A DNA stretch of 64,000 bases from Candidatus Gastranaerophilales bacterium (GCA_944326485.1 CALVED010000010.1:1-64000); one strand, 5' to 3'; numbered from the stretch's first letter, positions 1 to 64,000 are shown. Notes: a model not told the origin generated them from the letters alone. Made by a program: numbers and translations.

Positions 1-266
1 TTAAAACGTCTGCTTAATCTCTCTGTCATATACTCCGCTACATCTCCGAAATCTGCTCTAAAGGCTTTTAAATCAAACACTTTAGAAACTACTTGAGTCC
101 AATGTACAACTGCTGTTCCTAAGTCTAAATGCTCAACGTTTTGTTGTTCCATGTAATCCTTTAGTATTTGTTCTTGGTTTTTTATAGCTTCTTTTAGTTC
201 TGCTTCTTGGTTGTAAAGAGCTTGAAGGGTTTTAACTGTTGCTTGTAATTCGATTTTAGATGTCAT
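1..266 (-). CDS. Small coiled-coil phage-type protein, C-terminus cut by window edge
   Basis: Reading the minus strand from an ATG at 266 gives 88 residues that stay open to base 3, so the C-terminus lies outside the window. The first 45 residues are a charged, heptad-like helix. They are followed by a compact segment with VVHWTQVVSKVFD and ending SRRF. Short proteins of this design (helix, then WxxVxSxxFD, then RRF) are common beside phage or mobile-element DNA-metabolism genes; I recognise the pattern but not a named family. It has its own strong promoter with a palindromic operator (305-333), which fits a repressed phage or plasmid gene. Function unknown. Confidence 0.7.
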   Translation of the reverse strand, partial: MTSKIELQATVKTLQALYNQEAELKEAIKNQEQILKDYMEQQNVEHLDLGTAVVHWTQVVSKVFDLKAFRADFGDVAEYMTERLSRRF

Positions 267-304
267 AATAATTATCTCCTATTTGTTGCTTTCAATACTT
301 TTAT

Positions 305-333
305 AATAACGTACTATACGTTATTTGTCAATA
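305..333 (-). promoter_or_regulatory. Sigma70 promoter with a palindrome filling the spacer
   Basis: On the minus strand, TTGACA (328-333) and TATTAT (305-310) are 17 bases apart. The spacer is almost entirely a perfect 9-bp inverted repeat, AATAACGTA-CTA-TACGTTATT (307-327), as expected for a repressor operator. It drives the truncated gene ending at base 1. The repressor is not identified in this window. Confidence 0.75.
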
Positions 334-532
334 AAATCATCTTACATTTATTGACAATATTTACAAATTGCAGCATTTTTATATTTTTAACCTATAATCC
401 AATAATAACAAGTGTTTACACCAATTTAGACTTAAGCTTGTATTAAAGAACTTATAGCCTAAATTCATGTTCAATCAAATTATGAATTTATTGACACTTT
501 ATTTGTATTATATTGCCCCAATTATCAAACGC
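334..532. other. Intergenic stretch without a recognisable gene
   Basis: This AT-rich stretch lies between the promoter of the gene at the left edge and the terminator of the TRL-like pair. It contains TTGACA-like boxes near 353 and 490 on the plus strand, but neither has a well-spaced -10 box. I see no ORF, tRNA or repeat. Confidence 0.4.
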
Positions 533-563
533 AAAAAGGGATTGGATATTATGCCAACCCCTT
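533..563 (-). terminator. Rho-independent terminator after the TRL-like pair
   Basis: On the minus strand, AAGGGGTTGG, a short loop and CCAATCCCTT form a stem with one mismatch (arms 536-545 and 554-563), followed by a T run. It lies about 30 bases after the stop at 593. Confidence 0.75.
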
Positions 564-592
564 AAAACCTTTAAAACTTTTCATAACCTTAA

Positions 593-904
593 TTATTCAC
601 CGTAAACGGTAACTTTAACACCTCGCCAAAAGATGAAAACTGTTTTTTCCTGTATATCTATGTGGCTAATCTTTGTAATGCCTGCATTTTTTGCAGCTGT
701 GTCGATACTGGCGTCACCAACTTCAACAATGAATAATACATTTGTTGTGCTTGCTTCACCTTTTTTCAATTTAGATAAGTCTTGAACTTTTGTACCTGTT
801 GCCGTTACTGGATAAGTTGCATTAGTGTAAAATAACCCCATTGCGTTAGCTTGCGTACCTGTTAATGCAAATAATAATACTAATGTTGCTAAAATCTTTT
901 TCAT
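593..904 (-). CDS. TRL-like secreted protein (first of tandem pair)
   Basis: Encodes about 103 residues: a Sec signal peptide (MKKILATLVLLFALTGTQANA) and then a small domain with GLFYTNATYPVTATG, KKGEASTTN, GDASIDTAAKNAGI, TKI and a VYGE C-terminus. This pattern matches the TRL-like (tRNA-associated locus) family of small exported proteins of unknown function. I chose the ATG at 904 because AAGGAGA lies just upstream and the signal peptide starts there; an in-frame ATG at 928 would overlap the preceding gene. It is co-transcribed with the homologous gene 918-1280, with about 13 bases between them. The pair is divergent from the XRE gene that probably controls it. Confidence 0.8.
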   Translation of the reverse strand: MKKILATLVLLFALTGTQANAMGLFYTNATYPVTATGTKVQDLSKLKKGEASTTNVLFIVEVGDASIDTAAKNAGITKISHIDIQEKTVFIFWRGVKVTVYGE

Positions 905-917
905 ATTTAATTCTCCT

Positions 918-1280
918 TTATTCGCCATATACTAGCGTTTTTGTTTGTTTCACATAAATTGGAATAAAGCCCAAAGGGATATAAACCTTGTTGATTTTAG
1001 TATCAACATAGTGGATTTTAGTTATTCCACCATTACGAGCTGCAGCTTGCACCCCTCTGTCTCCTGTCTCGACAAGCCCTAGTACATTAATTGTGGTAGC
1101 TTCGCCAGATTTCAAGTTTTCAAGATTGGGCTTATTATTACCTATATTTCTTGCTACATCAACAGGGAAACTACTCCCTGTGTAAATCCCCCCTTTGTCA
1201 AAATAACTTGATACATCCACAGCAAATGCAGACTGAACACTTATTGTCACTAAAGCAAGTATAAGTAGAAATTTCTTCAT
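918..1280 (-). CDS. TRL-like secreted protein (second of tandem pair)
   Basis: Encodes 120 residues with a clear signal peptide ending SAFA (about residue 20), then the TRL-like core: GGIYTGSSFPVDVARN, LKSGEATTINVLGLVETGD, AAARNGGITKIHYVD and the terminal VYGE. It is a diverged paralogue of the downstream protein. An AAAGGAG Shine-Dalgarno precedes the ATG at 1280. Its promoter (1304-1332, minus strand) has the left arm of the inverted repeat shared with the XRE gene in its spacer, so it is probably repressed by that regulator. The biochemical role of the family is unknown; location is probably periplasm or outer membrane. Confidence 0.8.
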   Translation of the reverse strand: MKKFLLILALVTISVQSAFAVDVSSYFDKGGIYTGSSFPVDVARNIGNNKPNLENLKSGEATTINVLGLVETGDRGVQAAARNGGITKIHYVDTKINKVYIPLGFIPIYVKQTKTLVYGE

Positions 1281-1303
1281 AACTTCTCCTTTCTTGTGAA
1301 TTA

Positions 1304-1332
1304 ATCATAACATATTTAAGCATATATGCCAA
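1304..1332 (-). promoter_or_regulatory. Promoter of the TRL-like pair with operator in spacer
   Basis: On the minus strand, TTGGCA (1327-1332) and TATGAT (1304-1309) are 17 bases apart, about 25 bases before the start codon. The spacer coincides with the left arm of the 16-bp inverted repeat 1307-1322/1350-1365, so a protein bound there would block this promoter. Confidence 0.7.
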
Positions 1333-1365
1333 TATAACGGATTACATTGTGCTTAAATATGTTAT
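1307..1365. promoter_or_regulatory. 16-bp inverted repeat operator between TRL and XRE genes
   Basis: ATAACATATTTAAGCA (1307-1322) is perfectly inverted as TGCTTAAATATGTTAT (1350-1365), with 27 bases between. Each arm falls in the -35/-10 spacer of one of the two divergent promoters. A 14-base word, TTAAGCATATATGC (1316-1329), recurs with two mismatches at 1745-1758 upstream of hxsA. Confidence 0.7.
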
Positions 1366-1370
1366 ATCTT
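1342..1370 (+). promoter_or_regulatory. Promoter of the XRE gene, implying a leaderless mRNA
   Basis: TTACAT (1342-1347), a 17-base spacer containing the right operator arm, and TATCTT (1365-1370). The ATG at 1377 is only six bases past the -10 box, so transcription would start at or next to the start codon. The boxes are imperfect. Confidence 0.5.
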
Positions 1371-1376
1371 CATTTT

Positions 1377-1706
1377 ATGAAGATAAAAGATTTCTACAGA
1401 AATATTGGAAAACGCCTTAAAGAATTAAGATTACAAGCTAATATGTCACAGGAACAACTGGCTGAATATGTTGGAGTTGCCACAAAGACAATAAGTTATT
1501 GGGAGAATGCACATAATCCTGTAACCTTAAATAAGATTCCTCTTATTGCCCAGGCTTTAAATATTCCTGCATATAAACTATTTGTATTCTTTGACAGTGA
1601 AGAACAAGCGGCGGACAAAGACTATGTAAGTTTATTGCAGTCAAAAACAGGTGAAGAATTAGATGTACTCTTTAAACTAATAAAGGAATTGCAAAAGATT
1701 AAATAA
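1377..1706 (+). CDS. XRE-family helix-turn-helix regulator
   Basis: Encodes about 109 residues. Residues 5-60 form a Cro/CI-type HTH: RNIGKRLKELR, then MSQEQLAEYVGVATKTISYWENAHNPVTL, a canonical helix 2-turn-helix 3 with the usual WEN. The C-terminal 40 residues are a short helical tail, too small for a separate sensor domain. Upstream TTG and ATG codons are in frame, but the start at 1377 begins the fold and places the operator outside the gene. It lies between the divergent TRL pair and the hxs operon. Related sequence in all three promoters suggests that it represses itself and both flanking units; the inducing signal is unknown. Confidence 0.85.
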   Translation: MKIKDFYRNIGKRLKELRLQANMSQEQLAEYVGVATKTISYWENAHNPVTLNKIPLIAQALNIPAYKLFVFFDSEEQAADKDYVSLLQSKTGEELDVLFKLIKELQKIK

Positions 1707-1710
1707 TTTC

Positions 1711-1736
1711 ACATTATCTTTAATATAAGATAATGT
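1711..1736 (+). promoter_or_regulatory. Hairpin overlapping the hxs operator palindrome
   Basis: ACATTATCTT (1711-1720) pairs perfectly with AAGATAATGT (1727-1736) around a six-base loop, just after the XRE stop. It shares bases 1732-1736 with the next palindrome, so the two RNA hairpins cannot form together. It may be a weak terminator or part of an attenuator; there is no T run. Confidence 0.5.
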
Positions 1737-1775
1737 TTACAATATTAAGCATGTATACTTAATATTGTAAACATT
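1732..1775. promoter_or_regulatory. 18-bp perfect palindrome and candidate promoter upstream of hxsA
   Basis: The 18-base arm 1732-1749 is perfectly inverted at 1758-1775 around an eight-base centre. Inside it, TTTACA (1736-1741) and TAATAT (1760-1765) form a possible promoter with an 18-base spacer that carries TTAAGCATGTATAC, two mismatches from the word at 1316-1329 in the XRE/TRL operator. I infer an XRE binding site controlling hxs. Confidence 0.6.
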
Positions 1776-1788
1776 TAATCAATATTCC

Positions 1789-1817
1789 TTGAAATAACTG
1801 ACTATATATTTTAAAAT
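1789..1817 (+). promoter_or_regulatory. Proximal promoter of the hxs operon
   Basis: TTGAAA (1789-1794), a 17-base spacer and TAAAAT (1812-1817). AAGGAG at 1826-1831 is the hxsA ribosome binding site. The 18-bp palindrome ends 13 bases upstream of the -35 box. Confidence 0.6.
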
Positions 1818-1840
1818 GAATACACAAGGAGTATATACTT

Positions 1841-2113
1841 ATGAATAATATCAAAAGATTATTTAGTTGCTTTTCGGTTCTTACAATCTGTCTGCTTTCT
1901 AGTTTAGGAGTTCAGGCAAAAGCCGTAACGCCTGTTGCAAATATGATTCATAATCAGCAACAATCTATTACGACTGGGCAACAAGCATTTACACTTAGTC
2001 CTGCGATGATAACTACTGAAAATGAAAAGCTAGCAGGGCATTATTCTCACAGTTCCCACTATTCTCATGGTTCTCATGGCTCCCACCAGTCACATTATTC
2101 ATCAAGATTCTAA
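1841..2113 (+). CDS. hxsA: His-Xaa-Ser repeat precursor peptide HxsA
   Basis: Encodes 90 residues in three parts: a Sec-type signal peptide (hydrophobic core 11-22, A-x-A near 26-28), a Gln/Thr-rich linker (29-66), and a C-terminal run of seven uninterrupted His-Xaa-Ser triplets (residues 67-87: HYS, HSS, HYS, HGS, HGS, HQS, HYS) before SRF. This is the defining feature of HxsA, the predicted substrate of the His-Xaa-Ser radical SAM system, in which HxsB and HxsC are thought to modify the repeat. The finished product and its role are unknown to me. The signal peptide suggests export. hxsD starts three bases after the stop. Confidence 0.9.
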   Translation: MNNIKRLFSCFSVLTICLLSSLGVQAKAVTPVANMIHNQQQSITTGQQAFTLSPAMITTENEKLAGHYSHSSHYSHGSHGSHQSHYSSRF

Positions 2114-2116
2114 ATT

Positions 2117-2386
2117 ATGACAGAATATAAGATTTCTAAAGGTTTATATAATAAAGAAGCTATATTAAAAGTTGTTTATACACTTCAAAAGGAGTTTAAT
2201 ATCAGTATTACGGAAGATGAATTTAATTACATCTGTAATGTTGAGCCAAAGTGTGATATCGCATTTGATTTCAGTAGATTCAACAATAACATACAAGAAC
2301 AACAACTCAGGGAAACTCTTAGTTCTCAATTTGGAGAATTAAGAAATGCTATATATTCAAAGGCTTTTGAGCACTTTGAGAGATAA
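2117..2386 (+). CDS. hxsD: His-Xaa-Ser system protein HxsD
   Basis: Encodes 89 residues with no signal peptide or membrane segment. The N-terminus (YNKEAILKVVYTLQKEFNISIT) and a C-terminal helix with QLRE (residues 63-66) followed by RNAIYSKAFEHF match the small HxsD family, whose signature includes xLRE near the C-terminus. HxsD always accompanies HxsB and HxsC. By analogy with other RiPP systems it may help present the precursor, but no recognition domain is assigned here. The ATG follows the hxsA stop by three bases without a strong Shine-Dalgarno, so translational coupling is likely. Confidence 0.85.
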   Translation: MTEYKISKGLYNKEAILKVVYTLQKEFNISITEDEFNYICNVEPKCDIAFDFSRFNNNIQEQQLRETLSSQFGELRNAIYSKAFEHFER

Positions 2387-2397
2387 GTTGGGGTAAT

Positions 2398-3849
2398 ATG
2401 TCTTATATCTTATTACCTTTTCAATTTAAAACATTTGATAATAAATCCCTCTTGGTTAATCAAGCTGGGGAACATTTGTTCTTACCTTTAGAAGCTTTCA
2501 ATGCTTTTGTGAAGCAGGAATTACAAGTAGATGACAGGTATTATAATAAACTAAAAGCTAAACACTTTCTAACAAATGAAGAAGAAAAAGAAACTGTAAT
2601 AGAAATGCTAGCCACAAAATTGAGGACTCGAAAAGAGTTTATAATGAATTTTACCAGTCTGCATATGATTGTTATAACTCTTAGGTGTAATTGTTTGTGC
2701 AAATATTGTCACGCTTCCAGTGTAGATTTGGAGAGCAAAAATTATGATATGGATTGGGAAACTGCTAAGAAAACAATGGATACAATATTCCAAACGCCGT
2801 CTATGGATATAAAGATTGAATATCAAGGCGGAGAGCCTCTTTTGAATTGGGATATATTGAAACAGAGTATTTTATACGCTGAATTTCTGAACAAAATCGC
2901 AAAGAAGAAGTTAGGCTTCGTTATTTGCACTAATTTAATGGATATAACAGATGAACAAATAAAATTCTGTAAGAAACATAATGTAGAGATTTCTTCTTCC
3001 CTAGACGGTACTAAAGATATTCATGACTGTAATAGAGTATCTCGGATATATGATAGCTCATATGAAGCCTTTATAAATAACTCAACAAGAGTAAGAAAAG
3101 TTCTAGGGGATGACGGCTGTTCTCCATTATTAACAATTACAAACAAGAATATTAACAGATTAGACGAAGTAATAGATGAATATGCAAAACAAGGCTATCA
3201 GTCAATATTTTTAAGGGCTTTAAATCCTTATGGAAATGCTATAAAGAATAAAGATTCGCTTGGTTATTCAGTTGAAGAATATGTAAATGCTTATAAAGAC
3301 GCTTTAAGTTACATTATTGGGTTAAACCGCAAGGGAATTTGTTTTACTGAATGCTTTACAGCTTTATTCTTAAGTCGGATTCTTACACCGTTTTCCACTG
3401 GTTTTGTAGATTTACAATCTCCTTCGGGGGCTGGTATATCTGGAACAATTTATAATTATGACGGTAAAGTATATCCTGCTGATGAAGGTAGAATGCTTGC
3501 AAGAATGGGCGATGATTTTTTCTGTATGGGAACAGTAAATAATACTTATGATGAGTTATTTAATGGCAAAGTTATAAGAGATATTGTATTTAATTCTTGC
3601 GTGGAAAATATGCCTGTATGCTCGGAGTGTGTATATCAGCAATACTGCGGTGCGGATGTTATAAGAAATTACTTAGAAACAAAAGATTTAATGGGGTACA
3701 GGCTAAATAATGACTTTTGCAAAAAGAATAAGTTAATATTAGACTACATCTTTGAACTGCTATCTAAAGACGATGAACAAATGTTGGATATATTTTGGGC
3801 ATGGATAACTCGCAGACCTTATAAGGCGGTGCAACTTGAACAGAATTAA
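2398..3849 (+). CDS. hxsB: His-Xaa-Ser system radical SAM/SPASM maturase HxsB
   Basis: Encodes 483 residues. After an N-terminal region of about 90 residues comes the radical SAM barrel with the CX3CX2C cluster motif (Cys97, Cys101, Cys104 in RCNCLCKYCHAS) and the SAM-binding GGEP in YQGGEPLLNW. A C-terminal Cys-rich SPASM-type region follows (CVENMPVCSECVYQQYCG and a later FCKK), expected to hold auxiliary Fe-S clusters. This organisation, next to HxsA, HxsD and HxsC, identifies HxsB, a predicted cytoplasmic maturase of the His-Xaa-Ser peptide. GGGG lies shortly before the ATG. The end overlaps hxsC by 14 bases. Confidence 0.92.
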   Translation: MSYILLPFQFKTFDNKSLLVNQAGEHLFLPLEAFNAFVKQELQVDDRYYNKLKAKHFLTNEEEKETVIEMLATKLRTRKEFIMNFTSLHMIVITLRCNCLCKYCHASSVDLESKNYDMDWETAKKTMDTIFQTPSMDIKIEYQGGEPLLNWDILKQSILYAEFLNKIAKKKLGFVICTNLMDITDEQIKFCKKHNVEISSSLDGTKDIHDCNRVSRIYDSSYEAFINNSTRVRKVLGDDGCSPLLTITNKNINRLDEVIDEYAKQGYQSIFLRALNPYGNAIKNKDSLGYSVEEYVNAYKDALSYIIGLNRKGICFTECFTALFLSRILTPFSTGFVDLQSPSGAGISGTIYNYDGKVYPADEGRMLARMGDDFFCMGTVNNTYDELFNGKVIRDIVFNSCVENMPVCSECVYQQYCGADVIRNYLETKDLMGYRLNNDFCKKNKLILDYIFELLSKDDEQMLDIFWAWITRRPYKAVQLEQN

Positions 3850-4960
3850 AGGAAATATAACAAACTACACTAATTTTATAATTGGCAGATTCGACAAAGA
3901 TAATAATATATGCACAAAAGATAGAATAGTTTATTGCACAAAGAAGCCTTTAATTACGGTTGGGATTCAAGGGTATATAGTACCTAAAGGATGTGCATTT
4001 AAAACGAATAAACCTCTATTAGAAATAGAGGGGGATGTGCCTTTTAAGAATGGGGATATTATAAGTATATCAGCAGAAGGCATAGTTTCCCTTATATGGG
4101 ATAATCAATCTCCGCATAATGCTTTATATGTAACAGATATTTGTAATTCAAAGTGTATCATGTGCCCTCAAATTGAGTGTGCACAACCTAGATATAATGA
4201 ATGTTTGAAGATTTTAGACCATGTTAAACTTGACTCTAATGCCAGCATTGGAATAACTGGTGGAGAACCTACATTAAATATTGATAAATTGGTTGAAATC
4301 TTAAGCAAGATTGCAAAGAAATCACCAAAACAACAAGTCCACATATTAACGAATGGTAGATTGTTTAAAAATCTTGATATAGTAAAGAAACTTGCAAGTG
4401 TTAAAAATTTAAGGGTATCTGTTGGCATTCCTTTATATTCTGATATAGCAGAAGAACATGATTTTATAGTAGGAGTTAAAGGTGCATTTAATGAAACTCT
4501 TCAAGGCTTATACAATTTAGGTCGTATGGGCATAAATATAGAGATTAGAACAGTAATTTTAAAACAGAATTATACTAAATTAAAAGACTTAGCAGAATAT
4601 ATCTATCGGAACTTACCATTTGTTTCTAAAGTTGCATTAATGGGATTGGAATATCACGGAAATGCAGAAACTAATTATAATTTAATAGCAATAGACCCCC
4701 TAGATTATAAACACGAACTCTTTGAAGCTGTTAGACAGTATGTAAGATATAACTTGCTTGTTGATGTTTATAATACGCCTTTATGCCTTGTCGATAGTCG
4801 AATTGAGGAGTTTTGCAGAGATAGTATATCAACTTGGAAGAAATCATATACAGAGGCTTGTAAAAGTTGCATAAAGAAAGAAATTTGTAGTGGAGTATTT
4901 GAAACTTCATTCAAACATAGTGAAAATATTCATCCTATAAAGACCATACAAAACCAGTAA
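3836..4960 (+). CDS. hxsC: His-Xaa-Ser system radical SAM maturase HxsC
   Basis: Encodes 374 residues from a TTG start; AAGGCGG sits about six bases upstream inside hxsB. An N-terminal beta-rich segment of about 90 residues precedes the radical SAM motif CX3CX2C (Cys103, Cys107, Cys110 in DICNSKCIMC) and TGGEPTLN. The C-terminus has another Cys group (ACKSCIKKEICSGVF) likely to bind an auxiliary cluster. The second radical SAM enzyme of the Hxs system always occurs with HxsB. The overlapping start suggests translational coupling and a fixed HxsB:HxsC ratio. The modification chemistry cannot be read from sequence. Confidence 0.92.
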   Translation: MNRIKGNITNYTNFIIGRFDKDNNICTKDRIVYCTKKPLITVGIQGYIVPKGCAFKTNKPLLEIEGDVPFKNGDIISISAEGIVSLIWDNQSPHNALYVTDICNSKCIMCPQIECAQPRYNECLKILDHVKLDSNASIGITGGEPTLNIDKLVEILSKIAKKSPKQQVHILTNGRLFKNLDIVKKLASVKNLRVSVGIPLYSDIAEEHDFIVGVKGAFNETLQGLYNLGRMGINIEIRTVILKQNYTKLKDLAEYIYRNLPFVSKVALMGLEYHGNAETNYNLIAIDPLDYKHELFEAVRQYVRYNLLVDVYNTPLCLVDSRIEEFCRDSISTWKKSYTEACKSCIKKEICSGVFETSFKHSENIHPIKTIQNQ

Positions 4961-4974
4961 ATTAATCATTTAAT

Positions 4975-5262
4975 TTAACGTGTAAATTTATACAAAGCCT
5001 GTTGTTTGCCTTTATTGCCGACATACTCTGTTGCTTTCAGTTTGCGTATCATGCCTGTTTTAAGTAGTCGATTTATATACCAGTAGGCTTGTCCAGTCGT
5101 TAAACCCATAGTTTTTTCCAGTAAGTTCCTTGAAAAGGTCTTTTTCTTACTTATGAACGAAATTACCTCATCCGAAGATGTGCGTATAACCTTGCTTTCA
5201 AATTTCCAAACACGTTCAATGTGGACTCCCGCAACCATTTGATATAAGAGAGTTTCAACCAA
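4975..5262 (-). CDS. Winged-helix-like protein, possibly a truncated regulator
   Basis: Encodes up to 95 residues from a TTG at 5262. Residues 30-85 look like a winged helix: DEVISFISKKKTFSRNLLEKTMGLTTGQAYWYINRLLKTGMIRKL, then a basic wing and YKF at the end. There is no good ribosome binding site. The frame stays open upstream to a TGA without an ATG, and the start lies in the loop of a plus-strand terminator. This suggests a gene that has lost its 5' end, perhaps at the island boundary. The DNA-binding call rests on pattern only. Confidence 0.45.
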   Translation of the reverse strand: MVETLLYQMVAGVHIERVWKFESKVIRTSSDEVISFISKKKTFSRNLLEKTMGLTTGQAYWYINRLLKTGMIRKLKATEYVGNKGKQQALYKFTR

Positions 5263-5280
5263 ATCGAAACTCTCTTTTTT
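5246..5280 (+). terminator. Rho-independent terminator, probable end of the hxs transcript
   Basis: AAGAGAGTTTC (5246-5256) pairs with GAAACTCTCTT (5266-5276) around a nine-base loop, followed by TTTT. It is the first good plus-strand terminator after hxsC and lies antisense to the start of the winged-helix frame. Confidence 0.75.
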
Positions 5281-5292
5281 AGTGCCAAAATT

Positions 5293-5320
5293 TTGTCAAA
5301 CATTAAATATAAGATATAAT
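5293..5320 (+). promoter_or_regulatory. Promoter of the secreted protein 5346-5927
   Basis: TTGTCA (5293-5298), a 16-base spacer and a perfect TATAAT (5315-5320). GGAGGG near 5331 is the ribosome binding site for the ATG at 5346. Confidence 0.75.
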
Positions 5321-5345
5321 GATTTTTAATGGAGGGATACTTACT

Positions 5346-5927
5346 ATGAAAAAAACATCTTTATTATTTGCTTCAATTATTATGTTATTTATAATTTCAA
5401 TAAATACAGCTGATGCACAAGTATTTAAAGGACGTTCATTAAGTGAAATATCAACAAAAAACCCTCAAGATACTATAGAAGTAAAATCATTAAAAAAACT
5501 AAACTTAGGTAATGGAACAATTATAGAAAAAAATTCAATTATAAAAGGGAAAATGACTGACGTTGTTTCTCCAGAAAAATTTCATAAAAATGCAAGTTTT
5601 ACATTTATTCCAACAGAATATACAGATAGTAACGGAATAAAACATTTAATTTCTAAAGAAATTAAAGCAACTTACAGACAAAAATTAAAACCTGACTTTG
5701 AACATTCTGAAATTGGGGTTGGAATGACAACTGACGGTAGTGATCCATCTAATTCAATGTATGTATTTTCTCCTTCCTATATTTCTAATACAAAGAAAAT
5801 TGTTAGAGGAGAAGGAAAAGAAGTATGGGATGAATACAAAAATAGAACAACGCCTTGGGGAAAAGGAGAACATATTAATATTAAACAAAACGAAATTATC
5901 TACTTTAACTTCCCTGATGTTGAGTAA
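5346..5927 (+). CDS. Secreted protein of unknown function
   Basis: Encodes 193 residues with a clear signal peptide (MKKTSLLFASIIMLFIISINTADA) followed by a soluble, Lys-rich, beta-type domain without cysteines. It contains LNLGNGTIIEKNSIIKGKMTDVV, which resembles a short barrel strand pair, and FTFIPTEYTD. I do not recognise a family. The start at 5346 is preferred to an in-frame ATG at 5319 because the ribosome binding site lies between them. The gene has its own promoter and is followed by a dispersed repeat. Likely periplasmic or surface-associated. Confidence 0.75.
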   Translation: MKKTSLLFASIIMLFIISINTADAQVFKGRSLSEISTKNPQDTIEVKSLKKLNLGNGTIIEKNSIIKGKMTDVVSPEKFHKNASFTFIPTEYTDSNGIKHLISKEIKATYRQKLKPDFEHSEIGVGMTTDGSDPSNSMYVFSPSYISNTKKIVRGEGKEVWDEYKNRTTPWGKGEHINIKQNEIIYFNFPDVE

Positions 5928-5954
5928 TTAAATATCTTTTTATTAAAAATATAA

Positions 5955-6096
5955 TTTTGTATCGTATTTTGAGCGCACCGTTCAGAATTGTTTCTCGCGA
6001 ATACAAGCTCACTCAAAAACAAAGTTTTTGGTTCGTTTTGTAAAAAAAATTCACTCACACTTTCAGCTTATCGTGAATTTATTCTCGGACAAACTT
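5955..6096 (+). repeat. Dispersed repeat, copy 1
   Basis: The best-matching part, 5996-6096, shares ATACAAGCTCACT, GGTTCGTTTTGTAAAAAA, TTCACTCACACTTTCAGC and TTATCGTGAATTT with the other copies; the left third is strongly diverged. It lies between the secreted-protein gene and ktrB. Confidence 0.75.
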
Positions 6097-6174
6097 AATA
6101 AGAAACAATATTTTTTAACGGTTTAATTGTTTTAGTTATAAGCTAATGATATAATTTTGAAAAGTGATAATTTT

Positions 6175-7518
6175 ATGAATAATAACATTGAATATAATAA
6201 TAAGAAATATGATTTTATATTTAGGTCGCCTGAAAAAATTCTCCCTATAACATTTTTTTTCCTTTGTATTATGGGCAGTATATTTTTATCACTTCCCAAG
6301 GCAATTAATGGTAAAATAAATTTTTTGGATTCTGTTTTTACTGCTGTAAGTGCTGTTTGTGTTACCGGCTTATCTGTTATTGATATAGGTAGTAAATTAA
6401 CAACTTTAGGACAGATAATACTCATTATTTTAATTCAACTTGGTGGATTAGGAATAATGAGTATTTCGTCTATTGTTTTTCTTTTACTTGGGAAAAGAAT
6501 GTCTTTATCATATGCTAAAACAGCAAGAAATATATTTGATGTTGAAAGTAATCTTGAAATAAAAAATAGTTTGTTTTTGATTTTTAAATTTACTTTCTGG
6601 ACTGAATTTATTGGCGCATTAATCTTATCATTTTGCTTTATTATTGAAGAGAATAATCTTTTTTATGGATTAAAACTTGGTATCTTTACTGCTATTTCAG
6701 CTTTTTGTAATGCCGGTTTCTTTTTGAAGTCTACAAATTTAATTTCTTATAATACAAGTCCGATTATTCTTTATACGATTTCTTTTCTAATAATATTAGG
6801 AGGAATTTCTCCTGCTATTTGTGCTTATTTGCCAAACCTTTTAAAGAAAAAGAAAATACCTGCAATGGGCGTTATCGTTTTTTATACTACAATTGTTTTA
6901 TTATTTGTAGGGACAATTTTCTTTTTAATTTCTGAATACAATGGTGCTTTACAAGGTCTTAATTTTATTGATAAATTTAATAATGCTTGGTTCCAGTCTG
7001 TAACAACAAGAACTGCCGGTTTTAATTCTGTTGATTTATCTAATATTAATACTGTTTCATATATTTTATTTATTTTTTTAATGATAGTAGGCGGTTCCCC
7101 CGGTGGAACTGCAGGCGGTATTAAGACTGTTGCTTTAGGGATTTCTTATATTACTTTATATAATGTTATTACAGGTAAAAAAAATATTGTAAGAAATAGA
7201 CTTATACCTAGTGATGTTTTACAAAAAATTGTTACTTTGATTGTATTTTATTTAAGTATTTTATTATTGATTATATTAATGCTTTTAACAACGCAAAGTA
7301 TTTCAAATAGAAATTTGATATTTGAAGCAGTTTCTGCAATGGGTACTGTGGGATTATCTTTGGGTATTACTTCAAATTTGGACGAAGTAGGTAAAGTTAT
7401 TATAATAATTGCAATGTTTTTAGGACGTGTATTTCCTGTTACATTATTGTGTTATATTAATTCAAAATCAGTTGATAGTAATATTGAATATCCAGATGCA
7501 AAAATTTCTTTAACATAA
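6175..7518 (+). CDS. ktrB: KtrB/TrkH-type K+ transporter membrane subunit
   Basis: Encodes about 447 residues of a strongly hydrophobic protein with the four-fold membrane-pore-membrane design of the TrkH/KtrB family. Filter-like segments are visible: TAVSAVCVTGLSV, TAISAFCNAGFF, SVTTRTAGFNSVD and EAVSAMGTVGLSLG, plus the basic/glycine loop GGSPGGTAGGIKT. It conducts K+ (often Na+-coupled) across the inner membrane under control of a KtrA ring. The ATG at 6175 is preferred over a TTG at 6157 for lack of a Shine-Dalgarno before the TTG. ktrA follows after 11 bases. Confidence 0.92.
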   Translation: MNNNIEYNNKKYDFIFRSPEKILPITFFFLCIMGSIFLSLPKAINGKINFLDSVFTAVSAVCVTGLSVIDIGSKLTTLGQIILIILIQLGGLGIMSISSIVFLLLGKRMSLSYAKTARNIFDVESNLEIKNSLFLIFKFTFWTEFIGALILSFCFIIEENNLFYGLKLGIFTAISAFCNAGFFLKSTNLISYNTSPIILYTISFLIILGGISPAICAYLPNLLKKKKIPAMGVIVFYTTIVLLFVGTIFFLISEYNGALQGLNFIDKFNNAWFQSVTTRTAGFNSVDLSNINTVSYILFIFLMIVGGSPGGTAGGIKTVALGISYITLYNVITGKKNIVRNRLIPSDVLQKIVTLIVFYLSILLLIILMLLTTQSISNRNLIFEAVSAMGTVGLSLGITSNLDEVGKVIIIIAMFLGRVFPVTLLCYINSKSVDSNIEYPDAKISLT

Positions 7519-7529
7519 TAGGAGTAAAT

Positions 7530-8177
7530 ATGACAAAACAAGTTTTAATAATAGGATTGGGGCAATTAGGAACATCATTGGCAAAAACATTATCCGAAAA
7601 AGGAATGGAAGTTGTAGCTGTTGATATTAATAAGGATATTGTTGACAAAAATGCCGTATTTATTGATGATGCGGTTTGTTTAGATGCAACTGATGAAACA
7701 TCTCTTGAAAAATTGTCACCCAGAGAAAAAGATATAATAATTTGTGCTATAGGTTCAAAAGAACCATCTATATTGGCTACTGCACTTCTAAGACAGATGG
7801 GATGCTCAAATATTATTTCAAGAGCTACTGATAAAACTCATGAAAGAATTTTAAAAGCGGTTGGTGCTAAAATGGTTATTAATCCCGATGAAGAGTATGG
7901 TAAAAAATTTGCTTATAGAATTCTTTTCCAAAATGAAATCGCTGACGGCAATGATGATGATATACAATTACTTGATATTAATGTTCAACCTTTTATGGTT
8001 GGAAAATCCTTAATAGAACTTGCTTTGCCAAATAAATATGGGATTATAGTTGCTGCTATAAAAAAAGGCAATAAACTGACTAAGCCTTTACCTACAGGGA
8101 TTTTAGAAAAAGATGATGTATTATTACTTGTTTGTACTGAAGCATCTATAGAAAAAATGCTCAAGGAGAATTCATAA
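7530..8177 (+). CDS. ktrA: KtrA/TrkA-type RCK regulatory subunit
   Basis: Encodes 215 residues. The N-terminal RCK-N Rossmann fold has GLGQLGTSLA (GxGxxG), an acidic strand end (VVAVDIN) and DATDETSL. The C-terminal RCK-C domain (about 140-215) contains IQLLDINVQPFMVGKSLIEL and ends in DDVLLLVCTEASIEKML. Such proteins form an octameric ring that gates KtrB in response to ATP/ADP or NAD(H). AGGAG precedes the ATG. The stop TAA overlaps the next ATG by one base, so the HAMP protein is translationally coupled. Confidence 0.92.
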   Translation: MTKQVLIIGLGQLGTSLAKTLSEKGMEVVAVDINKDIVDKNAVFIDDAVCLDATDETSLEKLSPREKDIIICAIGSKEPSILATALLRQMGCSNIISRATDKTHERILKAVGAKMVINPDEEYGKKFAYRILFQNEIADGNDDDIQLLDINVQPFMVGKSLIELALPNKYGIIVAAIKKGNKLTKPLPTGILEKDDVLLLVCTEASIEKMLKENS

Positions 8178-8806
8178 TGCACTTTTCAAAAAAGATACAT
8201 TTTTATTTTCTTATATTATTGATTTTTTCAACTGTTATGGCTATAGCCGGAATTAGAGGTTTCTTGAGGTTAGCACCTGCAATAGATGAAATTAATCTTC
8301 ATAATACTCGTTCATTGTATTATGCGGAACAGATGTTATCAGAACTTGTTGTCAATCGGAATATGAAAAACTTTGAAAATGCAATGCATTTGGAAAAAGC
8401 TAATATTACTGAGGTTGGAGAAGCTGATTTGATAAAAAAAATTGAAAAGAATTATAAATCTGCTTTCTCTGGTAATATTAAAAAAGAAGAAGAAATAGTT
8501 GATTATATTATTGATTTATCTACAATTAATCGTAATGCAATGAAAAGGGCAACTATTGAAGCTAATCAACTAAGTTCAGTTGGTGCGTGGGTAATTGTAT
8601 TTTTAACTATATTTATTTGGTTTTTGGGATTTATGCTTATGAAATCTATAGAGAAAGGATTTATTAAGCCTTTGGATGAGCTTAATGATGTTTTGGCAAA
8701 ATATAATCAAGGCAATAAATTAAGACGTTGTCCAAAACAAGCACCTAATAAAGATTTTCAAAATATATATGATGCAGTAAATAATTTATTAGATAAGTTA
8801 GTTTAA
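8177..8806 (+). CDS. Membrane sensor stub: four-helix-bundle ectodomain plus HAMP, no output domain
   Basis: Encodes 209 residues. A membrane helix (about 8-30) is followed by a helical extracytoplasmic segment (32-130) with LHNTRSLYYAEQMLSELV, resembling chemoreceptor-type four-helix-bundle sensors. A second membrane helix (137-155) leads into a HAMP-like region (FIKPLDELNDVLAKYNQGN). The protein ends there, without kinase, cyclase or methyl-accepting domain. It is coupled to ktrA by a one-base overlap, which suggests a role in K+ uptake control. Its stop codon touches dispersed repeat copy 2. Function inferred only from architecture and context. Confidence 0.75.
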   Translation: MHFSKKIHFYFLILLIFSTVMAIAGIRGFLRLAPAIDEINLHNTRSLYYAEQMLSELVVNRNMKNFENAMHLEKANITEVGEADLIKKIEKNYKSAFSGNIKKEEEIVDYIIDLSTINRNAMKRATIEANQLSSVGAWVIVFLTIFIWFLGFMLMKSIEKGFIKPLDELNDVLAKYNQGNKLRRCPKQAPNKDFQNIYDAVNNLLDKLV

Positions 8807-8981
8807 TCTAGTATGGCACTTTGTTACCGGCTCATCTTTGCTAACTAAGTATTCACCTTTTGAAAACTTCACTCAGCTTGGTTTCACTACGAATACAAGC
8901 TTACTAAAAAACAGCGTTTTTGGTTCGTTTTTTATAAAAATTCATTCACTCTTTCAGCTTATCGTGATTTTTTCGAACAAA
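8805..8981 (+). repeat. Dispersed repeat, copy 2
   Basis: Starts in the stop codon of the HAMP gene (AATCTAGTATGGCACTTTG) and contains ACTTTGTTACC, ACTAAGTATTCACC, GAATACAAGC, TTTTTGGTTCGTTTT and TTTCAGCTTATCGTGATTTT in the same order as copies 5 and 6. Nearly full length. Confidence 0.85.
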
Positions 8982-9033
8982 ATAAATTTAAATTACTTTA
9001 TTTTTTCGTTTTTTACGTTACTATATATTCTGT

Positions 9034-10317
9034 ATGAAAAGATTTTTTATAATTTTATTTTTAATAACACTAACTAGTACACCTATATATGCTTTGGAGG
9101 TAAATGAATCTTTAAATGAAGATTCATACAGACATAAAATATCACTTGAAGAAGCCATTAATATGGCACTTGTAGGAAATATTGAGTTGCAAGAACAACG
9201 AAGAAATTTAGGAATTTCAAAGTTTTCCGTAAAAAAAGCTAATGCACTAAAAAACCCTCAATTTCAATCAAATATATTAATGGGTCCAATAGCAAGAGGC
9301 AATTCCAGCCAAATAGGTGTTATGCTCCCAATTGAAATTTTAAAAAGAGGAGGAAGAAAGGAAGCTGCATTAGCAGAAATGGATTACACAAATAATAAAA
9401 TAAAAGATTATGAATTCAAACTAAAGCTAAGAGTTAGAACAGCTTATTTCAATTTGCTTGTTGCCAAATCAGAATTAAAAATTTTAGAAGAAAGAAAAGA
9501 ACTTCTTGCAGATTTACTGGAAATAACAAAAGAAAAAGCAAAAAACGAAACAAACTATGAAATTGATGTACTTCAAGCAGATATGAAACTAAAAAAAATT
9601 CTAGTTCAAATAAATAGAGTTCAAGCCGATATTAAAACTGCCCAGTACGAGTTTAATAAAACATTAAATCTTGCAAATAATCCTACATTATATGATTCAA
9701 AAGAAGATTCTGTCTTCGGACAAGAATTTTTTACAAAGTTAGAATTACCAATATATGAAGATTTAGAAGCTATTGCATTTAATAATCGATATGACATAAA
9801 AATGGCAGCAGCAAAAATAGATAAAGCAAAGAAAGATTTATCACTTGTAACAAAACAACGAATTCCGGATTTATATATTTCTGGCGGATATGCATTTGCT
9901 CAAGATGGAACATCAGGTGCTTACGTTGGTACAGGAATAGATATTCCGGCTTTATATTTATATACACCTGAAATTGAAAGTGCGAAATTAGAACTTGATA
10001 AAGCTCAACTAGAATATAATTCAATAATAAATATTACACAAAATGTTATACATACAAATAATGATAAATTCATTATGGCTCAAGAAAATGTTGAACATTA
10101 TAAAGATATTTTAGAAGAATCTAACAAAATATTAAATTTATCAAAACAACAATACTCACAAGGAAAAACATCTTTAACTAATTTAATTATAATAGAGCAT
10201 TCGCATCAAGAACTTTTAAAAGAATTTTTAGATGCAATGAAAGAATACTACAATGCTTATATCGCATTATTACAAGAACTCGGACTCGATAATTTAACTA
10301 TTGATATAGACCTTTAA
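9034..10317 (+). CDS. TolC-family outer membrane efflux protein
   Basis: Encodes 427 residues. A signal peptide (about 1-20, ending IYA) is followed by two tandem outer-membrane-efflux repeats. Each has long alpha helices with heptad character (LEEAINMALVGNIELQEQRRN; RVRTAYFNLLVAKSELKILEERKELL; later QNVIHTNNDKFIMAQENVEHYKDILEESNKILNL) and short strands between them. This is the trimeric channel-tunnel fold of TolC/CusC/OprM proteins. No adaptor or inner-membrane pump is adjacent, so the partner and substrate are unknown. A divergent His-rich membrane protein follows on the other strand. TATATA lies six bases before the ATG with no Shine-Dalgarno, though the -35 is poor. Confidence 0.9.
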   Translation: MKRFFIILFLITLTSTPIYALEVNESLNEDSYRHKISLEEAINMALVGNIELQEQRRNLGISKFSVKKANALKNPQFQSNILMGPIARGNSSQIGVMLPIEILKRGGRKEAALAEMDYTNNKIKDYEFKLKLRVRTAYFNLLVAKSELKILEERKELLADLLEITKEKAKNETNYEIDVLQADMKLKKILVQINRVQADIKTAQYEFNKTLNLANNPTLYDSKEDSVFGQEFFTKLELPIYEDLEAIAFNNRYDIKMAAAKIDKAKKDLSLVTKQRIPDLYISGGYAFAQDGTSGAYVGTGIDIPALYLYTPEIESAKLELDKAQLEYNSIINITQNVIHTNNDKFIMAQENVEHYKDILEESNKILNLSKQQYSQGKTSLTNLIIIEHSHQELLKEFLDAMKEYYNAYIALLQELGLDNLTIDIDL

Positions 10318-10370
10318 TTATATAAACCACTTTAGGACATAATATTATATAATTTTAAACATAACCAAAA

Positions 10371-10407
10371 TAGCGAATAGATCGAATTATATTCAATCTA
10401 TTCGCTA
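10371..10407. terminator. Bidirectional terminator between convergent genes
   Basis: TAGCGAATAGAT (10371-10382) and ATCTATTCGCTA (10396-10407) form a perfect 12-bp stem with a 13-base loop. TTTTT follows on the plus strand and TTTTGG on the minus strand. It separates the TolC-like gene from the convergent His-rich gene. Confidence 0.8.
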
Positions 10408-10413
10408 AAATTT

Positions 10414-10755
10414 TTATTGAACAGATTGAGGCGTATGAACTCTATCCATTTCTCTATGTTCTATTCTTCTTTCAGCATCAGGACCATGATGTTTATGTTT
10501 TTTATGAAATTCATGGCATCTTGGTTCTCCCTGAAAATGATGATGTATTGGTCTTTCAAAATGATGCATTGGACCAGGTCCTATTGGAGCAGGGGGCATA
10601 GGTGGTCTATTTAATGTTACAAATAGGCACAAAGCAAAAAATACACCAACAAAGCTTCCTAATGCAACTATAATAAAATTTTTAAATTCTGCTGATTTAC
10701 AGAAACACTTATTTTCTTCTTTTACTTCTTCTACATTTTTAATTTCATCAGTCAT
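10414..10755 (-). CDS. Small membrane-anchored His-rich protein
   Basis: Encodes 113 residues: a charged N-terminus with KCFCK, one membrane helix (about 26-48), a Pro-rich stretch (RPPMPPAPIGPGPM), and a tail with about 15 histidines in clusters (HHF, HHHF, HKKHKHH). The tail is likely to bind metal ions such as Ni, Cu or Zn and faces one side of the membrane; the side is not certain. It resembles small His-rich metal sensors or buffers in composition only. It lies convergent to the TolC-like gene. AGGAGA precedes the ATG at 10755. Its repeats are not His-Xaa-Ser. Confidence 0.75.
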   Translation of the reverse strand: MTDEIKNVEEVKEENKCFCKSAEFKNFIIVALGSFVGVFFALCLFVTLNRPPMPPAPIGPGPMHHFERPIHHHFQGEPRCHEFHKKHKHHGPDAERRIEHREMDRVHTPQSVQ

Positions 10756-10907
10756 GATTTTCTCCTATCTTATACATTTAAAACTTCTTTTTTATCTCTC
10801 ACTTATATAAACGAAACAAAATGAAAAACGTTCATTTTTTTTATTTTAACATTTTTTAGGTATAATATACCTTGCTACAACATAAAAACAAAAGGACAAA
10901 AAAATTA

Positions 10908-12311
10908 ATGGAAGATATACTATACCCATTTGTTGTAAAATTCAATGAATATCTATCTAATTACATTTTAGTATTTTTACTTGTAGGAATAGGGGTTTGG
11001 TATAGTTTTAAAACAGAATTTGTACAAATAAGATGTTTTAAAGAAGGAATAAAAAATTTATTTGAAGAAATAAATATTTTCGATAAAAGTCATCCACATA
11101 GTATGACTTCATTTCAAGCATTATCAACAGCAGTAGCAGCACAAGTAGGAACAGGAAATATAGTAGGAGCTTCAGGGGCAATTTTAATAGGAGGTCCTGG
11201 TGCTATATTTTGGATGTGGGTTATTGCATTCTTTGGAATGGCAACTATATATGCTGAAGCCACTTTGGCTATTAAAACAAGAATTATTGAAGAAGGCGGT
11301 AAAATAAAAGGCGGACCAGTGTATTACATTACAACAGCATTTAAGGGGAAATTCGGCAAATTACTTGCCGGATTTTTTGCAATTGCAATTATTCTGGCTC
11401 TCGGATTTATGGGCTGTATGGTCCAATCAAATTCAATTGCTTGCTGTATGCAAACAGCTTTCGGCATTAAACCATATATAATGGGGATTTTACTTGTTAT
11501 TATTTGTGGAATTATTTTTATTGGCGGTGTAAAAAGGTTAGCTATTGTAGTAGAGAAAATTGTTCCTTTTATGGCTTTATTTTTCATTATTGGTGGACTA
11601 ATTATTATAAGTGCAAGAATAAAATATATTCCAGAAACATTTTATATGATTTTTAAATATGCATTTATGCCACAGGCAATTTTAGGCGGAAGTTTTGGTT
11701 ATGCAATTAAACAAGCAATAAGCCAAGGGGCAAAAAGAGGTTTATTTTCAAATGAAGCAGGTATGGGTTCAACACCTCATGCACATGCTCTTGCCAGTGT
11801 AAAAGATCCGCATACACAAGGTACTGTTGCAATGATTGGTGTTTTCGTAGATACATTTATAATTTTGACACTAAATGCACTAATTGTAATTTCAACTTTA
11901 TACACAAAAGATGGTGCATTACATAATGGCTATACAGATGCTGTTATGAATATTTTAAATAAAACAAATTTAGTACAAACAGCATTTGGAACAATTTTTG
12001 GTAATTCTATCGGAGCAATTTTTGTTGCAATTTGTTTATTTTTCTTTGCTTTTTCCACCATTCTAAGCTGGAATTTATTTGGGAAAATGAATGTTACATA
12101 CCTTTTTGGTAATAAACACGTAAAAATAGCAGAATTAACTTATATGATAATTGCATTATCATTTATAATGATGGGAAGTTTAATTTCAAGTGACTTTGTT
12201 TGGGAATTAACAGATATGTTTAATAATCTTATGGTTATTCCAAACGTAATTGCTTTATTCGCATTAACAGGTGTTGTTGTTAAAATTGTACACACCAATA
12301 AATCCAACTAA
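10908..12311 (+). CDS. Sodium:alanine/glycine symporter, AGCS family
   Basis: Encodes about 467 residues with 10-11 membrane helices. Family signatures are clear: FQALSTAVAAQVGTGNIVGASGAI (the AGCS signature), GGPGAIFWMWVIAFFGMATIYAEATLA, GGPVYYI and AKRGLFSNEAGMGSTPHAHA. It imports small neutral amino acids with Na+ across the inner membrane. The ATG at 10908, with AAAGGA about ten bases upstream, is preferred to a TTG at 10872. A methyltransferase-like membrane protein follows after 19 bases on the same strand, probably in one transcript. Confidence 0.93.
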   Translation: MEDILYPFVVKFNEYLSNYILVFLLVGIGVWYSFKTEFVQIRCFKEGIKNLFEEINIFDKSHPHSMTSFQALSTAVAAQVGTGNIVGASGAILIGGPGAIFWMWVIAFFGMATIYAEATLAIKTRIIEEGGKIKGGPVYYITTAFKGKFGKLLAGFFAIAIILALGFMGCMVQSNSIACCMQTAFGIKPYIMGILLVIICGIIFIGGVKRLAIVVEKIVPFMALFFIIGGLIIISARIKYIPETFYMIFKYAFMPQAILGGSFGYAIKQAISQGAKRGLFSNEAGMGSTPHAHALASVKDPHTQGTVAMIGVFVDTFIILTLNALIVISTLYTKDGALHNGYTDAVMNILNKTNLVQTAFGTIFGNSIGAIFVAICLFFFAFSTILSWNLFGKMNVTYLFGNKHVKIAELTYMIIALSFIMMGSLISSDFVWELTDMFNNLMVIPNVIALFALTGVVVKIVHTNKSN

Positions 12312-12330
12312 TTTAAGAAAAGGAATTTCT

Positions 12331-12813
12331 ATGAAAGAATGGATTAAATCAATATTAGTATTACCTTTTAATGTTACAATAACAATTCCATTTTTAATAT
12401 TATATTTTTCAAAATTTAAATATAATATACCTCCAATAATTCAAATATCAATAGGAATAGTTATACTTTTTATCGGATTATTTTTATTAATATGGACAAT
12501 ATTATTATTTGATAAAATAGGCAAAGGTACTCTTGCACCTTGGGCAGCAACAAAACATTTAGTTGTACAAGGACCATTTAAATACACCAGAAACCCGATG
12601 ATTACCGGGGTTTTAAGCATTCTAACAGCAGAAGCAATTCTTCTTAATTCTATACATATACTATTTTGGATGATTTTATTCTTTTTTATAAATTGTATTT
12701 ATTTCAAATTATTTGAGGAGAAACAATTAGAAAAAAAATTTGGAGACGAATATATTAAGTATAAAAAGAACACCCCGGCTTGGATTCCTAATTTATGCTT
12801 TAGAAAGAAATAA
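12331..12813 (+). CDS. Isoprenylcysteine carboxyl methyltransferase/PEMT-like membrane protein
   Basis: Encodes 160 residues with about four membrane helices. The C-terminal signature of the ICMT/PEMT superfamily is present: VQGPFKYTRNPMITGVL (SAM-binding RNPM), then a membrane helix and FEEKQLEKKFGDEYIKYKKNTPAWIPN. Bacterial members methylate lipids or other membrane substrates; the specific substrate is unknown here. AAAAGGA precedes the ATG at 12331, ruling out a start inside the upstream symporter gene. Confidence 0.85.
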   Translation: MKEWIKSILVLPFNVTITIPFLILYFSKFKYNIPPIIQISIGIVILFIGLFLLIWTILLFDKIGKGTLAPWAATKHLVVQGPFKYTRNPMITGVLSILTAEAILLNSIHILFWMILFFFINCIYFKLFEEKQLEKKFGDEYIKYKKNTPAWIPNLCFRKK

Positions 12814-12845
12814 TAAAAAAAGTTTTACAAAAAGATTGAAATCTT

Positions 12846-12873
12846 TTGAAATATATTTTCTTTGTCTTATTAT
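12846..12873 (+). promoter_or_regulatory. Promoter placing transcription start at the ATG of 12880-13260
   Basis: TTGAAA (12846-12851), a 16-base spacer and TATTAT (12868-12873), then six bases before the ATG at 12880. There is no room for a ribosome binding site, implying a leaderless mRNA. Confidence 0.65.
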
Positions 12874-12879
12874 TAAAAT

Positions 12880-13260
12880 ATGAAAATATTAAGCCGAATA
12901 ACATTATTATTTTTTATATTTGTAATCATAATCGGAACAAGTGCAACCTGTTCTGAGAATGTCAATTACAACATAAAATACAAAGATACAATATCGGCTG
13001 TTAAGTATTTTGATCATGATTTATTAAATTCAAAAAATAATGACTATATTTTTCAAAATATTACCAGACACGACAGCCTAAATGTAAATAATAAAAAAAC
13101 AGATAACTCTAATGACTCAGGAAATAATTATTTTATTCCGAACCAAACTGAACAACAAGTTAATTTAATATCATATATATACAACAATTCATATTTAAAT
13201 AATAAAACTAAAGTTAGTTTCAAAACATTATTATCAGAAGTCCGTCCTAATGCTCCTTAA
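12880..13260 (+). CDS. Small secreted or membrane-anchored protein, unknown function
   Basis: Encodes 126 residues. A hydrophobic N-terminus (ITLLFFIFVIIIGTSATCS) could be a signal peptide, or a lipoprotein signal with TSATC as a weak lipobox. The rest is a polar, Asn-rich, low-complexity segment (NNKKTDNSNDSGNNYF). I do not recognise a family. The gene stands alone behind its own promoter, with no Shine-Dalgarno. The next gene, oadG, begins 55 bases downstream with its own ribosome binding site. Confidence 0.6.
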   Translation: MKILSRITLLFFIFVIIIGTSATCSENVNYNIKYKDTISAVKYFDHDLLNSKNNDYIFQNITRHDSLNVNNKKTDNSNDSGNNYFIPNQTEQQVNLISYIYNNSYLNNKTKVSFKTLLSEVRPNAP

Positions 13261-13315
13261 GAAGGATAATATTTATTTGTATTATTAATCAATAAATATT
13301 AAGATTGGAGAAATT

Positions 13316-13576
13316 ATGAATATGGAATTGGTTTTGCAGAACATGCAAGATGGAATAATGATTAGTATAATTGGAATGGGTTTTGTAATGTGTTTTTTAA
13401 CACTCATGATGGGATTTATGAGAGTTACAGAAAGCATAATGTTAAAACTTAATGAAATATTTCCAGAAGAGAAAAAAGAAGAAATTAAGAAAATAACAAA
13501 TAATAATAAAGATGAAGAATTAGCAGTAGCAATAGCAGTTGCAAAATATAAAGAACTAATTAAAGGAGGGATATAA
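13316..13576 (+). CDS. OadG-type small subunit of a sodium-pump decarboxylase
   Basis: Encodes 86 residues: one membrane helix near the N-terminus (DGIMISIIGMGFVMCFLTLMMGFM), followed by a charged linker (EEKKEEIKK) and a short amphipathic helix ending AVAKYKELIKG. This is the gamma subunit architecture of oxaloacetate/methylmalonyl-CoA decarboxylase Na+ pumps. The alpha and beta subunits are not in the window. The ATG of the following ArsB/NhaD-type permease overlaps this stop, so the two are coupled and the small protein may serve that transporter instead. TTGGAGAA precedes the start. Confidence 0.8.
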   Translation: MNMELVLQNMQDGIMISIIGMGFVMCFLTLMMGFMRVTESIMLKLNEIFPEEKKEEIKKITNNNKDEELAVAIAVAKYKELIKGGI

Positions 13577-14901
13577 TGGAAGCTATACATGCTTTTGTTG
13601 CAGGTCATAATATAGCTATTTCAGCAGGATTATTGATTTTAGCTTATATTTTTATAGCAACAGAAAAGATACCGAAGGTTACAATTGCTCTATTAGGTGG
13701 TGTTATAACAATAATATTAGGACTGGTAAGTCAAACAAAGATGATTAATGGAAGCATTAATCATGAATATTTTGTAAATTTTGTAGATTTTAATGTAATA
13801 TTTTTGCTAGTTTCAATGATGATTATAGTATCCATCACTACAAGAAGCGGAGTGTTCAATTATATAGCAAATGAACTTCTAAAAATGACAAAAGGTCATC
13901 CAATAAAAGTTCTAATAGCATTAGGCATTTTTACTGCATTTGTTAGTGCCTTTTTAGATAATGTAACAACAGTAATTTTAATAATGCCAATAACTTTCTC
14001 TATAGCAAAAAAATTAGATATAAATCCAATACCGTTTCTATTAACAGAAATTGTATCATCAAATATTGGAGGAACAGCAACTTTAATAGGTGATCCGCCA
14101 AACATAATTATAGGTAGTGCCGGCGGATTGTCATTTATGGATTTTGTAAAAGAACTAACTGGTGTAGTTGCTGTTATCTTAATGTTCGTAATCATTTTCA
14201 TGGTTATCTGTTTTAGAAAAGCATTAAAAGCAAGTCCTGAAAAAATGCAAGAAATATCTAAAATAGACAATTCTAATACAATTGTTGATAAAGCATTAAT
14301 GATACGTTCTGTCATAGTATTATCATTCGTTATATTGGGATTCGTACTTCACGATATAACACACATAGAAACATGTATTGTTGCAATGCTTGGAGCTAGT
14401 ATACTTTTACTATTTGAAAAACCAACACAGATATTATGTGATGTTGAATGGAACACAATATTTTTCTTTATAGGTTTATTTATAATTATTGGTGGACTCG
14501 AAGCATCAGGCGGTATACAATTAATGGCTGAATGGATTTTAAATGTAACAAAAGGTTCAGAAACAGCCACTGCAATGCTTATACTTTGGGCATCAGGAAT
14601 CATATCAGGAATTATAGATAATATTCCATACACTGCAACAATGGCACCAATGATAGCAGAAATACAGAAAATTATGGGTTCAGATTATGCATATCCACTA
14701 TGGTGGTGCTTATCTTTAGGTGCTTGCCTTGGCGGAAATATGACAATAATAGGGGCTGCTGCTAATGTTATTGTATCTGAAAATTCTGCAAAAGAAGGTC
14801 ATCCTATAAGCTTTATGGGATACTTAAAATATGGTATACCAATTGTATTTATTTCACTATTTATAAGTACAGTGTATATTTATATACGTTTTCTTAAATA
14901 A
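13576..14901 (+). CDS. ArsB/NhaD-type (ion transporter superfamily) permease
   Basis: Encodes 441 residues with about 11-12 membrane helices. Landmarks of the ArsB/NhaD/CitM group are LGGVITIILGLV, NTRSGVF-like TTRSGVFNYIANELLK, SAFLDNVTTVILIMPITF, NIGGTATLIGDPPNIIIGS and IDNIPYTATMAPMI. Family members exchange Na+/H+ or export anions; DPPN and DNVTT are typical of NhaD and P-protein-like permeases. It is translationally coupled to the preceding OadG-like subunit and followed by a 41-residue membrane protein. Substrate not resolved. Confidence 0.88.
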   Translation: MEAIHAFVAGHNIAISAGLLILAYIFIATEKIPKVTIALLGGVITIILGLVSQTKMINGSINHEYFVNFVDFNVIFLLVSMMIIVSITTRSGVFNYIANELLKMTKGHPIKVLIALGIFTAFVSAFLDNVTTVILIMPITFSIAKKLDINPIPFLLTEIVSSNIGGTATLIGDPPNIIIGSAGGLSFMDFVKELTGVVAVILMFVIIFMVICFRKALKASPEKMQEISKIDNSNTIVDKALMIRSVIVLSFVILGFVLHDITHIETCIVAMLGASILLLFEKPTQILCDVEWNTIFFFIGLFIIIGGLEASGGIQLMAEWILNVTKGSETATAMLILWASGIISGIIDNIPYTATMAPMIAEIQKIMGSDYAYPLWWCLSLGACLGGNMTIIGAAANVIVSENSAKEGHPISFMGYLKYGIPIVFISLFISTVYIYIRFLK

Positions 14902-14912
14902 GGAAATAAATA

Positions 14913-15038
14913 ATGAGTAATAAAGAGGAAACAAGACCAAAATACAAAGATACCCACGGTGGAGAAATAATTGGTTCAATAATATTTACTATAGTAATAA
15001 TTTTACTCATGTGGGCTGCTTCAGTTTGGTTTAGATAA
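14913..15038 (+). CDS. 41-residue single-helix membrane protein
   Basis: The frame from ATG 14913 to TAA 15036-15038 encodes a polar start (MSNKEETRPKYKDTHGGE) and one membrane helix (IIGSIIFTIVIILLMWAASVWF). AAGGA lies about ten bases upstream and a strong terminator follows immediately, so it is probably the last gene of the oadG-permease transcript. It could be a small accessory subunit of the permease. No family recognised. Confidence 0.65.
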   Translation: MSNKEETRPKYKDTHGGEIIGSIIFTIVIILLMWAASVWFR

Positions 15039-15046
15039 ATATAAAT

Positions 15047-15080
15047 AATAAAACCGCTTTAACAAAAAAGCGGTTTTATT
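15047..15080. terminator. Bidirectional terminator between convergent operons
   Basis: AATAAAACCGCTT (15047-15059) pairs perfectly with AAGCGGTTTTATT (15068-15080) around an eight-base loop, giving T-rich ends on both strands. It ends the permease operon and the CoA-transferase operon. Confidence 0.88.
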
Positions 15081-15082
15081 AT

Positions 15083-15760
15083 TTATACTTCCATTTTTTT
15101 AATCTGTGAACTAATTTTAAAATCAGCCAATGTTGATTTTTTAATATCATCTATAGTGAACATTGGATTTAATTCAGTTAACATAAGACCATTATTTGTA
15201 ACTTCAAAAACACAACGTTCGGTAACAATCAAATCAACTTCTTTATATGCAGTTAAAGGGAGTGTACATTTTTTCACAATTTTTATTTCATCTTTAGAAG
15301 TATGTGTCATAGCAACAATAACTCTTTTTGATCCGACTATCAAATCCATAGAACCGCCAATCCCGGGAACAAATTTCCCCGGAATTTGCCAAGAAGCAAT
15401 ACTTCCTTCTTCATCAACCTGCAGTGCACCTAAAACAGTAGCATCAATATGACCGCCTCTCATAATAGTAAAAGCCATCTGTGAATCATAGAAACTTGCA
15501 CCATTTTTAACTTCAACGAAAGCTCCACCGGCATTAACTACTTTTTTATCAAAATTCGGACCTTTTTGGTTCTTGCCCAAACCCAAAATTCCATTCTCAG
15601 ATTGAAAAATGATATTCATGTTCTCATTAACATAATTAGCCGCTTCAGTTGGTAATCCTATTCCAAGAGTCACTATATCATTTTCTTTGAATTCTTTAGC
15701 AATTCTTTTTGCAATTATTTCTTTTATTTTTTCTTTTGATAATTCTTGAATTATTGGCAT
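15083..15760 (-). CDS. 3-oxoacid/acetoacetate CoA-transferase subunit B
   Basis: Encodes 225 residues of the family I CoA-transferase beta subunit. It has the glycine-rich LGIGLPTEAANYV, the catalytic glutamate loop FQSENGILGLG (Glu in SENG), GGAFVEVKNGASF, and GGHIDATVLGALQVDEEGSIASW. It transfers CoA between an acyl-CoA and acetate, acetoacetate or a similar acid, probably in fermentation of short-chain acids. It sits two bases behind the alpha subunit in one operon and ends at the bidirectional terminator. Confidence 0.92.
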   Translation of the reverse strand: MPIIQELSKEKIKEIIAKRIAKEFKENDIVTLGIGLPTEAANYVNENMNIIFQSENGILGLGKNQKGPNFDKKVVNAGGAFVEVKNGASFYDSQMAFTIMRGGHIDATVLGALQVDEEGSIASWQIPGKFVPGIGGSMDLIVGSKRVIVAMTHTSKDEIKIVKKCTLPLTAYKEVDLIVTERCVFEVTNNGLMLTELNPMFTIDDIKKSTLADFKISSQIKKMEV

Positions 15761-15762
15761 AA

Positions 15763-16413
15763 CTAATTTACCCCGCCGTTAACAATATAATCAATAAATA
15801 TACCGGGTATTACTACAGAATCAGGATCAAGACAATCAACAATTTCATCTGCTTGAACAATAACTGTATCCGCTGCAGTTGCCATAGATGTATTAAAATT
15901 TCTTGTCGTACCTTTAAATGCCACATTTCCATATTTGTCAACTACAGTACCATATATTAAAGCAAAATCAGCCCCCAAAGGTTCTTCAAAAATATATTTT
16001 TTGTTATTAATTTCAACTATTTTTTTCCCATCTTCTAAGATTGTACCAATACCTGTAGGAGTTAAAACTCCACCAAGTCCTGACCCTTTGGCATGAATTT
16101 TTTCAACCAAAGTTCCCATCGGATAAAATTCAACTTCTAATTCTCCTGAATGCATTTTGGCTCCGGTAACAGGATTTGTCCCAATATGCGTTGTAATAAC
16201 TTTTTTCACCAACCCATTTTTTATTAAAAGCCCCTTATCTGCTTCTTGAAAAGATGTATCATTACAAATCATTGTAAGATTATTCTTTTTTTGTTTAATT
16301 ATTTCTTCAATAACTTTATCAGGCACACCACAACTTAAAAATCCACCTATCATTATTGTAGAACCATTTTTTATAAGTCCAGCTGCCTGTTTTGCAGATA
16401 TTATTTCTTTCAA
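15763..16413 (-). CDS. 3-oxoacid/acetoacetate CoA-transferase subunit A
   Basis: Encodes 216 residues with alpha-subunit signatures: GSTIMIGGFLSCGVPDKVIE, CNDTSF, THIGTNP, GTLVEKIHAKGSGLGGVLTPTG, and YALIYGT-like ADFALIYGTVVDKYGNVAFKGTTRNFN. With the adjoining beta subunit it forms a heteromeric (AtoDA/ScoAB-like) cytoplasmic enzyme. It is the first gene of the operon; the true acid substrate cannot be told from sequence. Context with pyruvate formate-lyase suggests fermentative acetate or butyrate metabolism. Confidence 0.92.
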   Translation of the reverse strand: MKEIISAKQAAGLIKNGSTIMIGGFLSCGVPDKVIEEIIKQKKNNLTMICNDTSFQEADKGLLIKNGLVKKVITTHIGTNPVTGAKMHSGELEVEFYPMGTLVEKIHAKGSGLGGVLTPTGIGTILEDGKKIVEINNKKYIFEEPLGADFALIYGTVVDKYGNVAFKGTTRNFNTSMATAADTVIVQADEIVDCLDPDSVVIPGIFIDYIVNGGVN

Positions 16414-16461
16414 AGATTATCCCTTACTCTTTATATACACTTTTTGTTAATATATCACAGT

Positions 16462-16489
16462 TTGACTATTTTTTGAATGATTATATATT
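16462..16489 (+). promoter_or_regulatory. Candidate promoter upstream of the GT8 gene
   Basis: TTGACT (16462-16467), a 16-base spacer and TATATT (16484-16489), 79 bases before the start codon at 16569. It lies in the divergent gap with the CoA-transferase operon. Confidence 0.5.
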
Positions 16490-16568
16490 AAATTTATATT
16501 AATAAATTGTAAAAATATTACATATAAAATAATATAAAATAATATTAGTTTTATATTAAGGAAGTACT

Positions 16569-17480
16569 ATGAATGAGATAAAAGTTTGCTACACTTGCGA
16601 TGATAACTACGCCAAATATACTTGTGTTTCAATTGCCTCAATACTAAAAAATGCAAGTAATGATGATAATTTAACAATTTATATAATTAGTAATAATATA
16701 TCTGAAGAAAATAAAAATAAATTAGAAAACTTAAAAACAATTAAAGACTTCCGCCTAAAAATAATAACACCTACAAATGATTTGTTTAAAGATTTTCAAG
16801 GCATAAGAACAACAGATTATCTTCCAATTGCTTCTTTTTTTAGGCTCAAAATTTCAAGTTTAATAACAGATATAGATAAAGTTATATATATTGATCCTGA
16901 TACAATTGTAAGTAAAAGCTTGACGGAGCTTTATAACATTGACATATCTAACTATTATTGTGGAGGTATCTTAGATATCGGATATAAAAGACTTGGGAAA
17001 AAAATTGGATTGAAAAATAATGAATTTTATATAAACTCAGGGGTTTTATTAATAAATTTAGAAAAATGGAGAAGAGAAAAAGCAGAAGAAAAATTCATTA
17101 ATTATGCAAGTGAAAATTTAGACAAAATAACATTAGGTGATCAAGATTTAATAAACAAATGTTTTGCGGGAAATATACTAAAATTAGATGGGAAATGGAA
17201 TGTTCAAGTTGTAAATTTTTGTTCTCGTTCTGATTACACTCAAAATTTTAATATTCTACACTATACCGGTGGAGCAAAACCCTGGAAATTTGGTTCATAT
17301 ATTCCATTAAAAAAATATTATTTTAAATATTTAGATTTAACAACATATGATAAACCAAATAAAATTTGGCATATCAAATCAACAATAGTAGGATTTTTCT
17401 TATACTTAAAACATAGACCATTATTTATATTAAGGCCAGGATTCTATAAATCAATTTTCAGTTATATTCTAAAAAAATAA
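16569..17480 (+). CDS. Family 8 glycosyltransferase
   Basis: Encodes 303 residues of the GT8 (LgtC/galactosyltransferase-like) fold: an N-terminal VCYTCDDNYAKYTCVSIASIL, the metal/nucleotide-sugar DxD in VIYIDPDTIVSKSL, YCGGILDIG, NSGVLLINLEKWR, LGDQDLINKCF and the C-terminal ILHYTGGAKPW (His and GxxKPW motifs). It transfers a sugar from a UDP-sugar, probably in surface polysaccharide or LPS synthesis. No other polysaccharide gene is adjacent. AAGGAAGT precedes the ATG. Confidence 0.92.
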   Translation: MNEIKVCYTCDDNYAKYTCVSIASILKNASNDDNLTIYIISNNISEENKNKLENLKTIKDFRLKIITPTNDLFKDFQGIRTTDYLPIASFFRLKISSLITDIDKVIYIDPDTIVSKSLTELYNIDISNYYCGGILDIGYKRLGKKIGLKNNEFYINSGVLLINLEKWRREKAEEKFINYASENLDKITLGDQDLINKCFAGNILKLDGKWNVQVVNFCSRSDYTQNFNILHYTGGAKPWKFGSYIPLKKYYFKYLDLTTYDKPNKIWHIKSTIVGFFLYLKHRPLFILRPGFYKSIFSYILKK

Positions 17481-17559
17481 AAACTTGTAAAATAAACTTA
17501 AATATTATACATATCATAGTGTATAAAGATTGCTTTTATGTTATACTTGTACAAAGAAA

Positions 17560-17576
17560 TTGATATTTATTATCAA
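17560..17576. promoter_or_regulatory. Palindrome upstream of the pyruvate formate-lyase gene
   Basis: TTGATA, five bases, TATCAA, centred about 50 bases before the ATG at 17620. The half sites resemble those of FNR/CRP-type redox regulators but the spacing is longer (17 rather than 14 bases overall). TTGATA could also serve as a -35 box. Candidate anaerobic control site. Confidence 0.35.
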
Positions 17577-17619
17577 CTTGTAGAATATAAACTAATATAC
17601 AAAATATAAGGGAGCGAAA

Positions 17620-19701
17620 ATGATAAATGCTGCTATAGAAAAATCATCAAATAAGTATGATTTTATTCCTGGCAAATGGCAGAGTGAAATAAATGTAAGA
17701 GACTTTATACAAAAAAACTATACCGTATATGATGGTGATGCCGGTTTCCTCGCTGACCCTACAAAAGCAACTTTTGAGTTATGGCAAAAATGTTGTGAAT
17801 TATTAAAAGAAGAACACGATAAAGGTGGTGTTCTTGATATGGATACAAAAGTTGTATCAACTATAATTTCACATAATGCGGGATATATAGATAAAAACCT
17901 TGAAAAAATAGTAGGATTACAAACAGATAAACCACTAAAACGTTCTCTTCAGCCATTTGGCGGAATAAGGATGGCAGAAACAGCTTGTAAATCTTATGGT
18001 TATGAAGTAGATTCCGAAATTTCAGAAATTTTTTCTAAATACAGAAAAACACACAACCAAGGTGTTTTTGATGTATATACTCCGGAGATGAAAGCAGCCA
18101 GACATTCTGCTATTATTACAGGATTACCTGACGCATACGGTAGGGGCCGTATAATAGGTGATTATAGAAGAGTTGCGTTATATGGTATAGACAGATTAAT
18201 AGAAGATAAACAAGAACAGTTTAAATCCCTTGAAGGAGAAATGACCCCTGATAGAATTCAATTAAGAGAAGAAATAACCGATCAAATAAGTGCATTAAAG
18301 GATATGAAAAAACTTGGTGAAATATACGGATTTGACATATCCAAACCTGCAAAAAATGCACAAGAAGCAATACAATGGTTATATTTTGGCTACTTATCTG
18401 CAGTAAAAGAACAAAATGGAGCTGCAATGAGTATCGGAAGAACATCTACATTTTTAGATATCTATATTGAAAGAGATTTAAGAAATGGAGTTATAACAGA
18501 AGAACAAGCTCAAGAAATGATAGATCATTTTATAATGAAATTGAGACTTGTAAAATTTGCAAGAACCCCAGAATATAACGAATTATTTTCCGGCGATCCG
18601 ACTTGGGTAACAGAATCAATAGGCGGAGTAGGCGTTGACGGAAGACCTTTAGTCACAAAAAATTCATTCAGATATCTTCATACTCTGGAAAATTTAGGAA
18701 GTGCTCCGGAACCGAATTTAACAGTTCTTTGGTCTAAAAATTTACCAAGAGGTTTTAAAGAATACTGCGCAAAAATTTCTATAGAAACTTCATCCATTCA
18801 ATATGAAAACGATGATTTAATGAGAGTAGTTCATGGTGATGACTATGCTATAGCCTGCTGTGTTTCATCAATGGTTGTAGGTAAAGAAATGCAGTTTTTC
18901 GGAGCGAGAGCAAATCTTGCTAAATGTTTATTATATGCCATTAACGGTGGTGTTGATGAAAGGCTTAAAGAACAAATTGGACCTAAGTATAGACCGATAA
19001 CTTCAGAATATCTTGATTTTGATGAAGTTATGGAAAAATATGATGATATGATGGAATGGCTAGCTGGTTTATATGTTAATACATTAAATGTAATTCATTA
19101 TATGCACGATAAATATTGTTATGAAAAAGCCCAGATGGCACTTCACGATAGAGACGTAAAACGTTATTTCGCGACAGGCATTGCTGGTTTGTCTGTTGTT
19201 GCGGATTCTTTATCTGCAATTAAATATGCAAAAGTAAAAACAATAAGAGATGAAAATGGTATCGTTGTTGACTATGAAGTTGAAGGTGATTTCCCTAAGT
19301 ATGGAAACAACGATGACAGAGTTGACCAAATAGCTGTAAATCTTGTTAAAACATTTATGGCTAAAATAAGAAAACACTATACTTATAGAAACTCAATTCC
19401 AACAATGTCAATTTTAACAATAACATCAAATGTCGTATATGGGAAAAAAACAGGTAATACTCCTGACGGTAGAAAAACAGGTATTCCTCTAGCCCCGGGA
19501 GCAAATCCAATGCATGGAAGAGATACAAACGGGGCTGTGGCTTCTTTAGCTTCTGTTGCAAAACTTCCTTTTGAAGACGCACAAGATGGCATTTCAAACA
19601 CATTTTCAATTATTCCAAATGCTTTAGGTAAAGATGAAGTATTTATGGGTGATTTGACAATTAGTTTAGATTGCGGTTGTTCTCAAGATAATATTAACTA
19701 G
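17620..19701 (+). CDS. pflB: Pyruvate formate-lyase large subunit lacking the glycyl-radical domain
   Basis: Encodes 693 residues of the PFL ten-stranded barrel. The catalytic pair Cys413-Cys414 sits in [60 protein letters not shown] and TPDGRK are also present. The protein converts pyruvate and CoA to acetyl-CoA and formate in the cytoplasm. It stops about 20 residues past the conserved [12 protein letters not shown], in a novel tail with LDCGCSQD, before the glycyl-radical segment every normal PFL (about 740-760 residues) carries. That segment is the next gene. AAGGGAG precedes the ATG. Probably a genuine split enzyme. Confidence 0.92.
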
Positions 19702-19715
19702 AAAGAGGTTTTTAT

Positions 19716-19964
19716 ATGGCTACAATGCAAGAAGAAAATTTAATAAATTTACTTGACGGCTATGTTGAAAAAGGCGGACATCATCTAAATGTTAATGTAT
19801 TCAATAGAGAAACATTAATCGATGCACAAAAACATCCTGAAAAATATCCTCAATTAACAGTTAGAGTTTCCGGTTATGCTGTTAATTTTATTAAATTAAC
19901 AAAAGAACAGCAAGATGATGTTATATCAAGAACTTTTCATTCAAGTTTAAATTGCGGTTGTTAA
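19716..19964 (+). CDS. Pyruvate formate-lyase glycyl-radical subunit (separate small protein)
   Basis: Encodes 82 residues matching the PFL C-terminus: [45 protein letters not shown] with the radical glycine at Gly53, and [15 protein letters not shown]. It ends in an extra SSLNCGC. It resembles GrcA/YfiD in size, but here the large subunit has no radical glycine, so this protein should be obligatory. It has its own AAAGAGG ribosome binding site and ATG, 14 bases after pflB and in a different frame. PflA, encoded 0.9 kb downstream, should activate it. Confidence 0.92.
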
Positions 19965-19966
19965 AT

Positions 19967-20001
19967 AAAAAAGGAGCTAGATTTTATCTAGCTCCTTTTT
20001 T
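19967..20001 (+). terminator. Rho-independent terminator of the split PFL operon
   Basis: A 12-bp stem, AAGGAGCTAGAT (19971-19982) with ATCTAGCTCCTT (19986-19997), has a three-base loop and is flanked by an A run and a T run that extend the pairing. It lies directly after the small subunit stop. Confidence 0.9.
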
Positions 20002-20053
20002 ATTTGTAATTTTCTGTCTTTAAGTTTTATATTATCTTATTTATTATTAATTT

Positions 20054-20767
20054 TCAAATAACATAAAGATACAACCAATAAAGGAATATTACCCATAAAC
20101 AAACAATTAAAGAAAATATTAGAAATCCTTTTAAGTAATTTGGCATTCTATCACAATGATATTTCATTTTCTCAGATGAACTCAACAGTTTACCATATAT
20201 TCTATAATTCTCTATATCCTTTCTCGCCAAATAATAATTTCCACATACATCATACTTAAAATTAGGAATCTCTCTTGAATTTCTTATTAAATCTATAAGA
20301 AACTGGTAAGAACCGCAGGAAATAATACTATTTGAACTATCCACCACAAACTGAATTTGTTTATTATCCTTAAGATTAATTGTAACTGCCGTCTTGCTTA
20401 TAAGATAATAATGTCTTCTTGTTATTTTTTCATCAATAGTTAATATTGCCTCAAATAATTCTATATCGTTCTTAAAAACTATTTCTTTTTTTATTTCAAT
20501 TAAACCTTTTTTGTATATTATTTCAATATAATCATTTGAAATTATTATATCAGAGACATATTCCGAATTATTTATAATTGAAAATATAATAAAAAATACA
20601 AATATAATTATAAAAGCATATAATTCAAATCTAGAACTTTCTCGCAAATATTCTGCAGACGGAGGATATATATAGGGTAAAAACCAATATATTAAAATAC
20701 ATATTGCAAAAAAAACCATTACAATAAGAGAATCAATATATTTTTGTTCTGCTTTTATTTTTATCAT
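20054..20767 (-). CDS. Membrane protein of unknown function
   Basis: Encodes 237 residues. Two membrane helices near the N-terminus (about 12-32 and 47-66) and one at the C-terminus (214-235) enclose a soluble domain with IIISNDYIEIIYKKGLIEIKKEI, resembling a PH-like beta domain seen in some bacterial membrane proteins. It lies between the PFL operon and pflA on the opposite strand. I do not recognise a named family and see no catalytic motif. No clear Shine-Dalgarno before the ATG. Confidence 0.65.
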   Translation of the reverse strand: MIKIKAEQKYIDSLIVMVFFAICILIYWFLPYIYPPSAEYLRESSRFELYAFIIIFVFFIIFSIINNSEYVSDIIISNDYIEIIYKKGLIEIKKEIVFKNDIELFEAILTIDEKITRRHYYLISKTAVTINLKDNKQIQFVVDSSNSIISCGSYQFLIDLIRNSREIPNFKYDVCGNYYLARKDIENYRIYGKLLSSSEKMKYHCDRMPNYLKGFLIFSLIVCLWVIFLYWLYLYVI

Positions 20768-20841
20768 TTTACTATAATACCCCTAATTTAAAATATAATA
20801 AACAACTAAAATATTGATATTTTTCTAATATAATAAAAACT

Positions 20842-21588
20842 ATGACTGAGCAAATTTTTGGAAATATTCATTCTATAGAATCATTCGGAACCGTTGATGG
20901 ACCTGGCATTCGTTTTGTTATTTTTATGCAAGGATGCCCTATGCGTTGTTTATATTGTCATAACCCGGATACTTGGTCGAATGATATAAATAAAAAAATG
21001 ACAGTACAAGAAATATTAGAAAAATATAACAGTATAAAAGAATTTTTAAGAAATGGAGGTATAACAGTAACAGGTGGGGAACCATTACTCCAAATTGATT
21101 TTGTTACTGATTTATTTAAACAAGCAAAAATAAACAATATACATACAGCTATAGATACTTCTGGAGTTCTATTCAATCAAAAAAATAAAAATAAGATTGA
21201 TGAACTACTTAAATATACAGATTTAGTTTTACTGGATATTAAACATGTTAATGACGAGGAACATAAAAAACTTACTGGTTTTTCAAATAAAAATATTTTA
21301 AATTTTGCTGTTTATCTTTCTGAGAAAAATATTCCAACTTGGATAAGACATGTTGTAGTTCCTACTATTACAGATAGTGAAAAAGATTTAAAAGAACTTG
21401 GCAAATTTCTTTCAACTCTTAATAACATTAAAGCATTAGATATTCTTCCATATCATAATATGGGAATTACAAAGTATGAAAGTTTATGTATTGAATATCC
21501 ATTAAAAGATATACCACCATTAACAAAAGAAGCTGCAATAAAAGCAAGACAAACAATTTTCGAATCATATAAAAATAATAGACACTAG
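20842..21588 (+). CDS. pflA: Pyruvate formate-lyase activating enzyme (radical SAM)
   Basis: Encodes 248 residues with the radical SAM CX3CX2C (Cys32, Cys36, Cys39 in GCPMRCLYCHNPDTW), preceded by ESFGTVDGPGIRFVIFMQ, and TGGEPLLQ. DTSG, DIKH and the C-terminal LPYHNMG are family landmarks. It abstracts a hydrogen from the radical glycine, here on the separate small PFL subunit. TATAAT (20829-20834) lies seven bases before the ATG and no ribosome binding site is visible, so the mRNA may be leaderless. Confidence 0.95.
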   Translation: MTEQIFGNIHSIESFGTVDGPGIRFVIFMQGCPMRCLYCHNPDTWSNDINKKMTVQEILEKYNSIKEFLRNGGITVTGGEPLLQIDFVTDLFKQAKINNIHTAIDTSGVLFNQKNKNKIDELLKYTDLVLLDIKHVNDEEHKKLTGFSNKNILNFAVYLSEKNIPTWIRHVVVPTITDSEKDLKELGKFLSTLNNIKALDILPYHNMGITKYESLCIEYPLKDIPPLTKEAAIKARQTIFESYKNNRH

Positions 21589-21593
21589 ATTAA

Positions 21594-21621
21594 TTGAATT
21601 CAGTTTATTAATTCGTATTAT
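21594..21621 (+). promoter_or_regulatory. Promoter placing transcription start at the tspO ATG
   Basis: TTGAAT (21594-21599), a 16-base spacer and TATTAT (21616-21621), then six bases to the ATG at 21628. Same geometry as the promoters of 12880-13260 and 26520-27182. Confidence 0.65.
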
Positions 21622-21627
21622 GAAAGA

Positions 21628-22017
21628 ATGCAAAATATTGAATGGTATAATAATTTAAATAAACCTTTTTTAAATCCTCCAGATTGGGTTTTTGCTCCGG
21701 TTTGGACAATTTTATATATTTTGATAACTATTTCTTTTATTCTTTTTATAAAGGAAGGAATGAGTAAACAAAAAATTATGCCATTATTATTTTTTTTAAT
21801 ACAAATAATTTTAAACTTTCTTTGGACTCCGGCATTTTTTATATTTTCACAAATTAAAATAGCATTAATAATACTAATATTTATGTGGATATTTTTACTT
21901 TTCACTATAATCACATTCTATAAACATTCAAAAACTGCATCAATTTTACTAATCCCCTATTTTATTTGGACTAGTTTCGCATTATATTTAAATTTTGCTT
22001 ATTTAGTGTTAAATTAG
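21628..22017 (+). CDS. tspO: TspO/MBR family membrane protein
   Basis: Encodes 129 residues with about five membrane helices. Conserved features are WYNNLNKPFLNPPDWVFAPVWTILYILI (WxxxLxKPxxxPPxWxFxPVWTxLY) and LNFLWTPAFF. It is shorter than the usual 150-160 residues, mainly by loss of N-terminal residues before the first helix. TspO proteins bind porphyrins and regulate tetrapyrrole or stress responses in the membrane. The promoter geometry suggests a leaderless mRNA. Confidence 0.9.
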   Translation: MQNIEWYNNLNKPFLNPPDWVFAPVWTILYILITISFILFIKEGMSKQKIMPLLFFLIQIILNFLWTPAFFIFSQIKIALIILIFMWIFLLFTIITFYKHSKTASILLIPYFIWTSFALYLNFAYLVLN

Positions 22018-22058
22018 AAATTATTAATACACATTAATTTACAAGAAAGGCAATTAAA

Positions 22059-22307
22059 ATGAACATTAATCCAATAGGATTTAATAATCCAACACTAGTC
22101 AAAATAAGAACGAAAGATGATAAAAAAGAACATTTTATAAATTCTTCTATGATTTTAGCATTTGAACCTTCTAAAAAAGAAGAAGATACAGATATATTAA
22201 TGTTGAATGGGGAAATATATACAATAAAAGGAACACCAGCGCATCATGCTGAATCATATAGAGAAGATTTAAAGAAAGGAAATACTATACTTAACTTAAT
22301 CCGATAA
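22059..22307 (+). CDS. Small conserved-looking protein, unknown function
   Basis: Encodes 82 residues starting MNINPIGFNNPTLVKIRTKD, soluble and charged, with a probable small beta domain (ILAFEPSKKEED, DILMLNGEIYTIKGTPAH). AAGAAAGG precedes the ATG. A short MNI..F N-terminus is also seen in the protein at 34261-34665 and may be a lineage feature. No family recognised. It ends two bases before the convergent HAD gene. Confidence 0.65.
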   Translation: MNINPIGFNNPTLVKIRTKDDKKEHFINSSMILAFEPSKKEEDTDILMLNGEIYTIKGTPAHHAESYREDLKKGNTILNLIR

Positions 22308-22308
22308 T

Positions 22309-22983
22309 TTATAATATGTTTTTTATTTCTTTAAGGCTAGATATTTCATAATCTGCCTTATATTTAGTTTTATTTACTTTCTTATTCGGATTAAACCAAC
22401 ATGTTTTTATTCCGGCATTAATTCCGCCTTGTATATCTGAAGATAAAGAATCACCTATAATTATTGTTTGACTTTTATTAACATTTTTTAGTTTGTCAAA
22501 ACAATAATTAAAGAATTCCTTTGTAGGCTTTTGGTATCCAACGGAATCTGAAACAAATATATCTTTAAAATATTTATCGAATCCGGCTTTTTTTAATCTT
22601 GATCTTTGGGTTTTTTCTAGTGAATTTGAAACAATATAAACTTCATATTTATTACTTAAATATTGAATAAACTCATTAGCACCATCAACAATAGAACAGG
22701 TATTCATAAAATGTCTTTGAAAAGCATTTTCAAATTCGATACCATCAGCTTTTATATTAAATTCAGCAAATAAAATGGGAAATCTGATATTGAAAATGTC
22801 ATCTCTTTCTATTAAACCCTTTTCATAGTCCCCCCATAATTTCCAATTTTGTTCAAAATATCTGTCAAACATTTTGGGAGAAAAACTAATACCAAATTCT
22901 TCTGATGATTTTATAATCGAATCTTTTGCACAATTATGAAAATCAAAAATTGTATCATCTATATCTAATAAAATCGTTTTCAT
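22309..22983 (-). CDS. HAD-superfamily hydrolase, YjjG-like nucleotidase
   Basis: Encodes 224 residues with all HAD motifs: DIDDTIFDF (motif I, nucleophile Asp7), VSNSLE (motif II), QKPTKEFF (motif III lysine) and IIGDSLSSDIQGGINAGIKTCWFN (motif IV). The helical cap is that of YjjG/YfnB-type 5'-nucleotidases that clear noncanonical nucleotides. The start overlaps the end of the YqeK gene by four bases (ATGA), so both share a transcript. Confidence 0.88.
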   Translation of the reverse strand: MKTILLDIDDTIFDFHNCAKDSIIKSSEEFGISFSPKMFDRYFEQNWKLWGDYEKGLIERDDIFNIRFPILFAEFNIKADGIEFENAFQRHFMNTCSIVDGANEFIQYLSNKYEVYIVSNSLEKTQRSRLKKAGFDKYFKDIFVSDSVGYQKPTKEFFNYCFDKLKNVNKSQTIIIGDSLSSDIQGGINAGIKTCWFNPNKKVNKTKYKADYEISSLKEIKNIL

Positions 22984-23558
22984 AATGACATTTTTTCTAA
23001 TAAATTATTATAAACATCAACCGTTTGAAAACAAATAGGCAATTTTCGCTTTAATAAACTTTTTATAGTTATTTTGAAACTTTTTAAAAGAGCAGCATCT
23101 AAATTATTTGTTTTATTTAAAACTTTTTCAATTTTTTCTCTGTACTTTTGTTCTCGTGTTCTTGTTTCTATTTTATCTGCAATAAAAATAATCTTTTCAA
23201 AATCAGTCATATCTTTTTTACCAATCGTATGCCATCTTATTGCAGATAATATCTCATCGTCATCAACACCATAATCACGTTTAGCAATTAATGCTCCAAC
23301 TGGGGCATGCCAGGTTTTTTCACTAATTTTCTCGCATTCTTCAAAAGAATCTTTAACTAAGTCTAATTCTTCTTTTGAAATACATTTAGCACAATCATGT
23401 AAGAGGCCTGCTATTTGAGCTTTTTCAACATTTAAATTAAATCTTTTAGCCAGCTCCATTGCTTTTTCCATTGTACCAATTGAATGCAAATATCTTTCTT
23501 CTGTAAGACAATTTTTTAATTTATTTTTAATTTCATCAATACTATATTTTGTATACAT
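22980..23558 (-). CDS. yqeK: YqeK-type HD-domain Ap4A hydrolase
   Basis: Encodes 192 residues with the HD signature: RYLHSIGTMEKAMELA, AGLLHDCAKCIS (His-Asp metal pair), HAPVGALIAKRDYGVDDDEILSAIRWHTIGKKDMTDFEKIIFIADKIE. This matches the YqeK family, symmetrical diadenosine tetraphosphatases. In many bacteria yqeK is fused or adjacent to nadD, as here, where it overlaps nadD by 17 bases. Cytoplasmic. Confidence 0.92.
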   Translation of the reverse strand: MYTKYSIDEIKNKLKNCLTEERYLHSIGTMEKAMELAKRFNLNVEKAQIAGLLHDCAKCISKEELDLVKDSFEECEKISEKTWHAPVGALIAKRDYGVDDDEILSAIRWHTIGKKDMTDFEKIIFIADKIETRTREQKYREKIEKVLNKTNNLDAALLKSFKITIKSLLKRKLPICFQTVDVYNNLLEKMSL

Positions 23559-24141
23559 TGTTATCTCTAATATATTCAGCTACTTTCAAAGGTACTATAT
23601 CACAAATATCCTTATTTTGCCTAATTTTTTCTCTTACCTCACTTGCCGAAATATCACAAAATGGCATTTGCATAAGTATATAATTATAACCTTTTTCCTT
23701 CAATAATTGATATGGTGTTTCATCAAAATTGTCTTCTCTAATGAACAAAATAAAATTCAAAAGATCTTTTAGTTTATCAGACTGATGCCAAGTTTCAATT
23801 TTTATAAAAGCATCTGTACCAATTATAAAATTTATCTTTTCTTTAGGTTTAATTATTTCATATAATTGAACAATAGTATCATAAGTATAAGAAGGTTCAT
23901 TTCGTGTATACTCGATAGCACTTACATCAAAATATGGAAAATCCTTTATAGCTAATTCAACCATATTTAATCGATGAAAAGCATTATCTATATCAAAATT
24001 TTTTGAATCTTTATGCGGAGGCTTAAATGCAGGAATAAATACAATTTTTTCAAAGCCCAATTCATTATGTACATATTGAGCAACTTTTAAATGCGCATTA
24101 TGAATAGGATTAAAACTTCCCTGATAAAGACAAACACTCAT
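23542..24141 (-). CDS. nadD: Nicotinate-nucleotide adenylyltransferase
   Basis: Encodes about 199 residues of the nucleotidyltransferase fold: MSVCLYQGSFNPIHNAHLKVA (G-x-FxPxHxxH), FIPAFKPPHKD, NMVELAIKDFPYFDVSAIEYTRNEPSYTYDTI, NFIIGTDAFIKIETWH and ISASEVREKIRQNKDICDIVPLKVAEYI (ISSTxIR-like). It forms deamido-NAD from NaMN and ATP. I start at the ATG 24141 just before the nucleotide-binding loop; an upstream ATG at 24174 would overlap the preceding gene. Confidence 0.93.
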   Translation of the reverse strand: MSVCLYQGSFNPIHNAHLKVAQYVHNELGFEKIVFIPAFKPPHKDSKNFDIDNAFHRLNMVELAIKDFPYFDVSAIEYTRNEPSYTYDTIVQLYEIIKPKEKINFIIGTDAFIKIETWHQSDKLKDLLNFILFIREDNFDETPYQLLKEKGYNYILMQMPFCDISASEVREKIRQNKDICDIVPLKVAEYIRDNNVYKI

Positions 24142-24148
24142 ATTAAAC

Positions 24149-25015
24149 CTACTTAGAAAAATGGATCTGTTCAACTAAAGAAAGAATTTTATTTAAGAAA
24201 ATTTTATAACCATTTCTATCTGCTTCACCTGAAAGAACAATATCTGCAAAATTTTTACAAGGTCGTATGTAAATTTTAGCTTTTTCCGATGCATTTTTGT
24301 AAATTGTATGTGCAGACTCACCAAGCCCTCTTTCATTTGCTCTCACATAAAATCTTTCTTTTTGAATTTCACTATCTATATCAACATATATTTTAAAATC
24401 AAAAGCATCTTTAATTTTATCCGTTAACGTAAATAAGCCTTCAGAAATAATAATTTTTGAAGGCAAAGCTAAAGTATGATTATCCAATCTTATTGTTGTA
24501 CCTGACATATCGTATTTAGGAAGAAATACAGGTTTGCCAGACAAAAGTTCATTAATATGTTTATACATTAAATCAAGTTCTAGCGCTTCAGGCACATCAA
24601 AGTCATAATTTTTGGCAAATTCTGCCATTCCACCAGCTTTTTTTACTTCTTCCGATCTATCAAAATAATAATCATCGGTATTAACTCTTGTTATAATACT
24701 TTCTATATTAAAGACTTTAGCAAATAACTCGATTGTATCTATTATATCCAATGTAATAGTAGATTTTCCGCTAGCTGTTTCTCCTGCAATTCCAATAGAT
24801 GCTGAACGATTTATTTTTCCTGATATAAACTTTGCAAGTTTATATATTGCAATAGGATTATATCTAAGAATTACACCATTTATTGAATTTAATTCATTTT
24901 CAAAAATTTCAAACAGTTTTGTTTCTATCTCATTTAAATTATTAACAGGGGAAGAAATATAATTATTTTGAATATTATTATTTAATTCAACACTTCGACT
25001 AATTGTACTTATCAC
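24149..25015 (-). CDS. Uridine kinase-like P-loop kinase
   Basis: Encodes 288 residues. About 70 N-terminal residues without a clear motif precede a Walker A, IGIAGETASGKST, then RVNTDDYYFDRSEE (the DDYY substrate loop of uridine kinases), FDVPEALELDLM, PKYDMSG, IIISEGLFTL and FDFKIYVDIDSEIQKERFYVRANERG. These match the uridine kinase/phosphoribulokinase family, in longer form than Udk (about 210 residues). The likely substrate is a nucleoside. It precedes nadD-yqeK-HAD on the same strand. Confidence 0.85.
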   Translation of the reverse strand: MISTISRSVELNNNIQNNYISSPVNNLNEIETKLFEIFENELNSINGVILRYNPIAIYKLAKFISGKINRSASIGIAGETASGKSTITLDIIDTIELFAKVFNIESIITRVNTDDYYFDRSEEVKKAGGMAEFAKNYDFDVPEALELDLMYKHINELLSGKPVFLPKYDMSGTTIRLDNHTLALPSKIIISEGLFTLTDKIKDAFDFKIYVDIDSEIQKERFYVRANERGLGESAHTIYKNASEKAKIYIRPCKNFADIVLSGEADRNGYKIFLNKILSLVEQIHFSK

Positions 25016-25151
25016 AATATTTCCTTTTTTTAACTTATTAATAAGTTCAATCTTTTTATGAATATACCAAAATTAAGTCCAAAACAAAATATTTTTAGTC
25101 CATTTGTTAAGATAATATTAGTAAAATTTACATAAATTTTTACTTCAAAAT

Positions 25152-25180
25152 TTGACTAATAAAAATAAAGTCATTATCAT
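25152..25180 (+). promoter_or_regulatory. Promoter of the 88-residue protein gene
   Basis: TTGACT (25152-25157), a 17-base spacer and TATCAT (25175-25180), 28 bases before the ATG at 25209, with GTGGAG as ribosome binding site. Confidence 0.65.
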
Positions 25181-25208
25181 GTATATATGATATGTGGAGA
25201 AATAATTT

Positions 25209-25475
25209 ATGAGATTGGTAGATAAACTCAAATTATTCGAAAGAAGCCTTGTTTTTATGAAATGGGGAACAAATGAAGGATATGGAAAAATCAACTATGT
25301 TGGTGTAGATTTTGTTGAATTTGAAATTTTCGATACGGATGAACTTGAGTATACCGATAAAATATTAATTAATGCTCAATTAATATTAGAAGTTGTTATA
25401 AAAGGTTCTGATATAGCCAGAATTCTTGCTGAATATTCTGCATCTCTGCCTGAACATAATAAAGATAACGTATAA
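25209..25475 (+). CDS. Small soluble protein, unknown function
   Basis: Encodes 88 residues. A beta-rich N-terminal half (SLVFMKWGTNEGYGKINYVGVDFVEFEIFDTDELEY) suggests a small barrel of the SH3/Sm type. It is followed by a helix (DIARILAEYSASL). It has a good promoter, ribosome binding site and terminator of its own, so it is very likely expressed. No named family recognised. Confidence 0.75.
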   Translation: MRLVDKLKLFERSLVFMKWGTNEGYGKINYVGVDFVEFEIFDTDELEYTDKILINAQLILEVVIKGSDIARILAEYSASLPEHNKDNV

Positions 25476-25497
25476 TTACTTTTGTAAAAATATAAAT

Positions 25498-25530
25498 AAA
25501 AGAATGCAATTTTTTAATTGTATTCTTTTT
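25498..25530 (+). terminator. Rho-independent terminator
   Basis: GAATGCAATT (25502-25511) pairs with AATTGTATTC (25516-25525), with one G-U pair and a four-base loop, flanked by A and T runs. It lies only 13 bases before the ATG of the next gene, which must be read by read-through or by a promoter I cannot identify. Confidence 0.75.
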
Positions 25531-25542
25531 ATATGAAGTGAA

Positions 25543-26523
25543 ATGAGAATAAATAATATTAATAATCCCAAAACAGTTATCAATTATCCATGGTCAGCAA
25601 AGCCAAAGTCACAATATAATTATAACTGTTTTACAAAAAATACAAATAATTTAGTATCACACGTTGTTACAGAGTCATGCTCACTAACAAAGTACTCACA
25701 ATTTGAGAACGTCACTCATAAAAAATCATCACAACTTTCAGCTTATCGTGATTTTCTTATCGGGCAAACTTTGTCTTTTAAAGGCAATCCAAGAGAATTA
25801 TTAAACAAAGACTATGAAACTTTAACAGAAGAAGAAAAAGATATTCTAAGAAAAGAATTAGAGCCATTCCAATATGATATTATTGATGATTGTATCCAAG
25901 CCTCAAAAGCAATTAAATCAGAATATGATAAAAAATATGGTGAAAACAATTGGGAATATGTATCTATTGGTCGTTCTTGTGCAAATATTGCTAAAACTTT
26001 GGAACTATTAGGTGTGAAAAGTCATATTATTCCTATCTCCGGTTTATCACACGGAATAAAGGACGGAGCTGAATTAACAAAACAAGAAGGTTTTGAAGGT
26101 TATAGAGATTATATATATAGTCTTGGTCTAAATCCAACTAATATTGATAAATCAAACAAAAAATATATCTTTCAGGATTATAGTGATACAGGTAAAACAA
26201 TAAAAATTTTTGAAGAATTTATAAGAAGCCAAGACATGGATTTAAATAAAAATAATATAATATTTGAATCAATAAATACTGTTTTAGAAAGAATAAAAAC
26301 GGAACAAGCTAATAATACTTTTGATATAGATACCTTTATATTAAAAAGATTAAGAGCGCAAAATAATCAAGGGAGCTTAAAAAGTTATACATCAAGTCCT
26401 AAACTTAATTATAAAGAATTAGCAAAAATTAGAGAAGTGGTTTCACGACCGGAATTAACTTATAATAAATTATTTGATTTTGGAATAAAAGATAGAATCG
26501 CAATATCAAAATTAAAAGATTAA
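25543..26523 (+). CDS. Possible phosphoribosyltransferase-like protein with a repeat-derived N-terminal segment
   Basis: Encodes 326 residues. Residues about 36-76 are translated from dispersed repeat copy 3 and lead into a LSFKGN motif. The following domain has NWEYVSIGRSCANIAKTLELLGVKSHIIPIS and KKYIFQDYSDTGKTIKIFEEF; the latter resembles the PRPP-binding loop of phosphoribosyltransferases (acidic pair, then TGKT). The C-terminal 100 residues are helical and Lys-rich. The family is not certain, and the loop could be coincidental. No strong ribosome binding site. It ends convergently, overlapping the next gene by four bases. Confidence 0.65.
   Translation: MRINNINNPKTVINYPWSAKPKSQYNYNCFTKNTNNLVSHVVTESCSLTKYSQFENVTHKKSSQLSAYRDFLIGQTLSFKGNPRELLNKDYETLTEEEKDILRKELEPFQYDIIDDCIQASKAIKSEYDKKYGENNWEYVSIGRSCANIAKTLELLGVKSHIIPISGLSHGIKDGAELTKQEGFEGYRDYIYSLGLNPTNIDKSNKKYIFQDYSDTGKTIKIFEEFIRSQDMDLNKNNIIFESINTVLERIKTEQANNTFDIDTFILKRLRAQNNQGSLKSYTSSPKLNYKELAKIREVVSRPELTYNKLFDFGIKDRIAISKLKD
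25649..25771 (+). repeat. Dispersed repeat, copy 3 (inside a gene, middle deleted)
   Basis: TTAGTATCACACGTTGTTAC, CACTAACAAAGTACTCACA, GAGAACGTCACTCA and ACTTTCAGCTTATCGTGATTTT occur in the order seen in the other copies. The central part (GGTTCGTTTTG region) is missing, and the copy is an open frame within the gene 25543-26523. Confidence 0.85.
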
Positions 26524-27182
26524 TCCTTAAAATTAGGGAACATATTTAACGTTCCATCTTCATTTCTCCAATTAAACCATCCCACTTTTGGTTGACTGGC
26601 CAAATCACTTACCGTAGCTAAAAGCCAATTTCCTCTTATAACTGTAAAAGTAATATACTTGGGATATTGAAGTTCTTCAAGTACTTTTGAATTTAAATCT
26701 TCTTTTGAATATAGAACTTTTTCTTCCTTAGATAGATCATTAAAAATTCTAATTCCATATTTTTTACCCCATTTATAAAACATTTGGCGGTATGTATAAA
26801 AATCATCCTTATTTTCGTTATATACCCAGCCTGTTTCACCTGTTAATTGATCAAGAAAAACACAATACCAATCATTACCAGGATTCAAATCTACAGTTAA
26901 AAGCGCTACATTATTAGATGGAACATAAGCTACATAAGATACTTTCCTCATATCAATAGTATTAACTATTGCAGATTTTTTCATTCCGTCATAATTAACT
27001 TCTCTTAAAATATCAGAATCTTTATATGGATATTTATATACAGTATAACTTCTTGGCATATTTAAAACACCAATACCATAATACTTAATACTTTTACTGC
27101 TTAATGGTATTATGTCCGCTCTGGCAGGAAGCATAAAAAATGTGAATATAAAAAATATAATTAATAAAACTATCTTTTTCAT
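26520..27182 (-). CDS. Secreted protein, possibly SH3-like, unknown function
   Basis: Encodes about 220 residues with a signal peptide (MKKIVLLIIFFIFTFFMLPARA). The mature part has SYTVYKYPYKDSDILREV, DWYCVFLDQLTGETGWVYNE and YITFTVIRGNWLLATVSD...KVGWFNWRNEDG, suggestive of two SH3-like repeats as in exported cell-wall-binding proteins. The catalytic function is unknown. I start at the ATG 27182 because a perfect TATAAT lies six bases upstream (minus strand). The 3' end overlaps the convergent gene by four bases. Confidence 0.75.
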   Translation of the reverse strand: MKKIVLLIIFFIFTFFMLPARADIIPLSSKSIKYYGIGVLNMPRSYTVYKYPYKDSDILREVNYDGMKKSAIVNTIDMRKVSYVAYVPSNNVALLTVDLNPGNDWYCVFLDQLTGETGWVYNENKDDFYTYRQMFYKWGKKYGIRIFNDLSKEEKVLYSKEDLNSKVLEELQYPKYITFTVIRGNWLLATVSDLASQPKVGWFNWRNEDGTLNMFPNFKD

Positions 27183-27188
27183 ATTCAC

Positions 27189-27216
27189 ATTATAGCAGAC
27201 CTATAAATATTGTCTA
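27189..27216 (-). promoter_or_regulatory. Promoter placing transcription start at the ATG 27182
   Basis: On the minus strand, TAGACA (27211-27216), a 16-base spacer and TATAAT (27189-27194), then six bases to the ATG. The -35 box abuts the end of thrS. A leaderless mRNA is implied. Confidence 0.7.
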
Positions 27217-27217
27217 T

Positions 27218-28999
27218 TTATAAAGTTAAATCTTGAGTTTTTGAATGAATTTTATCTAAAGCTTTTTGTGCAAAATCTTCCAAGGATAATTTACCTGCTT
27301 CACCAATACCTCTGATTCTAACAGAAACAACATTTTCTTCAATTTCTTTGTCGCCAACAACAAGAACATAAGGAATTTTATTGCCTTGAAGAGCTTCTCT
27401 TATTTTATATCCCATACTTTCACTTCTGTCATCAAGTTTTACTCTTATTCCTTTAGCAAACAATTCATCGTAGATTTTCTTTGCATAATCATTATGACGT
27501 TCTGCAATAGGAACAATGCAAACTTGAGAAGGTGCAAGCCACATTGGGAAAGCCCCTGCATAATGTTCAATAAGAATACCATGGAATCTTTCCATTGAAC
27601 CAAAAATTACTCTATGAAGCATAACAGGTGTCTTCAATTGACCATCTTTATCCTGATATTTAATTTCAAAACGTTCCGGCAAGTTGAAATCCAATTGGAT
27701 AGTAGCACACTGCCAAGTTCTACCTATTGCATCTTTAACTTTGAAATCAATTTTGGGTCCGTAGAATGCCCCATCACCTTCATTAATTTCATATTTCATT
27801 CCGCGTTTATCCATTGCTTCTTTCAAACCGGCTTCAGCTAATTCCCAATTTGATAATTCACCTACATAACTTTCAGGTCTTGTTGAAAGTTCCACTTCAA
27901 ATCCCATATTAAAGATTTTCATCGTATCTGAAACAAAATCAATTATATTATTAATTTCATCAACCAATTGTTCAGGTGTACAGAAGATATGAGCATCATC
28001 TTGTGTGAAACCTTGTACACGCGTTAAACCCGATAATGCACCTGATTTTTCTTTTCTGTATACTGTACCAAGTTCTGCCATTCTCAAAGGAAGCGAACGA
28101 TAAGAATATCTATTAGCTTGATAAATCATAATATGAAATGGGCAATTCATTGGTTTTACAATATATTGATCATCTTCTTCATTTTCTTTCTGAATAAAAA
28201 ACATATTTTCTTTATAATGATCAATATGTCCTGAAATTTCCCATAATTTAGATTTTGCAAGCTGAGGCGTATTTACAATAACATATCCTCTTTTTCTGTG
28301 TTCTGTTCTCCAATAATTTTCAATCTCTTCTCTTACTATAGCCAAATTTGGATGCCACAATACCAACCCGCCACCTATTTCTTCTCTTACAGAGAATAAA
28401 TCTAATTGAGTTCCAAGTTTTCTATGGTCTCTTTTTTGTGCTTCTTCTAAGAAATTTAAATATTTTTCCAAATCTTCTTTGTTCCAAAATGCAGTTGCAT
28501 ATATTCTTTGAAGCATTTTATTTTTTTCATTGCCTCTCCAATAAGCACCAGCTACTTTTAATAACTTTATTGCATTTCCTTTTATATAAGATGTATTTGG
28601 AACATGAGGTCCAGAACACAAATCATTAAATAATACATTTCCATCTTTATCTTTTGTTAAGTATAATGTAGGATTATCATCTTTGTGTTCTTCTAATAAT
28701 TCCGCTTTATATATTTCTCCTTGAGCTTTAAATTCGTCAATTTGTTTTTGAACATCAGGAATTACATATTTTTCAAAAACTAGATTTTGTTTGAGTATTG
28801 ACTTCATTTCATCTTCAATTTTAATTAAGTCTTCCTCGGTAAAAGAATGCTCATCCAAATCAAAATCATAATAAAATCCATTTTCGACAGCAGGACCAAT
28901 AGCTAGTTTTGCCGTTGGAAAAAGTTTTTGAACAGCCTGCGCCATAATATGTGAGGCAGAATGTCTTAATATATGTAAATTCTCAATATTCTTTTCCAT
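27218..28999 (-). CDS. thrS: Threonyl-tRNA synthetase lacking the TGS domain
   Basis: Encodes 593 residues. It begins directly with the editing domain (LRHSASHIMAQAVQKLFP, the HxxxH zinc-like editing site, and later CSGPHVPNT) instead of the usual N-terminal TGS domain (full-length bacterial enzymes are about 640 residues). Class II motifs follow: RREIENYWR-like motif 1 region, MNCPFHIMIY (zinc-binding Cys), RMAELGTVYRKEKSG, FGSMERFHGILIEHY, and an anticodon-binding domain. It charges tRNA-Thr. No tRNA gene is nearby. Confidence 0.95.
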   Translation of the reverse strand: MEKNIENLHILRHSASHIMAQAVQKLFPTAKLAIGPAVENGFYYDFDLDEHSFTEEDLIKIEDEMKSILKQNLVFEKYVIPDVQKQIDEFKAQGEIYKAELLEEHKDDNPTLYLTKDKDGNVLFNDLCSGPHVPNTSYIKGNAIKLLKVAGAYWRGNEKNKMLQRIYATAFWNKEDLEKYLNFLEEAQKRDHRKLGTQLDLFSVREEIGGGLVLWHPNLAIVREEIENYWRTEHRKRGYVIVNTPQLAKSKLWEISGHIDHYKENMFFIQKENEEDDQYIVKPMNCPFHIMIYQANRYSYRSLPLRMAELGTVYRKEKSGALSGLTRVQGFTQDDAHIFCTPEQLVDEINNIIDFVSDTMKIFNMGFEVELSTRPESYVGELSNWELAEAGLKEAMDKRGMKYEINEGDGAFYGPKIDFKVKDAIGRTWQCATIQLDFNLPERFEIKYQDKDGQLKTPVMLHRVIFGSMERFHGILIEHYAGAFPMWLAPSQVCIVPIAERHNDYAKKIYDELFAKGIRVKLDDRSESMGYKIREALQGNKIPYVLVVGDKEIEENVVSVRIRGIGEAGKLSLEDFAQKALDKIHSKTQDLTL

Positions 29000-29034
29000 A
29001 TTTTTCCCTTCTTTTGTACATATAATAAGTTATA

Positions 29035-30483
29035 TCACTCATAAAATAATATATCAATAAAAGGAAGTTTAATATATACTTTCTTTATATTTATCTCTAT
29101 TTCAAAAAATCTGTGCCAAGGAAATTTATATTCTATTTTACGTTTTTTTATAGCAAATTTTTTGCATATAAATTTTTCATAATTTTGCATATTCATTTTT
29201 AAAACGGTAGCGGATAGATTTTCATAATTATTTCTTATTTTACTTCTAACATTTGCTTGATATGCCCAATCATCCAAAAATCTTGTAAGTTGAAGTTTTT
29301 CAAATGCATTTTTATCAGGATGTTTTGTTCCAAAATAAGTTAATGCAACTGCAATTGCACTCCCTAAAGTATTCCCGGTCGTATTCCAAGCACTATAACC
29401 ATAAAATTCTTTAAAAGAATTTTGTTCAAATAATTCTTTAACAAAATTATTATCACTTCCATTAGCATTCATAATATCTGCTATAAAATATGGTTTATCA
29501 GGCAATACTAGTTTTTTATTAAACAAAGGAACTTTTATATTCATAACAAGTTCGCCTTGTTCTTCTTTAAAATTATTAACGAGTAAAATCAAATCACAAT
29601 TATTTTCATCAGATACAATACCACCAGCGAGTTCTATTTGAGATTCCACTGATTCTTTTACACTTATATCTTCATACTTTGATATTTTATTTATATAATC
29701 AGGATTCGTATATACTGGAGCTATTTTAATTCGTTTTTCTTTATTTAATGCTCTTGACAATAGAGTTAAAGGAATTTCATCGGCACCTGTTTTTATATAT
29801 ATATCACTAATTTCTTTTGATAATTCTTTTAAAGCTTCAGCCTCTTCAACATTAAACCCATATTCACTGCAATCATCTTTAGAAAATACAAGTGTGTTTA
29901 TATATCCAAGTCTTTTTAATTCTACATAATATTTATTTATTTCAAAATTTCTTTTTCTTGTTTCAAGATAATCACTAATTATGTCCTGAGGAATTTCTGT
30001 AGTTATTTCAGTCATAACAGAAGAATCAATTTCCTTTAATTTATTCATTTTATGCAGATTATAGGAATATTCAAAAATTTTTTTTCCGTATAAATTCCAA
30101 TATTCTTTTTCTTCTTCATTAACATTATTATTGGAGATACGCATAATACTTGAAAATGCATAAACTTTAATTTTTTTCTTTTCTATTATTTTTTTTAATT
30201 TATCTATTCTTGATTTTATTACATCAATTTTATCATTACTTCTTCTTGAAGGAATCAATCCGCCATAAGCAATTGTATCTAAAGTAATAATAATTACATC
30301 AATATCTGTTAAACTATCCAGCCATTTCAGAATACTATCTATATCAGCACTATGATTAAGATCACCCAGTAATTTAATATCAGGTAATATAAGATTACAA
30401 TCTTTAGACAAACAAGCAATTTGTTTAGGAAGTTGGTAACAAACAGGTCTGTTATCAATAGGAATTAATGCTATATTTATCAT
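29035..30483 (-). CDS. DUF4127 family protein
   Basis: Encodes 482 residues of DUF4127: MINIALIPIDNRPVCYQLPKQIA, LDTIAYGGLIPSR, SSIMRISNN, EEEKEYWNLYGKKIFEYS, KTGADEIPLTLLSRALN, IADIMNANGSDNNFV and YSAWNTTGNTLGSAIA are conserved blocks. It is a soluble protein whose DNRP and GADE/NGSD motifs look like an enzyme active site, but no activity is assigned that I know of. It overlaps the upstream WYL regulator gene by four bases, so it is translated in an operon with two WYL-type proteins. Confidence 0.88.
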   Translation of the reverse strand: MINIALIPIDNRPVCYQLPKQIACLSKDCNLILPDIKLLGDLNHSADIDSILKWLDSLTDIDVIIITLDTIAYGGLIPSRRSNDKIDVIKSRIDKLKKIIEKKKIKVYAFSSIMRISNNNVNEEEKEYWNLYGKKIFEYSYNLHKMNKLKEIDSSVMTEITTEIPQDIISDYLETRKRNFEINKYYVELKRLGYINTLVFSKDDCSEYGFNVEEAEALKELSKEISDIYIKTGADEIPLTLLSRALNKEKRIKIAPVYTNPDYINKISKYEDISVKESVESQIELAGGIVSDENNCDLILLVNNFKEEQGELVMNIKVPLFNKKLVLPDKPYFIADIMNANGSDNNFVKELFEQNSFKEFYGYSAWNTTGNTLGSAIAVALTYFGTKHPDKNAFEKLQLTRFLDDWAYQANVRSKIRNNYENLSATVLKMNMQNYEKFICKKFAIKKRKIEYKFPWHRFFEIEINIKKVYIKLPFIDILFYE

Positions 30484-31400
30484 CCTATTTTATCCTCCTG
30501 AAGATTTTTCAATATATCCTTAGTTAGGGAAATAAATTCATCTTTCATTATTTGTGGTTTTATTATTTTACAACTTTCACCATATTTCAGAAGTCTTCTT
30601 AATAAAATGTCTTTATCTTCTTCTGTATTAGAAACAGTAATACAATCTTTTGAAAAATCCAATACTGTTTCTGATGTTTTAAGTTTATACAAAGAAGCCA
30701 ATCTGCCATATAACCTAAAAACAACAGAATTTAAATATTGAGAATTTGATGCTTTCTGAGGAGATTGTTTAATTGATATAATTGATGACAAATATATTTT
30801 TTTATTTCTCGATTTTGAACTATCATAGCAAACAATAACTATATCATTATTTTTTTCAATAATTTCTTTTATTATTACTGTTATACTTTCTTGAACAGAT
30901 TTATTTTTATAAAAAGTTATTGTAACAAGCTGATTATCATATAATAACTTTTCAAGGAATCCAATAGTATTGTTATTTCCATTCATATTATAATCTGCCT
31001 CTTGCAAAGCTTTTAATATAACTTCTTGGGTATTTGCATCTGTATACTTTATAAATTTATACAATAGACCTTTCAATTCCGATTCTATTTTTTTATTATG
31101 TAATTTCCTTATATATTTAATTAAATCAATAAGAACTTCAATTTCATTTTTCGATAAAGTAACTTTTAGAAGGGAATTTTTTAATTTATAGACATTTTTT
31201 TCTTTTTCTATAATTAGACCAAACAATTCAAAAGTATTAAAATACTTAATAAAAGCTTCTTGGGTATATACACTCTCAAAAAGGTTATTATTTTTTAATT
31301 CATTGATAATATCATTTTTCGACATGTCTTTTTCTTGAAGAATTTTCAATACTTCAAGTATTCTTAAACCCGTATCAAAATTTTTTTCAGGCTTTGTCAT
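30480..31400 (-). CDS. WYL-type transcriptional regulator, second of pair
   Basis: Encodes 306 residues: an N-terminal winged-helix region (LRILEVLKILQEKDMSKNDIINELKNN...), then a helical linker and a WYL-like sensor fold (QLVTITFYKNKS...IVIVCYDSSKSRNKKIYLSSIISIKQ) and the WCX-type C-terminal domain (ILLRRLLKYGESCKIIKPQIMKDEFI). The family binds ligands or nucleic acid through the WYL domain. The canonical W-Y-L triplet is degenerate. ATGA overlaps join it to the WYL gene upstream and the DUF4127 gene downstream. Confidence 0.75.
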   Translation of the reverse strand: MTKPEKNFDTGLRILEVLKILQEKDMSKNDIINELKNNNLFESVYTQEAFIKYFNTFELFGLIIEKEKNVYKLKNSLLKVTLSKNEIEVLIDLIKYIRKLHNKKIESELKGLLYKFIKYTDANTQEVILKALQEADYNMNGNNNTIGFLEKLLYDNQLVTITFYKNKSVQESITVIIKEIIEKNNDIVIVCYDSSKSRNKKIYLSSIISIKQSPQKASNSQYLNSVVFRLYGRLASLYKLKTSETVLDFSKDCITVSNTEEDKDILLRRLLKYGESCKIIKPQIMKDEFISLTKDILKNLQEDKIG

Positions 31401-32338
31401 TCTTGATATCCTTTTTGTATTTCTAATATCTTATTAATCAATTTTTCTTTGAAAAAAGAAGGAGAAATTATCTTAAAATCACTACCAAATAATAATAATC
31501 TTTGAATAAAACAAAATTCATTAGTAACTTTTGCCTTAATTATAATAGAATTTTCATTCTTTTTTATAATTTCCTCATAAGAAGCTACTTCATATTGTTT
31601 ATAAGAATTTCCAAATAACTCGTACTCTACATAATAATAATCATTAATATTTATTTTTTCCGAAATATCAATTGCCAGTATTTTCTTTATTCTTTCTATC
31701 TTCAATAAACTGACTTTTTTATATTTTAGGATATAACAACTTAAATATAACTTTTTATTTTCATATATTATTTTTTGAACAATTATATCAATATCTTCTT
31801 CACCATTTTCAGGAGAAAGGTATTTAACTTTTATTTTTTTACCTTTTAAATTAGGCTTTGATAGTTCAAATAAAATTTTTAAATCAATATCATTTAAAAG
31901 TTTTCCATTTTCACAACTTTCGATATAAGAATTTTCAAATGTTAAAGCAGTAATTTTAGTAAATAAATCATTCAAATTTAAAACTTTTTTCCAGCTCAAT
32001 TCATTAGAAATTCTTTCTCTAATTAACATCAAAGCATCAAAATCAGATTGGGAAATATTTAAAGAATACGGATGTTTAATTAATTCATATTTATAACCAT
32101 TAGATTTTGAAGGTCTTAATATAATACAACCTGCAGATTTAAGAGTATTTATTGTTAATCTGACAGTGTCTTTAGAAACAGATTTGCTTGTAATATTATC
32201 ATCTTTAAGTATTTGAACAAGCTCATCAATAGTTCTTCCTTGTTCAATCAATTTAACAAGTAGCAATAAAGTTCTATATCCGGTTATACTTATCCAGATT
32301 TTTTTATCATTTTCAGAAATGGCATCAGTGGTATGCAT
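31397..32338 (-). CDS. WYL-type transcriptional regulator, first of pair
   Basis: Encodes 313 residues with an N-terminal winged HTH (TLLLVKLIEQGRTIDELVQILKDDNITSKSVSKDTVRLTINTLKSAG), a WYL-like middle domain (KKIKVKYLSPENGEEDIDIIVQKIIYENKKLYLSCYILKYKKVSLLKIERIKKI) and a WCX-like C-terminus (FIQRLLLFGSDFKIISPSFFKEKLI). It shares its architecture with the next gene and probably forms a heteromer, as paired WYL proteins such as PafB/PafC do. First gene of the operon; AGGTG precedes the ATG. Confidence 0.78.
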   Translation of the reverse strand: MHTTDAISENDKKIWISITGYRTLLLLVKLIEQGRTIDELVQILKDDNITSKSVSKDTVRLTINTLKSAGCIILRPSKSNGYKYELIKHPYSLNISQSDFDALMLIRERISNELSWKKVLNLNDLFTKITALTFENSYIESCENGKLLNDIDLKILFELSKPNLKGKKIKVKYLSPENGEEDIDIIVQKIIYENKKLYLSCYILKYKKVSLLKIERIKKILAIDISEKININDYYYVEYELFGNSYKQYEVASYEEIIKKNENSIIIKAKVTNEFCFIQRLLLFGSDFKIISPSFFKEKLINKILEIQKGYQE

Positions 32339-32470
32339 AATTCACCTATATATAACATTTTAGATTCAATAATGAATAAAGTATAAATACTTTACAATTT
32401 ATTGTTACTTATTATGAAGTCATGAAATAGTTTGATAATATATATAAAGAAAGTCCTTACTGGAGGAATT

Positions 32471-32932
32471 ATGGTAAAAGAATGGAATGAATATTTTCTT
32501 GAAATAGCAAAGACGTGTGCATCTCGTTCAAATTGTTTAAGAGCACATGTTGGTGCAGTAATAGTTGGTGAAGATAAAAAAATAAAAGCAACAGGATATA
32601 ATGGAACTCCATCAAAAGTTGTTTCTTGTATGGAGATAGGGAAATGTTACCGCATAGAAAATAAAATTCCTTCAGGAACAAGATATGAAACTTGCAGAAG
32701 TATCCACGCAGAACAAAATGCAATTATTCAAGCAGGTCAAGATCGTTGTAAAGATGCAACAATGTATATATATGGACATAATTTCATATGTATATTATGT
32801 AAAAGATTTATAGTTCAAGCAGGAATTAAAGATGTATATTTAAGAAAAGATGATAACTCTTCTATTGAACATATATATGTAGAAGAAATAAAAAAAGAAT
32901 TAACAGAACAATTTTATTCTTGTACAAAATAA
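32471..32932 (+). CDS. dCMP deaminase / ComEB-type deaminase
   Basis: Encodes 153 residues of the zinc-dependent cytidine/deoxycytidylate deaminase fold. RAHVGAVIVGEDKKIKATGYNGTP, the HAE metal/catalytic motif (about 79-81 in SIHAEQNAIIQAG) and the second zinc motif CILC are present; PxxC is replaced by ICILC. It converts dCMP to dUMP for thymidylate synthesis. TGGAGG lies eight bases before the ATG at 32471, favouring it over a TTG/ATG further upstream. It is divergent from the WYL operon. Confidence 0.9.
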   Translation: MVKEWNEYFLEIAKTCASRSNCLRAHVGAVIVGEDKKIKATGYNGTPSKVVSCMEIGKCYRIENKIPSGTRYETCRSIHAEQNAIIQAGQDRCKDATMYIYGHNFICILCKRFIVQAGIKDVYLRKDDNSSIEHIYVEEIKKELTEQFYSCTK

Positions 32933-32957
32933 AAAGACATCATAAAGATGTCTTTTT
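32931..32957. terminator. Bidirectional terminator
   Basis: AAAAAGACATC (32931-32941) pairs with GATGTCTTTTT (32947-32957) around a five-base loop, with T runs on both strands. It separates the convergent deaminase and rubrerythrin genes. Confidence 0.88.
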
Positions 32958-32958
32958 A

Positions 32959-33540
32959 TTACAAGCAATCACACATTCTAAAGAAATATCCTTGTTCCTT
33001 AGAACAAACCGGACATTTTTTAGGAGCTTCTAAATTTTCAATAACGTACCCACAATGTTGACAAATCCACTTAATTTTTTTGTCATTTTTAAACATCATT
33101 TGTTTTTCTAATCTTTCTGCAAGTTTTTTATAACGTTTAGAATGATGTTCTTCAATAGATGCTATATTATAAAAAGCAGTAGAAATTTTATCAAAACCTT
33201 CTTCTTTAGCAATTCTTCCGAATTCAGGATAAAGAATTTGATTTTCTTCTTCTTCATATTTACTTGCACAAAGTAAATTAGATAAAGTATCACCATAACA
33301 GCTTGGATATGAAGCATTATTTATTACAACATCATCTCCATCAAGGAATTTAAAATAAATTTCTGCATGTTCTTTTTCATTTAAAGCAGTATTTCTAAAA
33401 ATTTGAGCAATTTCGATATATCCTTCTTTTTCAGCAATCGAAGCAAACATGCAATATCTGTTTCTTGCCATAGATTCACCGGCGAAAGCTTTCATTAAAT
33501 TTTCTCTTGTTCTTGTATTTTTTAATTGCAATTTTTCCAT
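32959..33540 (-). CDS. Rubrerythrin
   Basis: Encodes 193 residues: a ferritin-like diiron four-helix domain (FAGESMARNRYCMFASIAEKEGY, NEKEHAEIYF, with ExxH motifs, later IASIEEHHSKRY) and a C-terminal rubredoxin-like Fe(Cys)4 domain (WICQHCGYVIENLEAPKKCPVCSKEQGYF). It reduces hydrogen peroxide in anaerobes. GGAGGG sits just before the ATG. It ends with an unusual extra Cys-containing tail (RMCDCL). Cytoplasmic. Confidence 0.95.
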   Translation of the reverse strand: MEKLQLKNTRTRENLMKAFAGESMARNRYCMFASIAEKEGYIEIAQIFRNTALNEKEHAEIYFKFLDGDDVVINNASYPSCYGDTLSNLLCASKYEEEENQILYPEFGRIAKEEGFDKISTAFYNIASIEEHHSKRYKKLAERLEKQMMFKNDKKIKWICQHCGYVIENLEAPKKCPVCSKEQGYFFRMCDCL

Positions 33541-33593
33541 AATATCCCTCCGGTTATTTTATAATCTATAAATTTATGATATAAAATAACCTT

Positions 33594-34277
33594 ATGGCTA
33601 AACTAATAGAGTATATGGTAAATAACGGTAAAATTAATATGGAAACAGATTCTGAAATTTTAGAATCTGCAATTAAAAATAAAGAAAGAGAACCCATAAT
33701 AAGATTTTACGGATGGAGTCCAAAATGTGTTTCATTAGGCAGGAATCAAACATTTGATCATATCAATATAAACTATTGCAGCAAAAATAAAATAGATATT
33801 GTAAAAAGAGTAACAGGAGGAAGAGGTCTGCTTCACGATGATGAAGTAACATATTCTTTTATATGTCCTATAGATTTTTTACAAGCAGGAGAAAGTGTAA
33901 TTAAATCATATAAGGAAATCTCATCAGCCATAATTGAAGGATTTAAAAATATTGATATTACACTTGAAATAGGGAACTCAAAGAAAAGAAACGCCTCTTT
34001 TGACTATTGTATGTTATTATCTACAGGTGCAGATCTTTCTTATAATGAGAAAAAACTTATAGGTTCTGCACAATATCGAAAAAATAATTATATTCTTCAA
34101 CATGGTTCTATATTATTCAGTTATAATCAAGAATTAATTGAAAAAATTTTCAATGAAAAAACATCATCAGAAACAATAATTTCAATAAATGAAATTAATC
34201 AACGTCTAAAACGACAAGACATCATTGAAGCTATGAAAAAAGGATTTAAAGACTATTTCTCTATCGTTTATTATTAA
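33594..34277 (+). CDS. Lipoate-protein ligase/octanoyltransferase family protein
   Basis: Encodes 227 residues of the BPL/LplA/LipB fold: FYGWSPKCVSLGRNQTFDHIN, VKRVTGGRGLLHDDEVTYSF (the RxTGGxxxxHxxxxxY lipoyl-binding motif), and KKLIGSAQYRKNNYILQHGSIL with the conserved Lys-x-x-Gly-Ser-Ala. A cysteine in FDYCMLL lies near the LipM catalytic site, so transferase and ligase activities are both possible. It attaches lipoyl or octanoyl groups to carrier proteins. No Shine-Dalgarno is visible; TATAAA ends eight bases before the ATG. Confidence 0.88.
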   Translation: MAKLIEYMVNNGKINMETDSEILESAIKNKEREPIIRFYGWSPKCVSLGRNQTFDHININYCSKNKIDIVKRVTGGRGLLHDDEVTYSFICPIDFLQAGESVIKSYKEISSAIIEGFKNIDITLEIGNSKKRNASFDYCMLLSTGADLSYNEKKLIGSAQYRKNNYILQHGSILFSYNQELIEKIFNEKTSSETIISINEINQRLKRQDIIEAMKKGFKDYFSIVYY

Positions 34278-34665
34278 ACTTAGCAGTATAGAAAACAGAA
34301 CTTTGACTTAATATTTCATGAATTTTATTCTCGTCATCATTAGTAGCTGCAGTTAAAAAATATCTCTTTTGAGTTTCTCTCGGATTAACATAAAAATCCA
34401 CTTCTGTTAATTTTACTCTTTTAGACCCTTTAGGTAATTCTTTTTTATAAAGTCTATCTAAATTTTCAGCGAAATTTTTAGCTGCATTATGGACTGTACC
34501 ATCAATTTTTTCACTAAAACAAACCGTATCCGTAAGAGTATATTGTTTTAATTGTTTATTATTATTAAAAGAAGTTTTCATTAACGTTGGAATATCTGCT
34601 TTAGGTTTATTGTCATTTAATGTAAAAACCATTAAAGATCCAAAAGAAACAGGTCTTATATTCAT
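34261..34665 (-). CDS. Small cytoplasmic protein, unknown function
   Basis: Encodes 134 residues beginning MNIRPVSFGSLMVFTLNDNK. The N-terminal SFG/SFKG-type motif is shared in form with the LSFKGN of the protein at 25543-26523. The rest is helical and basic with VDFYVNPRETQKRYFLTAA. There is no signal peptide or catalytic motif. It overlaps the convergent lipoate ligase-like gene by 17 bases. AGGATG lies upstream of the start. No family recognised. Confidence 0.65.
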   Translation of the reverse strand: MNIRPVSFGSLMVFTLNDNKPKADIPTLMKTSFNNNKQLKQYTLTDTVCFSEKIDGTVHNAAKNFAENLDRLYKKELPKGSKRVKLTEVDFYVNPRETQKRYFLTAATNDDENKIHEILSQSSVFYTAKFNNKR

Positions 34666-34796
34666 TTAAACATCCTTTATTGCATGTATTATGCTAAGTT
34701 GAAAACATGAAAAAAAAAAAAGTTGCTTCAATATTATGAAAATACTTTAAAATCTGATACAATTAATAAAGTTAAATATTATACAGAGGTTATCCA

Positions 34797-36143
34797 ATGG
34801 AAAATATAAAAAAGAAACTGGTTAACTACCCATATTTAGAAAAACCGGTTGAAATATATGAAAGAGAATGCGGGCACAAAATTGTATATGCATATAAAAA
34901 AGGTTCTTTAATAAACATAAGCAGTTGGGTAAAAACAGGTTCAATAAATGAAAACGATGAAAACAACGGAATTTCTCATTTTCTTGAACATTTAATGTTT
35001 AAAGGAACAAAGAAACATAAAGCCGGAGAATTTGACAGAATTTTAGAATCCAAAGGAGCTATTGTAAACGCAGCCACTTGGAAAGATTATACATTTTATT
35101 ACGTTACAATTCCTAAAGGCAGTGATGGTCAAAACTTCATACAGACTTTAGAACTTCACGCTGATATGATGTTAAATCCAGTAATACCTGAAAATGAAAT
35201 TGGAGAACCTTTTGATATTAATAATACAAAAATAGGAACAAAAAGAGAACGCCACGTTGTTATTGAAGAAATAAGAATGAGAAAAGATCAGCCTTGGACA
35301 AAGGTATATAATCTTTTAAATTACAATATGTATACCTCTCATCCTTATAAAAGAGATGTTATCGGTAATGAAACAATAATTTCAACAGTAAAAAGAGAAA
35401 CTGTTCTTGATTATTATAAAACTTTTTATACTCCAAATAACATAACAACAATAATCGTTGGAGATTTAAATCCCGAAAAAATTATTCCATTAATTGCAAA
35501 AGAATTTAATTTTGACGGAAGAAAAAATATAGAAAATCCTAAACATCAAATTGATAAACAACCCAAGGGAGGGAAATATTGTGAAGAATATTCACAAATA
35601 AATACAGGATTTTTAATGTTCGGATTTTTAGGAGCTAAAGCAAATGATATAAGAACTTCAATAATTTTAGAAATGATATGTCTTATATTGGGAACAGGTC
35701 AAAGTTCAAGATTATATCAAGAGCTGATAGAAAAAACCAAAAATCCTATTTTTAATATAGTATCAACAGACTATTATCAATTTAGAGATGGAGGAAATGT
35801 ATTTGTTCAAGCAAACTTTAAGCCTGAGGCAAAAGAAGAAGCAATAAATAATATAAAAGAACAAATAAAAAAAGTATATGAAGAAGGAATCACGCAAAGA
35901 GAATTAAATAAAGCAAAGAAAAAACTCAAGGCTTCTTTTGCCGAAAATTCTGAAACTGTTTCCGATATTGCAGAAACAATAGGTTATTATATGACTGTAT
36001 GCGATAATTTAGAATATATTGAAGAATATATTAATACTATTGATAAAATAACTCTTGAAGAAATAAAAGAAACAGCAAAAAAATATTTAAATATTGAAGA
36101 TGCAGTAATATCCGTATTAATGCCTGAATCATTTAAAAATTAA
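34797..36143 (+). CDS. M16 zinc peptidase, catalytic subunit
   Basis: Encodes 448 residues with the inverted zinc motif HFLEH at 61-65 (SHFLEHLMFKGT) and a downstream ERHVVIEEIRM supplying the third ligand. The second half carries the non-catalytic repeat (SRLYQELIEKTKNPIFNI). This is the PqqL/MPP-beta/YmxG family. It pairs with the next gene, an inactive homologue, to form a clam-shell heterodimer that degrades peptides. No signal peptide. The next gene starts 10 bases on. Confidence 0.92.
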   Translation: MENIKKKLVNYPYLEKPVEIYERECGHKIVYAYKKGSLINISSWVKTGSINENDENNGISHFLEHLMFKGTKKHKAGEFDRILESKGAIVNAATWKDYTFYYVTIPKGSDGQNFIQTLELHADMMLNPVIPENEIGEPFDINNTKIGTKRERHVVIEEIRMRKDQPWTKVYNLLNYNMYTSHPYKRDVIGNETIISTVKRETVLDYYKTFYTPNNITTIIVGDLNPEKIIPLIAKEFNFDGRKNIENPKHQIDKQPKGGKYCEEYSQINTGFLMFGFLGAKANDIRTSIILEMICLILGTGQSSRLYQELIEKTKNPIFNIVSTDYYQFRDGGNVFVQANFKPEAKEEAINNIKEQIKKVYEEGITQRELNKAKKKLKASFAENSETVSDIAETIGYYMTVCDNLEYIEEYINTIDKITLEEIKETAKKYLNIEDAVISVLMPESFKN

Positions 36144-36153
36144 AGGATAAAAG

Positions 36154-37395
36154 ATGAAAAAGCTTAAATTAAAAAATGGAATAGATGTAATAATTAAAAA
36201 TAATAAAAATACGCCAAGAACAGCAATAGTAATGTATGCTCAAATAAATAAAGATGAAGAAAAAGCAGGTTTATATTATCTAATAACACAATTAATGATG
36301 CAAGGAACAAAGAATAAATCTTCAGAAGAATTGGCACAGATATTAGATGAAAATGCCATTGATTTAAGTATAGAAAAAAAGGCTGATTATATAAGGTTTA
36401 AATTATTATGTTTAAATGAAGATGTAGATTATGCTTTAGAAATTTTTGAAGACATCATTGAAAATTCAACATTTGAAGACTACAAAAAAGAAGCATTAAA
36501 AATAAAAGGAGAGCTTTCCGCTGATTTAGACTCGGCTAAAATTCAAGCACAAGATAATTACTATAGAACATTATTTAAAGATCATCCTTATAGTATCGGC
36601 AGAGAAGAAATTATATCTCAAATTGAATCAATAACAAAAGAAGATATAATTGAAGCATATAAGGGAATAAAATATATATCTAAAAAAACAATTTCTGTAG
36701 CCGGTGATATCGACGAAGAAAAATTCATAGAACGTTTAAACAAACATCTCTCTAACTTAAGAATAGAAACTAAAGAAGAAAATAAAAGAGAGCAAATAAA
36801 AGAACTAACTCAAAATAGAGTATCCGTTATACAAAAAGAAGATGCAAACCAAGCTCAAATATTTCAAGGTTGGTTGTTTCCAACAATATTTTCTCCGGAT
36901 TATCCGGCAATAATATTATTAAATACAATAATGGGTGCATCCGGATTATCTTCAAGACTATTTCTTGAATTAAGGGAAAAACAAGGTCTTGCTTATACAG
37001 TAAGAAGTGTATATGAACCATTTTTATTGTGTGCAGACTTTTTTGTTTATATTGCAACTGAGCCTAAAAATATAAAAACATCAATTGACGGTTTTGCAAA
37101 AGAAATAAAGAAAATTATGACAGAAATAATTTCAGAAGAAGAACTAAATAATGCAAAAAATAATGCAATAGGGAAACGTCAATTTTATCAAGAAACAAAT
37201 CTATTAGAAGCTTCTCTAAGAGGTTATTATGAATTTCTTGGACTTGGCTATGATTGGGAAGAAAAACTTATAGAATCTATTAAGAATACAACAAAAGAAC
37301 AAATAATTACAATTGCAAAGAAATACTTTTCAAATCCAAATGTATTAAGTGTTCTTGCACCAACAAAATATCTAAAAGAGGCAGATTTATTATAA
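36154..37395 (+). CDS. M16 peptidase-like protein, non-catalytic subunit
   Basis: Encodes 413 residues homologous to the preceding peptidase, but the HxxEH position reads YLITQ (GLYYLITQLMMQGTK), so it cannot bind zinc. It keeps the substrate-handling Arg/Tyr region of the second domain (SSRLFLELREKQGLAYTVRS). Catalytic/non-catalytic pairs are characteristic of M16B peptidases; this is the regulatory or substrate-binding half. AAAGGA precedes the ATG; spacing shows one transcript. Confidence 0.92.
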   Translation: MKKLKLKNGIDVIIKNNKNTPRTAIVMYAQINKDEEKAGLYYLITQLMMQGTKNKSSEELAQILDENAIDLSIEKKADYIRFKLLCLNEDVDYALEIFEDIIENSTFEDYKKEALKIKGELSADLDSAKIQAQDNYYRTLFKDHPYSIGREEIISQIESITKEDIIEAYKGIKYISKKTISVAGDIDEEKFIERLNKHLSNLRIETKEENKREQIKELTQNRVSVIQKEDANQAQIFQGWLFPTIFSPDYPAIILLNTIMGASGLSSRLFLELREKQGLAYTVRSVYEPFLLCADFFVYIATEPKNIKTSIDGFAKEIKKIMTEIISEEELNNAKNNAIGKRQFYQETNLLEASLRGYYEFLGLGYDWEEKLIESIKNTTKEQIITIAKKYFSNPNVLSVLAPTKYLKEADLL

Positions 37396-37419
37396 AAAAT
37401 TGTAATTAGATAAAGAATT

Positions 37420-39042
37420 ATGATAAAATCAACACAAGAAGATATGAATAAAGTAGATTTACAAAATAAGAAAATAAAAAAAGAAATAGATAAATTTAAG
37501 AAATCAGGCAATATTCAAAAAGCTATAGAAACGTGCCAAGGCGCATTATTGCAAGATGAAAACAATGCCGAGTTACATATTAAACTTGGTGATTTATATA
37601 TGGAATGGCATCTTGATATTCATCAAGTAAAACAATACGTTGATGAAGCCATTACAGAATATCAACGTGCATTAGAATCTTGTGTTGATTCAGCAGAAAT
37701 ATACTACAAAATTGCAATGGCTTTTTATTATAAGAGAGAGTTGGAAAAAGCAATAAACTATTTTAAGTTAGCACTTGAACATAATACGAAAATGGCAGAA
37801 GCTCATTTTATGATTGCTGAAATTTTTATGAAAAAAGGTGATTTCTTAGAGGCAATAGAATCTGCGCAAAGAGCTATCCAAATAGCACCACTTTCATCCT
37901 CTAGAGCATATTTTTTAATTTTCTGCATTCAATCACTTTCAAATAAAACAAAATGGTATAAAAAATTTTCAAAATTAATTGCATCATTTATAACTCTACC
38001 ATTTGATAAATATGCATTAAAAGAAGTTGCCAGAAAATTATCATATTTACAATTTGTTCCAACCTTAATAAGAACGTCTATAATGATATTTTTACACGGA
38101 TTTAACCAAAAAATATTAGACATATATAGAGAAACAATAGATAAAGCACCCGGGTTTGTTGAGCTATATATTAATTTAGGTAGAGTTTATTTCGAATTAA
38201 AAAGATATGATGATGCAATATGTGAATATAAAATGGCAATATGGCTAGATAGTCTTAATATAAGAGCATATTACTACTTATGCCAATTATATGAAGAACA
38301 AAGAGATTTTGATAATGCAATAGAAACTTGCAAAAAACTTATTGAATTACAACCTCACGTTGCTGATTTTCACTGTAGAATAGCACAATATTTATATTTA
38401 AGAGGAGATATATCTGAAGCAATAGAACATTACCAAACTGCAGTAACAATAAATCCAAATCCACAATGGACTAGCGTTGTTGCACAAACATTAGGATTTA
38501 TTTTCCAAGAAAATACAAAAGATCTAGATGCGGCAATAAGTTCATATCAAAATGCATATAATTTAAATCCCAATGATATAGACATTTATTTAAATTTAGG
38601 CAATGTCTTTTTTGAGAAAGGCTCTTATGACAATGCGTTAATAGTATATAAAAAAGCTTTAGAATCATCACCATATAATGCAAGACTACACTGCAATCTT
38701 GGTTATTTATACTGGGGAAAAGGTAATATTGAAGAAGCAATAAAAGAATATGAAAAAGCAATAAAATATGATAATACTTATGATATTGCATACAACAACT
38801 TAGGTGTAATTTATCTTGATGATTTAGGAAGAGTTAAAAAAGCTATTGAATTATTTGAGTCAGCAAGAAAATATAATCCAAATTATGCTTTGGCTAATTA
38901 CAACTTAGCCCGTTCAATTGCAATAACCGGAGATAAGGTTGAAGCCGCAAAATTATATCAAATAGCCCTTGATATTAATACTTATACACAAGAACTTGAC
39001 CCTAAAGATATTGAAGAGAAAATACAAGATTTATTTACATAA
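37420..39042 (+). CDS. Tetratricopeptide repeat protein, about 540 residues
   Basis: Contains many 34-residue TPR units. Typical ones are AEIYYKIAMAFYYKRELEKAINYFKLALEHNTK, VELYINLGRVYFELKRYDDAICEYKMAIW, IDIYLNLGNVFFEKGSYDNALIVYKKALESSP and ARLHCNLGYLYWGKGNIEEAIKEYEKAIKY. There is no signal peptide. It acts as a protein-protein scaffold; the partner is unknown. It lies between the M16 pair and a thioesterase gene on the same strand, with gaps of 24 and 12 bases. Confidence 0.88.
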   Translation: MIKSTQEDMNKVDLQNKKIKKEIDKFKKSGNIQKAIETCQGALLQDENNAELHIKLGDLYMEWHLDIHQVKQYVDEAITEYQRALESCVDSAEIYYKIAMAFYYKRELEKAINYFKLALEHNTKMAEAHFMIAEIFMKKGDFLEAIESAQRAIQIAPLSSSRAYFLIFCIQSLSNKTKWYKKFSKLIASFITLPFDKYALKEVARKLSYLQFVPTLIRTSIMIFLHGFNQKILDIYRETIDKAPGFVELYINLGRVYFELKRYDDAICEYKMAIWLDSLNIRAYYYLCQLYEEQRDFDNAIETCKKLIELQPHVADFHCRIAQYLYLRGDISEAIEHYQTAVTINPNPQWTSVVAQTLGFIFQENTKDLDAAISSYQNAYNLNPNDIDIYLNLGNVFFEKGSYDNALIVYKKALESSPYNARLHCNLGYLYWGKGNIEEAIKEYEKAIKYDNTYDIAYNNLGVIYLDDLGRVKKAIELFESARKYNPNYALANYNLARSIAITGDKVEAAKLYQIALDINTYTQELDPKDIEEKIQDLFT

Positions 39043-39054
39043 AAGAGAAGAGAA

Positions 39055-39462
39055 ATGAAATATATACAAGAAATAAGAGTATTATATAGCGATACAGATT
39101 CTTATGGCGTAGTATGGCACGGTTCATATACAAAATGGTTTGAAGCAGCAAGGGTTGGACTTGTCGAAATGCTGGGTTTAGAACTTGAAACATTAGAGAA
39201 AAATAATATACTGTTTCCTGTTGTTGAAATGAATATAAGATATAAATCATCAGCTAAAATGAATGAAAGAATTATCATAAAAACTCATATATCAGAAATA
39301 AAACCTGTCAGTATTACATTTGAACATAATGTATATGAAAAAAATACTGGCATTTTAAGAGTTAATGCTCATACAACAATTGTTGTAATAAATTCAGAGA
39401 CGGGGAAATTATACAGAAAAATCCCGTCTGAATTATATTCAAAGTTCGAACAGGGACTATAG
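39055..39462 (+). CDS. YbgC-like acyl-CoA thioesterase (hotdog fold)
   Basis: Encodes 135 residues with the 4-hydroxybenzoyl-CoA thioesterase signature: YSDTDSYGVVWHGSYTKWFEAARVGLVEMLG (catalytic Asp and the HxxY loop), NILFPVVEMNIRYKSSAKMNERIIIKT and a C-terminal strand. It hydrolyses short acyl-CoA or acyl-ACP thioesters in the cytoplasm. AGAGAAG precedes the ATG. Followed by dispersed repeat copy 4. Confidence 0.9.
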   Translation: MKYIQEIRVLYSDTDSYGVVWHGSYTKWFEAARVGLVEMLGLELETLEKNNILFPVVEMNIRYKSSAKMNERIIIKTHISEIKPVSITFEHNVYEKNTGILRVNAHTTIVVINSETGKLYRKIPSELYSKFEQGL

Positions 39463-39467
39463 ATATA

Positions 39468-39530
39468 GTCTAGCATTGTATTTTGTTACCACTCACTAAC
39501 GAAGTACTCACATTTTAAAATTATCACTCA
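39468..39530 (+). repeat. Dispersed repeat, copy 4 (left end only)
   Basis: TAGTCTAGCATTGTATTTTGTTACCACTCACTAACGAAGTACTCACATTTT matches the left third of the repeat and then stops near ATCACTCA. It sits just after the thioesterase stop. Confidence 0.7.
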
Positions 39531-39622
39531 AAATTAAACTTTAGGTCTATAAATTTAAATCTATAGGCTATGTTATCATCTTAGAATATTTTTTAAAATA
39601 AAAATATATAAGGGGTATTAAG

Positions 39623-40396
39623 TTGGGGATAAGTACTTATAAAAAATCTACCAATAAAGAGATAAAAGAATATAGCCATAGTATTGATTCCTTGGCTAAA
39701 AAGTACTATGACATCGCTGAAGAGTTAAGGAATAACTTTAAGTATAAAGAGTCAATAGAAAAGTATTTAAATTCAATATTAATAGACAGAAATAATTATA
39801 ATTCTTATCTTGGGATTGCTCTTTCATATAAAAATATAAAAAATTACACAAAAGCAATAAATAATTTTGAAAAAGCTGAATTGATAAACCCTGATAATTC
39901 AAATATAAAAAAAGAATTAGCAATGTGTAATATAATAAAAGGTAATTTTGAGAGAGGACTTGAATATCTAATTCAAGCTATTAGCTTAGAACCTGAAAAT
40001 ATAGAAATTCAAATGCAAATGGCCTTAGTACATGAATTAATAGAAGAAGAGTCAATGGCTTTGATGATATATCAAAAAATAATAGAAACAAAACCCGACT
40101 ACATAAGAGCATATATTCAAAAAGCAACACTATACATGCATTTAGATGACTATCTAAATTCAGCAATATTATTTAAAAAAATAATAAAAATAAAACCCGA
40201 TTATTATAGAGGCTTTTTAGCATTAGGAATATGTTATGAAAGACTTTCAAATATTTCTGCAGCCAAAAGATATTATAAAAAATATTTAGACGCAAACCCA
40301 TTAGCTAATGATTACTTTGACATAAAGAACAGAATTAAAGAATTAATGAGTCAACAAACAAATAAAATAAACAAATTAAAAATTATACATATATAA
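39623..40396 (+). CDS. Tetratricopeptide repeat protein, 257 residues
   Basis: Starts at a TTG preceded by AAGGGGT. Contains about six TPR units: FKYKESIEKYLNSILIDRNNYNSYLGIALSYKNIKNYTKAINNFEKAELINP, ERGLEYLIQAISLEP, ESMALMIYQKIIETKPDYIRAYIQKATLYMHLDDYLNSAILFKKIIKIKPDYYRGFLALGICYERLSNISAAKRYYKKYLDANP. No signal peptide or catalytic domain. A sugar kinase gene follows. Role not assignable beyond scaffolding. Confidence 0.8.
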   Translation: MGISTYKKSTNKEIKEYSHSIDSLAKKYYDIAEELRNNFKYKESIEKYLNSILIDRNNYNSYLGIALSYKNIKNYTKAINNFEKAELINPDNSNIKKELAMCNIIKGNFERGLEYLIQAISLEPENIEIQMQMALVHELIEEESMALMIYQKIIETKPDYIRAYIQKATLYMHLDDYLNSAILFKKIIKIKPDYYRGFLALGICYERLSNISAAKRYYKKYLDANPLANDYFDIKNRIKELMSQQTNKINKLKIIHI

Positions 40397-40448
40397 ATTG
40401 ATTATTTATAATCTTTCTGATACACTTCAATCAAGAATAGACATCAAT

Positions 40449-41396
40449 ATGAACGAAAAACTTGATATAATAGCAATAGGAGAAAGTTTAATAGAACTTT
40501 CTACAAGTGAGAGTTTAACCACAGCTGCAACATTAAATAAATATTATGGCGGTGATAGTCTTACTACCGCAATAGCAGCTTTAAGGCTAGGGTCCAAAGT
40601 AGGATTTATTTCAAGAATAGGAATGGATTGTTTTAAGAATTATCTTCTTGAAAGCTGGCAGGAAGAAGGACTTGATATTTCACATGTTAAACCTGACCAA
40701 GGAACTAATGGATTATATATGGTATCTAAAGAACAAAATTGTTCCGAGAAAGAATTTGCATTCTACAGAAAAAAAACAGCCGCAACAAAACTAAGTATTG
40801 AAGATATTTCTACAGAATATATACAAAGTTCTTCATTAGTTTATGCTACAGGAATTACACAATCATTATCAATATCTGCTAGAGAAGCTGTAAAAGAAGC
40901 ATTCAAAATTGCAAAAGACAATAACATACTAACAGCTTATGATCCTAATTATAATTCATTAATATGGTCAGAAGATGAAGCAAAAGAAGCATTTGAAGAA
41001 ATAGAAGAATATATTGATATATTATTCATAAATATCAAACATGATTCGAAAATAATAATAGATTCATCTTCCGTTAATAATATAATGAAGTACTTATGGG
41101 ATAAAGGAATTTCAACAATCATAGTAAAATCAGACATTGAAAAAGGTTATTATGTAGGATACCAAGGTAAAATAGAATTTATAAAATATACAAATGAAGA
41201 AGTTATAGATAATACAGGTGCAGGAGATGCATTTAACGGAGGCGTATTACACGGTATCACATCAGGTATGTCTCCATTTAAAGCAGCAACTTTAGGAGCA
41301 ATTGTTGCCGGATTACAAATTAAAAACTTTGGTGCAATTAAATCCATACCTAACAAAGAAGAAGTTTATAAGATTTTTAAAGGTCAAAATGACTAA
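40449..41396 (+). CDS. PfkB-family sugar kinase
   Basis: Encodes about 315 residues of the ribokinase fold: IAIGESLIELSTSESL, YYGGDSLTTAIAALRLGSKVGFISRIGMDCF, AYDPNYNSLIW, FINIKHDSK and the ATP/anion-hole signature DNTGAGDAFNGGVLHGI. It phosphorylates a sugar such as 2-keto-3-deoxygluconate or fructose; substrate unresolved. I start at the ATG 40449 at the beginning of the fold; a TTG at 40398 is possible. The next gene begins eight bases before this stop. Confidence 0.88.
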   Translation: MNEKLDIIAIGESLIELSTSESLTTAATLNKYYGGDSLTTAIAALRLGSKVGFISRIGMDCFKNYLLESWQEEGLDISHVKPDQGTNGLYMVSKEQNCSEKEFAFYRKKTAATKLSIEDISTEYIQSSSLVYATGITQSLSISAREAVKEAFKIAKDNNILTAYDPNYNSLIWSEDEAKEAFEEIEEYIDILFINIKHDSKIIIDSSSVNNIMKYLWDKGISTIIVKSDIEKGYYVGYQGKIEFIKYTNEEVIDNTGAGDAFNGGVLHGITSGMSPFKAATLGAIVAGLQIKNFGAIKSIPNKEEVYKIFKGQND

Positions 41397-42414
41397 AAGC
41401 ATTTGCATTTCAGGATATTATGGTTTTGATAATTTTGGAGATGAATTAATATTAAAAGTTCTTGTTGAGAATCTCAAAAGTTTTTCATTTCCTACAAAGA
41501 TAACTGTATTTTCATCGAATCCAATAAAAACAAGCAATAATTTAGGTGTTAATAGTATCAATTCATTTGATGTTTTTAAACTGGTTAATACAATTATAAG
41601 AAGTGATTGTATAATTTCAGGTGGCGGAAGCTTATTACAAGATACAACAAGTGCAAAAAGCTTAATATACTACCTATTCATATTGGGATTAGCACAACTG
41701 TTAAGAAAAAAAACTATAATCTTTGCCCAAGGTATTGGACCAATAAACAATAAATTATTAGTCAGATTAACAGCATTTATATTAAAACAAACCAAATATA
41801 TTACAGTAAGAGATGATAATAGCATAAAATTACTAAAAGATTGGGGAATTAATGCAAATAAATGTGATGATCCTGTTTGGAATATAAATATAGAAAAAAG
41901 TGAAAAAAAAGGTAAAATCGGAATTCAATTAAGGAACTGCAAAATAATTACCGATAAATTTATTTCAGAACTTGCTATAAATATAAATAAATATTATTCA
42001 AATAAAGAACTTAACATATTATCATTACAAAATAGCTATGACCTAAATATATGTAATAAATTAAAATATGAATTAGAAAAAATAAATAAAAGTTTAAATA
42101 TAAAAATTATAGAAAATTCTTCAAATGAAAACATAATAAAAGAAATTATTCAACTTGAAGAACTTATTGCAATGCGATATCATGCCTGTTTAATAGCAAT
42201 CAAAGCAGGTGTAAAACTACTGCCGATAAATTATGACATAAAAGTAGAAAATTTAGGGAAAGAATTTAATCTAATAGAAATCAACCCAAGAGAAATAAAT
42301 GAGATTGGCAAAATATTTGAAGAATATCAGAATAAAAATATTATTCAAAATTCAGATATAATAAAAAATAAGGCATACAATTTTAAAGAGCTGGAGAAGC
42401 AGATTCTAAATTAA
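41389..42414 (+). CDS. csaB: CsaB-type polysaccharide pyruvyl transferase
   Basis: Encodes about 341 residues with MTKSICISGYYGFDNFGDELILKVLVENL (GYYGxxNxGDE), ISGGGSLLQDTTS, IIFAQGIGPI, TVRDDNS and LIAMRYHACLIAIKAG. These match CsaB, which adds pyruvate ketals to a secondary cell-wall polysaccharide that anchors S-layer-homology proteins. The start overlaps the sugar kinase stop by eight bases. The gene ends with zero gap against the convergent sigma factor gene. Confidence 0.88.
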   Translation: MTKSICISGYYGFDNFGDELILKVLVENLKSFSFPTKITVFSSNPIKTSNNLGVNSINSFDVFKLVNTIIRSDCIISGGGSLLQDTTSAKSLIYYLFILGLAQLLRKKTIIFAQGIGPINNKLLVRLTAFILKQTKYITVRDDNSIKLLKDWGINANKCDDPVWNINIEKSEKKGKIGIQLRNCKIITDKFISELAININKYYSNKELNILSLQNSYDLNICNKLKYELEKINKSLNIKIIENSSNENIIKEIIQLEELIAMRYHACLIAIKAGVKLLPINYDIKVENLGKEFNLIEINPREINEIGKIFEEYQNKNIIQNSDIIKNKAYNFKELEKQILN

Positions 42415-43236
42415 TTATTTTGAAACTTTCATTTTGTCAGAGCGATTAGCATTAAGAATATTTCTCAATTTCATAATAGCTTGAGCATGGATTTGACAAA
42501 CTCTTGATTCAGAAACTTCAATATTTTCGCCGATTTCTTTTAAAGTCATGTTTTCATGATAATAAAGAACCATAACCATACGTTCACGTTCCGGAAGTTT
42601 TTTCAATGCAGCTTGAAGTTCATTTCTAACATCTTTTTCTTCAAGTTTTTCTAATGGACTAACAGAACTTGTATCTTCGATAGTATCAATAATCTCAATA
42701 CCTTCATCACCTGAATATTTTTTATCGTATAAAGAACCAATAGAAGTATCTTCAGCCAGCGTAGAAACAACTTTAGATTTATCTATGCCAAGATAATCAG
42801 CTATTTCATCATTAGTTGGAGTACGTCCATATTTTTGTTTTAGCTTTTCAGTAGCAATCTTAATATCTTTAATTTTTTTTCTTGTGCTGCGAGGTAGCCA
42901 ATCCTGAGAACGTATTTTATCAATAATACTTCCTCTTATTCTCATAATAGCGTATGTTTCGAAATGTGCACCCTTATCCGGAGAAAATTTTTCAATAGCA
43001 TCAATTAAACCTTCAACACCAAAACTCGTAATATCCTCAATGGCGAAGTTAGGAGGTAAATTTAACTTTATTCTTCCTATTACATATTTTGTTAGATATA
43101 TATATTGAACTATAATTTCATCACGTAATTTTTTATTAGACTTATCTTTTAAATATAAAGCCCAAAGGCTTTCAAGTTCAGAATCCGAAAGTCTTTTAAT
43201 ATTATTATATGAATTATATTCTATATTATCACTCAT
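42415..43236 (-). CDS. FliA/WhiG-type RNA polymerase sigma factor
   Basis: Encodes 273 residues with regions 2, 3 and 4 of alternative sigma factors: IVQYIYLTKYVIGRI, EDITSFGVEGLIDAIEKFSPDKGAHFETYAIMRIRGSIIDKIRSQDWLPRSTRKK (typical FliA/WhiG DWxPR), KYGRTPTNDEIADYLG and ERERMVMVLYYHENMTLKEIGENIEVSESRVCQIHAQA. It directs transcription of flagellar, developmental or stress genes. No flagellar gene is in the window. It is convergent with csaB. Confidence 0.92.
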   Translation of the reverse strand: MSDNIEYNSYNNIKRLSDSELESLWALYLKDKSNKKLRDEIIVQYIYLTKYVIGRIKLNLPPNFAIEDITSFGVEGLIDAIEKFSPDKGAHFETYAIMRIRGSIIDKIRSQDWLPRSTRKKIKDIKIATEKLKQKYGRTPTNDEIADYLGIDKSKVVSTLAEDTSIGSLYDKKYSGDEGIEIIDTIEDTSSVSPLEKLEEKDVRNELQAALKKLPERERMVMVLYYHENMTLKEIGENIEVSESRVCQIHAQAIMKLRNILNANRSDKMKVSK

Positions 43237-43327
43237 GAATGTCCACTATGAATAAGTATAACAATACAATTGTATTCATATAGCAATAATATCAAATCAT
43301 ATAAATAAATGAAGTTTTAAAATATCT

Positions 43328-43903
43328 TTATTTATTTATCAGGAAATGCATTTGTTTAATTTTCTTTTGCCAAAAAATCGAAGAATCTATATTTAGAACA
43401 TATGTTTCTCCAAACATATTTTTCTCATATGTACTTTGATTTTCCGCAGAAATAAAATCTTCTGCAATTAAAATTTTCTTAATTTTATTCTTAATTAATA
43501 AAGGGAATAAAAGATTTATTTTTAACTGTTTATTTGTTGTATTATATAAAGCTTTTTCAACTGCAACTTGTAGCAATATATTTATAACCTGATCAAAATC
43601 AAATCCTTGTTCTATGTTTAGATTAATAATATAAACACTATCTTTATAAACACGAAGATCCATATTACCAAGTAATTTATCATGATCATCTTTTAGAGCA
43701 TATTTTTCAAGGCTATTTTTAGAAGAAAATTTTCTAAATAAAGAAGTCTGAATAGATTTATATGAAAAGAAAAACTTTCTCTGAAGCAAAGCTATTTCTT
43801 TTATTTTCTCCCAACGAGGAAGGAGGTATGCATCATTTAGTAAATTTTCTACTATTTTTAAATTTTGTTCTTTTTTATCATGTTTTAATATTGAATTTAT
43901 CAT
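43328..43903 (-). CDS. Protein of unknown function (about 190 residues)
   Basis: Soluble, basic, with helical N-terminus (LLNDAYLLPRWEKIKEIALLQRKFFFSYKSIQTSLFRKFSS) and an alpha/beta C-terminal half (LLGNMDLRVYKDSVYIINLNIEQGFDFDQVINILLQVAVEKAL, KIKKILIAEDFISAENQSTYEKNMFGETYVLNID) that faintly resembles an acetyltransferase fold. No acetyl-CoA loop is visible. I chose the ATG at 43903; TATAAT lies close upstream. An upstream TTG at 43933 is possible. It follows the sigma factor's upstream gap on the same strand. Confidence 0.6.
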   Translation of the reverse strand: MINSILKHDKKEQNLKIVENLLNDAYLLPRWEKIKEIALLQRKFFFSYKSIQTSLFRKFSSKNSLEKYALKDDHDKLLGNMDLRVYKDSVYIINLNIEQGFDFDQVINILLQVAVEKALYNTTNKQLKINLLFPLLIKNKIKKILIAEDFISAENQSTYEKNMFGETYVLNIDSSIFWQKKIKQMHFLINK

Positions 43904-44081
43904 AAAATTATATTTTACCTGAACTCTCAACAAAAAGAGAATATAATATATTCTTACTTATTATTCATTCTTATGCTAGTGGATAAGTCTCCATACCGCC
44001 AAGATAATTAACTCATTTTATATTTTAATTCAAAATATGTCAAATAATACATTTTAAATTAAAATATTTACATATGTAAAA

Positions 44082-45119
44082 CTATCTTTTATAAAAAATA
44101 TTTTTACTTTTTATATTATGTCTATTTAAGTACCAAACATATAAAAATTTGTTATTAATAAGAAAAGATTTTTTTATTTTTCTATTTTGAAGAACATAAG
44201 ACAAAAAACTATATGTAAGTATTTTAATCTGAAATTTATCAGCAAGATGTTGAAAATAATCGTAAAGGAGATAAATGTGAGGGGAAACATCTTTATTATT
44301 ATATTTTCTAGCATATTGAACTTCGATATCGACAGCAATAGTTTTTACTTTTATAGTATTTAATAATAAGAAAAACTTATCAATCTCATTAACATTATCA
44401 TTAACTCCAGGGATAATAATATATTTCAATATCAAATTTTGATTATTATTTTCTGCAGCTTTAATATATTTTTCAATGTTTTTACAGACATTATCAAATG
44501 CATCAACCTGTTTAATTTGTTTGTATGTTTGACTACAACCGGAATCAATAGAAACTACAGCCGAAGCCATATTCTTTCTTAAAGCATCTTCTAATGTATT
44601 ACTATATTTTATAGCACTTGTATGAACCCTTACCATAGTTCCATGTTCAGTAAATAAGTTAATCAGTTCATCAAAGTTTTGCATTAAAGTTGGCTCTCCA
44701 CCTTGAAAAGTAGCCTCTCCGCCAGATTTATAAAAACCTTTTTCAATTAAGTCTAAAATAACAGGATATGTATTATAGTTTAAATCACCGCCACTATACT
44801 CATCACTGCAATATATACATTTAGCATTACAAACTCTACAATGGGAAAAGTGAAATTGAGATATCTTTCTCTCATTTGTAAAATTATATTCACCAAGATG
44901 ATAACATCCTTCACACTCATAAATTGTTTTTTCTTTTTGTTTCTCAATTCTTTTAGCTTTAATATCAAAAAGCATGTTCCAATCTATTGGTTGTCCGTGA
45001 TAATTATCAATCAGAATGGGGAGTCCTCTTCCGTCATTATGAGATATACAACAATCACAAACAGTATTAAGATCAAAATTAATACCTGATTCAAGAAAAA
45101 CACAACCTAAATTATTCAT
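44082..45119 (-). CDS. Radical SAM protein of unknown substrate
   Basis: Encodes 345 residues. The CX3CX2C cluster (Cys97, Cys101, Cys104 in CNAKCIYCSDEYSGG) is followed by FQGGEPTLMQNFDEL. Before it lie extra cysteines (CDCCISH, ECEGCYH) that could hold a second cluster or zinc. The rest is the usual partial barrel (VSIDSGCSQTYKQIKQVDAF, KYIIIPGVNDNVNEI). The C-terminal 80 residues are basic and hydrophobic, with no SPASM domain. No precursor peptide or partner gene adjoins. TTGGAG precedes the ATG. Reaction unknown. Confidence 0.85.
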   Translation of the reverse strand: MNNLGCVFLESGINFDLNTVCDCCISHNDGRGLPILIDNYHGQPIDWNMLFDIKAKRIEKQKEKTIYECEGCYHLGEYNFTNERKISQFHFSHCRVCNAKCIYCSDEYSGGDLNYNTYPVILDLIEKGFYKSGGEATFQGGEPTLMQNFDELINLFTEHGTMVRVHTSAIKYSNTLEDALRKNMASAVVSIDSGCSQTYKQIKQVDAFDNVCKNIEKYIKAAENNNQNLILKYIIIPGVNDNVNEIDKFFLLLNTIKVKTIAVDIEVQYARKYNNKDVSPHIYLLYDYFQHLADKFQIKILTYSFLSYVLQNRKIKKSFLINNKFLYVWYLNRHNIKSKNIFYKR

Positions 45120-45138
45120 AATATAACTCCAAGAATAA

Positions 45139-45172
45139 AAGAAAAGAACAACTTAATTGTTGTTCTTTTCTT
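45139..45172 (-). terminator. Rho-independent terminator after rpmA
   Basis: A perfect 14-bp stem (45139-45152 with 45159-45172, AAGAAAAGAACAAC and its complement) has a six-base loop and is followed on the minus strand by TTTTATT. It separates rpmA from the radical SAM gene. Confidence 0.85.
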
Positions 45173-45187
45173 CCAATAAATAATTAT

Positions 45188-45442
45188 TTATTCAGCATAA
45201 ACACTAACTTGTCTTCTGTCACGTTTATGAGGTTCAAATTTAACTACACCATCAATCAAAGCGAAAAGAGTATAGTCTTTACCCATACCAACATTATTAC
45301 CCGGATGGAATTTTGTTCCTTTTTGACGAACAATAATATTACCTGTAGTAACAGCCTCACCGCCGAATTTTTTAACGCCTAATCGTTTACTTTCACTGTC
45401 ACGACCGTTTTTACTCGATCCGACACCTTTCTTATGTGCCAT
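45188..45442 (-). CDS. rpmA: 50S ribosomal protein L27
   Basis: Encodes 84 residues: [70 protein letters not shown], the full bacterial L27 sequence, with its flexible N-terminus reaching the peptidyl transferase centre. It begins with AHKKG without the cleaved N-terminal extension of many Firmicutes. It forms the usual rplU-rpmA operon, 30 bases behind rplU, and ends at a strong terminator. Confidence 0.97.
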
Positions 45443-45472
45443 TTTATAATCTCCTTAAATTAATTTTTAACA

Positions 45473-45817
45473 TTATTCTTCAGAAGCAGTCTCAGCTTTT
45501 TTTGCAGATGTTCTGATTTTATTAATCATAACTCTGGTAAAGTTTTGTCTGTGACCATTTTTTCTTCTGTAACCTTTTTTAGCTCTTTGTTTATAAACTA
45601 GAACTTTTTTAGTTTTGTCATGCTTAACAATAACACCTTCAACACTGGCATTTTTTACATAAGGTTGACCAACTTTTGATTTTTTACCATTAACAAGCAT
45701 AACAACATTTTCAAAAACTATTTTTGAATCTGCTGCATCTTCTAATAATTCAACATCAACGTAACGACCTTCTGTAACTTGATATTGTTTTCCGCCTGTT
45801 TCAATAATTGCGAACAT
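45473..45817 (-). CDS. rplU: 50S ribosomal protein L21
   Basis: Encodes 114 residues: MFAIIETGGKQYQVTEGRYVDVELL, then KAKKGYRRKNGHRQNFTRVMINKI near the C-terminus, where L21 contacts 23S rRNA. A short acidic tail (KKAETASEE) follows. AAAGGAAT precedes the ATG. First gene of the rplU-rpmA operon. An inverted repeat in the leader (45838-45873) may be an autoregulatory structure. Confidence 0.97.
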   Translation of the reverse strand: MFAIIETGGKQYQVTEGRYVDVELLEDAADSKIVFENVVMLVNGKKSKVGQPYVKNASVEGVIVKHDKTKKVLVYKQRAKKGYRRKNGHRQNFTRVMINKIRTSAKKAETASEE

Positions 45818-45837
45818 TTTTTATTCCTTTCATTTTA

Positions 45838-45873
45838 GGTACCGTAGCATATAGCATTTATAAACGGTATACC
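45838..45873 (-). promoter_or_regulatory. Candidate ribosomal-protein leader hairpin upstream of rplU
   Basis: GGTACCGT (45838-45845) can pair with ACGGTATACC (45864-45873) with a two-base bulge, about 20 bases before rplU. Ribosomal protein leaders of the L21 type are known in other phyla. No alignment was done. Confidence 0.3.
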
Positions 45874-45972
45874 TTTCTACACACATGTAAAACACAATTT
45901 TACATTATATGAAATTTTAACCTGCTCAAAATTCATTGTCAACAATATGTAAAGGCTGAAAAATTACAGTTA

Positions 45973-46515
45973 TTAGATATTATCTCCAAATTTCAAATGA
46001 ATTGATTTAATCAAATCATCAACACTTTTTATAAGCTCTTCAAATGTTCCATCATTATGAATTACGTAGTCCCAATCTTTTATGTTATCAAGCTGAGTTT
46101 CAGTTGCATCATTAACAGAAGTAAGCAAACCTCTTTTGGCTCTTACCTCTGGTGATGCTTCTACTCTAATAGTAAAAGCATCGTGAGCCTTAAATAAATC
46201 CAGTTCATGTTTAACTCTAATATCCGTAACAATTGTATTTCCCGGATATTCAATAATTGAGTTTAACCAAAAATCAGGGTTTTGAGCTCTGCCCCAATCA
46301 CCCAAATCAATTAAATCTTGACGGTATCTGGATTTATTTTTTTCTATTTCATCTATACTTAAACCGGTATTTTGCGAATACATTAATTTTATTGCATCAG
46401 CAATTCCAATTCTTTTGAAGGAATGAAATTTATCTAATAATATTTTTGCAACAGTATCTTTTCCAGAAAATTGTTTTCCGGAAAAAACAATAATTTTTTT
46501 TTGATTATTCTTCAT
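45973..46515 (-). CDS. Deoxynucleoside monophosphate kinase-like P-loop protein
   Basis: Encodes 180 residues: Walker A in IIVFSGKQFSGKDTVAKILLDKF, then IGIADAIKLMYSQNTGLS, DWGRAQNPDFWLNSIIEYPGNTIVTDIRVKHELDLFKAHDAFTIRVEASPEVRAKRG. The fold matches dNMP kinase or dephospho-CoA-kinase-like enzymes that phosphorylate nucleotides. The start overlaps the rpsA stop by 11 bases. Substrate unresolved. Confidence 0.8.
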   Translation of the reverse strand: MKNNQKKIIVFSGKQFSGKDTVAKILLDKFHSFKRIGIADAIKLMYSQNTGLSIDEIEKNKSRYRQDLIDLGDWGRAQNPDFWLNSIIEYPGNTIVTDIRVKHELDLFKAHDAFTIRVEASPEVRAKRGLLTSVNDATETQLDNIKDWDYVIHNDGTFEELIKSVDDLIKSIHLKFGDNI

Positions 46516-47563
46516 TTTTAATACTTAAACTAATTCTCCTGTCATCAGGATTAAACTTTAATATAGTTGTTTGAATTTTATCACCAACTTTTAAAATTAC
46601 ATTTTTCTGATTTTGATATTCAATTAGTTCATTGTTTGGAAGCAAAGCTTCAACACCAGGAAATACCTCTACAAAAGCACCAAAATGTTTAATTCTGGTA
46701 ATTGTACCTTCTATGACGTCACCATCTTTAATTTTGTCCTTAGCTTCAAGCCAAGGATCTTTTTCTAAGTTTTTAAGACTTAAGCTGACTCTTTGCTTAT
46801 CATGATCAATAACAATAACTTCAACATTAACTATATCACCAACTTTTAAGACATCAGAAGGATGATCTACCCATCTCCAAGAAATTTGAGATAAAGGCAA
46901 CAATGCATCAACACCGCCTATATCTATAAATGCACCAAAATCAGTGATTCTAACAACTTCACCTTTAACAATTTGTCCTATTTCGATTGTTTCAAATAAA
47001 TCTTTTTTATTATCTTCTTTATCTTCAGAATAAACTTTTCTATTAGAAAGAATAAAGTTTCCTTGTTGAATATCCATAGTAAGAATTTTCAAATCTAATT
47101 TTTCACCTACAACATTTTCAGTTGACTTTAATTTTAAATGACTTGAAGGAACAAATCCTCTAACTCCTTTAACTTCAACAAGAATACCGCCTTTAACAAC
47201 TGAGACAATAACACCTTCAACAGTTGCATCTTCAGCTTTTAATTTTTCAAGTTCTCTCCAGCTGTACGCCATAGCAACTTTCTTATAAGAAAGCATAAAA
47301 CGACCATCTTCATCTTCTTCTCTAATTATCAAAAATTCATATTCATTATTTTTCTTTAGGGTTTCTTCTAATGGTACATCTTTATCTACAATTGCTTCTT
47401 TTATTGGGACATAAGCAGCTGTTTTAGCTCCAATATCAACAATAACACCTGTCGAATCATAAGAACAAACTATACCTTTAACAAGATCTCCTTTTTGAAA
47501 GCTGTAATCATATTTATTAAGAAGTTCCTCAAATTGTGCATCTGTATAATTTTGTTCGCTCAT
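46505..47563 (-). CDS. rpsA: 30S ribosomal protein S1
   Basis: Encodes 352 residues with four S1 (OB-fold) domains: GDLVKGIVCSYDSTGVIVDIGAKTAAYVPIKE, ATVEGVIVSVVKGGILVEVKGVRGFVPSSHL, GQIVKGEVVRITDFGAFIDIGGVDALLPLSQISWRWVDHPSDVLKVGD and GDVIEGTITRIKHFGAFVEVFPGVEALLPNNEL. This four-domain size is usual in cyanobacteria and many non-enteric bacteria (E. coli S1 has six). It helps mRNA bind the 30S subunit. The gene is followed by the kinase-like gene with an 11-base overlap. Confidence 0.95.
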   Translation of the reverse strand: MSEQNYTDAQFEELLNKYDYSFQKGDLVKGIVCSYDSTGVIVDIGAKTAAYVPIKEAIVDKDVPLEETLKKNNEYEFLIIREEDEDGRFMLSYKKVAMAYSWRELEKLKAEDATVEGVIVSVVKGGILVEVKGVRGFVPSSHLKLKSTENVVGEKLDLKILTMDIQQGNFILSNRKVYSEDKEDNKKDLFETIEIGQIVKGEVVRITDFGAFIDIGGVDALLPLSQISWRWVDHPSDVLKVGDIVNVEVIVIDHDKQRVSLSLKNLEKDPWLEAKDKIKDGDVIEGTITRIKHFGAFVEVFPGVEALLPNNELIEYQNQKNVILKVGDKIQTTILKFNPDDRRISLSIKNEE

Positions 47564-47702
47564 TCTCTTTTACCCTCTATACTGTAAACGTGTTATTATG
47601 TGTATACATTATACAGCTTTTTCCGCACGTTGTAAAGATTTTCACCTATTTAAAGCTTCTATCTTGCTTTATATATGAATTAATATAATGTAAAACCATA
47701 AT

Positions 47703-48602
47703 TTAACAGATGTAACATTCAAAAAGCCCTTTTGAAATACTATTATTCTTCAATTTATTTAAGGCTCTTGATTCTGTTTGTCTTATACATTCTTTTGTCA
47801 CGCCAAATATTCTTCCAATATCTTCTAATGTTTGTCTTTGATTACCATTTAATCCAAATCTTAAAGTTATAACTTTTTGCTCTCTATCTTTTAAATTATT
47901 TAGAAGATTAACAATGTCTTTTTTCATTGACTCATACTCAATTTCCTTTTGAACAGAAACTTTTGTATCTTCAATAATATCAATTAGCCTAACTTCAGAG
48001 CCATTTGTCATTTCATATTCACCTTCTAAAGACAAAGTTTTTTTGTATGCTCCTAAAAAATTATTTATTTTTTCAAGCTCTATATTCATTTTCTTTGCAA
48101 CATCGCTAATTTTTACTTCTTTATGTGTTTCCTTTTCCATTTCAGATTTTAGTTTAGAATACTTAGATAAAGTTTCTTGAATATAAACAGGTATTTTAAC
48201 ACTGTGAGACTGTTCCGATATTGCTTTAAACATTGCTTGTTTTATCCACCAAGAAGCATAAGTTGAAAATCTATACCCGAATTTCCAATTAAATTTATCA
48301 ACAGCAACCATTAATCCAATATTTCCTTCTTGGATTAAATCAATCATTGGAAGTTTGCTTGAATGAATAACTTTTTTTGCAATTGTAACAACTAATTTCA
48401 AATTAGCTCTTATTAGTCTTTGCTTTGCATGTATATCCCCATCTTTAGCCATTTTTGCATATTCTTGTTCTTCTTCAATTGTTAAATTGCGAATTTTAGA
48501 TATTTCTTTTATGTAATTTGATAAATTTTGATCTGAAAATAAAGGATTTGATATATTATCCGTTAGTTCTGATTCTTCTTTAATTAAACAATTAAAAGCC
48601 AT
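47703..48602 (-). CDS. Primary-type (group 1/2) sigma-70 factor
   Basis: Encodes 299 residues with conserved regions 2 (LIRANLKLVVTIAKKVIHSSKLPMIDLIQEGNIGLMVAVDKFNWKFGYRFSTYASWWIKQAMFKAI), 3 and 4 (LKDREQKVITLRFGLNGNQRQTLEDIGRIFGVTKECIRQTESRALNKLK). YRFSTYASWWIKQA is the -10-reading helix. It lacks the long acidic N-terminus of RpoD and ends with GLFECYIC, so it is a group 2-like sigma. It is divergent from the helicase gene across 281 bases. Confidence 0.92.
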   Translation of the reverse strand: MAFNCLIKEESELTDNISNPLFSDQNLSNYIKEISKIRNLTIEEEQEYAKMAKDGDIHAKQRLIRANLKLVVTIAKKVIHSSKLPMIDLIQEGNIGLMVAVDKFNWKFGYRFSTYASWWIKQAMFKAISEQSHSVKIPVYIQETLSKYSKLKSEMEKETHKEVKISDVAKKMNIELEKINNFLGAYKKTLSLEGEYEMTNGSEVRLIDIIEDTKVSVQKEIEYESMKKDIVNLLNNLKDREQKVITLRFGLNGNQRQTLEDIGRIFGVTKECIRQTESRALNKLKNNSISKGLFECYIC

Positions 48603-48883
48603 AATAATACTCCTGATTTACTAATAATACACACACATTTTTGCAAAATTGCAGAGAAAATACGCCTATAATAAGGCTTGTTTTAAGATAGAGATTGGAA
48701 ATAATTTATTTTATGAATATATACTTTGTATATCTTTAATATATCACTTTGTATTTTTTATTTCAATCCTTTTATTAAGAGATGTAAAGTAAAAATTCAA
48801 ATTTTAAATATTTTTGTAATATGTCTTTACATTAAAATTGCTTATAAATTAATAGGTATAATGTATATACAGAGGGTAAATAT
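48603..48883. other. Divergent regulatory gap without a gene
   Basis: This gap separates the sigma factor (minus) and the helicase (plus). GCCTATAATAAGGC near 48664 is a short hairpin. TATAAT at 48857-48862 with AGAGGG at 48871 is a plausible helicase -10 box and ribosome binding site. I see no convincing -35 box and no ORF. Confidence 0.4.
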
Positions 48884-51800
48884 ATGCTAATAGAAGGAAG
48901 CTTTTCAATAGCAAGAGAAAATCTTTTAATAGAGAAATATGTTGAGCTGATAAATAATAATACAGCTTATGAAGATATTCTTGTTATATTATTAAATTCC
49001 TATCAAAAAGCAATATTTATAGATAAAGTAAAAGAAAAATTACCCGGCTATGATATTAATAAAGCAAAGATATTTACAGCAAACGGGTTATATTACAATG
49101 CATTTAAAGATAATGAAGATTATATAAAAAAACTTTTAAAATATAGTAAAGATGACAAAATAGAACTTTGCGGACTTGAAATATCACAATATATTTTCAA
49201 ACAAAGCATAAAAGAAGCAGATTTCAGTGACTATATATCAAAAATAAACTTACTTCATCAATTATTCAGAAGATATGCACTAATAGTTAATAACAACTTA
49301 TCAAAAGAAGACATAAAAAAACGTTCAAATATATTAAAAGAAAGTTTTTCTAATGATGCAAAAAAAGCAATTCAAGACTATAAATTAAAAACTATAGAAT
49401 ACAGAAGTTTTGATTACTTAAGGCAAGCTGCGATTTTTCCTTTAATATATAAAGAAACAAATTATTTCAAAGGAATTAAATATCTAATTGTTGATGATGC
49501 TGACGAAATAACATATTTAACGTGGGAATTTATCAATTACCTTTTACCACAATTAAAAGATTATATAATAGCCTATGATAGAAATGGCTCAACAAGATGC
49601 GGTTATCTATGTGCATACAAAAGCGGAATAAATGTATTTAAAAAGAAATATTCACCAAAAGAAATAACATTAAAAAACAAAAGTAAGTACAATGATATAG
49701 CTGAAGAATTTAGTAAAAATATAAAAACAGGCAATCTGACAAATCTTGAATTTTATAAGAAAGATTCTATCAGACGACTTGAAATGATTGATTCTGTCAT
49801 AAAAGATATAAACGAGCTAATTCCTCTTGGGGTTAAAACTCATGATATTGCAATAATAACACCATTAATTGATGATGTTTTGCTTAGTACATTAAAAGAA
49901 AAAATTTTCAACCTAAAATTTCAAGTAATTTCAGGAAATGAAAAATTATCAGATATAAAAGCAATAAAAAATACTTTAAGTATTCTAAAAATAATAAATA
50001 ATTTAGAAATAAATGATTATGAAATAAAAAGCATATTAATAAACTTATTAAACATTCCATATAGAAAATGTTATGAAATAATCCAAAATTTTAAATCTAC
50101 AAAAGAATTTATAGATATAAATATTGATAATTCAGAACATACAAATAAATATATAAAATTCAAAAATATCATAAAATCATTAAAAGAAATAAATTATTCT
50201 TTAACAGAACAAATTAAAATAATTTTTTCAAACTTAATAGAAGACAAAATAAAAAAAGAAGAACGTTCAAAATACGAATTTTTGATAAAAGAAGCAAATG
50301 GTTTTGAAAATACATTTAACGCAAAGATAAAAAATATAATATCTGAATTTATACTTCAAATAGAAAATAGTGTAATAAGTGAGAATCCAACAGATATATT
50401 AGCAATAGAAGAAAACAAAATTATAATAGCGACGGCGCAAAAAGTAATTGACTATAAAATTAAAACCAAATACCAATTTTGGCTGGATATATCAAATAAC
50501 GAATGGTTTAAACAAGATACAGGAACTCTATATAATGCTTGGGTATTTAATAGAGATTGGGATAAAGAAGAATATACCTTAGAAGATAATATAAAAAATA
50601 CCAGAGATAAAACATCAAGGATAATAAGAAAATTAATTTTATGCTGCGAAAAGGACATAAGATTATATTCCAGCTTATATGATAATACAGGAAATGAAAA
50701 TTTTGGCGGATTAAATGAATATATAGAAACAAAAGAACAAAAAAGAATCGTAACTAAAATAATTCCAAGAGATGACCAAAAACCGGTATTAGAATACAAA
50801 GAAGGTAAAATGGGAATTATGGCAGTTCCTGGTGCAGGTAAAACAACAATCTTACTTGCTTTAGTTTCAGAACTTATTAATTCCGGTGTGAATGCAGAAA
50901 ACATTTTTGTCCTTACATATATGGAATCAGCAGCAAAAAACTTTAAAGAACGAATAAAATCATATATAGATAATTCATCCCAATTACCAAATATTTCTAC
51001 CATTCATGGCCTGGCGTTAAGAATAATAAAAGAAAACGGAAATTATACAAAAGTAGGCTTGGATGAAAATTTTGAAATTTGCGATGATAATACAAAAGAA
51101 AGAATTTTAAAAGAAATTTTTTATAAACTAAAGATACAAGAAGATAAGTATGATAATTTTTTAAGAAGCATTTCAGTAGTTAAGTTATCGGAAAACAAAA
51201 AAGAATTGTACTCAAAATACAAAGATATCCAAGAGTTTTATAATTTTTATCAAGAATATAATATCACTTTAAAAAAGCTTAACTTAATTGATTATGATGA
51301 TATGCTGAGTTACGCTCTTTTAATATTAAAAAACAATAAGGAAATTGCTCAATATTATCAAGATTTATGTCAATATATAATTGAAGATGAAGCTCAAGAT
51401 TCTACAGAAATTCAACAAACTCTAATAAACTTACTAAGTATAAAGCATAAAAATATAATAAGATGCGGAGATATTAATCAAGCAATTACATCAACTTTTA
51501 CAAATTCAAACTTAGAAAGTTTCAAAGAATTTATAAAAGAAAATACAAAAATAGAAATGGTTTCATCACAAAGATGTGCACAACCAATATACAAGCTGGC
51601 AAATAAGATGATAAAAAATGCTTTTTCTACAGAAATTTATAAGAAAGCATTTTACCCTATTGAAATAATTGGCACACAAAATAATCCCAAAATAGAAATA
51701 AATCCTGAATCATTATATTTTGAAAAGGAAAATGAAGAAAAAGAATTTATTTTAAATACAATAAAACGCATACAAAAAGATAACTCCAATGCTTCCATTG

Positions 51801-52714
51801 CAATATTATTAAGATTAAACTCACAGGTAAATGATTATAATGAGTTTTTAAACTCCAATAACATTAATACAGAAATAAGAACTGATTGTTTAGCAGAAAA
51901 GAAAATTTATAAATTTATTTATACAGTATTGAAAATAATATTAAATCCAATAAATAATAAATTTATAGAAGAATTAGCATTTTTATATACTGAAAACAAA
52001 TATAGAAACAATTTAAACAAAAAAGAATTAATAAAAGAATATTTTAAAAATTTAAAAGAGCCTTTTATAAAAACAGATATAGACAAAATACAAGAAGAAA
52101 TATTAATACAATTATATATGGATGTAGATTATTGGCTTAATAGTTCAGATATACCAATTGAAGAAATAGCATTAAAAGCAGGAATTTTTTATTCAAAAAA
52201 TGATATAGACAAATCAAATACTTACTTGATTTCTACTTTTATAAAACACTTAAAAGCGAATAACGAAACAAATGAAGAATTAATAAAAAATCTTGAATAT
52301 TATTCTAAAAAATCAACCAGTGCATATAAATTTTTTGAAGAAGAAAAAGAAACAGAAGAACCTACAATAAGTATAATGACAATGCATAAATCAAAAGGTG
52401 ATGAATTTGATATAGTTTTTATTCCTCAATTAACAGAAGAAAATTATCCGACACAAAAAGATAATATAAAATTAAAAAGTGGCGGGCATTTCGTAGAAAC
52501 AATAAAGAGCAATATTCAGAATTATAAAATTAAAACTCCTGATGAATTAAAGCAAGAACAAATAGAAGAAACTCTAAGACTTTTATATGTAGGAATAACA
52601 AGAGCAAAAAAAGGATTAATACTAACTTGTTCAAAAAACTATAAAATACGTAAAAATGTAAAGCATAACATATTTATAGAAAAATTATTAGCAGAAAGTA
52701 AGAATTTAATCTAG
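48884..52714 (+). CDS. UvrD/PcrA-type helicase with an extra degenerate helicase-like N-terminal module
   Basis: Encodes 1,276 residues in two halves. The C-terminal half (about 640-1276) is a full superfamily 1 helicase: Walker A GIMAVPGAGKTT near residue 648, STIHGLALRI (motif Ia/Ib), IIEDEAQDSTEIQQ (Walker B), IIRCGDINQAI, SQRCAQPI, IMTMHKSKGDEFDIVF and LRLLYVGITRAKKGLIL. The N-terminal half lacks a Walker A (MLIEGSFSIARENLL in its place) but has YLIVDDADEITYLTWEF, a Walker B-like segment, so it is probably a degenerate helicase or AddB/RecC-like scaffold. The stop TAG overlaps repeat copy 5. Confidence 0.88.
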   Translation: MLIEGSFSIARENLLIEKYVELINNNTAYEDILVILLNSYQKAIFIDKVKEKLPGYDINKAKIFTANGLYYNAFKDNEDYIKKLLKYSKDDKIELCGLEISQYIFKQSIKEADFSDYISKINLLHQLFRRYALIVNNNLSKEDIKKRSNILKESFSNDAKKAIQDYKLKTIEYRSFDYLRQAAIFPLIYKETNYFKGIKYLIVDDADEITYLTWEFINYLLPQLKDYIIAYDRNGSTRCGYLCAYKSGINVFKKKYSPKEITLKNKSKYNDIAEEFSKNIKTGNLTNLEFYKKDSIRRLEMIDSVIKDINELIPLGVKTHDIAIITPLIDDVLLSTLKEKIFNLKFQVISGNEKLSDIKAIKNTLSILKIINNLEINDYEIKSILINLLNIPYRKCYEIIQNFKSTKEFIDINIDNSEHTNKYIKFKNIIKSLKEINYSLTEQIKIIFSNLIEDKIKKEERSKYEFLIKEANGFENTFNAKIKNIISEFILQIENSVISENPTDILAIEENKIIIATAQKVIDYKIKTKYQFWLDISNNEWFKQDTGTLYNAWVFNRDWDKEEYTLEDNIKNTRDKTSRIIRKLILCCEKDIRLYSSLYDNTGNENFGGLNEYIETKEQKRIVTKIIPRDDQKPVLEYKEGKMGIMAVPGAGKTTILLALVSELINSGVNAENIFVLTYMESAAKNFKERIKSYIDNSSQLPNISTIHGLALRIIKENGNYTKVGLDENFEICDDNTKERILKEIFYKLKIQEDKYDNFLRSISVVKLSENKKELYSKYKDIQEFYNFYQEYNITLKKLNLIDYDDMLSYALLILKNNKEIAQYYQDLCQYIIEDEAQDSTEIQQTLINLLSIKHKNIIRCGDINQAITSTFTNSNLESFKEFIKENTKIEMVSSQRCAQPIYKLANKMIKNAFSTEIYKKAFYPIEIIGTQNNPKIEINPESLYFEKENEEKEFILNTIKRIQKDNSNASIAILLRLNSQVNDYNEFLNSNNINTEIRTDCLAEKKIYKFIYTVLKIILNPINNKFIEELAFLYTENKYRNNLNKKELIKEYFKNLKEPFIKTDIDKIQEEILIQLYMDVDYWLNSSDIPIEEIALKAGIFYSKNDIDKSNTYLISTFIKHLKANNETNEELIKNLEYYSKKSTSAYKFFEEEKETEEPTISIMTMHKSKGDEFDIVFIPQLTEENYPTQKDNIKLKSGGHFVETIKSNIQNYKIKTPDELKQEQIEETLRLLYVGITRAKKGLILTCSKNYKIRKNVKHNIFIEKLLAESKNLI

Positions 52715-52881
52715 TATCGCACTTTGTTACCGAATCCTAAATTACAAAGTACTTACCTTAGGAAAACTCTGTTCACCTTCGTTCAACTAAGGATACAAGC
52801 TCACTTAAAAAGAAAGTTTTGGGTTTGTTTTGTAAAAAAATTCACTCACACTTCAGTTTATAGTGAATTTTACCCAGACAT
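52709..52881 (+). repeat. Dispersed repeat, copy 5
   Basis: Begins AATCTAGTATCGCACTTTG, of which CTAG includes the helicase stop. Contains ACAAAGTACTTACC, GGATACAAGCTCACTT, GTTTTGTAAAAAAATTCAC and CACTTCAGTTTATAGTGAA in order, ending near CCCAGACA. Nearly full length. Confidence 0.9.
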
Positions 52882-52943
52882 TTAATATAATTTCACAAAA
52901 TAGTGTTATTTAGAAAAACAAGTGCTATAATAGTAGTAATTAG

Positions 52944-52972
52944 TTGCTTATAATTTTTTTATTTTATATAGT
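52944..52972 (+). promoter_or_regulatory. Promoter of the BlaI-type repressor gene
   Basis: TTGCTT (52944-52949), a 17-base spacer and TATAGT (52967-52972), about 28 bases before the ATG, with AAGGAAGG as ribosome binding site. Confidence 0.65.
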
Positions 52973-52999
52973 AAATTAAATATTAAAAGGAAGGATTTC

Positions 53000-53350
53000 A
53001 TGACGTTTACACACGGAACTTTAGAAAATGAAATATTAAATGCCGTATGGGCAATGGAAGAAAAAGGCATAAATATTAAAAATATTTCAGTAAGTGAAGT
53101 ATTAGCAGAAATTAATAATAATGGAAATATTAGAGCATATACAACTGTAAAAACAGTTATGGATAGGTTAGTTGATAAAAATTTATTAAAACGTCAAAAA
53201 AGTGGTAAAAAATTTTGCTATAAATCTGTAGAATCAAGAGAAAAGATGGCAGAAAATGCAATAAACAAACTTGCAGGACAATATTTTAATAATGATATAA
53301 GGTCATTAATGAAAGCATTAGAAAAACAATGCACAAGTCTGAAAGTATAG
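53000..53350 (+). CDS. BlaI/MecI/CopY-type winged-helix repressor
   Basis: Encodes 116 residues of the penicillinase-repressor family: LENEILNAVWAMEEKGINIKNISVSEVLAEI, then RAYTTVKTVMDRLVDKNLLKRQKSGKKFCYKSVESREKMAENAINKLAGQYFN with recognition helix YTTVKTVMDRL. The usual proteolytic partner BlaR1 is absent, and the C-terminus lacks the CopY CxC metal motif, so the inducer is unknown. The next gene starts 22 bases before this stop. Confidence 0.88.
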   Translation: MTFTHGTLENEILNAVWAMEEKGINIKNISVSEVLAEINNNGNIRAYTTVKTVMDRLVDKNLLKRQKSGKKFCYKSVESREKMAENAINKLAGQYFNNDIRSLMKALEKQCTSLKV

Positions 53351-53709
53351 ATTATACACAATTAAGAAAAAGAGTATCCAGACTATTTGTTGGCGTTCTC
53401 ACAAAAAGAATTTCCGTACAGGAAGCTTTATCTAAATTTCCAAAAGATTGTGAAGATAAAACAATAATAGCAAGCTGGCACGCATTATGTCATCTTGAAG
53501 CAGACGAAGATATAAGAAAAAAAGATTCTCAATACAAACGTGAACAAGATGAATATATTGAATTTATTATGTTTACATTACAAAAAGGAGAGGAACTTCC
53601 TAAAAATATAATAAATTCATATATTCCTTATCATACTGAAGCTTTAATTCCAAGTTCAAATAAAATAAAAGGAATATTAAAAACAATAAAAAGATTTTTA
53701 TGCTGTTAA
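53329..53709 (+). CDS. Small soluble protein, unknown function, coupled to the repressor
   Basis: Encodes 126 residues with a 22-base overlap with the BlaI-like gene, so it is expressed with it. Helical and charged: LRKRVSRLFVGVLTKRISVQEALSKFPKDCEDKTIIASWHALCHLEADEDIRKK, YIEFIMFTLQKGEELPKNIINSYIP, ending FLCC. It is not a BlaR1 protease. No family recognised. The internal HALCHLEADED could bind metal, but this is speculation. Confidence 0.7.
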   Translation: MHKSESIDYTQLRKRVSRLFVGVLTKRISVQEALSKFPKDCEDKTIIASWHALCHLEADEDIRKKDSQYKREQDEYIEFIMFTLQKGEELPKNIINSYIPYHTEALIPSSNKIKGILKTIKRFLCC

Positions 53710-53779
53710 TAAAAACATCATATGAAGTATTTTATTTCTCTATATAATTTGATAGAATTAAAGAAAATGGAGAAATAAT

Positions 53780-54457
53780 ATGAGAAAATTAACTTATATA
53801 GGACATAGTGCTTTTTTTATTGAAAAAGACTGGGAAGGTATATTAATAGATCCATTTATAACAGGAAATCCTGTTGCAAATTTTGATTATAAGAAAAAAA
53901 GAATAACTAATATTATATTAACCCATGCACACTTAGACCATTTAGGAGATGCCATTGCAATATCCAAAAGTACCGGAGCTCCAATAATAGCGGTTTTTGA
54001 GCTTGCAAATTATTGCATTGAAAAAGGTGCCAAAGCTATAGGAGTAAATATTGGCGGATGTCTACAATTTAAATGGGGAAGCGTAAGGTTTCTACCTGCA
54101 ATACATTCAAGTTCTAATCCCGATTTACCATATGGAGGATTAGCCTCCAGTTTATTATTTGATATAGATGGCACAACAATATATCATGCCGGTGATACAG
54201 CGTTAATGAGCGAGTTTTCGACCATTGGAGAATTATATAATCCATATTATGCTCTTTTACCTATCGGCGGATATTATACTATGGATATGAAAGAAGCTGC
54301 CGTAGCAGCTAAAATGTTATTTTCTATGGAAATAATACCAATGCATTATAATACATTTCCAAACATAAAAGTAAACGTAAATGAATTTGTTGATTTGATA
54401 GAGTCCCAAGGTCAAAAATGTGTACCATTAAAGCCTAATGAATATGTTGAATTATAA
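53780..54457 (+). CDS. UPF0173-type metal-dependent hydrolase (beta-lactamase fold)
   Basis: Encodes 225 residues: YIGHSAFFI, ILIDPFITGNP, THAHLDHLGDA (metal-binding HxHxDH), AIHSSSNPDLPYGGLASSLLFDIDGTTIYHAGDTALMSEF, LLPIGGYYTMD and IPMHYNTFPNI. These are the metal ligands and conserved loops of UPF0173 metallo-beta-lactamase-fold hydrolases of unknown substrate. GGAG precedes the ATG. The DUF3326 gene overlaps its end by 20 bases. Confidence 0.92.
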   Translation: MRKLTYIGHSAFFIEKDWEGILIDPFITGNPVANFDYKKKRITNIILTHAHLDHLGDAIAISKSTGAPIIAVFELANYCIEKGAKAIGVNIGGCLQFKWGSVRFLPAIHSSSNPDLPYGGLASSLLFDIDGTTIYHAGDTALMSEFSTIGELYNPYYALLPIGGYYTMDMKEAAVAAKMLFSMEIIPMHYNTFPNIKVNVNEFVDLIESQGQKCVPLKPNEYVEL

Positions 54458-55454
54458 GTATAATAGAAATAAACCATTAATCGCCTTTGTAGTACCAACT
54501 GGCATTGGTGCTTCCATAGGCGGATATGCCGGAGATGCTTCACAGTATGCAAGAATGTTTGCAAAAGATTTTAATGTTATAGTAAATCCAAATGTAGTAA
54601 ATGCTGCTTGTTTTTCAGGCATTAGCGAAAATATGTTATATGTAGAAGGATGGACATTAACAGAATTCTTTAAAGGTAATTTAAATTTAATTCCTTCGTA
54701 TAATAATAAAATCGGAGTTATTTTTGATAAAGGCATATCTGAAGGCATTATAAATGTACATATAAACACAATTAATGCAGTAAAAACCATTTATGGAATA
54801 AATATAATTGGTTATGAAATAACAAAAGAGGATGTTGGAGTTGAGTTTTATAACACAAAAAGCGGAATTTCAACAGGCAGCGTCAAAAATAATAAAACAA
54901 TGTTAGAAGCCGGGCAAAAGCTAATTGAGCAAGGAGCCAATACAATAGCAGTTGTATGTCGTTTTGAGGAACCTCCGGAAGATAATTATAAAAATGGCGA
55001 GGGAGTTGATATAGTAGGGGGAGTTGAGGCTGTAATTTCTCATTATTTATCAAGAGAATTAAAAGTACCGGTTGTACATTCTCCTGCATTTGAAGATATA
55101 ACAATAACAAAAGAAATTGTTGATGCAAAATCTTCTGCAGAATATATAACACCTACTTTCTTACCTTGTTTATTAATAGGTTTACAAAATGCACCGTTAT
55201 TTTCTTTAAAAAAAGTGGAACAGTATATTTGCATAGATGATGTAAAAGCATTAATTATGCCATATAATGCCCTTGGTTCTTCAATAATATCAGAGTCAAT
55301 TAAAAGAAATATAAAAATATATGCAATAAAAGAAAATAATACAGTAATAAATATATCAAAAGAAGTAATCAAGGAAAAAGATACAATAGAAACAGTAAAC
55401 AGCTATAACGAATGTTATAAAATTTTAAAGGAAAAATTAAATGACAAAAAATAG
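54438..55454 (+). CDS. DUF3326 family protein
   Basis: Encodes 338 residues of DUF3326, a family widespread in cyanobacteria: PLIAFVVPTGIGASIGGYAGDASQYARMFA, NPNVVNAACFSGISENMLYVEG, GIINVHINTINAVK, NTIAVVCRFEEPPEDNYKNGEGVDIVGGVEAVISHYLS, VPVVHSPAF and IITPTFLPCLLIGL-like TPTFLPCLLIG. Soluble; function unknown. Its presence supports a cyanobacteria-related lineage. It overlaps the upstream hydrolase gene by 20 bases and the downstream prepilin gene by 14. Confidence 0.88.
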   Translation: MNMLNYKYNRNKPLIAFVVPTGIGASIGGYAGDASQYARMFAKDFNVIVNPNVVNAACFSGISENMLYVEGWTLTEFFKGNLNLIPSYNNKIGVIFDKGISEGIINVHINTINAVKTIYGINIIGYEITKEDVGVEFYNTKSGISTGSVKNNKTMLEAGQKLIEQGANTIAVVCRFEEPPEDNYKNGEGVDIVGGVEAVISHYLSRELKVPVVHSPAFEDITITKEIVDAKSSAEYITPTFLPCLLIGLQNAPLFSLKKVEQYICIDDVKALIMPYNALGSSIISESIKRNIKIYAIKENNTVINISKEVIKEKDTIETVNSYNECYKILKEKLNDKK

Positions 55455-56475
55455 AGAAGGATTCACTTTAGGCGAAGTATTAATTTGTATAATGGTAATC
55501 GGTATTATATTCGCATTTTCAGTTCAAACCTTAAAAATAATTAGAACATCATATACCTCATTAAGCTATTTTGCATTTAATAATATGCAAGCAATTGCAA
55601 GAGAATTAATATCAGGGCAAACAGCTAAAACAACAACTTCTTCTACAATATTATGCAAAAGAACTGATGGTACAAGTGTACATGTATATAAACCAGATCA
55701 ATTACCCGAAGAAGGTACCACTCCATACTGCAATCAATTAGCTGTTGGACCCGGAACTAATAGTTTATGTAATAATTTGGTAAATATTTCAAATACTACA
55801 GGTGCCACAAGTTGTACAAATTTGTATACTGCTTCTATTTCAGAAACAAATGATGAACCTTATATTTCTGATTTCAATTATCTAAATCCTAATTTTATAA
55901 CAACAAATGGACAAAGATTTTATATTACTTCAAGAGCATTTAATGAAAATATATCTGATGAATATGGTTATAGACTAATTGCAATTGATTTAAACGGAAA
56001 AAGTAAACCAAACACTATAGAAGAAACAACTAATAGAATGCCTCCGGATATTATAACATTTATGTTAATGGATAATGGTGAAGTATACCCACTTGGAGTT
56101 GCTGCAGACAATTTACCAGTAACAGGGAATAGAATAGTACAATATTTAGGAGCAAGAGTAAAAGGCTATTATTATTCTGATTATAGCGAACGTTCATCCG
56201 GAGTTCCAAGTGACTGTTACATTAAAAGTAAAGACGGAACAAAACAAATATGCAATTATTCTGTTGTTCCAATAAAAAATACAGAGACAAATACAGCTTT
56301 ATTTTCATATAGAAAAGCCTTCTGCACAGCACTAGGTCCAAATCAAGAGGCAACTTATAAAGATTACTGTTATGGAATTACACAACATGAATTATGTCCT
56401 CCATCAAATGATGAAAAAAGATTTGACTTATGTCGTGTAGAAACTATAAAACCTGTTTTCAGATATAATTTATAG
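55441..56475 (+). CDS. Type IV pilin-like protein with prepilin cleavage site
   Basis: Encodes 344 residues. The N-terminus MTKNREGFTLGEVLICIMVIGIIFAFSVQTLKIIRTSYTSL is a prepilin signal: cleavage after Gly8 before FTLGE, with Glu at mature position 5, then the hydrophobic pilin helix. The mature domain is large, rich in Cys (CKRTDGTSV, CYIKSKDGTKQICNY, CRVET) and Asn/Thr, with a GEVYPLG/DNGEVY segment. Such large pseudopilin-like proteins are part of secretion or adhesion systems. No other pilus gene is nearby. Confidence 0.85.
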   Translation: MTKNREGFTLGEVLICIMVIGIIFAFSVQTLKIIRTSYTSLSYFAFNNMQAIARELISGQTAKTTTSSTILCKRTDGTSVHVYKPDQLPEEGTTPYCNQLAVGPGTNSLCNNLVNISNTTGATSCTNLYTASISETNDEPYISDFNYLNPNFITTNGQRFYITSRAFNENISDEYGYRLIAIDLNGKSKPNTIEETTNRMPPDIITFMLMDNGEVYPLGVAADNLPVTGNRIVQYLGARVKGYYYSDYSERSSGVPSDCYIKSKDGTKQICNYSVVPIKNTETNTALFSYRKAFCTALGPNQEATYKDYCYGITQHELCPPSNDEKRFDLCRVETIKPVFRYNL

Positions 56476-56573
56476 CAGAAATAACAAAATTGTAAATTTT
56501 TATAATAAAAATATCAAAAATATTTATGTTCAGCATTTTTATAAACAATATAATAGAAATGCAAGGGTTTAAT

Positions 56574-56978
56574 ATGGATGTAAAAGGAGTAAAGGAAGTA
56601 ATTCCTATGGGATTAATAAAAGGTTCTAATCCCAGACAAACAATAGAAAATGTAGAATTAAGAGCAACATTAGAAAAAGCTGTAGAAGACGCAAAATTAA
56701 ATGTAACAGAGAGAATGGCTTTAAATAAAAATTTTTTTCCGAATGGTGGCGGTTTCAATCTTTTTCCTGAAGGTATAAGAGTACCTAAATTCAATACTTT
56801 TTATAGACCCGGACAGGTCGAAGCTGATGCTTTTACAAAAGAAGTTCAAGCAATTAAAATACCTGAAGATATATGTCTAAAAAAAGAACATATAATGAAA
56901 TCATCAAAAGGAAATTTTCAAGCAAATCTAGATAACGCATTAAAGAAACTAAGAAAAGTTTTAAATGGAAATATATAA
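56574..56978 (+). CDS. Small protein, unknown function
   Basis: Encodes about 134 residues, basic and soluble: MDVKGVKEVIPMGLIKGSNPRQTIENVELRATLEKAVEDAKLNVTERMALNKNFFPNGGGFNLFPEGIRVPKF, then ICLKKEHIMKSSKGNFQANLDNALKKLRKVL. AAGGGT lies six bases before the ATG at 56574, favouring it over ATG 56526. It ends before a strong terminator shared with the convergent ileS. No family recognised. Confidence 0.65.
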   Translation: MDVKGVKEVIPMGLIKGSNPRQTIENVELRATLEKAVEDAKLNVTERMALNKNFFPNGGGFNLFPEGIRVPKFNTFYRPGQVEADAFTKEVQAIKIPEDICLKKEHIMKSSKGNFQANLDNALKKLRKVLNGNI

Positions 56979-57025
56979 ATAAGGCTGTTAGAACTTCATT
57001 AAAAAACAAATAGATTTAATCGAAC

Positions 57026-57057
57026 AAAAAAGGCTGCTTTAATAAGCAGCCTTTTTT
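57026..57057. terminator. Bidirectional terminator between convergent genes
   Basis: AAAAAAGGCTGCTT (57026-57039) pairs perfectly with AAGCAGCCTTTTTT (57044-57057) around a four-base loop, with T runs on both strands. Confidence 0.9.
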
Positions 57058-57065
57058 GTTATCAT

Positions 57066-59906
57066 TTAATCATTTCCATTAATTGCATCATAACAATCAT
57101 CGCAAATAGATTCAAAACCACTATGATTACCAAGTTGTCTATACTTCCAGCAGCGTTCACATTTTTCTCCTAATGCTTTTGTTACATAAACGCTATACTC
57201 ATCTTCTGTATATTCATTCATAACATCAGAAGGTTTTTCACTAACAACAAAAGCCTGGGAAGTAATAAATATATTGCATAATTCTTTTTCATATTTTTTC
57301 AATAATTCAGAATTACTTGAAATAATATAAACAGCAGTTTCTAAAGAACTTCCGATTTTCTTATCTGCTCTTAAAGGTTCAATAGCTTTTGTTACAATCT
57401 CACGTACCTTTAATATTTGGGTAAATTCTTCTTCTAAAGCTTCATTATTCCATTGTTCTTTAACAGTCGGCCAATCAGAAAGAAGAATGCTTTCTAATCC
57501 GTCTTTTTGAGCTTCCGGTGTATTCATCCAAATATCTTCAGCTTGATGAGGCATAACAGGAACCAAGATTCTTGTTAATGCTTGAGCTATTTCATAAAGT
57601 ACAGTTTGACAAGCTCTCCTTGATAGTGATTTTTTACCGCTGGTATATAATCTGTCTTTTACAATGTCTAAATAGAATGAACTTAAATCAACAGCTGCAA
57701 AGTTTTGAAGATATTGGAAATATCTGTAGAATTCATAATCATCAAATGCATCTGTTACGTTTGCAATTAATGTATTTAGTTTGTGAAGAGCAAATTTATC
57801 TATAGCCTTTAAATCTTCATATTTTACATAATCTGTTTTAGGATCAAAATCATATAAATTTCCAAGTAAGAATCTTGCTGTATTTCTTGTCTTTTTAAAG
57901 ATTTCTACAAGCTGTTTAATAATTGTATCACCGATTTTAACGTCGTTTCTGTAGTCTATAGAAGCAGCCCACAGTCTTAATACATCAGTACCATACACTT
58001 TAATAATTTCTTGAGGTAAAACAACATTACCTAAAGACTTACTCATCTTTCTGCCTTCACCGTCAAGAACAAAACCATGAGTTAATACTGTCTTGTAAGG
58101 AGCTTTTCCTGTAGTGGCAACAGAAGTTAATAAAGATGATTGGAACCAGCCTCTGTGTTGGTCAGAACCTTCCAAATACATTTCAACAGGAAGTTCACCA
58201 AGTTCTTCACTTCTTTTCTGAACAACTGCTCTATGTGTACATCCCGAATCAAACCAAACATCCATAATGTCTGTTTCTTTTCTAAAATGCACTCCGCCAC
58301 ATTTCGGACACTTATATCCTTTTGGCATAAGTTCTTCAGTTGTATGGTTTACCCAAGCATCTGAGCTTTCTTTTTCGAATAAATCTGCAACATGATTAAT
58401 TGTTTCATCATTAACAATAACTTCACCACAGTCTTTGCAATAAAATACCGGAATTGGAACACCCCAAGCACGTTGACGAGAAATACACCAGTCAGAACGG
58501 TTTTCAACCATGTTTGTTATTCTTGTTTCGCCTGCAGCTGGAATCCATTTTACATTTCTTATTGCTTCAAGAGTTTGCTCTTTAAACATATCAACTTTAA
58601 CAAACCATTGATCTGTAGCTCTGTATATAACTGGTTTTTTACATCTCCAGCAGTGAGGATAACTATGAGTTATATCTTGCTTTGATAAAAGTGCTGATTT
58701 TTCTTCAAGTTTATTTATAACAATTTCATTGCCTTTATAATAAGGAACACCTTCCAGATCAGGGTCTTCAAATTTATCACTTTTTCTCCAAATACCCTTG
58801 GAGTCAAGAGGAGAAAGAGTTTCTATACCATATTTTTGGCAAACTTCCCAGTCTTCAAGACCGTGCCCTGGTGCTGTATGTACACAACCCGTACCTGCAT
58901 CTAATGTAACGTGGTCTCCAAGGATTATACGACTTAGTCGGTTATATAAAGGATGGAATACATTTAGATTTTCTATTTCTGCACCTTTTAATTTTCCTAT
59001 GGTTTTTATATCTTTTTCTTCCCAAGCTACATCTTTTAAAAAGTTATTTAATAATTCCGTAGCTACAATGTATCTGTCATTTTTATATTCAAATACAGTA
59101 TATTCAAGTCTTGCATTTAAACAAACAGCTAAGTTTGATGGAATTGTCCAAGGAGTTGTTGTCCATATAACAACATATAAATCTTTTTCTGATTTTTCGT
59201 TAATAAGAGAATAAACTTTTTCTTGGTCTTTATTATCAAATTTGAAACGAACATAAATACTGGTAGATGTATGATCAGCATATTCAACTTCCGCTTCTGC
59301 TAAAGCAGTTTCACAAGAAGCGCACCAATAAACCGGTTTTAATCCTTTTTGAATATAGCCTTTTTTATACATTTCGCCAAAGACTCTGATTTGTTCAGCT
59401 TCGAAGTCAGGCGCTATAGTTAAATAAGGTTTTTCCCAATTGCCCCATACACCAAGTCTTTTAAAATTTTCTTCTTGTCCTTTAAGATTTTTTAGTGCAA
59501 ATTCTCTGCATTTTGCTCTTAATTCTCCTGGTGTAAGTGCCTCTCTGCCACCTTTTATATTTTTTACAACGGCATTTTCGATTGGAAGCCCGTGTGCATC
59601 ATACCCTGGAACATAAGGAGCATAAAAACCTCTTTGTGCTTTATATTTTAAAATTATATCTTTTAAAATTTTATTTAAAGCTGTTCCAATATGGATTTTA
59701 TCTGAACTTAAGTATGGCGGACCATCATGCAGAATAAATTTATTTGCTTTATCTCTTTGTTTTACACTTTTTTCATAAATTTTATTATCTTCCCAAAACT
59801 TTTGAGTTAAAGGTTCTTTTTGTGCAGCATTTGCACGCATTTCCAATGTTGTTTTCGGTAAATTTATACTATCTTTGTAATCACTTTTTGTTGTACTCTC
59901 TGCCAT
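57066..59906 (-). CDS. ileS: Isoleucyl-tRNA synthetase
   Basis: Encodes about 946 residues of class I IleRS with the editing domain (TTTPWTIPSNLAVCLN, TGCVHTAPGHG), KMSKSLGN, the anticodon-binding domain and the C-terminal zinc domain (CERCWKYRQLG...CDDCYDAI). The class I signature reads HIGT instead of HIGH (GPPYLSSDKIHIGTALNKILKD). I start at the ATG 59906, where AGGTGG precedes it; ATG 59915 would leave no space. It charges tRNA-Ile. Its upstream region contains repeat copy 6. Confidence 0.96.
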   Translation of the reverse strand: MAESTTKSDYKDSINLPKTTLEMRANAAQKEPLTQKFWEDNKIYEKSVKQRDKANKFILHDGPPYLSSDKIHIGTALNKILKDIILKYKAQRGFYAPYVPGYDAHGLPIENAVVKNIKGGREALTPGELRAKCREFALKNLKGQEENFKRLGVWGNWEKPYLTIAPDFEAEQIRVFGEMYKKGYIQKGLKPVYWCASCETALAEAEVEYADHTSTSIYVRFKFDNKDQEKVYSLINEKSEKDLYVVIWTTTPWTIPSNLAVCLNARLEYTVFEYKNDRYIVATELLNNFLKDVAWEEKDIKTIGKLKGAEIENLNVFHPLYNRLSRIILGDHVTLDAGTGCVHTAPGHGLEDWEVCQKYGIETLSPLDSKGIWRKSDKFEDPDLEGVPYYKGNEIVINKLEEKSALLSKQDITHSYPHCWRCKKPVIYRATDQWFVKVDMFKEQTLEAIRNVKWIPAAGETRITNMVENRSDWCISRQRAWGVPIPVFYCKDCGEVIVNDETINHVADLFEKESSDAWVNHTTEELMPKGYKCPKCGGVHFRKETDIMDVWFDSGCTHRAVVQKRSEELGELPVEMYLEGSDQHRGWFQSSLLTSVATTGKAPYKTVLTHGFVLDGEGRKMSKSLGNVVLPQEIIKVYGTDVLRLWAASIDYRNDVKIGDTIIKQLVEIFKKTRNTARFLLGNLYDFDPKTDYVKYEDLKAIDKFALHKLNTLIANVTDAFDDYEFYRYFQYLQNFAAVDLSSFYLDIVKDRLYTSGKKSLSRRACQTVLYEIAQALTRILVPVMPHQAEDIWMNTPEAQKDGLESILLSDWPTVKEQWNNEALEEEFTQILKVREIVTKAIEPLRADKKIGSSLETAVYIISSNSELLKKYEKELCNIFITSQAFVVSEKPSDVMNEYTEDEYSVYVTKALGEKCERCWKYRQLGNHSGFESICDDCYDAINGND

Positions 59907-59980
59907 AATATCCACCTGTTTAAATTTTTACAAACAACATTTTAATATAAACAATATAAATAGTACATGTTCATATAAAT

Positions 59981-60157
59981 TGTCCGAAAATAATTCACGA
60001 TAAATTGAAAGTGTGAATAATTTTTTTACAAAACGAACCAAAAACTTTGTTTTTGAGTGAGCTTGTATCCGTAGCGAAACGAAGGAGAGTGACTTTTTCA
60101 AAATGTAAGTACTTTGTTAGAGAAGATGACTCGGCAACAAAGTGCGATACTAGATTA
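59981..60157 (-). repeat. Dispersed repeat, copy 6 (inverted)
   Basis: Read on the minus strand from AATCTAGTATCGCACTTTG, it shows ACTTTGTTGCC, TAACAAAGTACTTACATTTT, CTTCGTTTCGCTACGGATACAAGCTCACTC, AAAGTTTTTGGTTCGTTTTG, and ATTCACACTTTCAATTTATCGTGAAT, ending TTTCGGACA. The most complete copy. Confidence 0.9.
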
Positions 60158-60192
60158 AATTAGTATAAAAATGTTATTACTTACATTAGATA

Positions 60193-60221
60193 TTGTTATT
60201 AAGTTTTTTGTTTAGTATTAT
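60193..60221 (+). promoter_or_regulatory. Promoter of the phosphohexomutase gene
   Basis: TTGTTA (60193-60198), a 17-base spacer and TATTAT (60216-60221), about 40 bases before the ATG, with AAGGAG as ribosome binding site. Confidence 0.7.
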
Positions 60222-60260
60222 TTTATAGAATGACATTGATAATATATCTAAGGAGATAGT

Positions 60261-62531
60261 ATGAACAGCCAAACATTAGAACAAGAATTATATAACTCCG
60301 TTGAAAAAAATACACCTAATTATATTAAAGAAAATAAATATATTGATATTGATAACAAAAGTGAATTTACATTCATATTAAAAAAAGAACATCTTTTGCC
60401 TTATGATGAGAAAACAAATCCGGAAGGTTTAAATTTAGATAATTGGTTAAAAAATTATGAGAAAGAAGCTGCAGTATCTACTGCAGGTATAAGAGGTCCG
60501 CAAAATATATTATTCCCATATGACGTAAGATTTCCAATTAATATTATGGGTATAATGCTTGCAACTTATGCAAAAGCATTAGTAGCAAAAGAAAAGTATA
60601 ATGGTAAAACATTATTAAAACTTGCAGGAAGAGAAGTAAGATACAATTCTGATAAATTTTTAGACTTAATAGCCAGAGTTCAAGCAGCTCAAGGTATTGA
60701 AACTTTAACAACATACGAAAGAAAAACAATGCCGATATGGCTGGCTTCATTCTTATGTTTTAAACTTGATTTACTTGGCGGAGAATATATTACATCAAGC
60801 CATGGTATTAGCGTTAAGAATGCGACAAAAGATTTAAATTCACAAGGAAGCCAATATTTACCGGAAGAGTCTATGGAGTTTGTTAACAAAATAAAAGAGA
60901 TTTTCGAAATAACAAAAAAAGAAGGGCAATATGAAATAAAAATTGCAAAATCTAATGACCCTTTAATTAATGAAAATTTTATGAAAACAATTAATAACGG
61001 CATTGATTTATACAAAGAATATTTAGAAAAAGGTGTAGCAAATAAAGAAAACATTCATCTAATAAAAGATTTAAAAGAAAAAATTGTAATAGAAAATGTA
61101 GGAGGAAGTGCATATAACACTTTAAGCAAACTTCTAAAAGCATTTAATATTGAAAATAAATTTGACTGGATGAATATAGAAGAAGACCCATTTTTCCACG
61201 GCATAGGAAAATATGACACAGATCCTAAAGGAAACAAATGTTTTTATGATTACTCTGTAGATGCAACAGTTGTTGCAAAAGATAAAGAAGGAAATACTTT
61301 CTTCCCTGTTATTGAAACTCTAAACTACGGAGAAAAATTAAAAGACTATCCTATAGGTACAGTTGTTCTAATAACAGATCCGGATCATGACAGATTAACA
61401 GTATGTCAAATTGAAGATGAAAAAGAAATACCATTTCTTGATGAAACAGGAATAAGTTATTGTAAGTTAAACAATAATAGGGTTTTATGTATATATAGTG
61501 CAAATCAGTCATTTTTATTAATAATGGACTTTTGGGCAAAACAACTAAAAGAATCAAACAGATGGTCAAATCATCCGAGATTTATAATAAAAACAACTGC
61601 TAGTGCAAAATCTTGGGATGAATGGGCAGAATATAACAACGTAAAAGTTGTAAATGTACCGGTAGGTTTTAAAGAAATCGCCAATATAATGAAAAAAGTT
61701 GAAAAACAAATAATCGATAGTCCTGAAAAAGACGTTATTATAACAGATGTTCTAGGCAACGATATAAATCTTGGTAAGAATCCAAGAATGTTATTTGGCG
61801 GAGAAGAATCAGGCGGAATGATTATTGGTTCAGAAGAATTAATAAAATCAAAGGCTGGCAGAATAGCTATTGCAATGAGAGAAAAAAGTGCATCAGAAGC
61901 AATAATCGTAGCTTCAGCCCTAACTGCAAAATTGGAAAAAGAAAATAAAACATTATCAAAAGCATTAAATGAAATATTTATAACAAATAAAATCATTTCA
62001 AAATATGATATTAGAGAAGATATTGCTTATTACAATGAATCAGAACCTGATATTGTAAAACTTACTCAAGCAAAAAAAGACGGAGAAATGCTAAGAACCA
62101 AAAATGACTTATTTTATTTAACAATGGCATTAGCCTCTTTTGATAAGAAAATTACACTTGAACAAATAAAGTCAATATTAAATTCAACTTTTAAAGAATT
62201 AAATTTTGATAACCTAACATCAATAAAATTTGTTGGAGATGGAACATTTTTACAATTTAATAACAAATTTATAGAAATAAGACCATCAGGAACAGATGCA
62301 AAAACAAAAGCATACGGAGCAGGCAATAATAAAGAAGATATAGCTAAATTTGCATACATTTTAGGGAATTATTCAGGTGACTTGAATGAAGAATATCTTG
62401 CAATAATTTCTAAAGATTATTACAATAATGCTAAAGAAAAATCAATGCAGGAATATTTAAAATTCACAAATAAAGATGCAGATACAAGAATTTTTGAAAT
62501 TCCGAATTATAAAGAAACACTAAATATATAG
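60261..62531 (+). CDS. Large phosphohexomutase-like protein (phosphoglucomutase/phosphomannomutase family)
   Basis: Encodes 756 residues, longer than the usual 450-580. The family's four landmarks are present but altered. STAGIRG opens domain 1. The active-serine loop reads EYITSSHGISVKNA, where TASHNP is usual. The metal loop is ITDPDHDRLTVC, the sugar loop is FGGEESGGMI, and the phosphate loop near the C-terminus is EIRPSGTDAKTKAYG. Insertions lie between residues 200 and 350. It probably interconverts sugar 1- and 6-phosphates. AAGGAG precedes the ATG. Confidence 0.85.
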   Translation: MNSQTLEQELYNSVEKNTPNYIKENKYIDIDNKSEFTFILKKEHLLPYDEKTNPEGLNLDNWLKNYEKEAAVSTAGIRGPQNILFPYDVRFPINIMGIMLATYAKALVAKEKYNGKTLLKLAGREVRYNSDKFLDLIARVQAAQGIETLTTYERKTMPIWLASFLCFKLDLLGGEYITSSHGISVKNATKDLNSQGSQYLPEESMEFVNKIKEIFEITKKEGQYEIKIAKSNDPLINENFMKTINNGIDLYKEYLEKGVANKENIHLIKDLKEKIVIENVGGSAYNTLSKLLKAFNIENKFDWMNIEEDPFFHGIGKYDTDPKGNKCFYDYSVDATVVAKDKEGNTFFPVIETLNYGEKLKDYPIGTVVLITDPDHDRLTVCQIEDEKEIPFLDETGISYCKLNNNRVLCIYSANQSFLLIMDFWAKQLKESNRWSNHPRFIIKTTASAKSWDEWAEYNNVKVVNVPVGFKEIANIMKKVEKQIIDSPEKDVIITDVLGNDINLGKNPRMLFGGEESGGMIIGSEELIKSKAGRIAIAMREKSASEAIIVASALTAKLEKENKTLSKALNEIFITNKIISKYDIREDIAYYNESEPDIVKLTQAKKDGEMLRTKNDLFYLTMALASFDKKITLEQIKSILNSTFKELNFDNLTSIKFVGDGTFLQFNNKFIEIRPSGTDAKTKAYGAGNNKEDIAKFAYILGNYSGDLNEEYLAIISKDYYNNAKEKSMQEYLKFTNKDADTRIFEIPNYKETLNI

Positions 62532-62543
62532 AGAGAGGAAAAA

Positions 62544-62786
62544 ATGGCAGAAGAAGCAAAAATACTTACAACAATACCAAGAAACGCTACAGAACAAGTA
62601 CAAATAAGCATTAATTCATATAAAGATAAAAAATACTTAGATTTAAGGATATACTATACAACAGATGACGGTGCGACTTGGCTTCCAACAAAGAAAGGAG
62701 TTACAATATCTCCGGATAATCTTGTTAAGCTAAAAGACGCCGTTGAAGAAGCAATGCAAGAATTACTTACTGTTGAAGAAGAATAA
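62544..62786 (+). CDS. PC4/p15-like transcriptional coactivator-type ssDNA-binding protein
   Basis: Encodes 80 residues: a short charged N-terminus, then VQISINSYKDKKYLDLRIYYTTDDGATWLPTKKGVTISPDNLVKLKDAVEEAMQEL. The pattern KYLDLRxYY...WxPTKKGxxI/L is the PC4 (YdbC/p15) fold: a four-stranded sheet plus a C-terminal helix. Such bacterial homologues form dimers that bind single-stranded nucleic acid. GAGAGGA precedes the ATG. It lies directly before priA on the same strand. Confidence 0.88.
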   Translation: MAEEAKILTTIPRNATEQVQISINSYKDKKYLDLRIYYTTDDGATWLPTKKGVTISPDNLVKLKDAVEEAMQELLTVEEE

Positions 62787-62792
62787 TAATTA

Positions 62793-64000
62793 ATGGAACA
62801 AAATAAAACAATAAAAGAAAATAATACACAACAGGGCATATCAAATAAATATGCCCTGTGTATTGTTGATGTGAAAAATCTTGGTACAAGAACTTTTTCA
62901 TACTTGATTCCAGAAGAAATAAAACCTGAAATAAAAATAGGTCAGGCGGTTTTAGTACCATTTGGTTTCAGAAAACAAAATATTATTGCTTTTGTTGTTG
63001 GATTTTCTAACTATCTGGAAGAAGGAATTAAAGCAAAAGAGATCATTGAAATTATAGATAGAAGAGCTGTTTTTTCACTTGAATATTTAAAAATGCTTGA
63101 TTGGATTGCTAATTACTATTGCTGCGATATAAACATAGTTATGCAAGCCGCAATCCCTATGAAATTTTTAAAAGAAAATATTCAAAATATACGAAAAGAA
63201 AAATTTGAAAAATATATAATATATAAGAAAAAAGACGGAGCAAAACAAAGACAACTTGAAATTCTTGAAAAACTTGAAAATATAGGAGAAACAACTCTTA
63301 TTGAATTTGAAAAAGAAGTAAAAACAACAAGAGCAACCATATTAAAACTACAAGAAAACGGATTTATTGAAATAATCGAAAAACCCATATATAGAGATCC
63401 ATTAAATATATTTAAAAATATAGAAAAAGATAAATTCCCTAAATTATCAGAGGAACAGGAAAAAGTCTTTAAAATAATTTCAGATAAAATTGATAAAAAA
63501 GAAACAACACCAATATTATTAAATGGAATTACAGGTTCAGGAAAAACTGAAATATATTTTAGAGCAATAAAAAAAGTACTTGAAGAAGGCAGAAATATAT
63601 TATTTCTTGCTCCTGAAATTGCACTAGCTTCACAACTGACTTTAAGACTAATAAAAAGATTTAATCCTGAAGAAATAGCAATATGGCATAGCAGTATTTC
63701 AGAAGGAGAAAAATATGATGTATGGAATAAATTAAGAAGAAATCAAATACGAATAATAATAGGAGCACGTTCTGCAATTTTTGCACCATTAAATAATATC
63801 GGTCTTGTAATAATAGATGAAGAACATGAAAATACATATAAACAAATATCTCCTGCACCAAGATATGATGCCAGATATGTTGCTGAAAAAATTTGTGAAA
63901 TCAATAATGCAACACTAATAAAAGGAAGTGCTACTCCTGATGTAAGTTCTTATTTTAAAGCACTTTCAACAAATAATTTAATTACACTGGATAAGCGATA
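62793..64000 (+). CDS. priA: Primosomal protein N' (replication-restart helicase PriA), 3' end cut by window edge
   Basis: The frame is open from ATG 62793 to the window end (402 codons). After about 20 poorly conserved residues comes the PriA start (YALCIVDVKNLGTRTFSYLIPEEI, VLVPFGFRKQNIIAFVVG) and the 3'-DNA-binding domain. The helicase core begins with LNGITGSGKTEIYF (Walker A), LAPEIALASQLTLRL, IAIWHSS, IIIGARSAIFAPLNNIGLVIIDEEHE (Walker B) and GSATPDVSSYF. It reloads the replisome at stalled forks. No strong Shine-Dalgarno precedes the ATG. Confidence 0.93.
   Translation, partial: MEQNKTIKENNTQQGISNKYALCIVDVKNLGTRTFSYLIPEEIKPEIKIGQAVLVPFGFRKQNIIAFVVGFSNYLEEGIKAKEIIEIIDRRAVFSLEYLKMLDWIANYYCCDINIVMQAAIPMKFLKENIQNIRKEKFEKYIIYKKKDGAKQRQLEILEKLENIGETTLIEFEKEVKTTRATILKLQENGFIEIIEKPIYRDPLNIFKNIEKDKFPKLSEEQEKVFKIISDKIDKKETTPILLNGITGSGKTEIYFRAIKKVLEEGRNILFLAPEIALASQLTLRLIKRFNPEEIAIWHSSISEGEKYDVWNKLRRNQIRIIIGARSAIFAPLNNIGLVIIDEEHENTYKQISPAPRYDARYVAEKICEINNATLIKGSATPDVSSYFKALSTNNLITLDKR

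What the first reader, a model, noticed from the sequence alone, without database searches (positions are those of the whole stretch)
1841..4960. Complete His-Xaa-Ser (hxsADBC) peptide-modification operon
A signal-peptide-bearing precursor with seven perfect His-Xaa-Ser triplets (residues 67-87) is followed by HxsD, HxsB and HxsC. The two radical SAM proteins both have CX3CX2C. The families match the predicted, as far as I know chemically unassigned, His-Xaa-Ser system. A Sec signal on the precursor implies an exported product. The presence of this system in a cyanobacteria-related anaerobe is itself worth recording.
Basis: partly seen in the sequence, partly recalled or inferred. Interest (0 to 1): 0.8.

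Follow-up and report, generated by a model that had tools for sequence, protein, structure and literature searches.

The report
Mobile His-Xaa-Ser peptide-modification operon
A complete four-gene cassette (hxsA-D-B-C) of the known but chemically unsolved His-Xaa-Ser type, which makes, probably cross-links and exports a small histidine-serine peptide, has been acquired by a cyanobacteria-related bacterium as a mobile accessory locus.

Summary
hxsA (1841-2113, seven perfect HxS triplets, signal peptide), hxsD, hxsB and hxsC lie in order. HxsD, HxsB and HxsC pass their NCBIfam equivalog cut-offs; HxsA passes none (a divergent short HxsA). Known kind of system (Haft and Basu 2011); no chemistry for HxsB/HxsC was found in the open papers searched. 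Added here from about 100 related loci: (1) the H-x-S triad is the real unit: 708 of 722 core histidines have Ser at +2, while arrays are rarely preceded by Ser or followed by His. That is the i/i+2 geometry of three-residue cyclophanes (triceptides), so a His-Ser cross-link is my leading chemical guess. (2) The HxsB model has an N-terminal RRE-like domain and a CteB/anSME-like core lacking both AuxI cysteines; HxsC has its own four-Cys auxiliary site; HxsD is a small alpha/beta protein, not RRE-like. (3) Long HxsA relatives carry peptidoglycan-binding, PEGA or cadherin-like tails, supporting export. (4) The cassette is mobile: 3 of 41 congeners have it, their flanks differ, a sharp synteny break lies beside it, and hxsB occurs on plasmids and phages. 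New member of a known kind; interest moderate.

The parts
1307..1365 (.). Perfect 16-bp inverted repeat (ATAACATATTTAAGCA...TGCTTAAATATGTTAT) upstream of the regulator gene; candidate operator
   Evidence: shares TTAAGCA with the palindrome at 1732-1775. Regulatory role inferred.
1377..1706 (+). Cro/CI-type HTH regulator gene (109 aa) just upstream of hxsA
   Evidence: Pfam HTH_3 E=3.2e-14. Not conserved at the operon in two congeners; link to hxs is inferred.
1732..1775 (.). 44-bp near-perfect palindrome 66 bp upstream of hxsA; candidate operator or terminator
   Evidence: 21-nt arms, 95% complementary, 2 nt apart; inner 26 bp unique in the window, none in 100 shuffles
1841..2113 (+). hxsA, precursor peptide, 90 aa
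   Evidence: AAGGAG about 9 nt upstream of the ATG (sequence)
1841..1918 (+). Predicted Sec signal peptide, residues 1-26 (cleavage after VQA; AKA possible)
   Evidence: hydrophobic stretch KD 2.48 with net positive N-region; predicted only
1985..2008 (+). Hydrophobic leader motif AFTLSPAM (residues 49-56), counterpart of FILYNGSA / LYLEHA in relatives
   Evidence: the motif sampler picked another segment in this protein, so this assignment is by eye
2039..2101 (+). Core: seven H-x-S triads (residues 67-87), then SRF
2117..2386 (+). hxsD, 89 aa, predicted beta-alpha-beta-beta-alpha protein
   Evidence: TIGR03976 60.2 bits, cut-off 50; AlphaFold2 pLDDT 91
2398..3849 (+). hxsB, radical SAM/SPASM-type maturase, 483 aa
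   Evidence: TIGR03978 567.9 bits, cut-off 370; AlphaFold2 pLDDT 94
2419..2631 (+). RRE-like N-terminal domain of HxsB (residues 8-78; three strands then three helices)
   Evidence: CteB aligned from residue 6
3836..4960 (+). hxsC, radical SAM maturase, 374 aa, TTG start, with invariant C317/C342/C345/C351 auxiliary site
   Evidence: TIGR03977 339.9 bits, cut-off 267.9
6136..6168 (.). Synteny break: to the right 95% identical to congeners G232 and G266, to the left (with hxs) absent there

Best explanation
This is a complete, horizontally acquired Hxs cassette. Shown: gene content, order, family membership of HxsD/B/C, repeat unit, cysteine sites, mobility; predicted: signal peptide, folds. 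Inferred, in order: (1) HxsA is made as a leader-core peptide; a short hydrophobic leader motif some 9-25 residues before the core docks on the N-terminal RRE-like domain of HxsB, HxsD helping as a scaffold. (2) HxsB and HxsC, two radical SAM enzymes each with one auxiliary Fe-S site, oxidise each H-x-S triad; the most likely reaction is a bond between the imidazole of His(i) and the beta carbon of Ser(i+2), i.e. a chain of three-residue cyclophanes as in triceptides. (3) The modified peptide leaves by the Sec route, is cut after the signal peptide, and acts in the periplasm or at the wall as a stiff histidine-rich, perhaps metal-binding, peptide. Stated separately: functional Hxs system with RRE-guided double radical SAM maturation and export 0.8; His-Ser i/i+2 cross-link as the product 0.35; metal binding as the role 0.3.
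For: HMM cut-offs for HxsD/B/C. 99 of 106 hxsB loci carry an HxS peptide beside them, order ADBC in 46 and DBCA in 36. 708/722 core His have Ser at +2; first His preceded by Ser in 7/99; His directly after the run-final Ser in 1/114: the array consists of whole H-x-S units. Triceptide enzymes link aromatic residue i to C-beta of i+2, including His(C2)-C-beta(Ala) by HaaB, His-Arg by YhhB and Phe-Ser by MscB (review PMC11002830). HxsB model: RRE topology E8-13 E16-21 E26-30 H31-38 H47-54 H61-78 and fold match to CteB over residues 6-459, Z 34.7. Invariant cysteine sets. Extracytoplasmic fusions PG_binding_1, PEGA, Big_9/cadherin-like in relatives' HxsA.
Against: No product has been measured. 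HxsB is nearer by sequence to ranthipeptide/SCIFF maturases (PapB model 115.6 bits) than to the triceptide YhhB model (59.5, cut-off 445), and its fold ranks anSME, a Ser/Cys oxidase, first. Why two radical SAM enzymes are needed is unexplained by a single cross-link type. The leader motif in this HxsA is weak. Runs were found with an H.S pattern, so array ends are partly set by the search. No leader-enzyme complex was modelled.
Confidence: 0.45

Rival explanations
1. Side-chain oxidation without cross-link: HxsB acts like an anaerobic sulfatase-maturating enzyme and oxidises the Ser of each H-x-S to formylglycine (or another aldehyde/acid), with HxsC doing a second step.
For: anSME is the top fold match of the HxsB model (Z 36) and second by sequence after CteB in the PDB; Ser is invariant at +2.
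Against: In this family nearly all HxsB lack the two AuxI cysteines (positions 343 and 361) that anSME-type SPASM proteins use (own knowledge); it does not explain why His is as strictly conserved as Ser.
Confidence: 0.2
2. The histidines themselves are changed (beta-hydroxylation, epimerisation or backbone link) and Ser only serves recognition or solubility.
For: Radical SAM epimerases and His-modifying enzymes exist; the HxsB fold also overlaps EpeE (Z about 18).
Against: Ser at +2 is as invariant as His while the middle residue varies freely among 17 residues.
Confidence: 0.15
3. A bacteriocin-like RiPP: the exported HxS peptide inhibits competitors, and the operon travels as a fitness island.
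For: Mobile, sporadic distribution, plasmid and phage carriage.
Against: No dedicated exporter, immunity gene or leader protease recurs in the clustering of flanking ORFs; many HxsA carry wall-binding or other extracytoplasmic domains, which fits a structural or binding role better.
Confidence: 0.1
4. Decayed cargo of a mobile island with no activity in this host.
For: Accessory, near a contig end, absent from most congeners.
Against: All four frames intact, all catalytic and cluster cysteines kept, and two congeners keep the cassette at about 68-69% DNA identity with 71-73% protein identity in HxsB.
Confidence: 0.05

Closest known systems
His-Xaa-Ser (Hxs) system: TIGR03976 HxsD, TIGR03977 HxsC, TIGR03978 HxsB, HxsA families (Haft and Basu 2011, as cited in PMC9062424)
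   Same: Same four genes, same order as the commonest ADBC layout (46 loci), HxsD/B/C above curated cut-offs, HxS-repeat precursor with signal peptide.
   Different: Its HxsA is short and scores below every curated HxsA model, as do those of its congeners.
SCIFF maturase CteB and ranthipeptide maturase PapB
   Same: RRE-like N-domain plus radical SAM plus SPASM-like C-domain (CteB); CteB is the best PDB sequence hit of the HxsB profile (5wgg, 1.6e-34).
   Different: Substrate has no cysteines in the core, so no thioether is possible; HxsB lacks the AuxI cysteines.
Triceptides (three-residue cyclophane RiPPs; XncB, OscB, MscB, YxdB, HaaB, YhhB)
   Same: Aromatic (here His) at i and a modifiable residue at i+2; radical SAM enzyme with auxiliary cluster.
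   Different: Two radical SAM enzymes and HxsD instead of one enzyme; weak HMM similarity (YhhB 59.5 bits, cut-off 445); product unknown.
Bicyclostreptin (HghB/HghC, two radical SAM enzymes plus RRE protein HghD)
   Same: Two radical SAM enzymes acting on a peptide with His and Ser, with a small partner protein.
   Different: There one link is Ser(i)-O to His(i+3) (PMC11002830); in a strict HxS repeat no His lies at Ser+3, so that geometry is not available.

Membership tests
His-Xaa-Ser (Hxs) system | HxsB radical SAM equivalog (TIGR03978) | tested here: met
   567.9 bits, cut-off 370
His-Xaa-Ser (Hxs) system | HxsC radical SAM equivalog (TIGR03977) | tested here: met
   339.9 bits, cut-off 267.9
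His-Xaa-Ser (Hxs) system | HxsD (TIGR03976) | tested here: met
   60.2 bits, cut-off 50
His-Xaa-Ser (Hxs) system | Adjacent small protein with tandem H-x-S repeats | tested here: met
   Seven triplets, residues 67-87; not reached in 200,000 shuffles
HxsA / HxsA2 / HxsA3 / HxsA4 curated subfamilies | Curated score cut-off of any HxsA model | tested here: not met
   37.2 of 121.65; 36.7 of 48; 16.2 of 65; 30.9 of 55. It is HxsA-like but belongs to none of the named subfamilies.
His-Xaa-Ser (Hxs) system | Modified peptide product | not testable with these tools
   Needs expression and mass spectrometry
RiPP recognition element (in HxsB) | Three-stranded sheet followed by three helices | tested here: met
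   AlphaFold2 E8-13 E16-21 E26-30 H31-38 H47-54 H61-78; CteB aligned from residue 6
RiPP recognition element (in HxsB) | Binds the leader peptide | not testable with these tools
   Needs a binding assay
RiPP recognition element (HxsD) | Three-stranded sheet followed by three helices | tested here: not met
   Model is beta-alpha-beta-beta-alpha, pLDDT 91. Fold searches gave only weak, mostly ferredoxin-like or KH-like matches, Z under 7, which by themselves decide nothing.
Triceptide maturases (3-CyFE) | Substrate motif aromatic-x-x with modifiable third residue | tested here: met
   H-x-S at 708 of 722 core His
Triceptide maturases (3-CyFE) | Curated model of a characterised 3-CyFE (YhhB, NF041707) | tested here: not met
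   59.5 bits, cut-off 445. Works-like claim only.
Triceptide maturases (3-CyFE) | C-C cyclophane between residues i and i+2 | not testable with these tools
   Needs MS/MS and NMR

The most novel reading that the evidence does not exclude
HxsB and HxsC together turn the H-x-S array into a continuous ladder of His-Ser three-residue rings, a stiff exported imidazole rod (a poly-triceptide) that in relatives is anchored to the cell wall and binds metal; this would be a RiPP class made of many identical cross-linked units carried on a wall protein, with up to 46 repeats in a sister lineage.
Probability: 0.2. Interest if true: 0.75.

Novelty: new member of a known kind. Interest (0 to 1): 0.42.

Why it matters
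The Hxs system is one of the widespread radical SAM peptide systems whose product is, in the open literature I could search, still unassigned. The comparison made here gives a concrete, cheap test (-2 Da per triad, dependent on both His and Ser of that triad), says where the leader is probably held (HxsB residues 1-80), suggests that HxsB has lost one auxiliary cluster, and shows that the product is probably displayed outside the cell. The short window version, with only 90 residues and a core without Cys, Trp or Thr, is a handy substrate for solving the chemistry. As an occurrence in this organism it is ordinary: a mobile cassette found across many bacterial phyla.

Tried and rejected
Tried: (a) literature on Hxs chemistry with several term sets: only PMC9062424 discusses the system in a RiPP context, and only as a prediction; Haft and Basu 2011 is not held, and two RRE papers do not mention Hxs. 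(b) HxsD as the RRE: rejected on predicted topology; PDB profile and fold searches give nothing above noise, which does not prove a new fold. (c) Recurrent neighbour genes that would reveal the function: apart from hxs genes mainly HTH regulators recur (8 loci, not in a conserved position); a thermonuclease seen beside two operons did not form a recurrent cluster. (d) Bicyclostreptin-type Ser(i)-His(i+3) link: excluded by repeat geometry. (e) Secreted protein at 5346-5924 as part of the system: no Pfam match and no similarity to a secreted protein beside the operon in a same-class genome. (f) The motif sampler finds a leader motif better than shuffled leaders (7.9 vs 5.8 bits) but in two registers, one being the tail just before the core, so the exact recognition motif is not settled.

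Full report
WHAT IS THERE. Four co-directional genes lie at 1841-4960: hxsA (90 aa), hxsD (89 aa, 3 nt after hxsA), hxsB (483 aa) and hxsC (374 aa, TTG start inside the end of hxsB, with AAGGCGG just upstream). NCBIfam places HxsD, HxsB and HxsC above their equivalog cut-offs (60.2/50, 567.9/370, 339.9/267.9), and no competing family scores near them; HxsA matches the HxsA models only through its repeat and stays below every cut-off. The two congeners' precursors are also below cut-off, as are those of several other lineages, so short HxsA are more diverse than the curated models. Seven perfect triplets are far from chance.

THE PRECURSOR FAMILY. I collected 106 loci around hxsB from genomes, plasmids, phages and viral contigs (a few are duplicates of one another). 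99 carry a peptide with at least three tandem HxS, mostly in the layouts ADBC (46) or DBCA (36). Typical precursors have a positively charged start and a hydrophobic stretch (79 of 99 pass both simple thresholds), a leader of about 70 residues in which a short hydrophobic motif such as PLYLEHA or FSFILKR stands some 9-25 residues before the core, and mostly 5-8 uninterrupted triads. The middle residue varies (S, R, Y, A, G and twelve others), the last triad is most often HYS, and the tail is often SRY/SRF/GY.

THE UNIT IS H-x-S. Among 722 histidines in the core regions 708 have Ser at +2. The first His of the array is preceded by Ser in 7 of 99 precursors, which is about the background of the leaders (10%), and the last Ser of a run is followed directly by His in 1 of 114. 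So neither Ser-His neighbours nor Ser-to-next-His pairs are needed; the complete unit runs from His to the Ser two residues later. Because runs were found with an H.S pattern, their starting on His and ending on Ser is by construction, but the residues before and after are not. This is the i/i+2 spacing of three-residue cyclophanes. A review in the library lists radical SAM enzymes joining His C2 to C-beta of residue i+2 (HaaB, YhhB) and Phe to C-beta of Ser (MscB) (PMC11002830). The bicyclostreptin geometry, Ser(i)-O to His(i+3), cannot occur in a strict HxS repeat. Hence a His-Ser cross-link is my leading guess, about one in three; it is not shown.

THE ENZYMES. AlphaFold2 gives HxsB at pLDDT 94. 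Residues 8-78 have the order strand-strand-strand-helix-helix-helix of a RiPP recognition element, and the structural alignment with the SCIFF maturase CteB runs from residue 6 to 459 (Z 34.7, 409 residues); with anSME it covers the catalytic and SPASM part (Z 36). HxsB has the radical SAM cysteines 97/101/104 and the SPASM-type set 408/411/417/441, but the two positions that would hold the AuxI cysteines (343 and 361; assignment from the SPASM pattern, own knowledge) are Ser/Ala/Thr in nearly all HxsB; in the main alignment only L108 has both, and L013 and L015 do too (sequence SPCGA...YTCDE). These three form one supported branch (SH-aLRT 100) with HxsA3/HxsA4-type precursors. So the common HxsB has probably lost one auxiliary cluster. 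HxsC has cysteines 103/107/110 and an invariant 317/342/345/351 set. HxsD is predicted with confidence as beta-alpha-beta-beta-alpha, with only weak matches to ferredoxin-like folds; it is not RRE-like, and I take it as a scaffold or second leader binder (inference).

WHERE THE PRODUCT ACTS. The signal peptide predicts Sec export. Independently, longer HxsA from other bacteria carry after the HxS segment peptidoglycan-binding domains (PF01471: L020, L021, L056, L099), a PEGA domain (L090) or cadherin-like/Ig domains (L048). All are extracytoplasmic types, so the HxS segment is most likely displayed outside in the whole family. Histidine-containing cross-linked peptides can bind copper (noursin, PMC10206099); a metal role here is plausible but untested.

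MOBILITY. hxsB is in 3 of 41 genomes of the genus and 6 of 289 sampled from the class. Between the window and its two congeners only the operon aligns (68-69% DNA identity), not the flanks. At 6136-6168 the window becomes 95% identical to congeners G266 and G232, whereas everything to the left, including the operon, is missing at that site there. In the HxsB tree the three congeners form one clade that joins Negativicutes copies with moderate support (82 and 89), away from the other copies of the same class and from a named Gastranaerophilales MAG, so several separate acquisitions are likely. hxsB relatives are also on 409 plasmid records, 316 of them Klebsiella, on two phage records, and in 13 viral contigs.

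REGULATION. A Cro/CI-type regulator gene lies upstream. Between it and hxsA is a 44-bp near-perfect palindrome (1732-1775), and upstream of the regulator a perfect 16-bp inverted repeat with the same TTAAGCA element. This looks like an operator pair, but the arrangement is not conserved in the congeners.

ORGANISM.

VERDICT. Observation and family assignment confirmed. It is a new member of a known kind, with a divergent precursor, in a mobile setting. The value lies in what the comparison says about the unsolved chemistry, not in the occurrence itself.

Noticed in passing
G000:C1, about 202000-231000 (outside the window): About 14 radical SAM hits to the HxsC model cluster within 30 kb of the same genome, suggesting a large radical SAM gene array.
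   Followed up: no
L015:4137-4733 (genome G287, same order): An HxsA4-type precursor with 46 HxS triads, beside hxsD and hxsB; no hxsC above cut-off was found in that genome.
   Followed up: partly
window 1732-1775 and 1307-1365: Long palindrome and inverted repeat around the HTH regulator gene, sharing TTAAGCA.
   Followed up: partly
window 593-928 and 918-1280, - strand: Tandem secreted TRL-family proteins (PF13146), weakly similar to the Leptospira adhesin Lsa14 model, next to the operon in the accessory segment.
   Followed up: no
window 6136-6168: Sharp synteny break against congeners with 95% identity to the right; the left part of the island runs to the contig end.
   Followed up: partly
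plasmids collection: HxsB relatives on 316 Klebsiella plasmid records; 325 of the 409 plasmid records with a match are typed conjugative.
   Followed up: no
L039, L027, L042, L030: hxs operons in MAGs labelled Lokiarchaeota, Nanosynbacter, Patescibacteria and Anoxychlamydiales; binning errors are possible on these short contigs.
   Followed up: no
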